Origin: Halobacteriales archaeon
GTDB taxonomy: Archaea > Halobacteriota > Halobacteria > Halobacteriales > SKSH01
Length of the DNA stretch: 46,495 nt
Direction of reading: 5' to 3'
Assembly: GCA_007118145.1 (NCBI GenBank)
Contig: SKSD01000008.1
Coordinates: forward strand, 1 to 46,495
Below the pieces are notes generated by a model. That model was not told the origin of the DNA. It did not search any database and saw nothing but the letters and a program-made list of their open reading frames with translations. The position numbers and the translations under genes are program-made. Shown piece by piece: positions 1 to 46,495 of the stretch; position 1 is the stretch's first letter, and every line of letters begins with the position of its first letter.

Positions 1-81
1 AACTCCAGTGTTCGTCGGCGTGCGGCTATCGTCAGATGGTGCCGTCTTGGTACATAAGGCCATGGACCGTGCGTCGTTTAT

Positions 82-130
<49 letters not shown>

Positions 131-141
131 GTAATCGACGG

Positions 142-741
142 TTGACACTTTTCACAGGTGACCCGAGACAACCCAGAAGCGTGATGGGTACGTCGAACGC
201 GCTCACCATCGAACCCGAGGGTTGTGTGACGACTGGAGCGTCGATAGCGCCTGCAGGTATCGATTTAGGTGAGCGCGATTATCTATTCAGTCGGCAGATG
301 ACCCTCTTCGTGGATGGTTCAGTCCAGGTGACCGATGGGTACGATGAGATACCTATCAGTACCGATCCTGAGGTCCAATTCGATGATGATGAGTTAACGG
401 ACATCGATCTCCCATCTCCATTGACCGTCAAGGTGTACCTTGAGGATGATGAGGGAGACCCGTTCACCGGGTCGACCGAGCTGGACATCCGCGTCGCCAA
501 TCATGCTGGTGTGTTCGACGAGGCACCTGTCACTGCGAATAGCGGGAGTCTGTTCGTCGAATTCAACGACGGTGAAGGGACGTTCACCATCGGATCACCC
601 GGAGCGACGGGAACTGACCTGACACTGTGGGCGGTTGCTGAGGGAGGTACATACACATTGGACGAAATCGACGATATCGAGACCATAGAGATCACTCCTG
701 ATGCGGGCCTCACGCTCACCGGTCTCTCCATCTTTGCCTGA
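142..741 (+). CDS. Hypothetical acidic beta-sandwich (Ig-like) protein, possibly a 3' fragment
   Basis: I do not recognise the family. The 199-residue product is very acidic, as expected of a haloarchaeal protein. Its second half reads like an Ig/invasin-type beta-sandwich: a GDPFTG turn near residues 105-110, then alternating hydrophobic strands ending FNDGEGTFTIG near 144-154. It shows no signal peptide, no transmembrane segment and no clear lipobox, which is odd for such a fold because these domains are normally on exported surface proteins. The frame has a TAA at 55-57; possible starts are TTG 142, GTG 181 and ATG 184. It begins directly after the IS-end-like hairpins, so it may be the surviving C-terminal part of a larger surface protein. 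Function unknown. Confidence 0.5.
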   Translation: MTLFTGDPRQPRSVMGTSNALTIEPEGCVTTGASIAPAGIDLGERDYLFSRQMTLFVDGSVQVTDGYDEIPISTDPEVQFDDDELTDIDLPSPLTVKVYLEDDEGDPFTGSTELDIRVANHAGVFDEAPVTANSGSLFVEFNDGEGTFTIGSPGATGTDLTLWAVAEGGTYTLDEIDDIETIEITPDAGLTLTGLSIFA

Positions 742-822
742 ACCGCTCTAGACAGCGAACTACCACCTTGGTCCCGTGACAGCGTCGCACCTTTGTATCA
801 CCCGGGCGTCGACGGTCGTAAC

Positions 823-1419
823 ATGATCATCTATGGGTTCGATTGTGAGACAGCCGGGCTGTCACCGCTTCACAACGATCTGATCAGCGTCCAATACGCT
901 GATGAACACGGTGACCTCACCCTCTTCGCGATCTGGGAGTACGACACGGAGGCTGACCTCCTCGTTGATTTCCTCACCGACTGGCAGTCGATCAGACGAA
1001 AGCGCGATGCCGATGGTGCACTCTTTGTCGGTTACAATCACCTCAAGTTCGATGCCCCGTTCGTCCTCATCAAGGCGCTCACGACCGAGGGCGTCCTCGA
1101 CCGATTGAACTGGAACCTCGATGACTGCTGGAAACATCTCTATCGGTGGCCGATGTATCTCGACCTTGTCCACCTGTTCGGCTCAGACTTCATCTCGATG
1201 AGAGCGGTGCGAGAAGCTCTCCTCGGGTCCGAGGGACCTTTTGAGAGCAAGCAAATCCCAGTCTACTACGAGAGCGAGCGCTACGACCTGATCGAGCAGT
1301 ACATCAGAGACGAGATGCGTGCGTTGCGAGAGATCTATCATGCACTGCAGGACGAACTCTTCTTCGAGGAGTTGATGGCATTCAGGCATCGAGCGGGACA
1401 CACCCGATCGCTGTCGTGA
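823..1419 (+). CDS. DnaQ-like (DEDD) 3'-5' exonuclease, PolB-exonuclease type
   Basis: The 198-residue protein has the order of motifs of the DEDD exonuclease superfamily, related to the proofreading domain of family B polymerases. Exo I is FDCET with D7 and E9, Exo II is GYNHLKFD with N72 and D77, and a probable Exo III is around Y160-IRD-E164 with D163. The family removes nucleotides from 3' ends of DNA or RNA using two metal ions. The start is placed at ATG 823 because the fold begins immediately with MIIYGFD; an upstream TTG at 793 would add ten residues with no domain content. It is a stand-alone gene, convergent with the transporter on the other strand. The substrate cannot be told from sequence. 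Confidence 0.75.
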   Translation: MIIYGFDCETAGLSPLHNDLISVQYADEHGDLTLFAIWEYDTEADLLVDFLTDWQSIRRKRDADGALFVGYNHLKFDAPFVLIKALTTEGVLDRLNWNLDDCWKHLYRWPMYLDLVHLFGSDFISMRAVREALLGSEGPFESKQIPVYYESERYDLIEQYIRDEMRALREIYHALQDELFFEELMAFRHRAGHTRSLS

Positions 1420-1436
1420 GTATATGACGACTCGCA

Positions 1437-3167
1437 TCACCCGAGGAACCAGTAGCCAATGGGGTGCGCAAACTCAGGCGGGATCACGCCGATATCGATC
1501 CCCCAGGCCATGGGCAACCAGTAGTACGAGATCATAGCGATCAGTATCACCCCGATGAGATTCAATCCGATCCCGACACGTGCCATCTGTGGGATGGTGA
1601 GATAGCCACTGCCGAAGACGATTGCGTTCGGCGGTGTGGCGACGGGGAGCATGAACGCGAACGAGGCTGCGGTCGCCCCGGCAATCATCAGCGCGAACGG
1701 GTGCAATCCGATACCGATCGCGATACCGGCGAGGACGGGCATGAGGATCGCCGCGGTGGCGGTGTTAGACGTCACCTCGGTGAGGAAGATCGTGACACCG
1801 ACGACGATGATGAGTAAGATGAGTGTATGGATGCCTGCGAGCAACTGGAGTTGTTCGCCGATCCAACCCGCCAGACCGGTCGCACCGAATCCAGCCGCGA
1901 TCGAGAGCCCACCGCCGAAGAGGACGATGACTCCCCACGGTATCTTCACAGCGGTCGACCAGTCGAGGAGGAACGTGTGCTCATCAGACGAAGTTCTCGT
2001 GGGGATGGTGAACAGGATGAGTGCACCAGCGATCGCGACGAGTGTATCTGCGTTGGCAGGGATGGCGATCACATCGAACTGGTCGAGCAGACTCACACCG
2101 ATCCATCCAGTGGCCATCCCTGCGAACACCACGACCACCCACCGTTCCTGACGATTCATCACACCGAGCGCGGTCAGCTCGTGGTCGATGTGCTCAATAT
2201 CAGTGGGGAGTTGGTCGAACTTGGGCGGTACGGCCACCTTCGTGACATAGAGGTAGACGATGGCCAGACCGATTATCGCTATCGGGACGCCGTATAACAT
2301 CCACTCGAGGAAGGTGACCGTCTCGCCGAAGAGTTCGTTCACCTGGCCGGCGAAGAGGATGTTCGGTGGCGAACCGATGAGTGTGGCCACACCACCCACG
2401 GATGCGCTGTAGGCGATACACAACATCAGGGCGATACCGAAGGGAAACTTTGTCCGATCGGCTTCGAAGACGTCTTCGACCGCATCGACCATCGTTCCAG
2501 TCTGATAGATCACGGCGAGCCCGATCGGGAGCATCATCATCACGGTGGCGGTGTTCGAGACCCACATCGAGAGAAATGCCGTCGCGAGCATGAAGCCGAG
2601 GATGATCCGTAATGGCGACGTCCCGACCTTCTTGATCGTGAGTAGTGCGATTCTGCGGTGTAGTCCCCACCGTTGCATCGCCTGTGCGAGGAAGAATCCC
2701 CCGATGAATAGGAAGATGATCGGATTGGCATACGGCGTGGTCGCCTCGAACACGCTGAGCGCACCCGTCAGCGGTAACAAGAGGATGGGCAGCAACGAGG
2801 TTGCTGGGATGGGTATCGCCTCGGTGATCCACCAGGTGGCCACCCAGAGGGTCACAGCTGCGACAGCCTGTCCACCGGTGGTGAGTCCCTCAGGGGTAGG
2901 AATGAGGAGTGTCACGGCGAAGAGCAATGGACCCAGGAAGAGCCCGATACGATGTCGAGTCCCATACTTCGAACCAACATCGAATGCCTCGGGTGAGCTG
3001 CCGATATCGGTGCCACCGTCGGCACGTACGTCCCGTGCAGCTGCTTGGTCATACCCAAGATCGTCGAGTATCTGTGCGATATCGAGGTTAATGTACGCCT
3101 TCGTTCGGGCGTGACACGCCCAGAGATCTCGCCAGAGCAGACGCAATCGCGACCATCGTCGTGACAT
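1437..3167 (-). CDS. DASS/SLC13-family sodium-coupled anion (dicarboxylate or sulfate) symporter
   Basis: The 576-residue polytopic membrane protein carries both Ser-Asn-Thr signatures of the divalent anion:Na+ symporter family: SNT at 204-206 in WVSNTATVMM and SNT at 467-469 in TSNTATAAILMP, each within a re-entrant hairpin region. The family imports C4-dicarboxylates, citrate or sulfate with sodium; the substrate is not resolvable here. About 75 N-terminal residues before the first membrane helix are cytoplasmic and include a short Asp-rich stretch. The start at 3167 (ATG, MSRRW) is preferred over the 28-residue upstream extension, which is His/Arg-rich and unlike the rest. The gene stands alone between convergent and divergent neighbours. 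Confidence 0.85.
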   Translation of the reverse strand: MSRRWSRLRLLWRDLWACHARTKAYINLDIAQILDDLGYDQAAARDVRADGGTDIGSSPEAFDVGSKYGTRHRIGLFLGPLLFAVTLLIPTPEGLTTGGQAVAAVTLWVATWWITEAIPIPATSLLPILLLPLTGALSVFEATTPYANPIIFLFIGGFFLAQAMQRWGLHRRIALLTIKKVGTSPLRIILGFMLATAFLSMWVSNTATVMMMLPIGLAVIYQTGTMVDAVEDVFEADRTKFPFGIALMLCIAYSASVGGVATLIGSPPNILFAGQVNELFGETVTFLEWMLYGVPIAIIGLAIVYLYVTKVAVPPKFDQLPTDIEHIDHELTALGVMNRQERWVVVVFAGMATGWIGVSLLDQFDVIAIPANADTLVAIAGALILFTIPTRTSSDEHTFLLDWSTAVKIPWGVIVLFGGGLSIAAGFGATGLAGWIGEQLQLLAGIHTLILLIIVVGVTIFLTEVTSNTATAAILMPVLAGIAIGIGLHPFALMIAGATAASFAFMLPVATPPNAIVFGSGYLTIPQMARVGIGLNLIGVILIAMISYYWLPMAWGIDIGVIPPEFAHPIGYWFLG

Positions 3168-3383
3168 GGTGTGTAGTATCCCCGATCTTCGGCGTTGGTG
3201 AGACCGATGTCCACGTGAACCGTCGTCCGGGATGACCAATAACATGTACATTCTTCATCCCTCAGCTGTCGCCGGGGATGTCGTCAATGTGTATCGGACC
3301 GGTTCGTTCCCTTGGCCGGCACAAACCGGTCTCGCCGATGGTGCTAAGGCGGTCGATAGCATCTCCCCGGTTGAGGACAAGCT

Positions 3384-4217
3384 GTGTCGGTTACTGTCAC
3401 GATTGCAGAGTGCTCATTCACCATCGACATCCGGAAGGTCGATGAGCTCTGTCTCCATGAGGAGGTGATCGATGAGCACGTCGATACCCTGATCGAGGCA
3501 CTCCGACGTGAGGGCACACTTCGCGATCCAGTCATCGTCGATGCCGGATCTGATATCGTGCTCGATGGGATGCATCGTGTGACTGCAGCTGATGCACTGG
3601 GACTCGGGTATATCCCTGCCTGTGAGGTTCGCTACACCGATCCGGATATCAAGGTCGAGGGATGGGCAAAGGTGTTCGACCAGTTATCACCGGTTGCGTT
3701 CGAGCGTGCGGCCACCAGCGTAGGGATCTCCCTCGCACCAACATCCACAAAGGCGCACACCTCGAGGGCCATCCCACCTCCGATCGCGGTAATCGACGGT
3801 ACCTATTGCGAGCTCGAATTCGATGACACCGACATCGCCTCCGTATGCACGGCGATGAGACGCCTCTTCGATGAGCTCGAAGCGCACGGTTTCACACCAC
3901 GTCTCGAGCCCGATTCGTACCTCAACGGAGCCTTCGATGGTGAGGAGGTGGTGGTGGCGATCCCGCAGATCCCAAAATCAACCATCGTCGAGGTCGGGTC
4001 GATGGAGTTCTTGTTCCCACCGAACACGACCCGTCATGTCCTTCCTGTGCGACCGATCGGTCTCGATATCCCGATCGAACGTCTCTCCGATGACCCAGCT
4101 GTGATCGAGAGATGGGTGAGACATCGCCTAGATACAAGTGCTATCGAGTTCGTCCCCCCAGGGAGCCACTATGGTGGACGACGCTACGATGAGGCACTGG
4201 CTTTGATCCGTGACTAG
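3384..4217 (+). CDS. ParB/SerK-like nuclease-fold protein
   Basis: The N-terminal part (about residues 15-90) is a ParB/sulfiredoxin-like fold with the motif VLDGMHRVTAA, in which DGMHR occupies 61-65; the DG(H/M)HR box is the nucleotide-handling motif of ParB and of archaeal ADP-dependent serine kinase (SerK, a free-serine kinase first described in Thermococcus). The remaining 180 residues, including a stretch resembling an alpha/beta domain (VEVGSMEFLFPP near 216-227), are typical of archaeal SerK-like proteins rather than chromosome-partition ParB: there is no helix-turn-helix. Start GTG 3384 is the first in frame. A role in serine or cysteine metabolism is inferred; plain ParB-like DNA binding is the alternative. 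It has no operon partner. Confidence 0.6.
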   Translation: MSVTVTIAECSFTIDIRKVDELCLHEEVIDEHVDTLIEALRREGTLRDPVIVDAGSDIVLDGMHRVTAADALGLGYIPACEVRYTDPDIKVEGWAKVFDQLSPVAFERAATSVGISLAPTSTKAHTSRAIPPPIAVIDGTYCELEFDDTDIASVCTAMRRLFDELEAHGFTPRLEPDSYLNGAFDGEEVVVAIPQIPKSTIVEVGSMEFLFPPNTTRHVLPVRPIGLDIPIERLSDDPAVIERWVRHRLDTSAIEFVPPGSHYGGRRYDEALALIRD

Positions 4218-4329
4218 GGTACGTCACTGGCGAGTGCAACTGAGGATGCTGCGCCTCCAGACCATTTCCGGCAGATTTTTCGATACGTTGGTGCATGTGT
4301 TGAGTCATACCGTGGTGTCGACCCATCAC

Positions 4330-4338
4330 GGAGGGAGG
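4330..4338 (+). promoter_or_regulatory. Strong Shine-Dalgarno before a TTG start
   Basis: GGAGGGAGG lies 8 bases before the TTG at 4347. It matches the anti-SD end of archaeal 16S rRNA and decides the TTG start of the haloperoxidase-like gene, since no ATG or GTG sits at a better distance. Confidence 0.6.
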
Positions 4339-4346
4339 ATACCTCT

Positions 4347-5702
4347 TTGCCAGAAGATCACACATCCCGATCGGTCGCTCGAGAATCGAGCCGACCTCAC
4401 ACACGCCGTGCCTTCTTGCTAGCAGCGGGCACGTCGCTGGCGGCGAGTGCTGGATGTACGTGGATCACTGGTGGGTCGATACCAGACGATGAGACTGGAG
4501 CTGGTCCGATTGTCGACTGGAACGACGCCATGCTCAACGTCGTCAGGACCGTCCCCCAGACACCGATAGCATTCACCCGCCAGTTCGCCCTGTTCAACGT
4601 CGCCATCTATGATGCGGTCACCACGATCATGGCTGCCAGGGGAGGGGTCGCCTACGAACCGTATCGCTCGCCAACAGAGGCACCAGCTGGTGATCTCTCG
4701 TGTCCCGCAGCAGTCGGTGGTGCAGCACACGAGGTGCTCACGCATCTGCATCCAGAATTCACCACCCTCTTCGATACAAGACTCGCGGATACCTTGGATA
4801 TCGCCCGCTCGTTGGAGGGTGATGTCAGCCGTGGGGAGGAGTGGGGCCGTCGCGTCGCGAGCGGACTCATCGACGAGCGCCTCGATGATGGACACCTCGC
4901 GTACGACGGTGGTTCGTATCAGGCGTGTGACCGACCCGCGATGACACCGGGGTGTTATCGTGGTGGGCAGGGTGGGCCGTGGCTCGATGCACACTTCGCC
5001 TTCGTCGATACCTGGGCGATAACGAACCCGATGCCATTCGGTCGACCACCGTGGCTCACTGATGATGCGTATGCCGAGGCATGGCACGAGGTATACCACC
5101 TTGGCGACAACCGCCGAGACCGTCCACAAGAGGAGATTGATATCGCCACCTTCTGGCGTGGTGGCGGTGGGACATCACGACCCCCCGGACGCTGGATGGG
5201 CATCACATCGATCGCAGCCACCGAGTTTCACCTCTCGTTGCTCGAGACTGCACGATTGTTCGGTCTTGTGAGCCTCGCAATCGCCGATGCTGGTATCTCC
5301 TCGTGGTTATCGAAGTACAAGCACGGGTTCTGGCGCCCACTCCCAGCGATCAGATATGGTGACACTGATGACAACCCTGAGACGTTTGCCGACCCAGGCT
5401 GGCAACCGATCGCCATCGGAGGTAGCCCAGAGTATCCTTCTACGCTATCTTGTTATGGCGCTACCGCGAAGACCATCCTCATCGACTATCTTGAGACTGA
5501 CTCGTTCACATTCGAGTTCACTTCGAGCGGTCCGCCTGAACAGACCAGAACGTTCAACAGCTTCTCTGGCGCGTTTGAGGAGTCCTGGCACAGTCGACTC
5601 TATGTCGGCAATCATTTCAGGTTCTCGCTGGTCGACTCCATCCCCGTCGGTGAGGCGATAGCACAGACGGTCCTGGATGATCAGCTACAACCGATCGAGT
5701 GA
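4347..5702 (+). CDS. Tat-exported vanadium-haloperoxidase-family (PAP2-like) protein with altered active site
   Basis: The 451-residue precursor begins with a twin-arginine signal (HTRRAFLLAAG, RR at about 20-21) followed by a SAGC lipobox-like site, so it is probably exported folded and lipid-anchored. The C-terminal half shows the vanadate/phosphate pocket of the haloperoxidase/PAP2 superfamily: K323 and R330 (KYKHGFWRP), PSTLS at 364-368, and SR417LYVGNH423, where R417 and H423 have the same 6-residue spacing as Arg490 and His496 of Curvularia chloroperoxidase. The usual acid-base His of the Ser-Gly/Ala-His segment is Leu367 here (CTA). Vanadate binding through H423 may survive; halide oxidation or phosphatase activity is uncertain. 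A CRTAC1-type exported protein follows 105 bases downstream on the same strand. Confidence 0.8.
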   Translation: MPEDHTSRSVARESSRPHTRRAFLLAAGTSLAASAGCTWITGGSIPDDETGAGPIVDWNDAMLNVVRTVPQTPIAFTRQFALFNVAIYDAVTTIMAARGGVAYEPYRSPTEAPAGDLSCPAAVGGAAHEVLTHLHPEFTTLFDTRLADTLDIARSLEGDVSRGEEWGRRVASGLIDERLDDGHLAYDGGSYQACDRPAMTPGCYRGGQGGPWLDAHFAFVDTWAITNPMPFGRPPWLTDDAYAEAWHEVYHLGDNRRDRPQEEIDIATFWRGGGGTSRPPGRWMGITSIAATEFHLSLLETARLFGLVSLAIADAGISSWLSKYKHGFWRPLPAIRYGDTDDNPETFADPGWQPIAIGGSPEYPSTLSCYGATAKTILIDYLETDSFTFEFTSSGPPEQTRTFNSFSGAFEESWHSRLYVGNHFRFSLVDSIPVGEAIAQTVLDDQLQPIE

Positions 5703-5807
5703 CTGTCGATGTCGACTCACCATCTCACTGAGCGGCTTACTGGTGTCATGACGTACATTGGTGATTGCGAAAGGGTAAGTCTGCATCCAACACATGACTG
5801 GTGAGGT

Positions 5808-7583
5808 ATGGATAAGCAGGTAGTAGTCACGATCGTGGGCTTGGCGTGCGTTATCGGAGTGACGCTCGTCGTCGTCACGGGTGTACCTGTATCGATCGAT
5901 ATGTTCGCTGGTGGTTCGCCGGGTGAGTCTGATACGGACGGGCCGATCGGGTCGACCACGTACGATCCACCGGACCCTGCGACCCTGCCCGGTACGTTAG
6001 ACGCACAACCTGCAGACTTCGCACCGTTTCGTGCCGTGACCGAATCGATCGGGATAGATTATGAGACTCGACGCTTCAGTCGTGCGTTCGTCGGACATTA
6101 CGGTGTATATGTCGCGGATATCAACAACAACGGCTACGAGGATTTGCTCTTGATCGGCGGTGACTATCCCACCTTGTATGTGAACACGATGGATGGGTTC
6201 GAAGCCGACCGTGTCTTCGACCAACCTGATGCGACGGTTGCACATTTTTTCGATTACAACAACAACGGACACCGTGATCTCCTCCTTGGTCTCAGAGGTG
6301 CGCCGCCGGTACTCTATGAGAATCACGATGGGGAGTTCGTCGAGCGGGCTGACGCGTTCGATCGCACACTCGATTACCCGACCACGATGACCTCGGCCGA
6401 TTTCACCGGGAATGGATGTCTCGACATCTACATCGGTCAGTGGGGTTCACCAACTGGGTCACCAGCTGTCGCTATCGGTGAGATGCGCGATATCGCAGCT
6501 GCCCATCCCGAACATCGCCCGACCACGTCGAACGGTAACCCGAACCACCTCTTCGCTGGTGACTGTGCATCGTTCACCGAGATCACCGACCAGGCGGGCA
6601 TCGGCGGCGAACAGTTCACACTCGCCGTCTCCGCAGCAGATTTCACCGGCAACGGTCACATCGACCTTCATGTCGGTAACGACTGGACAGGTGATTACAT
6701 CCACGAGAACCTCGGGAATGCCACGTTCGAGACGATCGACCTCGGTCCGGCCTCCGACCGGAACGCCATGTCGAGCGTCGTGCAGGATATGACTGGGAAT
6801 CACCTGCCCGATATCTTCGTCACGAACGTCTACTTCGAGAACGCTGAGATCGATGATCTCATCCCACTCACCCGCACACCACTCCCGGATGGGAATAACC
6901 TGTTCGCCAACCAGGGTGACGGCTCATTCGTCGATATCGCGAAGGAACACGATCTTCACCGTGGATCGTGGGGCTGGGCGGCGACGATCGCCGATTACAC
7001 GAACGATGGCCACCTCGACGTGATACACTCCTCGACGTACGTCAACGTCCTGCCTGTCCATGACCATGCAGATATCTTTGAACCACCGCAGGTCTGGAAG
7101 GGCACAGGCGATACCTGGGAGAAGGTACATGGGTTCGACCTCGGCTTTGATGCTCACAACATCCGCGGTATCGCACGGATCGATTACCGTAACAACGGCG
7201 TTCTCGATGTGGTCATGGTCGGCAATCCAGCGCAGATGCCTGGCGTATCCAACGATGACAGGCAGGTGCACGTGTATGAGAACACGCTCGTTTCCAACGA
7301 GTCACTCCAGCTCTTCGTCAGGAATCCGACCGGGCTTGAGCAACATAGCAAGGTCTACGTCGAGACTGATCAGCGCACCATCTTCCGATTGGTCAATGCT
7401 CGAAGTGATTTGCTCTCACAGGATTCGAGACTGATCCATATCGGGACGGCAAACGAGCAGGTCGAACGCGTCGTGGTGGTCTGGCCCGATGGCTCAGCGA
7501 CCGAATACGAATCGCTGGTGGAGGGATCTCGATACATCTTGACCCCAGCGGGGGCTGAGGAAATCGAACGACCCGAGGCGTGA
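5808..7583 (+). CDS. CRTAC1-type exported protein: FG-GAP/VCBS propeller plus ASPIC/UnbV domain
   Basis: The 591-residue protein starts with a hydrophobic segment (about 4-30) that acts as signal or membrane anchor. Seven DxxxxGxxD-type loops follow, for example DINNNGYED (from D104), DYNNNGHRD, DFTGNGCLD, DFTGNGHID, DYTNDGHLD and DYRNNGVLD. These are Ca2+-binding FG-GAP/VCBS repeats that build a beta-propeller like that of integrin alpha chains and CRTAC1. The last 85 residues form an ASPIC/UnbV domain with the characteristic VVVWPDGSATEYE. Such proteins are extracellular binding or scaffold proteins with no proven reaction. GGTGAGG at 5799-5805 gives a ribosome site. Its position behind the haloperoxidase-like gene suggests a functional pair outside the cell (inference). 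Confidence 0.85.
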   Translation: MDKQVVVTIVGLACVIGVTLVVVTGVPVSIDMFAGGSPGESDTDGPIGSTTYDPPDPATLPGTLDAQPADFAPFRAVTESIGIDYETRRFSRAFVGHYGVYVADINNNGYEDLLLIGGDYPTLYVNTMDGFEADRVFDQPDATVAHFFDYNNNGHRDLLLGLRGAPPVLYENHDGEFVERADAFDRTLDYPTTMTSADFTGNGCLDIYIGQWGSPTGSPAVAIGEMRDIAAAHPEHRPTTSNGNPNHLFAGDCASFTEITDQAGIGGEQFTLAVSAADFTGNGHIDLHVGNDWTGDYIHENLGNATFETIDLGPASDRNAMSSVVQDMTGNHLPDIFVTNVYFENAEIDDLIPLTRTPLPDGNNLFANQGDGSFVDIAKEHDLHRGSWGWAATIADYTNDGHLDVIHSSTYVNVLPVHDHADIFEPPQVWKGTGDTWEKVHGFDLGFDAHNIRGIARIDYRNNGVLDVVMVGNPAQMPGVSNDDRQVHVYENTLVSNESLQLFVRNPTGLEQHSKVYVETDQRTIFRLVNARSDLLSQDSRLIHIGTANEQVERVVVVWPDGSATEYESLVEGSRYILTPAGAEEIERPEA

Positions 7584-7716
7584 AGCCATCTCCTGGAGAC
7601 GTTCGTCTGCGGTTGGCGAAGACACAGATACGAGAATCGAGCGATGGGGCGTGCAATCACACTGGCACTGTACGGATAGTTTGGCAGATCTGAAACAAGA
7701 CTCCGACGAGGGGCGT

Positions 7717-8035
7717 GTCTATCGTGAGCATCTCGACCGGAGTAGGGATGTCTGGGACCGATGGAGTGACTAGTATCGACTGAGCGACAGCGATTTCTAA
7801 CCTCTCCGTGACGAGTTGGTCGCTTCGCTTGAGCTCTCAGAGGGCGCCGATATACCCGATCTCGGTTGTGGCCCTGGGTTGAGCTTCGAGACGAGCATCA
7901 ATAGTTCGGAACGGGCGGTACGCTCACTGCCATCGATTACGAAAATTCGAGGTGAAAACCTCGCGTTTTGGCACTTGGATAAAGTCGAAGACCTCAGCAC
8001 GCTCAATGGCGTCAAGGAGGAGGCCGGCACAACCT
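7717..8035 (+). pseudogene. Decayed class I SAM-dependent methyltransferase (5' half)
   Basis: Read in frame from 7717, the sequence gives VYREHLDRSRDVWDRWSD, a TAG stop at 7771-7773, YRLSDSDF, a TAA stop at 7798-7800, then PLRDELVASLELSEG and the SAM-binding motif I DLGCGPG at 7858-7878. The stops replace positions where Trp and an acidic residue would be expected. After motif I the continuation is found in a shifted frame (FGTGGTLTAIDY near 7895-7932, the motif II region), and VKEEAG near 8010-8028 recalls the following helix. So there are at least two nonsense changes and one or two frameshifts. The C-terminal half of the enzyme is missing or unrecognisable, and the next recognisable feature downstream is a TnpB-element-like scar. 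Confidence 0.6.
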
Positions 8036-8184
8036 GACGCTAGCCACAGTCCGACAACCACTGGAGTTGGGTAGGGTATTCCACGAACAAAAGGCAACCC
8101 TTGGTCGGATGGCTACTCCATCACCGTGGTGGAGCCGGGCCGATGACACGACCTCGTGGGGTGTAAGTGGATATCAATTCACAC

Positions 8185-8204
8185 CAGGCCTCAAACGAGG
8201 CCTG
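8185..8204. repeat. Perfect 8-bp inverted repeat, 4-nt loop
   Basis: CAGGCCTC (8185-8192) and GAGGCCTG (8197-8204) are exact complements around AAAC. The hairpin lies between the methyltransferase remnant and the TnpB-like end and in no gene. It could be a transcription-stop hairpin or part of a guide-RNA-like structure of the decayed element; I cannot tell which. Confidence 0.5.
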
Positions 8205-8269
8205 ATGTATCGCCCACAAACCATAGCCGAACCCCGACGCGGTTTCGGTCAGGGTGCCTCCGGGGACGC

Positions 8270-8335
8270 ACAACCGGCGTGCCGTCTCGCGGAGGAATCC
8301 TCGCAGTTCACGACGGGGAGGATGTCAACTCCCGG
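8270..8335 (+). mobile_element. Decayed 3' end of a TnpB (IS1341-type) element
   Basis: The stretch CGGAGGAATCCTCGCAG (8290-8306) followed by GACGGGGAGGATGTCAAC (8313-8330) resembles the conserved 3' end of haloarchaeal IS1341-type elements, where GGAATCCTCGCCC pairs with GGGCGGGGAGGATGTCAA downstream of tnpB. Here the central complementary arm has been altered, so the hairpin is weakened. No tnpB frame remains. The call rests on pattern memory of such ends and not on a database match. Confidence 0.45.
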
Positions 8336-8384
8336 TGATTGTCTACTATCTGTCACTCGGACCCACACTTGGTATCCCGATTTC

Positions 8385-9185
8385 TCACTCGATATCGTCA
8401 ACCCACTCGGGCTCCACTACATCCACCTCGCCACCGGCCTCATACGCATACGAAAACGTCTGTACCGCAGCGTCACGCTGATGCCAGAGATAGTGTAGAT
8501 ACGAATCGGTGGGGTACGTCAGTGTCCACTCGATGGAGGCGTCATACACGATGTTGGTTTCAGGATCGACCTCGACAGATCCGGAGAGACTCGTCAATCG
8601 ATACGATGTGTCGGTGGCGTACCAGCCACCGAGTGGCTCGCGAATCTCGCGATCGTCATCGACCACTTCGACCGTCTCGTACTGAGCGAGCGTGAGCTGA
8701 TTCAACACGACCGAAGCGGGGTTGCGAGCGTCGGGTGCCGATACCTCAGTGGATTCGATCATCGAGATGATCTCGACCCGATCACCCACATCCTCGACCG
8801 ATACCACCGTCTCATCGGGATCGGCCTCTACCTGGTCGAGGACATCATCGCTGACCTCCCCATCGACGACTCGTCGGACGTAGGCATCCTCGTCTTCACC
8901 TGCCCGGTACCACTCCTCGAGGTGGCCACTCTCCTCAATGGACTGATACACGGCACCGTCACCGTCGACCATACCCTCGACGGCGAGTTGTGTCTCACCA
9001 TCGACGAGGAGACTGGCATTAACAAGAAAGACATCGTCCTCAGTGGAGGCGAATGCCTCATCGATGCTGATTGGGTCGTCCTCCGAGAGGGGGTAGATGA
9101 ACAGGCCGACAAGAACGAGGTTGACTGCCACCAGGATGACGATGACGCAGATGAGGGCAGTGCGTCTATCCACGATGTACACCAC
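8385..9185 (-). CDS. Membrane-anchored acidic protein of unknown function
   Basis: The 266-residue protein has one N-terminal transmembrane segment (about residues 10-33) and then a very acidic extracytoplasmic domain without cysteines, so it is likely displayed on the cell surface. Late in the sequence there are strand-rich stretches (YRLTSLSGSVEVDPETN, YDASIEWTLTYPTDSY) like those of haloarchaeal orphan surface proteins. I recognise no catalytic motif. It is the only intact gene within the scarred 7.6-10.1 kb region. The start is ATG 9185; a plausible TATA element lies at 9254-9260 on the same strand. An upstream alternative start (GTG-type) seems unnecessary because the membrane segment is already complete. 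Confidence 0.75.
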   Translation of the reverse strand: MVYIVDRRTALICVIVILVAVNLVLVGLFIYPLSEDDPISIDEAFASTEDDVFLVNASLLVDGETQLAVEGMVDGDGAVYQSIEESGHLEEWYRAGEDEDAYVRRVVDGEVSDDVLDQVEADPDETVVSVEDVGDRVEIISMIESTEVSAPDARNPASVVLNQLTLAQYETVEVVDDDREIREPLGGWYATDTSYRLTSLSGSVEVDPETNIVYDASIEWTLTYPTDSYLHYLWHQRDAAVQTFSYAYEAGGEVDVVEPEWVDDIE

Positions 9186-9253
9186 CGCTGACCCATGTAG
9201 CCGTACGATACCGCATGTTCACGATCATCTATTCCATGCTAATCGGATTGCAC

Positions 9254-9260
9254 TTTTAAA
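9254..9260 (-). promoter_or_regulatory. TATA-like box for the gene at 8385-9185
   Basis: On the minus strand this reads TTTAAAA, preceded by a purine/G-rich BRE-like stretch. Transcription would start about 26 bases later, near 9230, leaving a leader of roughly 45 bases before ATG 9185. Confidence 0.4.
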
Positions 9261-10118
9261 CCCCTGCCAAGGTGAAATACCCGTTTAGGTCACCCCGGCG
9301 ATGGTGAACACTCATCGTTGAAATGATCGAATATGCCGATGTTTGTGAATTATGTGCTTCAAGCTTCAAAAAAAAGCGCCATCAAATCCTGTTATATGGT
9401 GCAATTTTTCGAATGCACCATGGTTACCCGGACACTCATTCTCATGTTACTGCCGGATTTGAGAAAGCGAATCCGAGATCGAATTTGGACAAGAATCAAC
9501 CTGTTAATTAAGCACCTCAATTCGCACACTGTGAGAGGTACCGATGCCTATCTGGCACATCATCGCCACGAGATGGTCGACAAGAAATGTGCCAATCGCT
9601 TATCACGGGCGAATAGGGGGCGACTGACAGCCGCCTCGATCGGCATGATGGTCTATCGCGTCACGCGGCTGTGTCACATCGGCGAGTGCACGCACGACCG
9701 GCAACCACCAACATGTGAGTGACACCAACCGGTCGAACACCCACGATTGCCCCTTGTTGAGAGATCGTGCCTCACACGGTTGGAAGAGGATCGATCACAC
9801 ATCACCTGCCACCGTCAGTCGCAGGAAGTCGTCTCTGCGTGTACGAACGTGTCTGCTGAGGTGCCTGATCTATTCACTACGATGAACGAACCGAACGTGA
9901 GAAGGCTGCCGTTCGGCGGCGATGGCTTGAGAATATCTTCCAGGAGTACGAGAGATGACTTCCCTCAACACAATCGCAAGACGGCATCGACCCGCATACC
10001 GATTCGGCATCAATCCATTTCGGAAAATGACTGCTCAAATCACAGATTACGGAGTACAGGCTCTCAAACGCTTGAATTTAGGGAGGAACCTTCCCTGTAC
10101 ACGCAAGAGGAAACGGCA
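9261..10118. other. 0.86-kb stretch without a convincing gene; hairpins and possible decayed ORF
   Basis: Reading frames here are Ser/Arg/His/Cys-rich and not acidic, unlike every real gene nearby, and the first half is visibly richer in A and T, including an A8 run at 9368-9375. Two inverted repeats stand out: ATGGTGCA/TGCACCAT (9396-9403 and 9414-9421, 10-nt loop) and ACAGCCGC/GCGGCTGT (9627-9634 and 9665-9672). Around 9878-9957 one frame reads YDERTEREKAAVRRRWLENIF, which looks like the end of a real protein that has lost its start. I see no tRNA, rRNA or transposase. The stretch could hold an RNA gene or simply be decayed DNA beside a tRNA. Confidence 0.4.
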
Positions 10119-10190
10119 TGGACTCGCCGGGATTTGAACCCGGGGCCTCTCCCATGCCAAGGGAGTGATCTACCGCTGATCTACGAGCCC
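10119..10190 (-). tRNA. tRNA-Ala (anticodon GGC)
   Basis: On the minus strand the sequence folds as a complete cloverleaf. The acceptor stem is GGGCTCG (10184-10190) with CGAGTCC (10120-10126), including one G-T pair. The D arm contains AGATCAGCGGTAGATCA. The anticodon stem CTCCC/GGGAG encloses loop TTGGCAT with anticodon GGC. The T arm CCGGG-TTCAAAT-CCCGG contains the canonical TTC. The discriminator is A, from T at 10119. CCA is not encoded, as is usual in Halobacteria. There is no intron. The GGC anticodon reads GCC and GCU alanine codons. Confidence 0.95.
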
Positions 10191-10222
10191 GCGATCGCAC
10201 CCGTATCTCCATCCTGAGTCGT

Positions 10223-10229
10223 GATAAAC
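10223..10229 (-). promoter_or_regulatory. TATA-like box upstream of tRNA-Ala
   Basis: On the minus strand this reads GTTTATC, about 33-39 bases before the tRNA 5' end at 10190. That spacing fits an archaeal TATA element with a short 5' leader removed by RNase P. Confidence 0.4.
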
Positions 10230-10325
10230 ACCTCGAAACACGAGACGTAGGTCGCGTACTTTGTCCAGTATCCTGGGAATCAGCACACACCTTTACCGCT
10301 GTCACCGATAACTGACGAACAGTAA

Positions 10326-11903
10326 ATGTCCGAGGTAGCATCATCCATCTTTGACCAATCTCGCCGCGTCAGTCAGGAGGAGTTACACCGACTCGCCTCA
10401 AGCGTAGAACCTCAAGGCGAATCACAACGCCCGGTCATCGCTCCGGCAACTGACGAGACACTCGGACACATACCCGAACTGTCGCCCGATGCGGTTGGCT
10501 CAGCCGTCTCGGATGCAAGATCGGCACAAGTTTCCTGGGCATCTCGATCAATTGAGGAGCGTGCTGAGGTGCTCCGGAGGTTCGCCTCAATAGTACTCGA
10601 TTCACTTCCGGAGATTCTCGATGTCATCCAGCTCGAAACAGGCAAGTCACGGTTCGATGCGCTCGAAGAGCCACTCGCGCTGGTCATGACAAGTCGGTAC
10701 TATGCAAGGTACGGACCGTCAATGCTGGCCGACCGCTCACGCCGTGCGCTAATTCCCTTCATGACGAGTGCCGAGGAGCTGTTCCGGCCAAAGGGTATCG
10801 TCGGTGTCATCTCCCCGTGGAACTATCCATTGGCCATCCCGTTTGAAGATGCCATACCAGCCCTCCTGGCAGGTAACGCTGTCGTCATCAAGCCCGATGA
10901 TAAAACCCCATATTCAACCCTGTTGGCAGGCAACTTGCTTGCAGAGGCAGGCCTTCCGCGTGACGTGTTACGCGTCGTCACCGGTGACGGATCGACCGTT
11001 GGACAGGCATTGATCGAACACGTTGATTTCATCGCCTTCACAGGTAGCGTCGAGGTCGGTCGAACAGTCGGAGCCAAGGCCGGTGATCGATTGATCGACT
11101 GCTCGCTCGAACTCGGTGGGAAGAACCCGTGTATCGTACTGGACGATGCAGATACGAGTCGGGCTGCGAAGGATGCCACATGGGCATGCTTTTCGAATGC
11201 CGGTCAACTCTGTCTCTCGACTGAGCGGATATATGTCGAAGATGCTGTTTGTGATGACTTCCTCGATGCCTTCGTCAGGTTCACCAGGCAACTGCAGATC
11301 GATTGTGGGCTAGATTTCACCTATGCCATCGGGTCGCTCATCGACGAGTCACACCATGCATCGGTGACACGGTTCGTCGACGATGCGGTTGCCGAGGGTG
11401 CGACCGTCCTTACCGGCGGTCGGTCTCGACCCGAGGTGGGCCCGTTTTGTTTCGAGCCAACCATCCTCACCGATGTGCCTGACTCGGTCGCGGTCACGAG
11501 TGAGGAGGTGTTCGGACCGGTCGTCATAGTTGAGCGCGTCGAGGATGCGTCAGAGGCGGTCACACGGGCGAACCGCCATGGTCCTCACCTCCATGGGGTG
11601 GTATGGTCGGGCGATGCTGACAGGGCGAGACAGTTAGGAACACAACTCACTACCGGGATGGTGAGCATCAATGACGCCTACTTCGCCAGTTACGGCACGG
11701 TCGATACGCCGATGGGTGGTATCACCGACGGCGGTATCGGTCATCGCCAGGGCCGACCGGGGTTGTACAGGTATGTCGACCGCCAGGCGATCGTCCAGAA
11801 CCGAGGTCCGCGACTGACCAAACCTGATTGGCTACCAGAGTCAGCCTACCCGACAGCGTTGGTCTGGCTCACAAGGCTACTCAGCAGAATACCACGATTA
11901 TGA
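10326..11903 (+). CDS. NAD(P)-dependent aldehyde dehydrogenase family protein
   Basis: The 525-residue protein is a full-length member of the ALDH superfamily, which oxidises aldehydes to acids through a thiohemiacetal (or reduces activated acyl groups in some branches). Seen motifs: SPWNYPLAIP, a cofactor-binding FTGSVEVG, ELGGKNP with general base E262, NAGQLC with nucleophile C296, and EEVFGPV. The C-terminal tail after the fold (from about 490) is longer than in succinate-semialdehyde dehydrogenases and contains a hydrophobic stretch that could touch the membrane. Its stop overlaps the start of the next gene (ATGA at 11900-11903), so the two are co-translated. The partner, a reductase-like SDR, suggests long-chain aldehyde metabolism; this is inference. 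Confidence 0.85.
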   Translation: MSEVASSIFDQSRRVSQEELHRLASSVEPQGESQRPVIAPATDETLGHIPELSPDAVGSAVSDARSAQVSWASRSIEERAEVLRRFASIVLDSLPEILDVIQLETGKSRFDALEEPLALVMTSRYYARYGPSMLADRSRRALIPFMTSAEELFRPKGIVGVISPWNYPLAIPFEDAIPALLAGNAVVIKPDDKTPYSTLLAGNLLAEAGLPRDVLRVVTGDGSTVGQALIEHVDFIAFTGSVEVGRTVGAKAGDRLIDCSLELGGKNPCIVLDDADTSRAAKDATWACFSNAGQLCLSTERIYVEDAVCDDFLDAFVRFTRQLQIDCGLDFTYAIGSLIDESHHASVTRFVDDAVAEGATVLTGGRSRPEVGPFCFEPTILTDVPDSVAVTSEEVFGPVVIVERVEDASEAVTRANRHGPHLHGVVWSGDADRARQLGTQLTTGMVSINDAYFASYGTVDTPMGGITDGGIGHRQGRPGLYRYVDRQAIVQNRGPRLTKPDWLPESAYPTALVWLTRLLSRIPRL

Positions 11904-12997
11904 GCGATGAGACCGTCCTCATTACGGGTGTGCCTGGGTTGATCGGGTCGGGCCTGCTCGAACGGCTGGTGGAGACTCGCGATTTGGATACCGAGTTCGT
12001 CTGTCTGGTCGAGTCCCGGTATCGAGCGTTATCACGACGCTTCATTGATACACTCGGTGACGACAGTCACCGGGTCATGATCGTCACCGGAGATATCACG
12101 TATCCATACCTCAGACTCGGATCGGATTACGTCGATCTCACGGATCGAGTGACCGAAATATTCCATCTCGCCGCGGTGTACACCCTCGGTGTCGACGCTG
12201 ACGTAGCAGAGCGAGTGAACGTCGATGGCACTGAGCACGTGCTTGACTTCGCCACCCGGTGTGACCGTCTCGATCGCTTTCACCACATGAGCACGTGTTA
12301 TGTCAGTGGTCGACATGATGGGTTATTCACCGAGGACGACGTCATCGACGAGCCAGATTTCAACAATGCGTATGAGCGTTCGAAACACGCCGCAGAGGCG
12401 ATGGTGCGGCGGCGCGCAACCGAAGGCCTCGATGTGACCATCTACCGACCATCGATCGTCGTCGGAGACAGTGATACCGGCTTCACCACCAAGTACGACG
12501 GGCTGTACTTCCTCTTGCAGTTACTCGATGCACAACCCGATATCGCAGTCTTCCCCCGGATAGGTGATCCTCGGGCTGTCGAGTTCAACGTCGTGCCGCG
12601 CGATTTCGTCGTGGATGCGATAGCCCACATTTCGAAACAGGCGGAGAGTGTGAATCAGACATACCACCTTTGTGATCCACACCCACCAACGGTGAAGAAG
12701 CTCGTCACCGAGAGTGGCTGGGCGATGGGTCGGGCGGTGGTCTTCATCCCCACACCGCGACGACTGCTCGAACTCGAGATCGCCCTCATGCGTTACTTCG
12801 GCCTGACCTCGATCGACCCTGCCGCGTTGGCCTATGTCGACCTTCCGACGAGCTACGCCACGGCTAACACGCGACGAGCACTCCAGGGAACACCGATTGA
12901 GGTACCTCCGGTGACGGGGTATGTCGGCAGACTTGCAAAGTTCATGCGTGCACACCCGACACCGCCGTCTGTCGCGCTCTACACCGATTCGAGGTGA
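11900..12997 (+). CDS. Extended short-chain dehydrogenase, fatty-acyl-reductase-like (NAD_binding_4 type)
   Basis: The 365-residue protein has an extended-SDR Rossmann fold: LITGVPGLIGSGLL at about 7-20 carries the GxxGxxG dinucleotide motif, FHLAAVYT follows strand 4, the Ser-type active-site segment is HMSTCYVSG, and YERSKHAAE is the YxxxK catalytic pair. The pattern and the long C-terminal half resemble the male-sterility/fatty-acyl-CoA reductase branch of SDRs more than sugar epimerases. ATG 11900 overlaps the stop of the upstream aldehyde dehydrogenase by four bases, which fixes this start over an in-frame upstream start at 11828. Together they could interconvert an acyl group, aldehyde and acid; the substrate is unknown. 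A sugar epimerase remains possible. Confidence 0.75.
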   Translation: MSDETVLITGVPGLIGSGLLERLVETRDLDTEFVCLVESRYRALSRRFIDTLGDDSHRVMIVTGDITYPYLRLGSDYVDLTDRVTEIFHLAAVYTLGVDADVAERVNVDGTEHVLDFATRCDRLDRFHHMSTCYVSGRHDGLFTEDDVIDEPDFNNAYERSKHAAEAMVRRRATEGLDVTIYRPSIVVGDSDTGFTTKYDGLYFLLQLLDAQPDIAVFPRIGDPRAVEFNVVPRDFVVDAIAHISKQAESVNQTYHLCDPHPPTVKKLVTESGWAMGRAVVFIPTPRRLLELEIALMRYFGLTSIDPAALAYVDLPTSYATANTRRALQGTPIEVPPVTGYVGRLAKFMRAHPTPPSVALYTDSR

Positions 12998-13168
12998 GCG
13001 TCTAGCTGAGTGTCGGGAAGAAACCGTTTTGTCCCTCGGGGTGTCTACCTCGTATACGGAACAGCACGGCCGCAACTCTGACGTGCCGGATATTCACCGG
13101 CTTGGGATTGCGGCAGTGCGGGCCAACCCCTTCTGCCAGCGGTCCGTGCGGTTCCCAATGAACGAACC

Positions 13169-13630
13169 ATGGCACGCATGCATACACGCCGCCGAGGCTC
13201 ATCCGGCTCGGACCGACCGGCGGCAGACGAACCCCCAGCATGGAGCGATGTCGACGCTGAAGACATCGAAGCACGTATCATCGAGCTCGCTGAGGAGGGT
13301 CTCTCCACCAGCGAGATCGGCATCAGGTTGCGTGACGGTGGTGTCGAAGGGACACCCATCCCCGATGTACACCTGGCGACGGGTAAGAAGATCACCGAGA
13401 TCCTCGAGGAGCACGACCTCGCCCCTGAACTCCCGGAGGATCTGTACAATCTCATGGAGCGAGCTGTCAACATCCGCGACCACCTCGAGGCTAACCCGAC
13501 CGACCACTCGAACCGCCGCGCACTCCAGAACACCGAGTCGAAGGTGCGCCGTCTGGTGAACTACTACCGGGGTGACAAACTCCCTGAGGACTTCGTCTAC
13601 TCGTACGAGACCGCACGAGATCTGCTGTAG
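13169..13630 (+). CDS. rps15: 30S ribosomal protein S15 (uS15)
   Basis: The 153-residue archaeal/eukaryotic-type S15 has the long N-terminal extension (MARMHTRRRG, then PPAWSDVDAEDIEARI) and the conserved S15 core: LSTSEIGIRLRDGGVEG, VHLATGKKITEIL, then ERAVNIRDHLEANPTD and the C-terminal NYYRGDKLPEDFVY. It binds 16S rRNA in the central domain of the small subunit. It heads a four-gene run (RecJ-like, Pcc1, eS1) with no gaps: the next gene starts directly after the stop. Upstream, the 171-base space holds a short GCCGG/CCGGC hairpin around ATATTCA (near 13085-13101), which might be a leader element. Confidence 0.95.
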   Translation: MARMHTRRRGSSGSDRPAADEPPAWSDVDAEDIEARIIELAEEGLSTSEIGIRLRDGGVEGTPIPDVHLATGKKITEILEEHDLAPELPEDLYNLMERAVNIRDHLEANPTDHSNRRALQNTESKVRRLVNYYRGDKLPEDFVYSYETARDLL

Positions 13631-14734
13631 ATGGCGAGTGGCCGATCCGCGACACGAGAGGGGTCAGATTCGAACACCGAGTCACTGAGCAACAGCCTCG
13701 AGGAGGCATCGTTCGTGACACTACTCAGCCTGCCCCATCCACGTCATCTCGTCGCGGCAACGGTACTCGCCCGAGCTGCAACCGGTCCTTTTCGCATCCG
13801 AGTCCTCGACCGGGCGACTGGGGCACCGACCAAACCCGAGGGGTTACTCATCGGTACCGATCCGGCCATCGCTGAGGCAGATCTCGCACTCTCACCGATG
13901 CGACCCGTCGAGCAGGCAACAGCCGTGTTCGAGCGTCTCGGCGGCAGCCCCATCGACGACTCGCTGATGAAGGCAATCAACACCGGTGACGGGTCGGACT
14001 CCCCCGGTATCGTCTGTACACATGACAACCTCGCACGGTCTATCGGCACGTCTCTCAGGTGGTACGGGCCACTCACAGGAGCAGATATCGCGACGATCGA
14101 TACCCGTCTCGAGGAGGCAGGGTTACCACAGTCGGTCGGCGAGGTATCGGGTGATACCACCCTGGCACGGCGCCTCGCGAGCTGGGTATCGATGCTGGCA
14201 CTCGAGGCAACGGGGCGACCGATGAGTGCGAGTGAGGCCCTCGATCGGCTCTTCACACCGACGTATCTCGAGGATGCACCGATACCCACAGCCGAGGGTC
14301 TGTACGACCTGCTCTGGCTGACGTGTGCGACAGACCCAGGGTTGGCACTCGCCGCCTGTCTCGACACAGCTTTCGTAGACACGGCACTCACGCGGTTTGA
14401 TGCTGAGGCGACTGAGGTGCACGCCGCTGTGGGTCGGCTCCCGGTCGACCGAGACGAGCCAATCGCGGTTGCATCGACCGATGCGGTTGCACTCGAACCG
14501 ATCGCGTGGCTCTGGACGGCATACCGGTTGCAACAGCCATATGGCGTCATCATCGACGAGGGTAACCCATCGAGGGTGGCGGTCGCGTCGACCGGTCCTC
14601 GGTCGGCCAGCGCGCTCGTCGAGGCACTCGTCACCTCGCTCGATGGTATCGGATGGGGTGATGCATCTATCGCCGGTGGGTTCATCGACGGTGATAGCCA
14701 GACGATCGCACGTACACTCAACAAGCAGCTATGA
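13631..14734 (+). CDS. RecJ-like DHH-superfamily protein, catalytic motifs not apparent
   Basis: The 367-residue protein sits in the place where haloarchaea carry a RecJ-like gene, between rps15 and the KEOPS subunit gene. The C-terminal part (AVASTGPRSASALVEAL and AGGFIDGDSQTIARTL, about 313-364) is DHHA1-like. The N-terminal part looks like a DHH-domain Rossmann-type fold, but I find no Asp-His-His, no DxDA and no HDN motif, so nuclease activity is doubtful. It could act as a structural partner, for example in the GINS/RecJ-like assembly known from archaeal replication (inference). It starts at ATG 13631 immediately after the rps15 stop and overlaps pcc1 by 4 bases. Confidence 0.6.
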   Translation: MASGRSATREGSDSNTESLSNSLEEASFVTLLSLPHPRHLVAATVLARAATGPFRIRVLDRATGAPTKPEGLLIGTDPAIAEADLALSPMRPVEQATAVFERLGGSPIDDSLMKAINTGDGSDSPGIVCTHDNLARSIGTSLRWYGPLTGADIATIDTRLEEAGLPQSVGEVSGDTTLARRLASWVSMLALEATGRPMSASEALDRLFTPTYLEDAPIPTAEGLYDLLWLTCATDPGLALAACLDTAFVDTALTRFDAEATEVHAAVGRLPVDRDEPIAVASTDAVALEPIAWLWTAYRLQQPYGVIIDEGNPSRVAVASTGPRSASALVEALVTSLDGIGWGDASIAGGFIDGDSQTIARTLNKQL

Positions 14735-14967
14735 ACGAGGTAACAATCCGAACTGAACACGACCATGCCGAGGCGGTCGCCGCAGCCATCCGACCGGATA
14801 ACACCACCGAGATGGCGACGACCGTCGATGGCGATACCGTCGTCACGCACATCGAACGCGACTCGATCGGCGGCCTCAGGGCCACGATCGTGGATTATCT
14901 GCGTGCGGTGGACGTGGCGGACGAAACCGCACGACTTGTAACTGACCAAGACAATACCCAAACATGA
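14731..14967 (+). CDS. pcc1: KEOPS complex subunit Pcc1
   Basis: The 78-residue protein matches Pcc1 in size, context and pattern: an N-terminal strand with TIRTEHDHAEAVAAAI, a central strand pair (MATTVDGDTVVTHIE), and the helix GLRATIVDYLRAVDVADE that forms the dimer surface. Pcc1 dimerises within KEOPS (with Kae1, Bud32 and Cgi121), which makes t6A37 on ANN-decoding tRNAs. The ATG overlaps the upstream stop (ATGA at 14731-14734), and the gene overlaps the eS1 start in the same way (14964-14967), so all four operon genes are translationally coupled. Confidence 0.8.
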   Translation: MNEVTIRTEHDHAEAVAAAIRPDNTTEMATTVDGDTVVTHIERDSIGGLRATIVDYLRAVDVADETARLVTDQDNTQT

Positions 14968-15560
14968 GCGAACGATCCATCTCGAAGAAAGGCCAGGGAA
15001 AGTCCTGGTATACGGTATACGCTCCGGAGGGGTTCGACCGGGTTCCTGTCGGTGAGACACCGGCTGACGAACCGGAGAAACTCCTGGGGCGGACGATTGA
15101 AACGACGCTCGGTGAGATCATCGATGACTCGAGTGAGAACAACACGAAGCTGACCTTCCAGATCACGGATTTCGGGTCGGATGCTGCCTACACGGTGTTC
15201 ATCCGTCACGAGCTCACGCGTGACTACCTCCGAAGTCTGATCCGACGTGGTGCATCGAAGATCGATGCAGTGATCTCTGTCGAGACGGCAGACGGGACAG
15301 TGTATCAGGTGCAGCCGGTCGCCTTCACCACACAGAAGGCCGACCACGAGCAAGAGCGTGCCATCCGACAGCGGATGGTCGACCGGGTGACACAGGCAGC
15401 CGCTGAGCGAAATGCCGATGACTTCATCGACAGCATCGTCCGCGGCCGTCTCTCATCAGCCATCTATGCCGATGCGAAGGAGATCTATCCACTCCGTCGT
15501 GTCGAGATTCAAAAGACCGAACTCGAGGGTCGACCCGCGGCGCTCGTCACCGAGGGCTGA
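14964..15560 (+). CDS. rps1e: 30S ribosomal protein eS1 (S3Ae)
   Basis: The 198-residue protein is the archaeal/eukaryotic-specific small-subunit protein S3Ae. It has the KKGQGKSWYTVYAPEGF start, the GRTIETTLGEI segment, the central HELTRDYLRSLIRRGASKID and the C-terminal EIYPLRRVEIQKTEL. The protein sits near the mRNA exit on the platform of the 30S subunit. It is the last gene of the rps15 / RecJ-like / pcc1 / eS1 operon. Length and start are as expected; nothing unusual was seen. Confidence 0.95.
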   Translation: MSERSISKKGQGKSWYTVYAPEGFDRVPVGETPADEPEKLLGRTIETTLGEIIDDSSENNTKLTFQITDFGSDAAYTVFIRHELTRDYLRSLIRRGASKIDAVISVETADGTVYQVQPVAFTTQKADHEQERAIRQRMVDRVTQAAAERNADDFIDSIVRGRLSSAIYADAKEIYPLRRVEIQKTELEGRPAALVTEG

Positions 15561-15761
15561 CGAGACATTCTCGCTGGTATCGCAGTCATCGGGGAGTGCT
15601 CACTCTGCCTCGTGCTCTCGAGGCACGATATCGACGTTGGACCCTAAGATGGACACACTGTGTCGGCAACCGATGGTCGAACTCCCATCGATTGGGAACC
15701 GTCGAACGTGGTGATGTCGTCCAGTGTGAACTGGGAGGTAACAACCGACGTATCCCCAACT

Positions 15762-16049
15762 ATGCTCTCCTCGACCACCATCATCGCCGTCACCAATGCG
15801 GTATCACTCTTACTCGGTGCGGCCATCGCCTGGTACGCACTCAAGGCCTATCGACGCACCGGGGTGAACGCCCTTGGTGGCCTCTCTGTCGGTGTCGGAT
15901 TGGTCACCCTCGGGATGGCCGTCGGGGGATTCTTACACCAGTTCACCTCGACCTCGCTCACCTCGAGTGTCGCCATCCAGAGCATCTGCGTGGCCGCTGG
16001 CTTCACCGTGTTGATGCTCTCACTGGTGCTCAATCGTCCAGGACAGTGA
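15762..16049 (+). CDS. Small haloarchaeal membrane protein (DUF7521-like)
   Basis: The product (95 residues from ATG 15762) has three predicted membrane segments and the sequence YALKAYRRTGVNALGGLSVG between helices 1 and 2, followed by LVTLGMAVGGFLHQF. This matches a common haloarchaeal membrane family without known function. In-frame starts at 15660 and 15714 would add a soluble Ser/Thr-rich N-terminus; 15762 is preferred because the first helix starts right there, but this is uncertain. The last 20 bases overlap the end of the halocyanin gene on the opposite strand. Confidence 0.6.
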   Translation: MLSSTTIIAVTNAVSLLLGAAIAWYALKAYRRTGVNALGGLSVGVGLVTLGMAVGGFLHQFTSTSLTSSVAIQSICVAAGFTVLMLSLVLNRPGQ

Positions 16050-16455
16050 TCGTCCCAACCATGCCGGCGGCGTCATGTGGGATGCAGTAGTAGGTGTACT
16101 CACCGGGCACCTCGAACGTGTGGCTGTAGGTGTCACCGGCGTTGAGTCGCCCGCCAAAATGGTCATACCACGCATCAACCGCCGCTTCCTGTGAGTCGTA
16201 CCCGCCGCTTGCGAAGTAACTCGCACCCTCGGGGAGCCCCGTATCGTATGCCGTGACGGTATGTGCCTTCGTGCTCGTGTTCTTCCACGTGACCGTCTCT
16301 CCCACGCTCGTCTCGAAGGCATCTGGGAGGAACGCATCGGCTGACATACCGATATCACAGTCCTCGTCACAGGTGAGACGAGCACCGCTTCCCCATTCGA
16401 GACACCCCGCGACCGAGGCCCCAACCACGGTCGCGAGTAGGGCACGACGCCTCAT
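16030..16455 (-). CDS. Halocyanin-like blue copper lipoprotein
   Basis: The 141-residue precursor starts with RRRALLATVVGASVAGC, a Tat-type signal with lipobox Cys18, so the mature protein should be lipid-anchored on the outside. The cupredoxin domain shows the complete type 1 copper set: H65 (KAHTVT), C124 (YYCIPH), H127 and M132 (AAGMVGTI). Halocyanins carry electrons between membrane respiratory components. Two extra cysteines (C29 and C33, CDEDC) precede the domain and might form a disulfide. ATG 16455 is the only sensible start. The 3' end overlaps the convergent membrane protein gene by 20 bases. Confidence 0.9.
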   Translation of the reverse strand: MRRRALLATVVGASVAGCLEWGSGARLTCDEDCDIGMSADAFLPDAFETSVGETVTWKNTSTKAHTVTAYDTGLPEGASYFASGGYDSQEAAVDAWYDHFGGRLNAGDTYSHTFEVPGEYTYYCIPHDAAGMVGTITVLDD

Positions 16456-16551
16456 ACTCGACTAGTGCGACCGTCGGGGTTTATCCCTCTCGATTCACCG
16501 GCTGCGTGTGAGATAACAACACGTAAGGCACCGGTTTGACTGTCACCTGAT

Positions 16552-17271
16552 ATGAAACCGCGGTTCGTCGGCCATATCGGTCCAGCCGATGTCGTGACGG
16601 CTGCGCACGCAGCGGTCGGCGTCCTAGCGGTCGTTATTGCACCTGAGAATATCGAACTGGCGGCGCGGCTCGTCCTCCTCGCAGCCATCCTCGACGGTGT
16701 TGACGGTATCGTCGCACGCTGGCACGGGGGGACGATGATCGGGCCGTATCTCGACTCACTCGCCGATGTCGCGTCCTTCGCCGTGGCACCAGCGGCGATC
16801 GTCTACGTGGCCGTGACAAGTGAGTGGGAACTCGTCAGCAACGAACCCTCCGTTGAGCTTGCCGTCCTCGCCATCGTGGTCGTCCTGTTCGTCGTGATGG
16901 CGGTGTTCAGGCTCGCGATGTACACGGCGTTCGACACGGATACCAGCTACACCGAGGGTGTCCAGAGCACGCTCGCTGCGACCATCATCGGGGCGGCGAT
17001 ACTCGCGAATGTCACCGACCCGATCATCCTCCTGGTCGGTACGGCACTGTTCACCTACCTCATGGTGAGTCCGATCCGATACCCCGATCTCCTCGCCAGA
17101 GATGCGTTCCTCATGGGTATCGTCCATACCGCTGCGGTCATCGTCCCGACGGCGTTCGGGCGGGCGTTCCCCTGGGCACTGTTGATCCTCGGTGTGGCGT
17201 ACCTCCTGCTATCGCCGTGGCTTTACTGGCGAGATAGCTGGCTCTTGATGGAATGGAAAGGAAACGCTTAG
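16552..17271 (+). CDS. pssA: CDP-alcohol phosphatidyltransferase (archaetidylserine synthase type)
   Basis: The 239-residue multi-helix membrane protein carries the complete family signature DGVDGIVAR, then G64, D68 and D72 (D48-x2-D51-G52-x2-A55-R56-x7-G64-x3-D68-x3-D72). The motif binds the CDP group and two metal ions; the enzyme replaces CMP of CDP-archaeol with a small alcohol such as serine. In haloarchaea, enzymes of this type supply archaetidylserine/archaetidylethanolamine, which is linked to archaeosortase lipid anchoring of surface proteins. The choice of serine over inositol or glycerol phosphate is inferred from overall resemblance. Monocistronic, head-on to nothing; the HEAT-repeat gene follows 75 bases later. 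Confidence 0.8.
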   Translation: MKPRFVGHIGPADVVTAAHAAVGVLAVVIAPENIELAARLVLLAAILDGVDGIVARWHGGTMIGPYLDSLADVASFAVAPAAIVYVAVTSEWELVSNEPSVELAVLAIVVVLFVVMAVFRLAMYTAFDTDTSYTEGVQSTLAATIIGAAILANVTDPIILLVGTALFTYLMVSPIRYPDLLARDAFLMGIVHTAAVIVPTAFGRAFPWALLILGVAYLLLSPWLYWRDSWLLMEWKGNA

Positions 17272-17346
17272 GGAGGTATCACGCCGATTCCCAGGTACGA
17301 TTGACCCCCTCCATCGGGGGTCGAAACCCGATGGGATGGAGAAGCT

Positions 17347-18576
17347 ATGACCGAGGACGCACCCGACCCGGACGACCTACGTGAACGCCTTGCAGCACTC
17401 ACCGAACGCCTCGATGCGGCCGAACTCGAGGAAGAATATATCGAGATCGATGAGGAGCTCTCAGCGATCGAAACAACGCTCGACGAACTCGAGGAAGCCC
17501 TCGATGATGACGAGGAGGATGAGGCACTCGACGAACTCACAGCTGAGTTGGCCGACCTCGAGTCGACACTCGAAGAGGAACGTGGCCCGTACGCCGAGGA
17601 TATCATCGAGATGCTCGAGTCCGTCTCGGCCACCGTAATTGACGAGGATTGGACTGAGAACGGACAGACGGCCGTCCTTGAGGCGGTTGGCGCGTTCGCC
17701 GAGACAGAGATTGATGCCTTCGATGGTGTTGACCAGCCCGACGACCTCGAGGGTGCCGGTGACGTCATCGATACGGTGAGCGAGTCACTCGCCGGTGCCG
17801 ATTTGCACCCCGATGAGGATGCCGAGGCGATCGCAACAGCACTCGAGGCGGCTCAATCGCTCAGTGACGCGGTCGATGCCGCAGAGACGTGGAGCGACCT
17901 CACCGTGCGCGAGAAACTCGAGGCTCGTGGCTTTTACGACATCCTCCAGCACCGCAAGGATTACCCACCCGAGTGGAGCGCGCTCAAGGCACACGAACAG
18001 GAGGGTAACGTCGAGATGATCCTGCTCGCACACGAGCTACTCGACTCGGCGTTCATGAAGGAACACTGCATCGAGGCGCTCAAGCGTCTCGGTCCGAGTG
18101 AGGCACTCGAGCCGATGATGCAACTCGCTCAACGGCGCAGACCCGAGGCGATCGATGTACTCGGTCGGATCGGCGATGATGAACCGGTCGAGATGCTCAT
18201 CGGCTTCGTCGAGGAGGGTCCGAACCGCCCGCTCGAACTCGTCCTCTTACAGACCCTGGGTCGCATCGGGAGTGAGGAGGCTACACAGACGGTCGCGAAC
18301 CGACTCCTCGCGGATGACCCACTGGTTCGCTCAGTCGCCGCTCGCTCACTCGGTATGATCGGCGATACCCGCGCGATCGACCCACTCTCCAACGCACTCG
18401 CTGAGGACGACGCCGATAACGTCCGTGGGAGTGCCGCGTGGGCACTCAACGAGATCGGAACCGAGGACGCACTCGAGGCGATCGTCGAGCAGGGCTCAGA
18501 TGACCGAGCGTACCTCGTCGAGGCGCAGGTGACACGTGCACGTGCCACCCTCGGTACCTCCGAGGAGGCAGCCTAA
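17347..18576 (+). CDS. Acidic coiled-coil and HEAT/PBS-lyase repeat protein
   Basis: The 409-residue protein has two parts. Residues 1-100 form a strongly acidic, Leu-spaced coiled coil (for example EEYIEIDEELSAIETTLDE). Residues about 215-400 are HEAT/PBS-lyase-like repeats, recognisable from recurrent LGRIGDDEPVEML, LGRIGSEEATQTV, LGMIGDTRAIDPL and LNEIGTEDALEAI units about 30 residues apart. Such repeats mediate protein-protein binding; enzymatic phycobilin lyase activity is not implied. ATG 17347 follows a GGAG-like element (17338-17341). It converges with a small membrane protein gene, overlapping it by 4 bases. The function is unknown. Confidence 0.8.
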   Translation: MTEDAPDPDDLRERLAALTERLDAAELEEEYIEIDEELSAIETTLDELEEALDDDEEDEALDELTAELADLESTLEEERGPYAEDIIEMLESVSATVIDEDWTENGQTAVLEAVGAFAETEIDAFDGVDQPDDLEGAGDVIDTVSESLAGADLHPDEDAEAIATALEAAQSLSDAVDAAETWSDLTVREKLEARGFYDILQHRKDYPPEWSALKAHEQEGNVEMILLAHELLDSAFMKEHCIEALKRLGPSEALEPMMQLAQRRRPEAIDVLGRIGDDEPVEMLIGFVEEGPNRPLELVLLQTLGRIGSEEATQTVANRLLADDPLVRSVAARSLGMIGDTRAIDPLSNALAEDDADNVRGSAAWALNEIGTEDALEAIVEQGSDDRAYLVEAQVTRARATLGTSEEAA

Positions 18577-18869
18577 CCGTCGAGCATCGTCGCGAGGAAC
18601 AAGAGCGCGAATGCGAGGGCGATGAGGAACGTTCCGATACGGCCGAGCGAGGTGTACTCACGGACGGTATCGACCGATATCTGGAGCCGGTACCGGTCGG
18701 AGTTCTCGTTATAGGTGACATAGTTGGGGTCCTGGAAGAGCTCGAGGAAGAGTAACGCGGCTCCGATCGTCCCGAGGGCGTATGCAGCGAGTTCGATCCA
18801 GGTGATGTACGCCTCCATGAGCGACGTGAACACCTGCCGTGCACTTAATTCGGTGTGGATTAGCTTCAT
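18573..18869 (-). CDS. Small two-helix membrane protein, unknown function
   Basis: The 98-residue product has two hydrophobic segments, ELAAYALGTIGAALLFLEL (about 27-45) and GRIGTFLIALAFALLFLATM (about 76-95), joined by a polar loop. The ends look cytoplasmic or external without strong bias. ATG 18869 is preferred over a start at 18902, which would add a short hydrophobic leader overlapping the divergent phospholipase D gene. Its start is only 26 bases from the phospholipase D start, so the two divergent promoters must overlap or lie inside each other's genes. No family recognised. Confidence 0.6.
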   Translation of the reverse strand: MKLIHTELSARQVFTSLMEAYITWIELAAYALGTIGAALLFLELFQDPNYVTYNENSDRYRLQISVDTVREYTSLGRIGTFLIALAFALLFLATMLDG

Positions 18870-18895
18870 AGCCAAGGCCGAGGCGAAGGGGAGGG

Positions 18896-20530
18896 GTGTC
18901 ACTCACGTGGCTTTGCATCCTCGTCCTGACGACGACCGGTGGTGGCGGCGAGCTCGCACCGGCCAACGAGACGTCGGTCGAGATCGTCGCACTCTATCCG
19001 AACCCCGTGGCGTACCAAGACCGCGGTGAGTTCATCCTCGTCGAGGTATCGGGTCCGATGCGGACGGATCACTGGCGATTCGTCGATGATGCCGGACAGG
19101 AGGCCTTGCCGCCACCGATGATCGTCAACGGATCGGTCGCCTTCAGCTTCCATCCCGACGAGGCAGCACCCTATGTGGATGCCCCGGTGTTCGGGCTTGA
19201 GGGATGGTTACAGCTGGCCGATGCGGGACAGACGCTCGAACTCCGTATCGATGGTGAGGTGGCAGACCGCGTCTCGTATGAGGGGCCCGCACCCCGGGCT
19301 CGCCTCTGGGTGCGTGATGCCATACCCGAGCCATGGGTACCGGTGGGTGCAACGGCGTTCGAACCCGTCGATGCCACCGCGGCGGTCACCGCGTTCGTGC
19401 TTCCCGACGCGGCTGGGGTACCAACGACGTTCCTCGAGGGTGCACACGAGCGCATCCTTCTTGGTGGCTATACGCTCTCCGATCCCGAGGTAGTCGAGGC
19501 GCTGCTCGACGCACACCGTCGTGGTATCGATGTCCGTGTCCATGTCGAGGGCCGACCCGTCGGGGGGATCTCCATCCCGATGGGTGACGCGCTGGATCGC
19601 CTCGATGCGGCCGGCATCAACGTGACCGTCCACCGAGGACCCTATGCCCGGTGGGGCTTTTATCACCCAAAGTACGCGGTCGTCGATGACCGGGTGCTCG
19701 TCACCACAGAGAACTGGAACCCCTCGGGGACGGGTGGTCGTGCGAGTCGGGGGTGGGGTGTGATCGTCGAGTCTGCCGCACTCGCCGACGAACTCACGGC
19801 CGTGTTCGAGGCGGATACGACTTGGAAGGACGCCCAGTCATGGGGTGCCATCAGGGATGAACTCGCCCGGCACGAGGACGATTCGACCCTCGGGTCGTTC
19901 CCACCGGTTCACGATCCCGAGGTTCGTGTGGACACCTCGGTGACGATGATCGCCGCTCCAGACAATGCAGAGGCATACCTCGAGAGGTTGATCCGCAACG
20001 CGACGCGGACGGTCGATATCAAACAAGTACGCATCGGCGATGTCGACTTCCCCCTCCTCCAGGCAGCGATAGACGCAGCTCGAGACGGTGTCCGTGTCAG
20101 GATTCTACTCGCCGGTGCATGGTACGTTGAGGAGGACAATGCAGCGCTGGCTGAGACGCTTGACGATATCGCCGAGACAGAGGGGCTCGATCTCGAGGTT
20201 CGCCTCGTCGGTCGTAACGAACACTTCGACCGGCTACACGCCAAGGGTGTCATCGTCGATGAGCGTTACGTCGCTGTCAGCTCGATCAACTGGAACAATC
20301 ATTCGATCAGGCAAAACCGTGAGATTGGAGTTGTCATCGACGACGAGGCAGTCGGTGCCTACTTCACGGCAGTCTTCGAGGCGGACTGGACATCGGACGC
20401 AGGCCTAACACTCCCCAGCGAACTCATCCTGGTGACGCTGCTCGCACTCGGTATCCTCATCTATCATGCAACACAGATGCACTTCGAGGGGGCCGAGGCT
20501 GCATCGGAGGAGACCCACACCGAGCGGTGA
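18896..20530 (+). CDS. Exported, membrane-tethered phospholipase D-family protein
   Basis: The 544-residue protein begins with a short hydrophobic signal-like stretch (residues 3-13), then a beta-rich domain (about 25-125) resembling lamin-tail-like domains found on exported nucleases. Two HKD domains follow, both complete: H257-x-K259-x4-D264 (HPKYAVVDD, with ENWNPSG) and H448-x-K450-x4-D455 (HAKGVIVDE, with INWNNHS). One membrane helix ends the protein (about 507-527). Members hydrolyse or transfer phosphodiester bonds of lipids or nucleic acids with a His nucleophile. The substrate is not determined by sequence; the surface location is inferred. GTG 18896 is directly preceded by GGGGAGGGG. 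Confidence 0.8.
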   Translation: MSLTWLCILVLTTTGGGGELAPANETSVEIVALYPNPVAYQDRGEFILVEVSGPMRTDHWRFVDDAGQEALPPPMIVNGSVAFSFHPDEAAPYVDAPVFGLEGWLQLADAGQTLELRIDGEVADRVSYEGPAPRARLWVRDAIPEPWVPVGATAFEPVDATAAVTAFVLPDAAGVPTTFLEGAHERILLGGYTLSDPEVVEALLDAHRRGIDVRVHVEGRPVGGISIPMGDALDRLDAAGINVTVHRGPYARWGFYHPKYAVVDDRVLVTTENWNPSGTGGRASRGWGVIVESAALADELTAVFEADTTWKDAQSWGAIRDELARHEDDSTLGSFPPVHDPEVRVDTSVTMIAAPDNAEAYLERLIRNATRTVDIKQVRIGDVDFPLLQAAIDAARDGVRVRILLAGAWYVEEDNAALAETLDDIAETEGLDLEVRLVGRNEHFDRLHAKGVIVDERYVAVSSINWNNHSIRQNREIGVVIDDEAVGAYFTAVFEADWTSDAGLTLPSELILVTLLALGILIYHATQMHFEGAEAASEETHTER

Positions 20531-20536
20531 GGCTAC

Positions 20537-22411
20537 CTACTGCTTGGCAGGTGCGTCGCCGAGCAGGCTGATGAGTTTGTCGAGCACCTCTTCGCGTCGA
20601 CCACCGACGAAGCGGATACTCCCGACGACGAGGTGTCCACCACCGCTGACACCGCCACCTCGGACGGTCTCGGTCAACTCGGTGACGATCTCGGGGATGT
20701 CAAGTCTGACGCCATCACTTCGCAACACGGCGAAGTCGCTCCCGAACCCGATCGTGATCGTCGGTCCACCGTCACCCTCGGCCACCTGCGCGTCATGGAT
20801 GGCGGTGGTGGTCTTCCCTGGTGCCGGGTAGATATGTCGATGGGCGTAGAGGTCGAGATCGATTGTATAGAGATCAGCACCGTTATCGAGCACCTCGTGC
20901 TCGAGGTGTTGCTGTGCGGCATCGAGCTGTCGGTCGATCTCGGCCCGGGCGCGCTCCGAGAAGAGGGTGACGACCTGCTGATGTCTGAGTGAATCATCAC
21001 AATCGACATCGAGGAGGTCTTCGATGAGGTGTCGGCCGGTGTTGAATCGTAGCCAGTGAGCGGCGTAATCGACAGCCTCGGTCATCCGCTGTACCCACGC
21101 CTCGTCACCGCCGGCGAGGTCGAGATATCCCTCCATGGCCGATGCCTCAGAGCGGTCGGCGGTGCCGGCGACGGCTGGGAGTTGTTCGATCTCGTCGCTC
21201 AGGTCTGGGTCGATCATCCGTGCGACCTCGACGGCGAGCATCCCGCTGGTGACGCGGTAATCCTCGTCGACGAGATATGGGTTCACGTGCGCGTCGATGA
21301 ACTCGTTGACCACCTCGGGGTCGGGGAAGTGGTGGTCGATGGTGATGATCGAGAGACCGTACTTCGTCAGCGTCTCGAGAGCCGGGGCGTCCTCGGCGGT
21401 CGACCCGTTGTCGAGCATGACGACAAGTGGGAGGCGTTGGCCGTGGCGGTCACGGTCATCGAGAGCACGGTTCAGATCGCGCGTCGCATCGGCCATCTCG
21501 TAAAACGGTGCCTTGCTCGGCAGGCGTCGGACCAGGTAGTCGGACGCATCGGTCTGGCCATGGATATCGGCAACGTATCGCTCGAGGGCGAGTTGCAGCG
21601 GGACGCTCGCACAGATACCATCGACATCGGCATGGTGGCGTACGCGGATCGGACGGCCCGTCAGCGCCGCACGGCGGAGTCGATACGCCACATCGCGAAG
21701 GCCATCCCACATGGTCTCCATAGCATCCCAATCGACCAACGGGTCGATATCGTGCGGAGTTGCTGCCTCATCGATGCGTGTCTCGATGTCCTCGAGGGCG
21801 TCTGCCCGCCTACTGCCGTCGAGCACCTCCAGTGCAGATGCCTCGAGTTGGGTGCCGCCGTCGTAGTACTGTACCTCGCCATCGATCCTGACGATATCGC
21901 CGAGATCTACCTCGGGGTAGGCACGGACACCGGCTCCGTCGAACGCCGCTGCGACGAGGATGCCATCGCCAGTGGCGAGATGGAAGAGGGTCGGCCCAGT
22001 GGTCTGCTTGATCTGCACCACCTCACCCTCTGTCTCGACGGCCTGCCCGATGAGGTCGTCCATCCCTGCGGCTGTGGCGAACACTGCCTCCGCACCTGGT
22101 TGGTGTGTCTCATCATCGTCGAGGTCGTCGATCTCGATATCGCGCCGGGGGACGAACGAGATATCGCCGTTATCACGGATACGGTCGAGCTCGACGGCCA
22201 GTTGGTCGCCAACGGCATACGTTCCTTCGAGATTCGATTCGTGCACGAGCCCCGAGACGTTATCGTTCAAATCGACGAAAATACCGTACTCGACGATCCC
22301 GTTGATCGTCGCCACATACGGGGTATCAGGTTCGAGATCGTCCGCGGTCGCGGCCGGTGAAAGTCGTGTCGGCGTGGCCGGCGACATATTCGCGGGTGAA
22401 TCAGCTGTCAT
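20537..22411 (-). CDS. S1-OB-DHH/DHHA1 single-strand nuclease, RecJ/GAN-like
   Basis: The 624-residue protein has an S1 domain (about 30-90, GIVEYGIFVDLNDNVSGLVH), a second OB fold (about 118-198), and a DHH domain with RHHADVDGICA (259-265), LDNGS (333-337) and the namesake DHH at 359-361. A DHHA1 domain ends with GVSGGGH (588-593). All expected metal-binding motifs are present, so it should be an active 5'-3' single-strand nuclease of the archaeal RecJ/GINS-associated type, acting in DNA replication or repair, or on RNA given the S1 domain. ATG 22411 is preferred over the extension to 22483, which lies in the promoter region (TTTACCCCTTTTGATAC) and is not acidic. Confidence 0.85.
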   Translation of the reverse strand: MTADSPANMSPATPTRLSPAATADDLEPDTPYVATINGIVEYGIFVDLNDNVSGLVHESNLEGTYAVGDQLAVELDRIRDNGDISFVPRRDIEIDDLDDDETHQPGAEAVFATAAGMDDLIGQAVETEGEVVQIKQTTGPTLFHLATGDGILVAAAFDGAGVRAYPEVDLGDIVRIDGEVQYYDGGTQLEASALEVLDGSRRADALEDIETRIDEAATPHDIDPLVDWDAMETMWDGLRDVAYRLRRAALTGRPIRVRHHADVDGICASVPLQLALERYVADIHGQTDASDYLVRRLPSKAPFYEMADATRDLNRALDDRDRHGQRLPLVVMLDNGSTAEDAPALETLTKYGLSIITIDHHFPDPEVVNEFIDAHVNPYLVDEDYRVTSGMLAVEVARMIDPDLSDEIEQLPAVAGTADRSEASAMEGYLDLAGGDEAWVQRMTEAVDYAAHWLRFNTGRHLIEDLLDVDCDDSLRHQQVVTLFSERARAEIDRQLDAAQQHLEHEVLDNGADLYTIDLDLYAHRHIYPAPGKTTTAIHDAQVAEGDGGPTITIGFGSDFAVLRSDGVRLDIPEIVTELTETVRGGGVSGGGHLVVGSIRFVGGRREEVLDKLISLLGDAPAKQ

Positions 22412-22540
22412 CTGTAAACCACGGTACGTGAGGGTCTCGTTTACCCCTTTTGATACACTGTGCACGACCACGAGGCCACCCACGTGTACCGTTTCACCGT
22501 CGTGTCGGAACGTTTAGCAGGCTGAACCAGCTACCAACCG

Positions 22541-23044
22541 ATGTCGATGGGGCTGTTTGATTCACTGTTCAGCACGGATGAGGTCATCGGGATAGCCCGA
22601 GAGACCATCGATTTCGCCCTCGAGAGTGCTGAGCATACCCATCCGAACGAGTACATGGGTCTGTTGCGAGGCACACAAGCGTCCGAACTCAACCTCGACC
22701 GCGACGGACAGGTGATCACCGATATCATGGTGATACCCGGGACAACCTCGAGCCCGGTGGCGGCGACACTCCGGGGGAACCTCGTACCGAATGACCGGCG
22801 GTCCGTTGGCTCGATCCACTCACATCCAAGCGGCGTGCTCTCACCGAGTCAACAGGACATCGATTCCTTCGGCCGTGGTGATGTCCATATCATCATGGGT
22901 GCACCCTACGGCCGTGATGACTGGCGTGCGTTCGACCGAGCCGGCGAACCGCGGACGCTGGAGGTGCTCAACGTGACGCTACCGAATCCGGAGGACTTTT
23001 TCGACTTCACGCAAGCCGATATCGATGAGGAGCTCTACCGATGA
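22541..23044 (+). CDS. JAMM/MPN+ metalloprotease (possible ubiquitin-like/SAMP-processing protease)
   Basis: The 167-residue protein contains a complete JAMM zinc motif: E37 (PNEYMGLL), H93-x-H95 (SIHSHPSG), S103 and D106 (PSQQD), in the exact HxH-x7-S-x2-D spacing. JAMM proteases cleave isopeptide or C-terminal bonds next to ubiquitin-like modifiers; in Haloferax one homolog removes SAMPs from targets. Haloarchaea have several paralogs, so I do not assign the desampylase role. The start could be ATG 22541 or 22547. Its stop overlaps the start of ribL by four bases (ATGA at 23041-23044), so the protease is translated together with FAD synthase, an association with unexplained meaning. Confidence 0.85.
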
Positions 23045-23478
23045 CCGAGTCACGCCGTATCGTCGTCGCCCAGGGGACGTTCGACATCCTCCATCCAGGT
23101 CACGTCCACTACCTCGAGGAATCGGCCAAGCTGGGTGACCACCTCGAGGTGATCGTCGCCCGCCGGACCAACGTCGATCATAAACGCCCACCCATCCTCC
23201 CCGCCGTTCAACGCCGAAAGATGGTCGCTGCACTCACGGCGGTCGATCATGCCCGACTCGGACATCCCTCGGATATCTTCGTCCCGATCGAAGAGATCGA
23301 CCCTGATGTCATCACCCTCGGCTTCGATCAACATCATGACCCATCGGCGATCAAGTCAGAGCTCGACCACCGCGGTATCGAGTGCGAGGTTGAGCGAATC
23401 GGGCCATATGAGGATGCCCACGATGGCTTGTTCTCGACACGTGAGATCATCGAGGCGATCCTCGAGCGTTACGACTGA
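23041..23478 (+). CDS. ribL: FAD synthase RibL (archaeal type)
   Basis: The 145-residue protein is a cytidylyltransferase-family nucleotidyltransferase: [19 protein letters not shown] has HPGH at 18-21, and [12 protein letters not shown] carries the substrate-binding segment. The length and pattern fit archaeal FAD synthetase RibL, which adenylates FMN to FAD. It is coupled to the JAMM protease gene upstream. Its 3' end overlaps the 3' end of ribH on the other strand by ten bases, so two riboflavin-pathway genes converge here. A glycerol-3-phosphate cytidylyltransferase is the main alternative, but the context supports RibL. Confidence 0.85.
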
Positions 23479-23885
23479 CCCTCGAGTTCTGCCACCAGCT
23501 CGACCGCGGCTCGAACGGCGTTCGCACCGTAGTCGATCCGCTCGTTGGCCACCGCTGGAGACATCCCCGGGCCGGCGATACCGAAGGTGACCGGTGTGTC
23601 ATACTCGCGGGCGATCTCGTGGAGTTGATTGGCAACGGCATGTGCGATCACCTGGTCGTGATCAGTCTCGCCGGTGATGATCGTCCCGATGACGGCGACG
23701 GCATCGATATCCGACCGCCGTGCGAGGCGGTCTGCGGGGAGGACGGTATCGTACGCACCTGGGACGTGATAGGTGTGTTCGACCACCACGCCGAGGTCGT
23801 CGGCCATCGCCCGAGCCTGTGTCTCCATCTGCTCGGCGATGGGTTCGTGGTAGGTGGCTACCACGAGTCCGAGTCTGCTGCCCAT
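23469..23885 (-). CDS. ribH: 6,7-dimethyl-8-ribityllumazine synthase
   Basis: The 138-residue protein is a compact Rib[13 protein letters not shown] at the N-terminus, then [34 protein letters not shown] and [13 protein letters not shown]. The segment GETDHD carries the phosphate-contact and catalytic His (HD) region. It condenses 5-amino-6-ribitylaminouracil with 3,4-dihydroxy-2-butanone 4-phosphate, the next-to-last step of riboflavin synthesis. ATG 23885 starts the conserved fold closely. It faces ribL (FMN to FAD) tail to tail. Confidence 0.9.
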
Positions 23886-23942
23886 GGGGCGAGGCCGTCC
23901 CCGTAGGCCATAGTGGTGACGGTCCGACGATGCCGAAGCGAT

Positions 23943-23948
23943 ATTTAT
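23943..23948 (+). promoter_or_regulatory. TATA box deciding the Agl23-like start
   Basis: TTTATG at 23943-23948 within ATATTTATG is centred about 25 bases before ATG 23968/23971. That places transcription at or next to the start codon, giving a leaderless mRNA. It also means the in-frame ATG at 23947, which overlaps the TATA box itself, is not the real start. Confidence 0.5.
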
Positions 23949-23967
23949 GCTGGGGTCAACGCATCAG

Positions 23968-25680
23968 ATGATGAACGTCCCCGAACGGGTATCGTCCACC
24001 GATCGTGTGCTGTTGGCACTGGTCGCCATCACAGTCGTTGCCCTCTCGCTCAGGCTGTACGATCTCGGTGGCCGTGTGGCACACTGGGATGAGGCACGAG
24101 TCGCCTACGATGCGATGCGCTACCTCAGGACTGGTGTCTGGCAGTTCAGGCCGGTCGTACATGGACCGTTCCTCCCGAAGGTCAACCACCAGGTGTTCGA
24201 TCTTCTCGGTGCCTCGGACACGACGATGCGACTTGTCGTCGCCGTGATCGGCGGACTCGCACCACTCGCCGCATGGCTCTTCAGGCGACACCTCCGTCGT
24301 GAGGAACTCGTCATCCTCGGGCTCTTACTGGCAGCGAACCCGGTCTTGCTCTACTACTCACGGTTCTATCGCAACGATGTCGCTCTCGGCGTAGTCATGC
24401 TCGTCGCCTTCGGCATGTTCGTCAGGGCGTACGACACCAAGCGACCGTTCTACCTCTACCCGGCGTTCGCCCTGGTGGCGTTGGGGTGGACGATGAAGGG
24501 TAACGCACTGTTGTATCCCGTGGTATGGATCGGCGCGGTGGCAGTCCTCGCCGATCAGTATGCAGTGATGCATCATGATGGTGATGGCGGTGCGGTGGGC
24601 TACCTCCGACGGCAGATACACTCGAGTGCGTCGATCATCCTCGCCTGGCGATGGCATCTCATCGGCTCGACACTACTCGGTCTGTTGGTGATCATCACGT
24701 TCTACCTCCCACGCGATGGCGAGACGGTGACGCTCACCGAGGTACTCTTCGCCCCGTGGCGGTTACCCGAACTGCTCGATGTGACGCTGGTCGACTCGAC
24801 ACAACGGATGCTCTCACACTGGTTCGCCGCCAGTGGTGAGACGCCATACCTCTCGTTCCTCGAGCACTACATCGAGACATTGCTCGCCGGTGCGTCGGTC
24901 GTGCTGGTCTTCGCGATCATCGGCTTCATCGCCGACCGATACCGCCCTGGTCAGGCTCGGGCACTCGTCACGATCGCCGCCCTCTGGGGGTTCGTCAGCA
25001 TCGTCGGGTATCCGATCGCGGCCGATATCCGCGCACCGTGGCTGACCGTCCATGCCATCATCCCACTGACGATCCCCGCCGCTGTCGGCCTCGGGTTCAT
25101 GTACCGGACTGCCATCGGGAACCTTCGTGATATTGATACCCCATCCGGTGACAGCCTCGTTGTCGGTGGGATCGCCGCTCTGGTGCTCCTCTTGGCGGTC
25201 GTCGCCGTGATCTATCCAGCGCTCACGCTGGTCTACCTCCAACCGACGGATGCAGACAACCAACTCGCCCAGTACGCCCAACCGGGTGGTGACTGGGGCG
25301 ATACCATCGAAGACATGCTCGCCCTGGCAGAGACCAACGATGAGGGGGTGGACGTCCTCTACGCAGGTGATACCTTCTTCATGCTCGACGAGGATGATGC
25401 CTATCTCAAACCCGCGAGTGGTGGCTGGTACAACCGCCTGCCCCTGCCGTGGTACTTCGAACAGGTCGATGCCACCACCGCGAGTGCGGCAGACCGTTCG
25501 ACGGTCGCCGAACTGATCGAGGAGGAGCGACCACCGATCGTGATCGCCGCACAGAGCGACCGCCATCTGGTGATCGACCATGTCGAGGGGTACGAATCGC
25601 GATTTCACACACTCAGACTCTGGGATATGCACATCGACATCTACCTCGATATCGACCGACTCGACGAGGCAAACCCATAA
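23968..25680 (+). CDS. Agl23-like polytopic membrane protein (TIGR03663 family)
   Basis: The product (570 residues from 23968) has about ten to eleven membrane helices and a soluble acidic C-terminal domain. It shows the family features HWDEARVAYD (H39, D41, E42) near the first extracytoplasmic loop and NPVLLYYSRFYRNDV after helix 4. The architecture is that of GT-C/ArnT-like membrane glycosyltransferases, with the Asp-Glu pair in the place of a catalytic DE. In haloarchaea it is annotated as flippase-activity-associated Agl23; direct biochemical evidence is limited. The start follows the TATA element at 23943. The purine genes follow closely, but a functional link is unlikely. Confidence 0.7.
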   Translation: MMNVPERVSSTDRVLLALVAITVVALSLRLYDLGGRVAHWDEARVAYDAMRYLRTGVWQFRPVVHGPFLPKVNHQVFDLLGASDTTMRLVVAVIGGLAPLAAWLFRRHLRREELVILGLLLAANPVLLYYSRFYRNDVALGVVMLVAFGMFVRAYDTKRPFYLYPAFALVALGWTMKGNALLYPVVWIGAVAVLADQYAVMHHDGDGGAVGYLRRQIHSSASIILAWRWHLIGSTLLGLLVIITFYLPRDGETVTLTEVLFAPWRLPELLDVTLVDSTQRMLSHWFAASGETPYLSFLEHYIETLLAGASVVLVFAIIGFIADRYRPGQARALVTIAALWGFVSIVGYPIAADIRAPWLTVHAIIPLTIPAAVGLGFMYRTAIGNLRDIDTPSGDSLVVGGIAALVLLLAVVAVIYPALTLVYLQPTDADNQLAQYAQPGGDWGDTIEDMLALAETNDEGVDVLYAGDTFFMLDEDDAYLKPASGGWYNRLPLPWYFEQVDATTASAADRSTVAELIEEERPPIVIAAQSDRHLVIDHVEGYESRFHTLRLWDMHIDIYLDIDRLDEANP

Positions 25681-25714
25681 CGACTAACCCCGACCGCACC
25701 CCCTGCATCGAACG

Positions 25715-26866
25715 ATGGACGTGCCAGTGAACCTCCCGGGTCCGACCCTCGGCGTCATCGGTGGTGGACAGCTCGGCCGGATGCTCGCCGAGGCAGCCAG
25801 TCCACTCGGTGTCGACGTGATCGTGATCGATCCGACCCCAGACTGTCCCGCATCTCGGGTGGCGAGCGATCAGATAGTCGCACCGTTCGATGACCCCGAT
25901 GCGGTCGAGGAGTTGGCCGACCGATCTGACGCGATCACCCTCGAGATCGAGCTCGCCGATCCGACGACACTCGAGTCTGTTTCGGTCCCGGTCGAGCCTG
26001 CGCCGTGGACGCTCGAGGTCATCCAGGACAAGCTTGAGCAGATGCGCCTGTTCGAGCAGTCTGGCGTCCCGGTCCCGCGTTTCATGCAGGTGGACTCCCC
26101 GGGTGACCTCAGCGACGCACTCGATACCCTTGGGTCGCCCATCATGCTCAAGGCACGAACCGGTGGGTACGACGGCCGGGGGAACATCCCCGTCAGTGCT
26201 GACGATGACCGAGAAGAGGTGATGGCGGCCATGGGCGGTCACGCCATGGCCGAGGCGTTCGTCGAGTTTGACCGCGAGTTGGCCGTGATAGCGACACGTG
26301 GTGTCGATGCTGTGAGCGTCCATAGCGTCACGGAGACGATACATGAGGAGGAGATCCTCCGCGAGACGGTCGTCCCCGCGAGGACCGGTCGCGGGCGATT
26401 GGAGCGTGCCCACGTGGTCGCACGACAGGCACTTGACGCACTCGAGGGTCGTGGTGTGTTCGGAATCGAACTCTTCGAGACGATCGATGGTGAGATCCTC
26501 TTGAATGAGGTCGCCCCCCGACCACACAACTCCGGTCACTGGACGATCGAGGGTGCGGTCACCAGTCAGTTCGAGCAGCACATCCGAGCCGTGCTGGGCT
26601 GGCCGCTCGGGTCGACCGAGCGTATCCACGACGCGATCGTCACGGCCAACCTTCTCGGTGATGACCGGCCGTCTCGACCCGGTTCACTTCACGGTGTTGA
26701 GCACGTCCTGGCCACAGACCGCGCCCACCTTCACTGGTACGGCAAGCACGAGGTGCGACCCCTTCGCAAGATGGGCCACCTCACCATGACGAGTGATGCA
26801 CGCCCACGTGATGAGGTACTCGAGGCGGCTCGCGACCTTCGCGACCGACTCAGCTTCGGTGAATGA
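25715..26866 (+). CDS. purK: N5-carboxyaminoimidazole ribonucleotide synthase
   Basis: The 383-residue ATP-grasp enzyme starts with TLGVIGGGQLGRMLAEAA and contains the ATP-grasp segments PIMLKARTGGYDGRG and LNEVAPRPHNSGHWT, the latter with the metal-binding Glu-Asn region. It adds bicarbonate to aminoimidazole ribonucleotide using ATP, the first half of the PurK/PurE route of purine synthesis. Length and order are normal. The gene lies 34 bases after the Agl23-like gene and 47 bases before purE, so purK and purE are likely co-transcribed. Confidence 0.95.
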   Translation: MDVPVNLPGPTLGVIGGGQLGRMLAEAASPLGVDVIVIDPTPDCPASRVASDQIVAPFDDPDAVEELADRSDAITLEIELADPTTLESVSVPVEPAPWTLEVIQDKLEQMRLFEQSGVPVPRFMQVDSPGDLSDALDTLGSPIMLKARTGGYDGRGNIPVSADDDREEVMAAMGGHAMAEAFVEFDRELAVIATRGVDAVSVHSVTETIHEEEILRETVVPARTGRGRLERAHVVARQALDALEGRGVFGIELFETIDGEILLNEVAPRPHNSGHWTIEGAVTSQFEQHIRAVLGWPLGSTERIHDAIVTANLLGDDRPSRPGSLHGVEHVLATDRAHLHWYGKHEVRPLRKMGHLTMTSDARPRDEVLEAARDLRDRLSFGE

Positions 26867-26913
26867 ACCCGACAAGCGCTATGCTTACAGTCACGGCCTC
26901 GGACTGATGCGCC

Positions 26914-27549
26914 ATGAGCAATCAGGTCGACGATCTGATCGAATCACTCGAGACGGAGGCCGAGATCGACCGAGATCCAGACGACACCCCTGAGATCGGG
27001 ATCGTCATGGGTAGCGACTCTGATCTGCCGACGATGCTCACCGGGGGGTCACGCCCAGGTGCGTATGATGCCCTGGTCGACGAGCTTGGCTTTGGCGAAC
27101 TCACCGACTATGACAACCCACCCGACGAGCGGTTCACGTTCGAGTCGTACGTCATCTCCGCACACCGCACCCCTTCGTTGATGTACACGTACGCTGAGAC
27201 GGCACCAGCTCGTGGCATCGAGGTGATCATCGCCGGTGCTGGTGGCAAGTCAGCCGACTTACCGAACATGACGGCTTCTATCGCCTATCCCCTCCCTGTC
27301 ATCGGCGTCCCTGTCGACGAGAAGTCGGTCGACTCGGTCATCGGCATGCCTGTCGGGGCGCCCATCGTCGCTGTCGATGCGGGCAAGTCGTTCAACGCCG
27401 CACTGTTCGCCGTCCAGCTCCTCGCCGGGAGGTATCCCGAGCTACACGAACGCCTCGAGGCGTTCCATGAGGCCCAGTCGACGAACGTCGCCGAGATGAG
27501 CCGTGAGCTGTTCGGGCTTGGAGCAACCGGGTTTCACGACCGGTACTGA
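26914..27549 (+). CDS. purE: N5-carboxyaminoimidazole ribonucleotide mutase
   Basis: The 211-residue protein is a class I PurE: IGIVMGSDSDLPTM at 28-41 holds the substrate-binding Ser/Asp loop, VISAHRTPSLMYTY carries the catalytic His, and IIAGAGGKSADLPNM is the closing loop. It moves the carboxylate of N5-CAIR to C4. Compared with bacterial PurE (about 160-170 residues) it has a 25-residue acidic N-terminus and an insert of about 20 residues (GGSRPGAYDALVDELGFGEL region) after GSDSDLPTM; both are typical of haloarchaeal homologs. It pairs with purK upstream. Confidence 0.95.
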   Translation: MSNQVDDLIESLETEAEIDRDPDDTPEIGIVMGSDSDLPTMLTGGSRPGAYDALVDELGFGELTDYDNPPDERFTFESYVISAHRTPSLMYTYAETAPARGIEVIIAGAGGKSADLPNMTASIAYPLPVIGVPVDEKSVDSVIGMPVGAPIVAVDAGKSFNAALFAVQLLAGRYPELHERLEAFHEAQSTNVAEMSRELFGLGATGFHDRY

Positions 27550-27611
27550 GCCGTTGTGGTCGATATTGCCGCGTTCGGGGGTATTGGGCCGTGAGGGGTA
27601 AGAATCAACCC

Positions 27612-27619
27612 TTATATGG
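27612..27619 (+). promoter_or_regulatory. TATA box of the nuo operon
   Basis: TTATATGG at 27612-27619 is centred about 41 bases before ATG 27656. This predicts transcription near 27641 and a short leader of about 15 bases. It supports the NuoA start at 27656 over the in-frame ATG at 27620, which abuts the TATA element. Confidence 0.55.
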
Positions 27620-27655
27620 ATGGCTTTCAAAGCCTCCGTACAGACAGATCTCACC

Positions 27656-28069
27656 ATGAACGACTGGATCGCTATCGGCGCATTCGCGATGATCGCGTTG
27701 CTGATTCCCGTCGGGATGATTGTCGGGTCGTGGTTGTTACGCCCGAGCGTCCCCGAACGAGACAAGCGTGCGCCCTATGAGAGCGGGGAAGTACCGACGG
27801 GGGACACCAGGGTTCGGTTCAATATCCAGTACTACATGGTCGCCCTATTGTTCGTCGTCTTCGATATCGAGACCGTACTGTTGTTCCCATGGGCACTCGT
27901 CTATGTCGATGCGATCGAGGAGGTCGGCCTCGCCCACGCATTGCTACCGATGCTCGCGTTCGTCTTCATCCTCCTGCTGGGGTTGGGATGGGCGTGGCGA
28001 AACGGTGCGATCGAGTGGGCACGTAGCCCGACCGCTGACCGACGACGCACACCCAAACGAACACCATGA
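27656..28069 (+). CDS. nuoA: Complex I-like subunit A
   Basis: The 137-residue protein has the three membrane helices of NuoA, the conserved loop PYESGEVPTGDTRVRFNIQYYMVALLF, and DIETVLLFPW after helix 2, with the acidic residues that line the quinone-to-proton path. It is the first gene of an eleven-gene operon, and its stop overlaps the nuoB ATG by four bases. The complex contributes to respiration by passing electrons to menaquinone and pumping ions. Confidence 0.95.
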   Translation: MNDWIAIGAFAMIALLIPVGMIVGSWLLRPSVPERDKRAPYESGEVPTGDTRVRFNIQYYMVALLFVVFDIETVLLFPWALVYVDAIEEVGLAHALLPMLAFVFILLLGLGWAWRNGAIEWARSPTADRRRTPKRTP

Positions 28070-28767
28070 GTAGTGAACGCATCCCTGACGACGTCGAACG
28101 TACAGTCCAGACCAAGACACGCGATGCCCGCCTCGGGTCGGGTGTCGACGACCGGTTTAACTCACGGCTTCGCCAGGCGGTTGGCTCGTCGCCGTTCATC
28201 CTGACGAAGTTTGATAAGTTCATGAACTGGGTGCGAGGGTCGTCGATGTTCATGCTGCAGTTCGGTATCGCGTGTTGCAGTCTCGAGATGATTCATGCGC
28301 TCATGATCAAACACGACGTGGACCGCTTCGGTGCGGGCGTCCCACGTGCCTCACCACGCCAGGCAGACCTCATCATCGTCCCAGGGACGATCGTCTCGAA
28401 GTTTGCACCACGCATGAAGCGTGTCTACGACCAGATGCCCGAGCCGAAGTTCGTCGTCGGGATGGGCTCGTGCACGATCTCAGGCGGACCGTTTCAGGAG
28501 GGATACAACGTCGTCAAGGGTGCTGAGGAGGTCATCCCCGTCGATATCCATGTCCCCGGCTGTCCACCCCGGCCCGAGGCACTCATCTACGGTATCGCCA
28601 AGTTGCAAGAGCGGGTGGCAAATGGCGAGTCAAGCCCGGTCGTCGTCAAGCCGTATGAGCTCGAGCAGTTCGGTGACTTGCACCGCGACGAGGTGATCGA
28701 CCAACTCGCCGATCGGATCGACGAGGATAGCCTCGCGATGCGGTACAACTGGGGTGATTCACCGTGA
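28066..28767 (+). CDS. nuoB: Complex I-like subunit B (N2 cluster)
   Basis: The 233-residue protein contains the four ligands of the terminal 4Fe-4S cluster N2: C70 and C71 (GIACCSLEMIHA), C136 (GMGSCTISGG) and C166 (VPGCPPRPEAL). It transfers electrons directly to the quinone. The 60-residue N-terminal extension before the fold is usual for haloarchaea. It overlaps nuoA and nuoCD by four bases on each side. Confidence 0.97.
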   Translation: MSSERIPDDVERTVQTKTRDARLGSGVDDRFNSRLRQAVGSSPFILTKFDKFMNWVRGSSMFMLQFGIACCSLEMIHALMIKHDVDRFGAGVPRASPRQADLIIVPGTIVSKFAPRMKRVYDQMPEPKFVVGMGSCTISGGPFQEGYNVVKGAEEVIPVDIHVPGCPPRPEALIYGIAKLQERVANGESSPVVVKPYELEQFGDLHRDEVIDQLADRIDEDSLAMRYNWGDSP

Positions 28768-30425
28768 GCACACTCGAACATGCACCCGAGGGTGCGGTCG
28801 AGGTCGACCCCGATGAGGTGGTCGACCGCCTCGGCGATCGTGTCATCGGTCGAGACGAGCACGTCAACGCACCGGCGGTCATCATCAGGCCAGATGAGGT
28901 CGTCGACACGCTGACGGTGATGCGCGACGAGTTCGGCTTCGACCTGCTCTCGTGCGTGACTGCAGAGCAGTTCCCCGATCGCTATGAGAGCATCTACCAC
29001 CTCAAGCAGTACGCCGACCCGACGACCGAGTTCAGCATCGTCGTACCAACCGACCGTGATCACCCACAGAGTCAGAGCGCCGCAAGCGTGTACGAGACGG
29101 CAAACTGGCACGAACGCGAGGCGTACGATCTCATCGGTATCGAGTATCAAGACCACCCCGACCTGAAGCGCATCCTGCTCCCCGATACCTGGACGGGTCA
29201 TCCTCTGACGGATGATTACAACCAGGACAAACCACAGGTGGTCGCCTACGAGGCACATGAGAACCCACTGCTCGACCACACCGAAGGGGCTGAGAGTGAC
29301 ACTATCTTGCTTAATATGGGTCCACACCACCCGGCGACACACGGCGTGTTGCACCTCAAGGTGACGCTCGACGGCGAGCAGGTGGCAGATGTCGAACCGG
29401 ATATCGGCTATCTCCACCGCTGTGAGGAGCAGATGTGCCAGCAGGGGACGTACCGCCACCAGATCATGCCCTACCCCGACCGCTGGGATTACGCATCGGC
29501 CGGTTTGATCAACGAGTGGGCCTATGCACGTGCCGCAGAGGACCTCGCCGAGATCGAGGTCCCCGAGTACGCACAGGTCATCCGGACGATGGGTGCCGAG
29601 CTCTCGAGAATGGCCGCACACTTCCTCGCCCTGGGAACGTTCGTCCTCGACGTCTACGGTGAGTTCAACGCGCTGTCGATGTACGCCATCCGCGACCGCG
29701 AGAAGGTACAAAAGATCCTCGAGGATCTCACTGGTCAGCGCCTCATGTTCAACTACCTCCGTCTCGGTGGCGTGGCGTGGGACATCCCCGAACCCCGAGA
29801 GGAGTTCTTCGAGAACGTCAAGAAATTTACCGACGAGGAATTGCCAGCATCGATGGACGAGGTGCACGACCTCCTCACCGATAACGAGATCTTCCAACTA
29901 CGCTGTGTCGGCACCGGTGTGCTCGAACGCGAGGTGGCCAAGCAATACGGTGCAGGTGGACCGGTCGCCCGTGCCTCGGGTATCGACACAGATCTCCGGC
30001 GTGACGATCCGTACGGTATCTATGACCAGCTCGACTGGGAGGTCATCACCGACGATGCTGGTGACGTGTATTCTCGCGTGCTCGTGCGCGTCAGAGAGGT
30101 CGAGCAGTCAGCCAAGATCGTCCGCCAGTGTGTCGACCTTCTCGAGGACTGGCCGGAGGACGAACGCGAGATTCAGAGCAACGTCCCACGGACGCTCAAA
30201 CCAGACCCCGACCGCCGGGTCTACCGTGCCGTCGAGGGTGCCAAGGGTGAACTCGGTATCTACATCCGGGCAGATGGGACGGACAAACCCGGTCGGTTCA
30301 AGATACGCAGCCCGTGTTTCTGTAATCTGTCCACATTACCTGAGATGGCCGAGGGTGAGTTCATCCCAGATCTGATCGCCTCCCTCGGGAGCATCGATAT
30401 CATCCTCGGGGAGGTCGATCGTTGA
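28764..30425 (+). CDS. nuoCD: Complex I-like fused subunit CD
   Basis: The 553-residue protein fuses NuoC (about 1-165, with WHEREAYDLIGIEYQDHPDLKRILLPD) to NuoD (about 185-553, beginning with the hallmark NMGPHHPATHGVLHL). It contributes the peripheral-arm quinone pocket, which lies between D and B. GTG 28764 overlaps nuoB by four bases. The fusion is usual in Halobacteria. No odd residues were noticed; the C-terminus ends with the conserved SIDIILGEVDR. Confidence 0.95.
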   Translation: MSTLEHAPEGAVEVDPDEVVDRLGDRVIGRDEHVNAPAVIIRPDEVVDTLTVMRDEFGFDLLSCVTAEQFPDRYESIYHLKQYADPTTEFSIVVPTDRDHPQSQSAASVYETANWHEREAYDLIGIEYQDHPDLKRILLPDTWTGHPLTDDYNQDKPQVVAYEAHENPLLDHTEGAESDTILLNMGPHHPATHGVLHLKVTLDGEQVADVEPDIGYLHRCEEQMCQQGTYRHQIMPYPDRWDYASAGLINEWAYARAAEDLAEIEVPEYAQVIRTMGAELSRMAAHFLALGTFVLDVYGEFNALSMYAIRDREKVQKILEDLTGQRLMFNYLRLGGVAWDIPEPREEFFENVKKFTDEELPASMDEVHDLLTDNEIFQLRCVGTGVLEREVAKQYGAGGPVARASGIDTDLRRDDPYGIYDQLDWEVITDDAGDVYSRVLVRVREVEQSAKIVRQCVDLLEDWPEDEREIQSNVPRTLKPDPDRRVYRAVEGAKGELGIYIRADGTDKPGRFKIRSPCFCNLSTLPEMAEGEFIPDLIASLGSIDIILGEVDR

Positions 30426-31501
30426 TGGGCCTGCCGGTCACACCGCTGGAGACGGTGTTGCTCCCCGAGCGGATCGTCGATGCCCTCGGCCTCGAGGGGT
30501 ACGGCGTCCTCGGTGAGTTCGTTGCTGGCCTCCTCGCGGCGTTCCTCGTCGCGAACATCATGCTCATCATGACGGCTGTCGCCGGACCGTGGGCGAAACG
30601 GAAGATCCGCGCCCGCTTCACCGACGCCATCGCCGTCAACCGTGTCGGCCCGTTCGGCCTGTTGATTATCGTGGCTGATGCGGTCAGGCTGCTCTCGAAA
30701 GAGATCATCATCCCTGAGGGTGTCGACCGCCCCGCCTGGGAGCTCGCTCCGATCATCGTCGCCCTCAGTGCGCTGCTCGGCTTTGCGGTCATCCCGATGG
30801 GTAGTGGCATCCACGTGGCCGACCCCGAGGTTGGTGCCGTGTTCGTCTTCGCTGTGGCCTCATTGTCGAGTGTTGGACTCGTGATGGGTGGCTATGCATC
30901 GAACAACAAGTACTCGATGCTGGGTGGGCTTCGTGCCGTTGCTCAGAACATCGCGTATGAGATCCCGCTCATCCTGATCGCTGTCTCGGTCGTCGTCTTC
31001 GCGGGGACACTCCGGATGAGCGAGATTGTCGCGGTACAGGCCGAACCGCTCATCCTCGTCGCCGGTATCGCCATCCCGTCATGGTTCGCGATCGTCAACC
31101 CGTTCGCGTTCTTCCTCTTCCTCATCGCAAACCTGGCAGAGGTCGGCCGTAACCCGTTCGATACCCCCGAGGCACCAAACGAGATCATCGCCGGGTATCA
31201 GACGGAGTACTCAGGCGTGTACTTCGTCCTGTTCTACCTCGGTGAGTTCATCCACATCTTCCTGGGTGGGGCGATCATCGCGACGTTCTTCCTCGGGGGT
31301 CCGGCAGGGCCGGTCCTGCCGGGCTTTGTCTGGTTCCTTATCAAGATCTGGGCGATCTTCCTGCTCACACAGTGGGCACGCTCGGCGGTCCCGCGGGTCA
31401 GGATCGACCAGCTTCTCGATATCGGCTGGAAGGGCCTGCTCGTGTTGAGCTTCCTCAACCTCATACTCACCGCCCTCATCGTGGGGGTGATCGCAGCATG
31501 A
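30425..31501 (+). CDS. nuoH: Complex I-like subunit H
   Basis: The 358-residue membrane protein is the arm-membrane connector of complex I. It shows GPFGLLIIVADAVRLLSKE, the conserved EVGRNPFDTPEAPNEI segment (quinone entry and proton path), and a long final hydrophobic region. ATG 30425 overlaps the last base of nuoCD (TGATG), and the stop overlaps nuoI (ATGA at 31498-31501). A TTG three bases upstream is a less likely start. Confidence 0.95.
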   Translation: MGLPVTPLETVLLPERIVDALGLEGYGVLGEFVAGLLAAFLVANIMLIMTAVAGPWAKRKIRARFTDAIAVNRVGPFGLLIIVADAVRLLSKEIIIPEGVDRPAWELAPIIVALSALLGFAVIPMGSGIHVADPEVGAVFVFAVASLSSVGLVMGGYASNNKYSMLGGLRAVAQNIAYEIPLILIAVSVVVFAGTLRMSEIVAVQAEPLILVAGIAIPSWFAIVNPFAFFLFLIANLAEVGRNPFDTPEAPNEIIAGYQTEYSGVYFVLFYLGEFIHIFLGGAIIATFFLGGPAGPVLPGFVWFLIKIWAIFLLTQWARSAVPRVRIDQLLDIGWKGLLVLSFLNLILTALIVGVIAA

Positions 31502-31959
31502 TCGGTGTACTCAAATCACTCGCGACGACGATGGAACACGCACTCAAGGGTGAGACGTTCACGGTGGAGTACCCAGACGTCCCACCCGAGGTCAGCCCGA
31601 GGTTCCGCGGCGTCCACAAGTTCAGTCAGGAGCGGTGCATCTGGTGTCGCCAGTGCGAGAACGTCTGTCCGAACGATACCATCCAGATCGTCACCAACGA
31701 GCAACGTCAGGGCGAACAGTACAACCTCCACGTCGGCCAGTGTGTCTACTGTCGACTGTGTGAGGAGGTCTGCCCGGTTGATGCCATCATCCTCACGCAG
31801 AACTTCGAGTTCACTGGAGATACCAAGGATGACCTGGTGTACAACATGGAACAGCTCAAGAGCGTCCCCTGGTACAACGAACTCGACCCACTCGAGGCTC
31901 GTGAACCTGACCGTGGTTCGTGGGTCGGTGAGGGTGAAGACGAGGTTGATTACCAGTAA
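31498..31959 (+). CDS. nuoI: Complex I-like 2x[4Fe-4S] subunit I
   Basis: The 153-residue ferredoxin-like subunit has two complete cluster motifs, Cys 47/50/53/57 (CIWCRQCENVCP) and Cys 82/85/88/92 (CVYCRLCEEVCP), for clusters N6a and N6b. ATG 31498, overlapping the nuoH stop, fixes the start; the open frame further upstream is an artefact within nuoH. Without NuoE, F and G, subunit I is the likely entry point for electrons from an unknown donor such as ferredoxin. An 85-base space follows before nuoJ1. Confidence 0.95.
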   Translation: MIGVLKSLATTMEHALKGETFTVEYPDVPPEVSPRFRGVHKFSQERCIWCRQCENVCPNDTIQIVTNEQRQGEQYNLHVGQCVYCRLCEEVCPVDAIILTQNFEFTGDTKDDLVYNMEQLKSVPWYNELDPLEAREPDRGSWVGEGEDEVDYQ

Positions 31960-32044
31960 TACACCACCGTGGTGTGCGTGAAACCCAGACATACTGGAAT
32001 GCGTCTCGAAATCTTGAAAGGCTCGCCAATAGCAGGAGAGAGTA

Positions 32045-32320
32045 ATGGTCGAGCTTGAGCTACTTGCATTTGCGCTGTTTGCGGCGGTCACGCTCCTCTC
32101 GAGCGCGGGGGTCGTCCTCGTTCGTGAGCCGTGGCATGCCGCATTGCTGCTGGGCATCGCCCTGTTGAGTGTGGCCGTCCACTACGTGATGATGCAGGCG
32201 GAGTTCCTCGCGGTCATGCAGGTACTCGTGTACGTCGGTGGTGTACTGATTCTCATCACCTTCGCTGTGATGCTCACCCAGCGTCAACAACCGGTCGCTG
32301 AGGGGGTGTCTCGCTCGTGA
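32045..32320 (+). CDS. nuoJ1: Complex I-like subunit J, N-terminal part
   Basis: The 91-residue product corresponds to the first helices of NuoJ, including the conserved VHYVMMQAEFLAVMQVLVYVGGVLILITFAVML region (pi-bulge helix and coupling region). It is the first of two genes that together make up NuoJ, a split common in Halobacteria and not a frameshift. GGAGAG at 32034-32039 provides a ribosome site. It overlaps nuoJ2 by four bases (GTGA). Confidence 0.9.
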   Translation: MVELELLAFALFAAVTLLSSAGVVLVREPWHAALLLGIALLSVAVHYVMMQAEFLAVMQVLVYVGGVLILITFAVMLTQRQQPVAEGVSRS

Positions 32321-32646
32321 CGACACGCCCACAGCTCCAGCTCGGGAGGCACCTGCTCAACGGGCTCATCGCGGTCGCTATCTTCGGTGTCTTCAGTTAC
32401 GTCGTTATCCGTGCCGAGCTCGGTGAGCCAGCAGGCTATCCCGAGGGTGAGAGTATCACCGCGACGATCGGTTTCGCACTGCTCAACATCCCCACGACGA
32501 TCCCGACCGAGGGGTTTCTCGTCGCGTTCATCCTCATTGCGTTCGTCCTGGATGCCGCCCTCGACGGGGCGATCTTGCTCGCTCGCCGGGAGGAGGAGGG
32601 TCGCATGGTGACCGCGTTATCGGCAGAGGGAGGTGACCAGGAATGA
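32317..32646 (+). CDS. nuoJ2: Complex I-like subunit J, C-terminal part
   Basis: The 109-residue protein carries the remaining helices of NuoJ: one near residues 12-31 and one at about 62-85 (FLVAFILIAFVLDAALDGAILL). GTG 32317 overlaps the nuoJ1 stop and the stop overlaps nuoK, so all three are translationally coupled. The soluble link between helices is not conserved with bacterial NuoJ. Confidence 0.85.
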   Translation: MTTRPQLQLGRHLLNGLIAVAIFGVFSYVVIRAELGEPAGYPEGESITATIGFALLNIPTTIPTEGFLVAFILIAFVLDAALDGAILLARREEEGRMVTALSAEGGDQE

Positions 32647-32951
32647 CCGGTATCCCAATCGAATACTACGTGTTGCTCTCTGCGGGCGTCTTCTGTATCG
32701 GCCTGTTCGGTATCCTGACGCGAGAGAACGCCCTCATGTTCCTGATGTCGGTCGAGTTGATGCTTAACGCGGCCAACATCAATCTCGTGGCCTTTGCCCT
32801 GTTACACGGGACACTCACCGGACAGGTGTTCGCTCTGTTCGTCATGGCACTCGCAGCAGCTGAGGTGGCGATCGGGATCGGTATCATCCTCGTGTTGAAC
32901 CGGAACTTCGGCAGCGTCAACGTCACCGATGCTGCAACGATGAGGTGGTGA
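32643..32951 (+). CDS. nuoK: Complex I-like subunit K
   Basis: The 102-residue, three-helix protein matches NuoK/MrpC: YYVLLSAGVFCIGLFGIL, then SVELMLNAANINLVAF, containing the key membrane Glu of helix 2 (ELMLNA), and ALAAAEVAIGIGIILVL with the second conserved Glu in helix 3. Both acidic residues for proton transfer are therefore present. It follows nuoJ2 with a four-base overlap and is one base from nuoL. Confidence 0.95.
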   Translation: MTGIPIEYYVLLSAGVFCIGLFGILTRENALMFLMSVELMLNAANINLVAFALLHGTLTGQVFALFVMALAAAEVAIGIGIILVLNRNFGSVNVTDAATMRW

Positions 32952-32952
32952 C

Positions 32953-34989
32953 ATGGAGGGATTCCTCGAACTCGCACCGGCGACCGCCCTCCTGCCGCTC
33001 ATCTCCTTCATCGTCATCCTGGCGTTCGGGCGGCAGTTACCCATGCAGGGTGCCATCCCCGGGGTTGTCGCCACGTTCATCTCACTCGTCCTGTCCGTGG
33101 TGGTGTTCATCGTCGTCGGTCAGGGGTACACCTACAATGAGGACATCTACACCTGGGTAGCCGGCGACGAGGTCATCGAACTGAGCTTCGGCATCCTCAT
33201 CGACCCGCTGTCGTCGCTGATGCTGGTCATCGTCGCCCTGATCGCGTTCCTCGTCCACCTGTTCAGCGTCGGGTATATGAACCTCGATGAGGGTCATGCC
33301 GAACGCGGTGGCCTCCCCCGGTACTACGCCTCACTCGGGCTGTTCACGTTCAGCATGCTCGCGTTCGTCCTCGCGAACAACCTCCTCATGGCGTTCATCT
33401 TCTTCGAACTTGTCGGCCTGTGTTCGTACCTGCTCATCGGCTTTTGGTTCACCGACAAGGCACCCCCGAGTGCGGCCAAGAAGGCGTTCCTCGTCACACG
33501 TTTCGGGGATTACTTCTTCCTCATCGGGACGGTCGCCGTGCTCGCGACCTTCGGTACGGCAGCGTTCGCCGGGTCAGACAGCTTCCCGGTCATCGCACAG
33601 GACATCATCGCCGGGGATATCTCCGAGACGGCGATTGAGACGTTCGGCTTTGAGGCATCGACCTGGTTCACCATCGTCGGGTTGCTCATCCTCGGTGGGG
33701 TGGTCGGCAAGTCAGCACAGTTCCCGCTGCACACGTGGCTGCCCGATGCCATGGAGGGTCCAACGCCTGTCTCGGCACTGATCCACGCCGCGACGATGGT
33801 CGCGGCCGGCGTCTATCTCGTCGCCCGTATGTTCGGGTTTTACGCCATCTCGCCGACCGCACTCGCGATCATCGCCTTCGTGGGGGCGTTCACCGCACTG
33901 TTCGCGGCAACGATGGGTGTCGTCAAGGACGATATCAAGCAAGTCCTCGCGTACTCGACCATCTCACAGTACGGTTACATCATGCTCGGCCTCGGGGTGG
34001 GTGGCTTCGTCGCGGGTACCTTCCACCTGATGAATCATGCCTTCTTCAAGGCGCTGTTGTTCCTCGGGGCGGGGTCGGTCATCGTGATGACGCACCACCA
34101 GCAGGATATGTGGAAGCTCGGTGGCCTGAAAGATCGCGCGCCGATCACGTACTGGACGTTCCTCGCAGGTGCACTCGCACTCGCAGGTATCATCCCCTTC
34201 TCCGGCTTTTGGAGCAAGGACGAGATACTCTACGACGCGCTGGCGGTCGGCCTCGAGACACCGATCTTGCTCGTCGCCTACGCGATGGCATTGCTCGCCG
34301 TCTTCTTCACCGGTTTTTACACCTTCAGGATGGTCATGTTGACCTTCCACGGAGAGCCCCGGTCTGAGTACGCTGAGTCACCAGACCCGGTCGGCTGGCA
34401 GATACAGCTACCACTCGTGGTACTCGGTGTTCTGGCCGTGGTTGCAGGGTTCGTCAACATGGTCCCTGTCGAGAAGCTCACCGGGTTGGAGATCGCCTAC
34501 CTGTATCAGTGGCTCGACCAGGCATGGCTCGAGCAACCCATCCCAGAGACGGCGGCAGGTACGTACAGCGCACTCGTCGCACAGGAACTCCCAAGTGCCG
34601 ATCCGAACGTTCTACTCCCGGCACTGATCGCTCTAGCGCTCGCACTGGGCGGTGCGCTGTTGGCCTATCGGCTGTACAGCGACCCCGAGCCACAACGCCA
34701 CGTCGACGAGCTCGGATCCGTCGGTCACGTCGTCGAGCACAACTATTACCAGGATGAGTTCCAGGTCTGGCTCGCACAGGGTGTGACCGCGCGTGTCGCA
34801 CGCGTCGCCGATATCTTCGACCAGGGTGTCATCGACGGGCTCGTCAACGCGAGCTCGAGCATCAGCCTGTTCAGTTCGGAGCATCTCAAGCGCATCCAGA
34901 CAGGTGTGGTGACGAACTACGCCACGCTGTTGCTCATCGGGTTCCTCCTCATCCTACTTGGGTTTGGTATCTACGGGGGGTGGTTCTAG
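32953..34989 (+). CDS. nuoL: Complex I-like antiporter subunit L
   Basis: The 678-residue subunit is an Mrp-antiporter-type pump module. It shows FELVGLCSYLLIGFW with the TM5 Glu, GKSAQFPLHTWLPDAMEGPTPVSALIHAATMVAAGVYL (TM7-8 Lys and channel region), and KDDIKQVLAYSTISQYGY. The C-terminal part ends with a helix (GFLLILLGFGIYGGW) after the long lateral helix region. Length is normal for NuoL. It abuts nuoM without a gap. Confidence 0.95.
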   Translation: MEGFLELAPATALLPLISFIVILAFGRQLPMQGAIPGVVATFISLVLSVVVFIVVGQGYTYNEDIYTWVAGDEVIELSFGILIDPLSSLMLVIVALIAFLVHLFSVGYMNLDEGHAERGGLPRYYASLGLFTFSMLAFVLANNLLMAFIFFELVGLCSYLLIGFWFTDKAPPSAAKKAFLVTRFGDYFFLIGTVAVLATFGTAAFAGSDSFPVIAQDIIAGDISETAIETFGFEASTWFTIVGLLILGGVVGKSAQFPLHTWLPDAMEGPTPVSALIHAATMVAAGVYLVARMFGFYAISPTALAIIAFVGAFTALFAATMGVVKDDIKQVLAYSTISQYGYIMLGLGVGGFVAGTFHLMNHAFFKALLFLGAGSVIVMTHHQQDMWKLGGLKDRAPITYWTFLAGALALAGIIPFSGFWSKDEILYDALAVGLETPILLVAYAMALLAVFFTGFYTFRMVMLTFHGEPRSEYAESPDPVGWQIQLPLVVLGVLAVVAGFVNMVPVEKLTGLEIAYLYQWLDQAWLEQPIPETAAGTYSALVAQELPSADPNVLLPALIALALALGGALLAYRLYSDPEPQRHVDELGSVGHVVEHNYYQDEFQVWLAQGVTARVARVADIFDQGVIDGLVNASSSISLFSSEHLKRIQTGVVTNYATLLLIGFLLILLGFGIYGGWF

Positions 34990-36522
34990 ATGTGGATTGA
35001 GGCACTCGTACTCGCGACACTGCTCGCAGCCGGTATCGTGTTCCTCGCACCAGACCGGGTCGCACCACGCCTGGCGTTCGTCCTCAGCCTCATCCCGCTC
35101 GTCGGGAGTCTGTGGATGTTTCTCAACTTCGACGGGTCGGGTAACGCACTTCGGGAGGGGTCGACCATCGCCTTCCAGAACCGTGTGGAATGGTTCCAAC
35201 TCGGCGATCTGTACACGCTCAACTGGCATGTCGGCCTCGACGGCATCAGCATGCCGCTTGTCGTGCTATCGACGATCCTCACGACCCTCGCGATCGTGAG
35301 TGCATGGACACCTATCGAGGAGCGCCAGTCGCAGTTTTACGGACTCATGCTGTTCCTCGAGGCTGCACTCATCGGTGTCTTCGTCGCGCTCGACTTCTTC
35401 GTCTGGTTCGTCTTCTGGGAGGCCGTCCTTATCCCGATGTACCTACTCATCGGTATCTGGGGTGGCCCTCGCCGGAAGTACGCCGCGATCAAGTTCTTCG
35501 TCTACACGAATATCGCCAGTCTGGTGATGTTCATCGGGTTCGTCGCGCTCGTCTTCGGTCTCGGCGATGCGGTCACCACGTTCGACCTGACCGATGTCGC
35601 CCAGGCACTCACTGAGACCGAGCCTGATGCGGTCGGATGGATGGACGCGAGCACGCTCAAGGCGGCTGCGTTTGCCGCGCTCTTCATCGGCTTCGCGGTC
35701 AAGGTACCGGTAGTCCCGTTTCACACCTGGCTGCCAGATGCCCACGTCGAGGCACCGTCACCGGTGTCGGTACTGCTGGCAGGTGTCTTGTTGAAGATGG
35801 GTACGTATGCGCTGTTGCGTTTTAACTTCACCATGCTCGCCGATCAGGCGATGCGCTTTGCTGAGATCATCGCCGCGGTCGCTGTCATCAGTGTCATCTA
35901 CGGTGCACTCCTCGCGCTTGCCCAGCGTGACCTGAAGCGTATCGTCGCGTATTCGTCCGTCTCGTCGATGGGGTACGTCATCCTCGGGCTGATGGCACTG
36001 ACCATCTACGGCGTCGGTGGGGCCACCTTCCAGATGCTCAGTCACGGGCTCATCTCCGGGTTATTGTTCATGATCGTCGGTGTCATCTATCACGAGACGC
36101 ATACGCGGATGGTCTCAGATATCTCCGGCCTGGCCACGCAGATGCCGATCACGGTCGGTGCCTTCGTCGCAGGTGGGTTCGCCTACATGGGGCTCCCACT
36201 CATGTCGGGCTTTGCGGCGGAGTTCTTCGTCTTCCTCGGGTCGTTCGGCTCACCACACCTGCCGGCATCGCATATCGTCACACCGATGGCGATGTTCGGT
36301 ATCGTCATCGTGGCGGGCTATCTGCTGTGGGCGATGCAACAGACGCTCTTTGGCGAGTTCGATCTCGCGACGGACTACAACCCCCGTGAGGCACAACTCC
36401 ACGACCTGGCCCCGATCGCCGTCTTACTCGCCTTGATCATCATCCTCGGCGTCGCCCCTGAGGTGGCGTTCGAGATGATCCGTGATGCGACTGCGCCGAT
36501 CATCCCGGGAGGTGACATGTAG
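34990..36522 (+). CDS. nuoM: Complex I-like antiporter subunit M
   Basis: The 510-residue protein has the pump-module landmarks: FVFWEAVLIPMYLLIGIWGG (TM5 Glu), KVPVVPFHTWLPDAHVEAPSPVSVLLAGVLLKMGTYALLRF, and QRDLKRIVAYSSVSSMGYVILG. All membrane charged residues expected for proton translocation appear to be kept. Its ATG directly follows the nuoL stop, and nuoN starts directly after its own stop. Confidence 0.95.
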   Translation: MWIEALVLATLLAAGIVFLAPDRVAPRLAFVLSLIPLVGSLWMFLNFDGSGNALREGSTIAFQNRVEWFQLGDLYTLNWHVGLDGISMPLVVLSTILTTLAIVSAWTPIEERQSQFYGLMLFLEAALIGVFVALDFFVWFVFWEAVLIPMYLLIGIWGGPRRKYAAIKFFVYTNIASLVMFIGFVALVFGLGDAVTTFDLTDVAQALTETEPDAVGWMDASTLKAAAFAALFIGFAVKVPVVPFHTWLPDAHVEAPSPVSVLLAGVLLKMGTYALLRFNFTMLADQAMRFAEIIAAVAVISVIYGALLALAQRDLKRIVAYSSVSSMGYVILGLMALTIYGVGGATFQMLSHGLISGLLFMIVGVIYHETHTRMVSDISGLATQMPITVGAFVAGGFAYMGLPLMSGFAAEFFVFLGSFGSPHLPASHIVTPMAMFGIVIVAGYLLWAMQQTLFGEFDLATDYNPREAQLHDLAPIAVLLALIIILGVAPEVAFEMIRDATAPIIPGGDM

Positions 36523-38022
36523 ATGGTCGTCGATCTACCTGAGTGGACGGCACTCGCCCCGGCACTGTTCGTGGGCATCTTCGCACTCATCCTGTTCGCA
36601 CTCGATAGCATCCGGCGAGAGCCGGTCAGTCACCGCCTCCTAGCCGGTACGGCCGCGTTCGGTTCACTGCTCGCCTTCCTCAGCGCGGTATGGTACCTCG
36701 TCGTCGGTGTCGGTGACCCTGGTGAACGAGGGGTGATGCATCTGTTCCAGGACACCCTCGTCGTCGACCAGATGGGCCTGTTCTTCGCAGCCGTCATCAC
36801 GGCCGTGACGACGATGGTCATCATCGCCAGCTACGATTACCTCGGTGAGCACGCCCACCGAGGGGAGTTCTACTCCCTGGTGTTGCTCGCCTCGACCGGG
36901 ATGGTGATGATGGCGTTCGCCAACAGCCTGGTCACCATCTTCGTCGCCCTCGAACTCGCCAGCCTCCCATCGTATGCGTTGGTGGCGTTCTTGAAGACGA
37001 ACCGGGGAAGTGTCGAGGGTGGTCTCAAGTACTTCCTCATCGGGGCACTCTCGAGCGCGATACTCATCTACGGTATCAGCCTGATCTACGGGGTGACCGG
37101 CTCGCTTCAGCTCGAGGCGGTCGCTGCCGGACTCACGGGCGAGCACACGAGCTTGCTCGCACTCGGTGTATTGATGCTCATCGGTGGGATCGCCTTCAAG
37201 ACGGCGAGCGTGCCGTTTCACTTCTGGGCACCGGATGCGTATGTCGGTGCACCCGCACCGGTTGCGGCGTTCCTCTCGTCGGCATCGAAAGCAGCTGGGT
37301 TCGTCATCGCGTTTCGCATCTTCATCGAGGCGTTCCCGCTTGAGACCATGCTCGCCATGGGTATCGATTGGGTGCTGGTCTTCCAGGTACTCGCTGTCGT
37401 GACGATGACGCTCGGGAACGTCGCCGCCGCAACCCAAAGCGAGGTCAAGCGCATGCTCGCGTACTCGTCGATCGGCCATGCTGGCTATGCGCTGATCGCA
37501 CTCGCGGCACTGACCAACGCCGGCCCGTATAACGAACTCGTCCTCGGTGCGGGGATGATGCACCTACTCGTCTACGGGTTCATGAACACCGGTGCGTTCC
37601 TCTTCATCGCCATGGTGGAGTACTGGGATATCGGCCGCTGCTTCGACGACCTGAACGGGCTCGCCAAGCAGGCGCCGATCGCGAGTATCGCCATGACGAT
37701 CTTGCTGTTCAATCTGGCCGGCCTGCCCATCGGTGGTGGGTTCCTCACGAAGTACTTCCTCTTCGCCGGTGCGGTGAGTGCGGGCTTTTGGTGGCTTGCG
37801 GCGATTGGCGCGCTCAACAGCGCACTCTCGCTCTATTACTACTCACGCGTCGTCAAGGCCATGTGGATCGAGGAGCCGACGGAATCGACACAGATCGAGT
37901 CGTACCCACTCGGTCTCTATGCGATGTTGATCTTGGCTGCGGTCGTGACCGTTGTTGCGCTACCGGCGTTCGGACCGATCGCGGAGACGGCGATGAGCGC
38001 AGCAGAGATACTCCTCGGCTGA
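36523..38022 (+). CDS. nuoN: Complex I-like antiporter subunit N
   Basis: The 499-residue protein is the third pump module: FVALELASLPSYALVAFLK (TM5 Glu), KTASVPFHFWAPDAYVGAPAPVAAFLSSASKAAGFVIAF, and QSEVKRMLAYSSIGHAGYALIA. It ends the nuoA-N series. No gene for the NADH module (NuoE, F, G) lies on either side in the window. The DHH gene downstream starts 50 bases later with its own likely promoter. Confidence 0.95.
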   Translation: MVVDLPEWTALAPALFVGIFALILFALDSIRREPVSHRLLAGTAAFGSLLAFLSAVWYLVVGVGDPGERGVMHLFQDTLVVDQMGLFFAAVITAVTTMVIIASYDYLGEHAHRGEFYSLVLLASTGMVMMAFANSLVTIFVALELASLPSYALVAFLKTNRGSVEGGLKYFLIGALSSAILIYGISLIYGVTGSLQLEAVAAGLTGEHTSLLALGVLMLIGGIAFKTASVPFHFWAPDAYVGAPAPVAAFLSSASKAAGFVIAFRIFIEAFPLETMLAMGIDWVLVFQVLAVVTMTLGNVAAATQSEVKRMLAYSSIGHAGYALIALAALTNAGPYNELVLGAGMMHLLVYGFMNTGAFLFIAMVEYWDIGRCFDDLNGLAKQAPIASIAMTILLFNLAGLPIGGGFLTKYFLFAGAVSAGFWWLAAIGALNSALSLYYYSRVVKAMWIEEPTESTQIESYPLGLYAMLILAAVVTVVALPAFGPIAETAMSAAEILLG

Positions 38023-38038
38023 ACTCGAGGTCACGGCA

Positions 38039-38046
38039 CATTTACG
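38039..38046 (+). promoter_or_regulatory. TATA-like element before the RCK-DHH gene
   Basis: CATTTACG, centred about 30 bases before ATG 38073, would place transcription close to the start codon and give an almost leaderless message independent of the nuo operon. Weak match; spacing is the main support. Confidence 0.3.
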
Positions 38047-38072
38047 ACACCACGACGTACGTTACGATGTAG

Positions 38073-39503
38073 ATGCTCACGAGGGTGATCGTCGGGGGGA
38101 GTGTCGACGGCCTACGTCTCGGCAACGCACTCATCGACAAACCAGGGAGGCTCACGCTGCTCGTCGAGGATGAGCAGGAGGCGGTCGATCTCCGCGAGGA
38201 GGGGCTCCCGGTCGTCAGGGGCGATCCCCGGTCGCACACCGCCTGGAAGGAGCTCGACGACACACCCGATGTCGCCCTGGTACCTGTCGATGCGCTGGAC
38301 GACCCAGTCGATATCTGCACCGCCTGTCGCGACACATACCCCGATGTGTTCCTCCTCGCGATCGGTACCGATGTATCTGAAGGGCTGGATACGGTCACCG
38401 ATCACGTCATCGATCTCACCCGATTGGAGGCAGATGAGTTACTGACGAGGCTGACCGACAGGGGGTTCATACAGACGCTCCGCCTGCTTCGCACGTTGGC
38501 CATACTGGACGATACGGTTGCCGTCGTCACACATGATAACCCCGACCCAGATGCGATCGCTGCGGCGGTCGGTGTGGTCGCGTTAGCAGCGGCGGTCGGG
38601 ACGGAGGCTGCGGTCTACTTCGGCGGCGAAATCACCCATCAGGAGAACCGGGCGTTCGTCAACGCCCTTGAGATCGAGCTACAACAACTGGACGATGAGA
38701 CCGATCTGGAACAGTTTGGAGGGATCGCTCTCGTCGACCACGCCCATCCTGGGGTGAACGACAGGCTCCCGACGACGACTGACGTCGACATCATCATCGA
38801 CCATCACCCCACACACGAGATGGCCGATGCCACCTTCGTCGACCAACGCCAGGAGGTCGGCTCAACGAGCACGCTCATCATCGACCATCTAATCAGAGCT
38901 GGCATCGAGATCGATAGCCGGCTAGCAACGGCACTGTGGTACGGGCTCAAGGTCGATACCAACAATTTCCGACGTGGAATTTCTCCACTGGACTTCTCTA
39001 TCGCAGCCGGCATCTGCGACCGTGTCGATGATGGCATCCTCAAACGTATCCAGTCACCGAAGGTGACCGCAGAGACGTTCGAGACGTTCGCTGAGGCGAT
39101 ATCGAACCGCGTGGTACGAGGTCACGTCCTCGTCACCGATGTCGGTGAGTTGCGTGACCGTGATGCACTCGCGCAGGCTGCTGACGATCTCCTTACGATG
39201 GAGGGAATCAAGACCGTCTGTGTCTTCGGCCGTATGGATGAGACGATCTACGTGTCCTCACGAACCAGTGACGACGAGATCGATCTCGGTGATGCGGTCC
39301 GGTTCGCCTTCGGGTCGATCGGCAACGCAGGTGGTCATGATGACATGGCCGGTGCGCAGATATCAGTCGGGTCGATGGCGCTCGACAATGGAGAGGACAT
39401 GCACTCGGCGGGTGAGGCGGTGACGGAGTCATTCTTCGAGGCGATCGAGGCGGCCCGTCCACCGATTCAGTACGGCCACGGTGAAGACACCCAGGACGAT
39501 TGA
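38073..39503 (+). CDS. RCK/TrkA-N plus DHH phosphoesterase (possible cyclic dinucleotide or oligonucleotide hydrolase)
   Basis: The 476-residue protein combines an N-terminal TrkA-N/RCK Rossmann domain (RVIVGGSVDGLRLGNAL at 4-20, then DLREEGLPVVRGDP) with a DHH-DHHA1 phosphoesterase. The catalytic motifs are complete: HDNPDPDA (154-161), VDHA (221-224), IDHH (242-245) and a C-terminal GNAGGHDDMAG. Relatives include nanoRNases and c-di-AMP phosphodiesterases; RCK-type domains are known to bind nucleotides such as NAD or c-di-AMP. The combination suggests a ligand-controlled hydrolase, perhaps in osmotic or potassium signalling (inference). Confidence 0.8.
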   Translation: MLTRVIVGGSVDGLRLGNALIDKPGRLTLLVEDEQEAVDLREEGLPVVRGDPRSHTAWKELDDTPDVALVPVDALDDPVDICTACRDTYPDVFLLAIGTDVSEGLDTVTDHVIDLTRLEADELLTRLTDRGFIQTLRLLRTLAILDDTVAVVTHDNPDPDAIAAAVGVVALAAAVGTEAAVYFGGEITHQENRAFVNALEIELQQLDDETDLEQFGGIALVDHAHPGVNDRLPTTTDVDIIIDHHPTHEMADATFVDQRQEVGSTSTLIIDHLIRAGIEIDSRLATALWYGLKVDTNNFRRGISPLDFSIAAGICDRVDDGILKRIQSPKVTAETFETFAEAISNRVVRGHVLVTDVGELRDRDALAQAADDLLTMEGIKTVCVFGRMDETIYVSSRTSDDEIDLGDAVRFAFGSIGNAGGHDDMAGAQISVGSMALDNGEDMHSAGEAVTESFFEAIEAARPPIQYGHGEDTQDD

Positions 39504-39545
39504 GACGGGGTGCTTTTGGTCTCGGGAGCCCTCATCACCGGTCGT

Positions 39546-40334
39546 ATGAGTAACCCTCGGCGTGCACTCGTGAAGGATTATATGACACGAGATGTCCAGA
39601 CGGTCTCGCCGGACGAGCTCGTCATCGAGGTCGCCCGGAAGATCGCCGAGAGCGATCATAACGGATATCCGGTGACCGAACGCCGCCAGGTCCGAGGGTT
39701 CGTCTCCGCAAGAGATCTGCTCCTTGCCGATGATGAAGATCCCATCTTCAAGGTGATGGCGACCGACCTCGTCGTCGCCCACCCGGAGATGCGCGTCACC
39801 GATGCCGCCCGTGTCATCCTCCGCTCTGGGATACAAAAGCTCCCCGTGGTCGATGATGCGAACAATCTCGTCGGGATCATCTCCAACGCCGACGTGATCC
39901 GGAGTCACATCGAGCGGGCAACGCCAGAGAAGGTGGGTAAGCTCAAGCAGACGCTCGAACGGATCCATAACCTCGATTTCGATGAGGAACGTCGAACGGT
40001 CGATATCGCATCCCTGACACCGACTCAAAAGCGGGTGTACGCTGATGAACTCGAGGGTCGCAAATACGAGATGAAGCGTGGCCTTGCAGAACCGCTGGTT
40101 GTCATCGATGTCAACGGTCGGTTGCTACTCGCTGATGGCCACCACCGCATCCTCGCGGCTGACGAGCTCGGTATCGACACCATGGATGCGTACGTGATCG
40201 TGATCGATGAACCGGATATCGAACTCGGTATGGAGCGAACCGCTCGAAAGGAGGGTCTCGAGACGATCGCCGACATCGAGGTGGTCGATTACGCGAGACA
40301 TCCACTTATCGAACGGACCAAGCGCCTCCAGTGA
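39546..40334 (+). CDS. CBS-pair protein with ParB/SerK-like catalytic domain
   Basis: The 262-residue protein has two CBS domains (about 10-65, VKDYMTRDVQTVSPDELV; and 68-122, MATDLVVAHPEMRVTDAA) and a ParB/SerK-like domain (about 150-255) with LLLADGHHRILAADELGI, where DGHHR is at 197-201. The DGHHR box is the one found in archaeal ADP-dependent serine kinase. CBS pairs bind adenosine nucleotides, so regulation by energy charge is plausible. ATG 39546 is chosen because MSNPRRALVKDYM begins the CBS fold; the upstream extension is hydrophobic and not conserved-looking. It may be a metabolite kinase; classical partition ParB is unlikely since no HTH is present. Confidence 0.7.
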   Translation: MSNPRRALVKDYMTRDVQTVSPDELVIEVARKIAESDHNGYPVTERRQVRGFVSARDLLLADDEDPIFKVMATDLVVAHPEMRVTDAARVILRSGIQKLPVVDDANNLVGIISNADVIRSHIERATPEKVGKLKQTLERIHNLDFDEERRTVDIASLTPTQKRVYADELEGRKYEMKRGLAEPLVVIDVNGRLLLADGHHRILAADELGIDTMDAYVIVIDEPDIELGMERTARKEGLETIADIEVVDYARHPLIERTKRLQ

Positions 40335-40469
40335 GCTACGCGGTCAACCGGGCATACCTCGATTGTGTTCCCGATCACCCACGGCTACGTATGCATCTGC
40401 TCACTGCATGATAGCAGAAGCATACGACGTGGCGGAATGGTTAATGGGAGCGCACCGGTATGCACACGC

Positions 40470-42170
40470 ATGTACGACGATGACGACCTCGATGCGATCC
40501 GCAACGCACGTGTCGAGTGGGAGGACGAGACGTTGTCTCCGTACCTCGATGCACACGGCGAGCGAAAGGAGCGTTTCGCCACGGTATCGAACCTCGAGGT
40601 GGATCGGCTGTACACGCCAGACGACGTGGCAGATATCGACTATCTCGATGACCTCGGCCTCCCCGGTGAGGAACCCTACACGAGGGGTGTCTACCCCACG
40701 ATGCACCGGGGGAGACTCTGGACGATGCGCCAGTTCGCGGGGTTCGGTACGCCAGAGGAGACCAACGAGCGGTTTCACTACCTGACCGAGCAGGGTCAGA
40801 CAGGTCTCTCGACGGCGTTCGATATGCCGAGTCTGATGGGTATCGACTCAGACCACCGCATGGCCGAGGGCGAGGTCGGTAAGGAGGGTGTCGCGGTCGA
40901 TACCCTCCGTGATATGGAGATCATCTTCGACGGTATCGACCTCGGTGAGGTATCGACGAGCTTCACCATCAACCCGAGCGCACCGGTCATCTACGCCATG
41001 TACGTTGCATTGGCCGACATACAGGGCGTCCCCCGCGATCAGATCAGGGGTACCCTCCAGAACGACATGTTCAAGGAGTTCATCGCGCAGAAGGAGTGGG
41101 TGGTCCCACCCGAGCCATCGCTCAAGCTCGTCACCGATGTCATCGAGTTCGCTGCCCAGGAGACACTGCGGTTCCATCCTGTGTCGATATCTGGCTATCA
41201 TATCCGTGAGGCAGGCTCAACTGCCGTCCAGGAGCTCGCATTCACCCTCGCCGATGGGTTCGCCTACGTCGAGGACGCACTCGAGCGCGGGCTTCCCCTT
41301 GAGTCATTCGCACCGCGTCTATCGTTCTTCTTCAACTGTCACAACTCCTTCTTCGAGGAGATTGCCAAGTTCCGTTCCGCACGTCGCATCTGGGCTCGAC
41401 AGATGGCCGAGTGGTACGGTGCTGAGGATCCCGGCTGTCGTCGCCTCAAGTTCCATACCCAGACAGCCGGGCAGAGTCTGACCGCACAACAGCCGCTCAA
41501 CAACGTCACGAGGACGACCATCCAGGCACTTGCCGCGGTGCTCGGAGGTACCCAGAGCCTCCATACCAACAGCTATGACGAGGCGCACGCCCTCCCGAGT
41601 GAGCGAGCTGTTCGGGTCGCACTTCGTACCCAACAGATCATCGCAGAGGAGTCTGGTGTGGCAGATATCATCGACCCACTCGGTGGGAGCTTCGCGGTCG
41701 AGGCACTCACCGACGAGGTCGAGCAACAGGCCATGGCCTACATCGAGGAGATACGCGATATGGGAGATGGCTCGATACGCGACGGTGTCCTCCGCGGTAT
41801 CGAGACGGGGTACTTCCAGCGAGAGATCCAGGAATCAGCCTATGAGTACCAGGAACGTGTCGAGCGAGACGAAGAGGTGGTTGTCGGGGTGAACAAGTAT
41901 ACCATCGAGGAGGATACCAGTCCCGAGCTACTTCGCGTGGACGAGCGAGCACATGACGTACAGCACGAACGCCTGGCGACGATTAAAGCGCAACGTGATG
42001 ATACCGAGGTTGAGAGGGCGCTCGCCTCGATCCGTGAACATGAGCTCGCTGGTGAGAACGTCATCCCAGCGATCGTCGAGGCGGTCAAGGCGTATGCCAC
42101 GATGGGTGAGATCATGGGCGTGTTCGAGGAGATCCATGGCGCCTATCGTGAGGAGATCGGGATCGCCTGA
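40470..42170 (+). CDS. mcmA1: Methylmalonyl-CoA mutase large (catalytic) subunit
   Basis: The 566-residue protein is the TIM-barrel catalytic subunit without the cobalamin domain, as usual in archaea. Landmarks are TRGVYPTMHRGRLWTMRQFAGFG, STAFDMPSLMGIDSDH, the acyl-CoA segment FHPVSISGYHIREAGSTAVQELAFTLADG, and RLKFHTQTAGQSLTAQQPLNNVTRTTIQALAAVLGGTQSLHTNSYDEA. It converts (R)-methylmalonyl-CoA to succinyl-CoA using adenosylcobalamin held by the small subunit. The separate small subunit and MeaB lie 1-4 kb downstream on the opposite strand. ATG 40470 is preferred over an in-frame ATG at 40365; a TTAATGG element about 27 bases upstream may be its TATA box. Confidence 0.95.
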   Translation: MYDDDDLDAIRNARVEWEDETLSPYLDAHGERKERFATVSNLEVDRLYTPDDVADIDYLDDLGLPGEEPYTRGVYPTMHRGRLWTMRQFAGFGTPEETNERFHYLTEQGQTGLSTAFDMPSLMGIDSDHRMAEGEVGKEGVAVDTLRDMEIIFDGIDLGEVSTSFTINPSAPVIYAMYVALADIQGVPRDQIRGTLQNDMFKEFIAQKEWVVPPEPSLKLVTDVIEFAAQETLRFHPVSISGYHIREAGSTAVQELAFTLADGFAYVEDALERGLPLESFAPRLSFFFNCHNSFFEEIAKFRSARRIWARQMAEWYGAEDPGCRRLKFHTQTAGQSLTAQQPLNNVTRTTIQALAAVLGGTQSLHTNSYDEAHALPSERAVRVALRTQQIIAEESGVADIIDPLGGSFAVEALTDEVEQQAMAYIEEIRDMGDGSIRDGVLRGIETGYFQREIQESAYEYQERVERDEEVVVGVNKYTIEEDTSPELLRVDERAHDVQHERLATIKAQRDDTEVERALASIREHELAGENVIPAIVEAVKAYATMGEIMGVFEEIHGAYREEIGIA

Positions 42171-42224
42171 ATCTACCACAGGAAACATACAACAGATCCG
42201 GTCAATAGTTCACTCTGTCACGCA

Positions 42225-43151
42225 CTACCCGGTGAGGGCGTCTTCGATGAGGTGTGTGGCGAGCAGCTCAGGCGCACACAGGTGTGGCGCGTGCCCAACG
42301 TTGTCCACCGTGATGAGCGTCGACTGCGCCGTCGTGGCTATCTCACGGAGGTCGCCCACCTCGGGATGGATAGATGGTTCGCCCCCGACGAGTGTGACCG
42401 GTAGGTCGGTGCGCTCGATCGTATCGAGGAGGTCGACCGTACTATCGAGGTCACCGGCCAACCAGGCACCGATCGCGTGTCTCGCTCCAGATTGGTGTGC
42501 TGACCGCCAGGTGTAGTCGACGAAGCCAGCTGGGAGCTGGTCGATACCACACCCGAGGTGCTCCTCGAGGTGGTACGATAACGACGGTCTACACGACAGG
42601 AGGTCGTATAACCCGGTCCCGATGATGGGTACATCGAGTAATACCCCGGTCCCGACCGCCGGTGGCCAGCGACGCTCACGTGGTGAGATGGCGATGAATC
42701 GCTCGACAGAGGTGGTCTGTATCGTCTCGAGTGCGAACGTGGCACCCAACCCCGAGGCGACGATGATCGGCTCGTCCATCCGCTCTTCGATGACCGTCTC
42801 GAGTGCGTGTGCGAAGATGCCGATATCATACTCGATCGGCGGTCGCTCGCTCCGACCGAATCCCGGCAGGTCGATCGCGATGACGTGATACTCATTCGAG
42901 AGTGCCTCCCCGAGTGCCTCGAACTCGGCGTTGGATGCACCGATGTAGACATCATGTACGAGCAGGATGTCGTCATCGTCCGGTGAGCCCCACTCCACAT
43001 ACGATACATCGAAGCCACTGACCCTGACCGTGTCGAGTGCCCCTTGCCTCGGTGGTGAGAGGTCTCCAGCGAGCCGTCTGAGGAGGCGGTCACCGATGAC
43101 GATACCGGCTATGATGAGTAAGATGCCGCCAATGACACGTCGAAGACCCAT
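42225..43151 (-). CDS. Membrane-anchored alpha/beta-hydrolase-fold protein, probable non-catalytic nucleophile site
   Basis: The 308-residue protein has one N-terminal membrane segment (about 4-22) and an alpha/beta-hydrolase core: DVSYVEWGS, IDLPGFGRSERPP, a nucleophile elbow at 131-138 and C-terminal NVGHAPHLCAPELL with the catalytic-type His. The elbow reads VASGLGA, so the position of the usual nucleophilic Ser is Gly134 (codon at 42750-42752); Ser133 is one residue off. It may be a non-hydrolytic member or use a shifted Ser. It lies between mcmA1 and meaB but faces mcmA1, and a link to methylmalonyl-CoA is not shown. Confidence 0.75.
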   Translation of the reverse strand: MGLRRVIGGILLIIAGIVIGDRLLRRLAGDLSPPRQGALDTVRVSGFDVSYVEWGSPDDDDILLVHDVYIGASNAEFEALGEALSNEYHVIAIDLPGFGRSERPPIEYDIGIFAHALETVIEERMDEPIIVASGLGATFALETIQTTSVERFIAISPRERRWPPAVGTGVLLDVPIIGTGLYDLLSCRPSLSYHLEEHLGCGIDQLPAGFVDYTWRSAHQSGARHAIGAWLAGDLDSTVDLLDTIERTDLPVTLVGGEPSIHPEVGDLREIATTAQSTLITVDNVGHAPHLCAPELLATHLIEDALTG

Positions 43152-43214
43152 GGTGACGTGTCACTACGTCGTCGATTGGCATAAGTTCGGTCGATAGACC
43201 GGCTCCATCACCCC

Positions 43215-44192
43215 TCAGGAACGCTCGCTGAGATACGCTCGAAGTGGGTTGACGATCTCCTCGACGACAGCATATGGGTCGGTCTCTCGATTCCTGACGG
43301 CCTCGCCGAGCTCGGTGATACCCCCGTGTGCCTCGATCTCATCCTCGATGAGGTAGCCCACCTCGTCGCGAAGCAATGTCCTGATCTCCTCCTCGTAACG
43401 ACGGCGTGCGTGAACCTCGCGCAATCCGGTGCGGTCGAGGAATCCCAGGTGTTCATCGACCGTCTCACAGAGTGTATCCACACCGGTTCCCGAGGTGGCG
43501 ACTGTCTCGATGACAGGCTGTCTCCAAGTCTCCTCCTCGGATTCTGGTGCCAGCTGGATCATCTCGAGCAACTCCTCGACGATACGGTTAGCACCTTCGA
43601 GATCTGCCTTGTTGACGACGAACACGTCGGCGATCTCGAGGATACCCGCCTTGAGCATCTGGATCGTATCACCGCTTTGCGGTGGGACGAGCACGAGGAC
43701 GGTATCGGCTGTCTTGACGATATCAACCTCGTTCTGCCCAGCTCCGACCGTTTCGATGATGACCCGGTCCATACCGGCTGCGTCGAACGCCTTGACCGCA
43801 TCGGCGGTGGCACCGGAGAGTCCACCGAGGCTACCCCGTGAGCTCATCGACCTGACGAAGATACCGTCATCACCGATGGCCGAACCCATCCGGATACGGT
43901 CGCCGAGGACCGCCCCACCTGAATAGGGTGAGGAGGGGTCGACCGCGATGATCCCGACGCGCTCGTCTCGCTCGCGGTATGCCGCCGCCAGTTTGTCCAC
44001 GAGTGTCGATTTGCCAGATCCTGGGCTACCAGTCACGCCGATGATGTCCGCACCCGTCGAGTGGCGGTGTAGCTCACCGACGAGTTCGCGGTAGCCCTTC
44101 GAGCGGTTCTCGATCCTCGTGATCGCCCGGGCGAGCGCTCGCGGATTCCCATCTCGAAGTTCGTCGACCAGAGTCTTCGTGTCGAGCGTCAT
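43215..44192 (-). CDS. meaB: Methylmalonyl-CoA mutase-associated GTPase MeaB
   Basis: The 325-residue P-loop GTPase of the MeaB/ArgK family has Walker A GSPGSGKS (55-62), DPSSPYSGGAVLGDRIRM, ETVGAGQNEVD and the G4 motif NKAD. It guards the mutase against inactivation and helps load adenosylcobalamin using GTP. It overlaps the small-subunit gene by four bases (44189-44192), so the two are translated together from the same message. Length and motifs are normal. Confidence 0.95.
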   Translation of the reverse strand: MTLDTKTLVDELRDGNPRALARAITRIENRSKGYRELVGELHRHSTGADIIGVTGSPGSGKSTLVDKLAAAYRERDERVGIIAVDPSSPYSGGAVLGDRIRMGSAIGDDGIFVRSMSSRGSLGGLSGATADAVKAFDAAGMDRVIIETVGAGQNEVDIVKTADTVLVLVPPQSGDTIQMLKAGILEIADVFVVNKADLEGANRIVEELLEMIQLAPESEEETWRQPVIETVATSGTGVDTLCETVDEHLGFLDRTGLREVHARRRYEEEIRTLLRDEVGYLIEDEIEAHGGITELGEAVRNRETDPYAVVEEIVNPLRAYLSERS

Positions 44193-44605
44193 CGATCGGG
44201 GGCGTGTTCCTCGATGAACTCGATCGTCTTCTGGATGCTCGTCCCCGGGCCGAACACCTCGGCGACACCGAGTTCCTTGAGATGCTCGGCGTCCTCCTCA
44301 GGGATGACGCCGCCGACTAACAACAGGGTGTCATCGAAGGCATCGTACTCACGAAGCCCCTCGATGATCTTCGGGATCAGTGTGTTGTGCGCTCCTGAGA
44401 GGATCGACACACCGAGCACGTCGACATCCTCCTGGACGGCCGCCTGGACGACCTCCTCCGGTGCACGGTGGAGTCCGGAGTACACCACCTCGAATCCGGC
44501 ATCTCTGAAGGCACGGGCGATGACGTGTGCACCACGGTCGTGGCCATCTAGGCCGACTTTCGCGACCATGCAGCGGATCGTCCGCTGTTGTCTGTCGGCG
44601 CTCAT
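44189..44605 (-). CDS. mcmA2: Methylmalonyl-CoA mutase small (cobalamin-binding) subunit
   Basis: The 138-residue B12-binding protein has the base-off/His-on signature D20-x-H22-x2-G25 (KVGLDGHDRGAHVI), the later SILSGAHNTL motif and VGGVIPEEDAEHLKELG. It delivers adenosylcobalamin to the barrel subunit encoded by mcmA1. It is the first gene of the mcmA2-meaB pair. A TATA-like element is seen at 44647-44653 on the same strand. Confidence 0.95.
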   Translation of the reverse strand: MSADRQQRTIRCMVAKVGLDGHDRGAHVIARAFRDAGFEVVYSGLHRAPEEVVQAAVQEDVDVLGVSILSGAHNTLIPKIIEGLREYDAFDDTLLLVGGVIPEEDAEHLKELGVAEVFGPGTSIQKTIEFIEEHAPDR

Positions 44606-44646
44606 ACCTGGTCGATTGCATGGCGACCGCTATCACAGTTACGAAG

Positions 44647-44653
44647 CATAAAC
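44647..44653 (-). promoter_or_regulatory. TATA-like box for mcmA2-meaB
   Basis: On the minus strand TGTTTATG lies about 42-49 bases before ATG 44605. This suits an archaeal TATA element with a leader of roughly 20 bases. Confidence 0.4.
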
Positions 44654-44660
44654 AGAACGC

Positions 44661-44666
44661 TAAAAG
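44661..44666 (+). promoter_or_regulatory. TATA-like box for the DUF420 gene
   Basis: TAAAAG in ACGCTAAAAGCC is centred about 28 bases before ATG 44692, consistent with leaderless transcription starting at the initiation codon. It lies within about 15 bases of the divergent mcmA2 box, so the two promoters are back to back. Confidence 0.4.
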
Positions 44667-44691
44667 CCGACACGGGCACAATCTCGATGCG

Positions 44692-45276
44692 ATGGCGACC
44701 TCGACATCGTATCGTGTCACCTGGCTCGACCCTCTCCAGGGGACGATCCTCTTGACCGCGGTTGCCTACCTGCTTGTCATCGCCACGTTCATGGACCTCA
44801 TACCCTGGTACCCTGAACTCACTCGGACGTCCATCGACAATCTCTCACACGCGATCGCGGTCATCAATTCCATCACCGTCATCGTGCTCCTGTTTGGCTG
44901 GTATGCCATCAGACATGAGCGCATCCGCCAGCATGCGACCGCGATGCTCACCTCGGTCGGGTTGATCCTGGCGTTCCTCGTGATGTACCTCATCAAGATC
45001 GGCGGTGGTGGTCAAAAGGAGATCGTCGGAGCTGAGGGGCTCATCCTCAGTGCATACCTACTGATGCTCGCGATCCATATCCTCCTCTCAATTGTCGCTG
45101 TCCCACTCGTGATATTCGTGTTGTTACTCGCACTCTCGCGACCGATCTCCCAACTCTACGAGACGAACCACGCCCGAGTGGGACGTATCGCCGTCACCAC
45201 GTGGCTGCTCAGTCTCGTCCTGGGTGTGGTCACCTATCTCCTCTTGAACCATATCTACGAGGCGCAACTCGCCTAA
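44692..45276 (+). CDS. DUF420 family membrane protein (CtaM/YozB-like)
   Basis: The 194-residue protein has five to six membrane segments and the DUF420 pattern: a His in the first loop (SIDNLSHAIAVINS), YAIRHERIRQHATAM, and LLMLAIHILLSIVAVPLVIF in helix 4, followed by TNHARVGRIAVTTWL. The repeated His residues recall heme- or copper-linked membrane proteins; a Bacillus relative is required for cytochrome oxidase assembly. A similar role here is an inference. ATG 44692 is chosen because the first helix begins soon after and the TATA element fits; an upstream in-frame start overlaps mcmA2. Confidence 0.75.
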   Translation: MATSTSYRVTWLDPLQGTILLTAVAYLLVIATFMDLIPWYPELTRTSIDNLSHAIAVINSITVIVLLFGWYAIRHERIRQHATAMLTSVGLILAFLVMYLIKIGGGGQKEIVGAEGLILSAYLLMLAIHILLSIVAVPLVIFVLLLALSRPISQLYETNHARVGRIAVTTWLLSLVLGVVTYLLLNHIYEAQLA

Positions 45277-46016
45277 TCGGCGACCGTTGGCAACAGTCGC
45301 GCCCCGATGACGAAGCAGGCGACCGCCACGACGAGGAGTACCACGAGCTGGTCGACCTCGGGGTGGCCACCCTCGAGGGCGAGTCGCGAACCACGGGCGA
45401 AATGTGTGACCGGTGAGACCACGAGGACGGGTTCAACCGCAGATGGGACGATTTCGGGTGGGAGGAGCGTCTCGGAGAAGAACACGATCGGGAATCCGAT
45501 CGCGTTACCCACCGCGATGGCACCATCTTCTGAATCGGCCAGACGGCCGATGATCGCTCCGACACCGGCGAACGTGACGACGATCGCCACCCCGAGGGGG
45601 ATGAGCCACGGCGAGGGATACAGCGTGACCGGCGTGAGCACGACCGCGATGGCGAGGACAGCGATACCCGGTATGATGGCCAACCCACCGGCGACGATCA
45701 CACGGGCGAGGAGCCACTCCCACTGTTGAAGTGGCGTGGTGGCGAGCTTCTCAAAGCGGTCTGCCTCACGGTCGCGGGGTACCGAACCAGCCACCCTTGA
45801 GAGTGGGGCGAAGACGATGACGAGGGCGAGATATCCTGGGAGATAGTACGAGGCAGGCGCACCGAGAAACTCACCATCGCCAGCCCTGATCGCCGCGGCG
45901 TAGACCACGACGATGAGTAACGGGAAGATGAACGTGAAGAACAGAGCTGTCCGTCGTCGCACGAACGAGCGATACTCAGCCACGATCTCGGAGGCCAGGC
46001 GACCGGTACGAGTCAT
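45273..46016 (-). CDS. ABC-2 type transporter permease
   Basis: The 247-residue membrane protein has six hydrophobic segments and the ABC-2 landmark PVTHFARGSRLALEGG region before the last helix. It is predicted to export an unknown solute with the ATPase encoded next to it. Its ATG (46016) overlaps the stop of the ATPase gene by four bases. The 3' end overlaps the convergent DUF420 gene by four bases. Possible substrates (lipids, peptides, drugs, copper/NosF-like) cannot be separated by sequence. Confidence 0.85.
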   Translation of the reverse strand: MTRTGRLASEIVAEYRSFVRRRTALFFTFIFPLLIVVVYAAAIRAGDGEFLGAPASYYLPGYLALVIVFAPLSRVAGSVPRDREADRFEKLATTPLQQWEWLLARVIVAGGLAIIPGIAVLAIAVVLTPVTLYPSPWLIPLGVAIVVTFAGVGAIIGRLADSEDGAIAVGNAIGFPIVFFSETLLPPEIVPSAVEPVLVVSPVTHFARGSRLALEGGHPEVDQLVVLLVVAVACFVIGARLLPTVAD

Positions 46017-46495
46017 GGTTCGATCACCTGCTCATCGATGAGGGTGAGAAAGAGCTCCTCGAGTGGCGGGTGTTCCCACCTGATCGACCCGATGGATGTC
46101 TCCGTCGCCACGATGTGCTCGATGAGTGCGGGTAACTCATCGATGCCCACCTCGTCGATGATCACGGCATCCTCGGCGGATTCACCCACGTCGATCGCAT
46201 CGTGTAGTACCTGCGGTGACGATGTCTCGATGACCAATCTACGCTGGCCGAGGCGGTCGGCGACGAGTTCCTCTGCAGTCCCGAAGGCGATCAGTCGCCC
46301 CTCATAGAAAAAGCCGACCTGTTCGGCGAGGCGCTCTGCCTCGACCATATCGTGCGTCGCCAGAATGATGGTGGTCCCGGCATCGACAAGTCGCGGTATA
46401 TAGTTCCAGATATCGCGTTTGCCAGCCGGGTCTATCCTGGCGGTCGGTTCATCGAGGACGAGCAGTTCTGGATCGTTGACGAGCGCGGTGCCGAG
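46013..46495 (-). CDS. ABC transporter ATP-binding protein (5' end outside window)
   Basis: Only the C-terminal 160 residues are inside the window; the frame is open to the window edge. The visible part contains Walker B LLVLDEPTARIDPAG, then TTIILATHDMVEAERLAE with the H-loop His, and a C-terminal regulatory-like extension (about 90 residues). The Walker A and signature motifs would be upstream of base 46495. It precedes the permease gene in the same operon, so the pair forms an ABC-2 exporter. The substrate is unknown. Confidence 0.9.
   Translation of the reverse strand, partial: LGTALVNDPELLVLDEPTARIDPAGKRDIWNYIPRLVDAGTTIILATHDMVEAERLAEQVGFFYEGRLIAFGTAEELVADRLGQRRLVIETSSPQVLHDAIDVGESAEDAVIIDEVGIDELPALIEHIVATETSIGSIRWEHPPLEELFLTLIDEQVIEP

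Follow-up and report, generated by a model that had tools for sequence, protein, structure and literature searches.

A haloarchaeal clade of vanadium-haloperoxidase-like proteins with leucine at the position of the distal histidine

Vanadium haloperoxidases (VHPOs) bind vanadate on an axial histidine, convert it to peroxovanadate and oxidise halides with it; His404 of the Curvularia enzyme takes part in the hydrogen bonding of the vanadate (PMC10278073). The window, a stretch of 46,495 nucleotides from a Halobacteriales archaeon, encodes a protein of this kind with leucine in the His404 column. The source assembly is a draft of 88 contigs with a completeness of 78.7%. The reading frame and its signals are the following.

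4347-5702, + strand: VHPO-like protein whose His404 column holds Leu (open reading frame; match to 4cit at E=1.3e-14; AF2 model and fold match)
4330-4339, + strand: Shine-Dalgarno-like GGAGGGAGGA, read from the sequence, 7 nt upstream of the TTG
4401-4457, + strand: twin-arginine signal (T19-R20-R21-AFL) to lipobox Cys37 (SAGC37), from motif reading and homologue alignment

The protein consists of 451 amino acid residues, counted from the TTG start as residue 1. The Shine-Dalgarno-like element and an alignment with homologues across almost the whole length indicate that the reading frame is real. The earlier note had described the product as exported, and the twin-arginine motif and lipobox are common to the homologues: all 9 carry the RR pair and 8 of the 9 the lipobox Cys. 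These signals support its prediction as a Tat-lipoprotein of the cell surface.

The nearest solved protein by sequence is the iodoperoxidase of Zobellia galactanivorans (4CIT; E=1.3e-14 with the single protein, E=4.8e-54 with a profile). The profile also matches vanadium chloroperoxidase (VCPO), NapH3 and NapH1, and weakly the algal bromoperoxidases. An AF2 model built from 30 sequences (mean pLDDT 83, pTM 0.85) has its best fold match in the same iodoperoxidase (4USZ; TM 0.74/0.80), followed by structures of NapH3 and of VCPO, including the H404A mutant. The VCPO second-domain model is matched by 4 of the 9 Leu-clade members, and the Pfam PAP2 score of the window protein lies below the cut-off (14.5 vs 27.2 bits). 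Membership in the VHPO family, as first proposed in the earlier note, is upheld by the predicted helical-bundle fold and by the retained Lys, two Arg and axial His; the distal Ser-Gly-His is absent. The Zobellia enzyme has the same four residues but keeps Ser-Gly-His, carries Phe in place of Ser360 and is 22% identical in the structural alignment. The Curvularia inaequalis chloroperoxidase has the same spacing (K-x6-R and R-x5-H), whereas the wild-type fungal enzyme possesses His404, is 609 residues long and shares 18-19% identity; its H404A mutant (1VNG) mimics the loss of the distal His in the window protein and is nevertheless able to bind vanadate. Class A acid phosphatases and PAP2 proteins have oxyanion-site motifs in common with it, but they are about half its size, retain PSGH and match its fold weakly (TM about 0.3 by query length). 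The residues that define the site are encoded as follows.

5313-5315, + strand: codon of Lys323 (Curvularia K353), invariant
5334-5336, + strand: codon of Arg330 (Curvularia R360), invariant in the Leu clade
5439-5447, + strand: codons of Ser365-Thr366-Leu367, which replace Ser-Gly-His (S402-G403-H404) in the alignment; Leu367 is CTA
5514-5516, + strand: codon of Glu390, an acid invariant in the clade alignment and specific to the clade, candidate substitute acid-base
5595-5597, + strand: codon of Arg417 (Curvularia R490), invariant
5613-5615, + strand: codon of His423 (Curvularia H496), axial vanadate ligand, invariant and the sole invariant His of the Leu clade

These correspondences come from an alignment with solved VHPOs, with the Curvularia residues named as in PMC10278073. 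They agree with the proposal that K323, R330, R417 and H423 match the vanadate pocket and that S365-T366-L367 occupies the Ser-Gly/Ala-His segment, with Leu367 falling on the His404 column. Of the motif KX6RP - PSGH - SRX5H of PAP2 proteins and class A acid phosphatases, the first and third parts are present and the second reads PSTL. The four ligand residues are invariant in the nine intact Leu copies; S365 is kept in eight and is Ala in the ninth (L049). Of the roughly 400 aligned columns of the clade, only about 60 never vary, which argues that the conservation of the complete K, R, R, H set is not due to chance. Among copies that are 39-50% identical to the window protein, a useless site would be expected to have drifted, and the invariance of these residues therefore points to a site that is still useful.

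A different His taking over in the pocket, which the earlier note had named as a finding that would overturn its reading, was rejected: apart from H423 no His is invariant in the Leu clade, and hence no conserved His substitutes for His404. The protein could still be a fully active haloperoxidase if E390, Y250 or another clade-specific residue provided the acid-base function. Besides L367, the residues W246, Y250, E390, R425 and D430 never vary within the Leu clade and are seldom found in His-type proteins, which fits a rebuilt pocket. However, the Zobellia iodoperoxidase resembles the window protein in this respect as well, having Tyr in the column of Y250 and an acid, Asp, in that of E390, yet it keeps its own distal His, and we regard full activity by substitution as quite improbable.

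Leucine at this position is a property of the whole group. A search of genome contigs with the single protein gave no relatives; an alignment as query then gave 41 loci. The Leu gene is represented by nine intact haloarchaeal copies, one stop-containing copy and one fragment (in genome G088), from ten genomes of seven genera, and Leu is found in all of them. It is rare, being present in 10 of 392 sampled genomes of the order (two weak matches to His-type proteins left aside). A broader scan of 84,980 species, one genome per species, gave Natrarchaeobius, Natrialba swarupiae and a Salinarchaeum MAG as named hosts, together with bacterial relatives; no relatives were found in the viral contigs searched. 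An error of sequencing or assembly, or the decay of just one gene, might be suspected from the draft state of the assembly and from two other copies that are damaged (L013, L055). Error is ruled out by the Leu of all intact homologues in seven genera; moreover, the CTA codon is two base changes away from any His codon and omega lies well below 1, so that this explanation, decay included, can practically be dismissed.

Among the bacterial homologues, the His404 column holds His in 42 of 43 and Gln in one. The latter (SGQ), from an uncultured bacterium (L064, 8001-9164), is an independent replacement. In a tree from a quick search, for which column 367 had been masked, the Leu proteins group as a single clade (SH-aLRT 100) beside a mostly actinobacterial His clade, which corresponds to a single His-to-Leu change; the distal His would accordingly have been lost once, in a haloarchaeal ancestor. 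The bacterial His-type relatives of this sister clade (Actinoplanes, Lentzea, Nonomuraea and others; 34-36% identity) have the same ligand residues and differ in the His at the His404 column. Between close intact Leu copies omega is 0.18-0.26, and the clade is under purifying selection. The two damaged copies indicate that the gene is dispensable in places. One of them (L013; G064:C6:91410-92615, - strand) is the second copy of its genome, is 95% identical to the first and has a TGA stop exactly at the Arg417 codon.

The halide-rich hypersaline habitat, to which the earlier note had attached relevance, does not explain the Leu, since other haloarchaeal VHPO-like proteins, several of them with a twin-arginine motif, retain Pro-Ser-Gly-His; salt adaptation was rejected as the cause. 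At this motif, TSGHS or PSGHA is found in other VHPO-like proteins of archaea. As a further finding that would overturn its reading, the same note had named a subgroup that always carries Leu and has a known activity. The first part holds; for the second, the literature searched, which omits most subscription journals, yielded no published activity for the Leu subgroup and nothing relevant on haloperoxidases in combination with haloarchaea, ASPIC or FG-GAP. That the trait defines a clade, and that a partner gene is conserved with it, go beyond the earlier note.

The function of His404 in VCPO has reportedly been studied by mutagenesis, and the H404A mutant is said to have largely lost chloride oxidation and to have kept some bromide oxidation. 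A natural clade with Leu fixed at this position and the other vanadate ligands kept represents a natural experiment on the purpose of that His. The H404A mutant has been crystallised with vanadate (PMC8407142); from its properties the Leu clade is expected to be a binder of vanadate or phosphate. If it is catalytic, its substrate should be one more easily oxidised than chloride. By analogy with the mutant, we infer that the Leu protein would be unable to oxidise chloride efficiently.

The pocket might instead belong to an enzyme that does not halogenate and, like NapH3 or a phosphatase, catalyses a vanadium-independent rearrangement or phosphoryl transfer. In class A acid phosphatases the His of PSGH likewise serves as general acid, so its loss would harm a role of this kind too. 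NapH3 (8CXL) is among the best fold matches of the window protein, apo-VCPO is known with a phosphate intermediate trapped in it (3bb0), and NapH3 and MarH2 are described as close homologues of VHPOs that are not halogenases (PMC12871659). However, NapH3 is a biosynthetic-cluster enzyme with a fold identity of just 16% to the window protein, and no biosynthetic genes were recognised beside the Leu gene. Such an enzyme appears rather unlikely.

A further indication of function comes from the adjoining gene.

5808-7583, + strand: CRTAC1-like partner with FG-GAP repeats (PF13517, E=4e-29), UnbV_ASPIC (PF07593, E=3e-7) and an N-terminal hydrophobic segment

Both Pfam matches lie above the cut-off, and this is the only UnbV_ASPIC match in the source assembly. 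A CRTAC1-like gene adjoins the Leu gene in six of the ten genomes, the pair being missing in four. In five of the six adjacent cases it shares the strand of the Leu gene and directly precedes it, the two overlapping by 4 bp in L048 and being 3-4 nt apart in L052 and L054; in the window the order is reversed and the CRTAC1-like gene follows after 105 nt. Such a gene occurs in 8/10 Leu genomes vs 40/382 others (Fisher p=1e-6, relatedness not corrected for), and none was detected in the retrieved flanks of bacterial His-type relatives. Where a genome lacks the Leu gene, the neighbour of the CRTAC1-like gene encodes a Tat-exported DUF7405 protein (PF24152), identified by Pfam, in 13 of 13 sampled loci (L140-L152, e.g. 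L150:4410-7539). DUF7405 is common in the order (348/392 genomes) and was not found in the incomplete assembly of the window. Its relation to Dyp peroxidases is likely but remote: Dyp_perox_C is matched by 4 of the 13 proteins (best 1.5e-6), the Dyp family model by one (1e-4), and a Dyp structure at E=0.099. By our own reading, the place of the Asp in the GxxDG of Dyp proteins is taken in DUF7405 by an invariant Ser (GFKS), with an invariant His kept; the distal Asp typical of Dyp proteins thus seems to be missing from this family.

That the CRTAC1-like gene has a VHPO-like neighbour in some genomes and a Dyp-like one in others speaks for a peroxidase-type role. Our leading interpretation, held tentatively, is that the Leu protein is a surface Tat-lipoprotein that has kept its oxyanion site and acts as a peroxidase-type enzyme with the CRTAC1-like partner. 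With the Lys, Arg, Ser, Arg and axial His retained, the site probably binds vanadate (or phosphate). Peroxovanadate would then form on the axial His and oxidise a substrate easier than chloride, such as bromide, iodide, or an organic or sulphur compound, and the protein would act together with the beta-propeller partner at the surface. Vanadate occupancy, peroxidase chemistry and cooperation with the partner are what we infer from the VHPO fold and profile match, the ligand invariance, the single clade, the omega values, the gene pairing, the DUF7405 link and the H404A crystal. Against this interpretation count the importance of the distal His for catalysis in known members, with no conserved His in its place, and furthermore the Ala in L049, the damaged copies, the four genomes without the pair, the weak DUF7405-Dyp link and the apparent lack of the Dyp distal Asp in DUF7405.

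Several of these points would also suit a pseudoenzyme in which phosphate or vanadate is bound structurally only and the protein serves at the surface as a scaffold for the CRTAC1-like propeller or as its binding partner. The distal His is gone without a conserved replacement, the conserved partner belongs to the repeat-propeller class, and this reading retains some weight because the VHPO-like protein and its alternative, DUF7405, both seem to be without the classical distal acid-base residue. Nonetheless, the four charged oxyanion residues are invariant over a large divergence and pure scaffolding would not need them; we consider a pseudoenzyme possible but somewhat unlikely. More speculative still, and rather doubtful, is a haloarchaeal surface oxidation module in which the CRTAC1-like propeller combines with interchangeable peroxidase-fold partners (the His404-less VHPO or Dyp-like DUF7405), each lacking the classical distal acid-base residue and sharing an undescribed chemistry. 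The pairing of the CRTAC1-like gene with the Leu gene, and with DUF7405 as its neighbour in other haloarchaea, offers a clue to what two uncharacterised families may do.

Some side observations concern these genes and related ones. In genome G014 (L047, 2964-6776), phage-tail-sheath and Pvc16-like genes adjoin the Leu gene, which suggests a contractile injection-like cluster in a haloarchaeon. Just upstream in the window (3384-4217, + strand) lies a gene whose N-terminal region is related to SerK/SbnI, a ParB-type serine kinase, at scores far below the family cut-offs. On a Rhizobium phaseoli plasmid (L015, 2638-13152), a His-type VHPO domain lies inside a giant protein of at least 3,500 residues annotated as Ig-like domain-containing.
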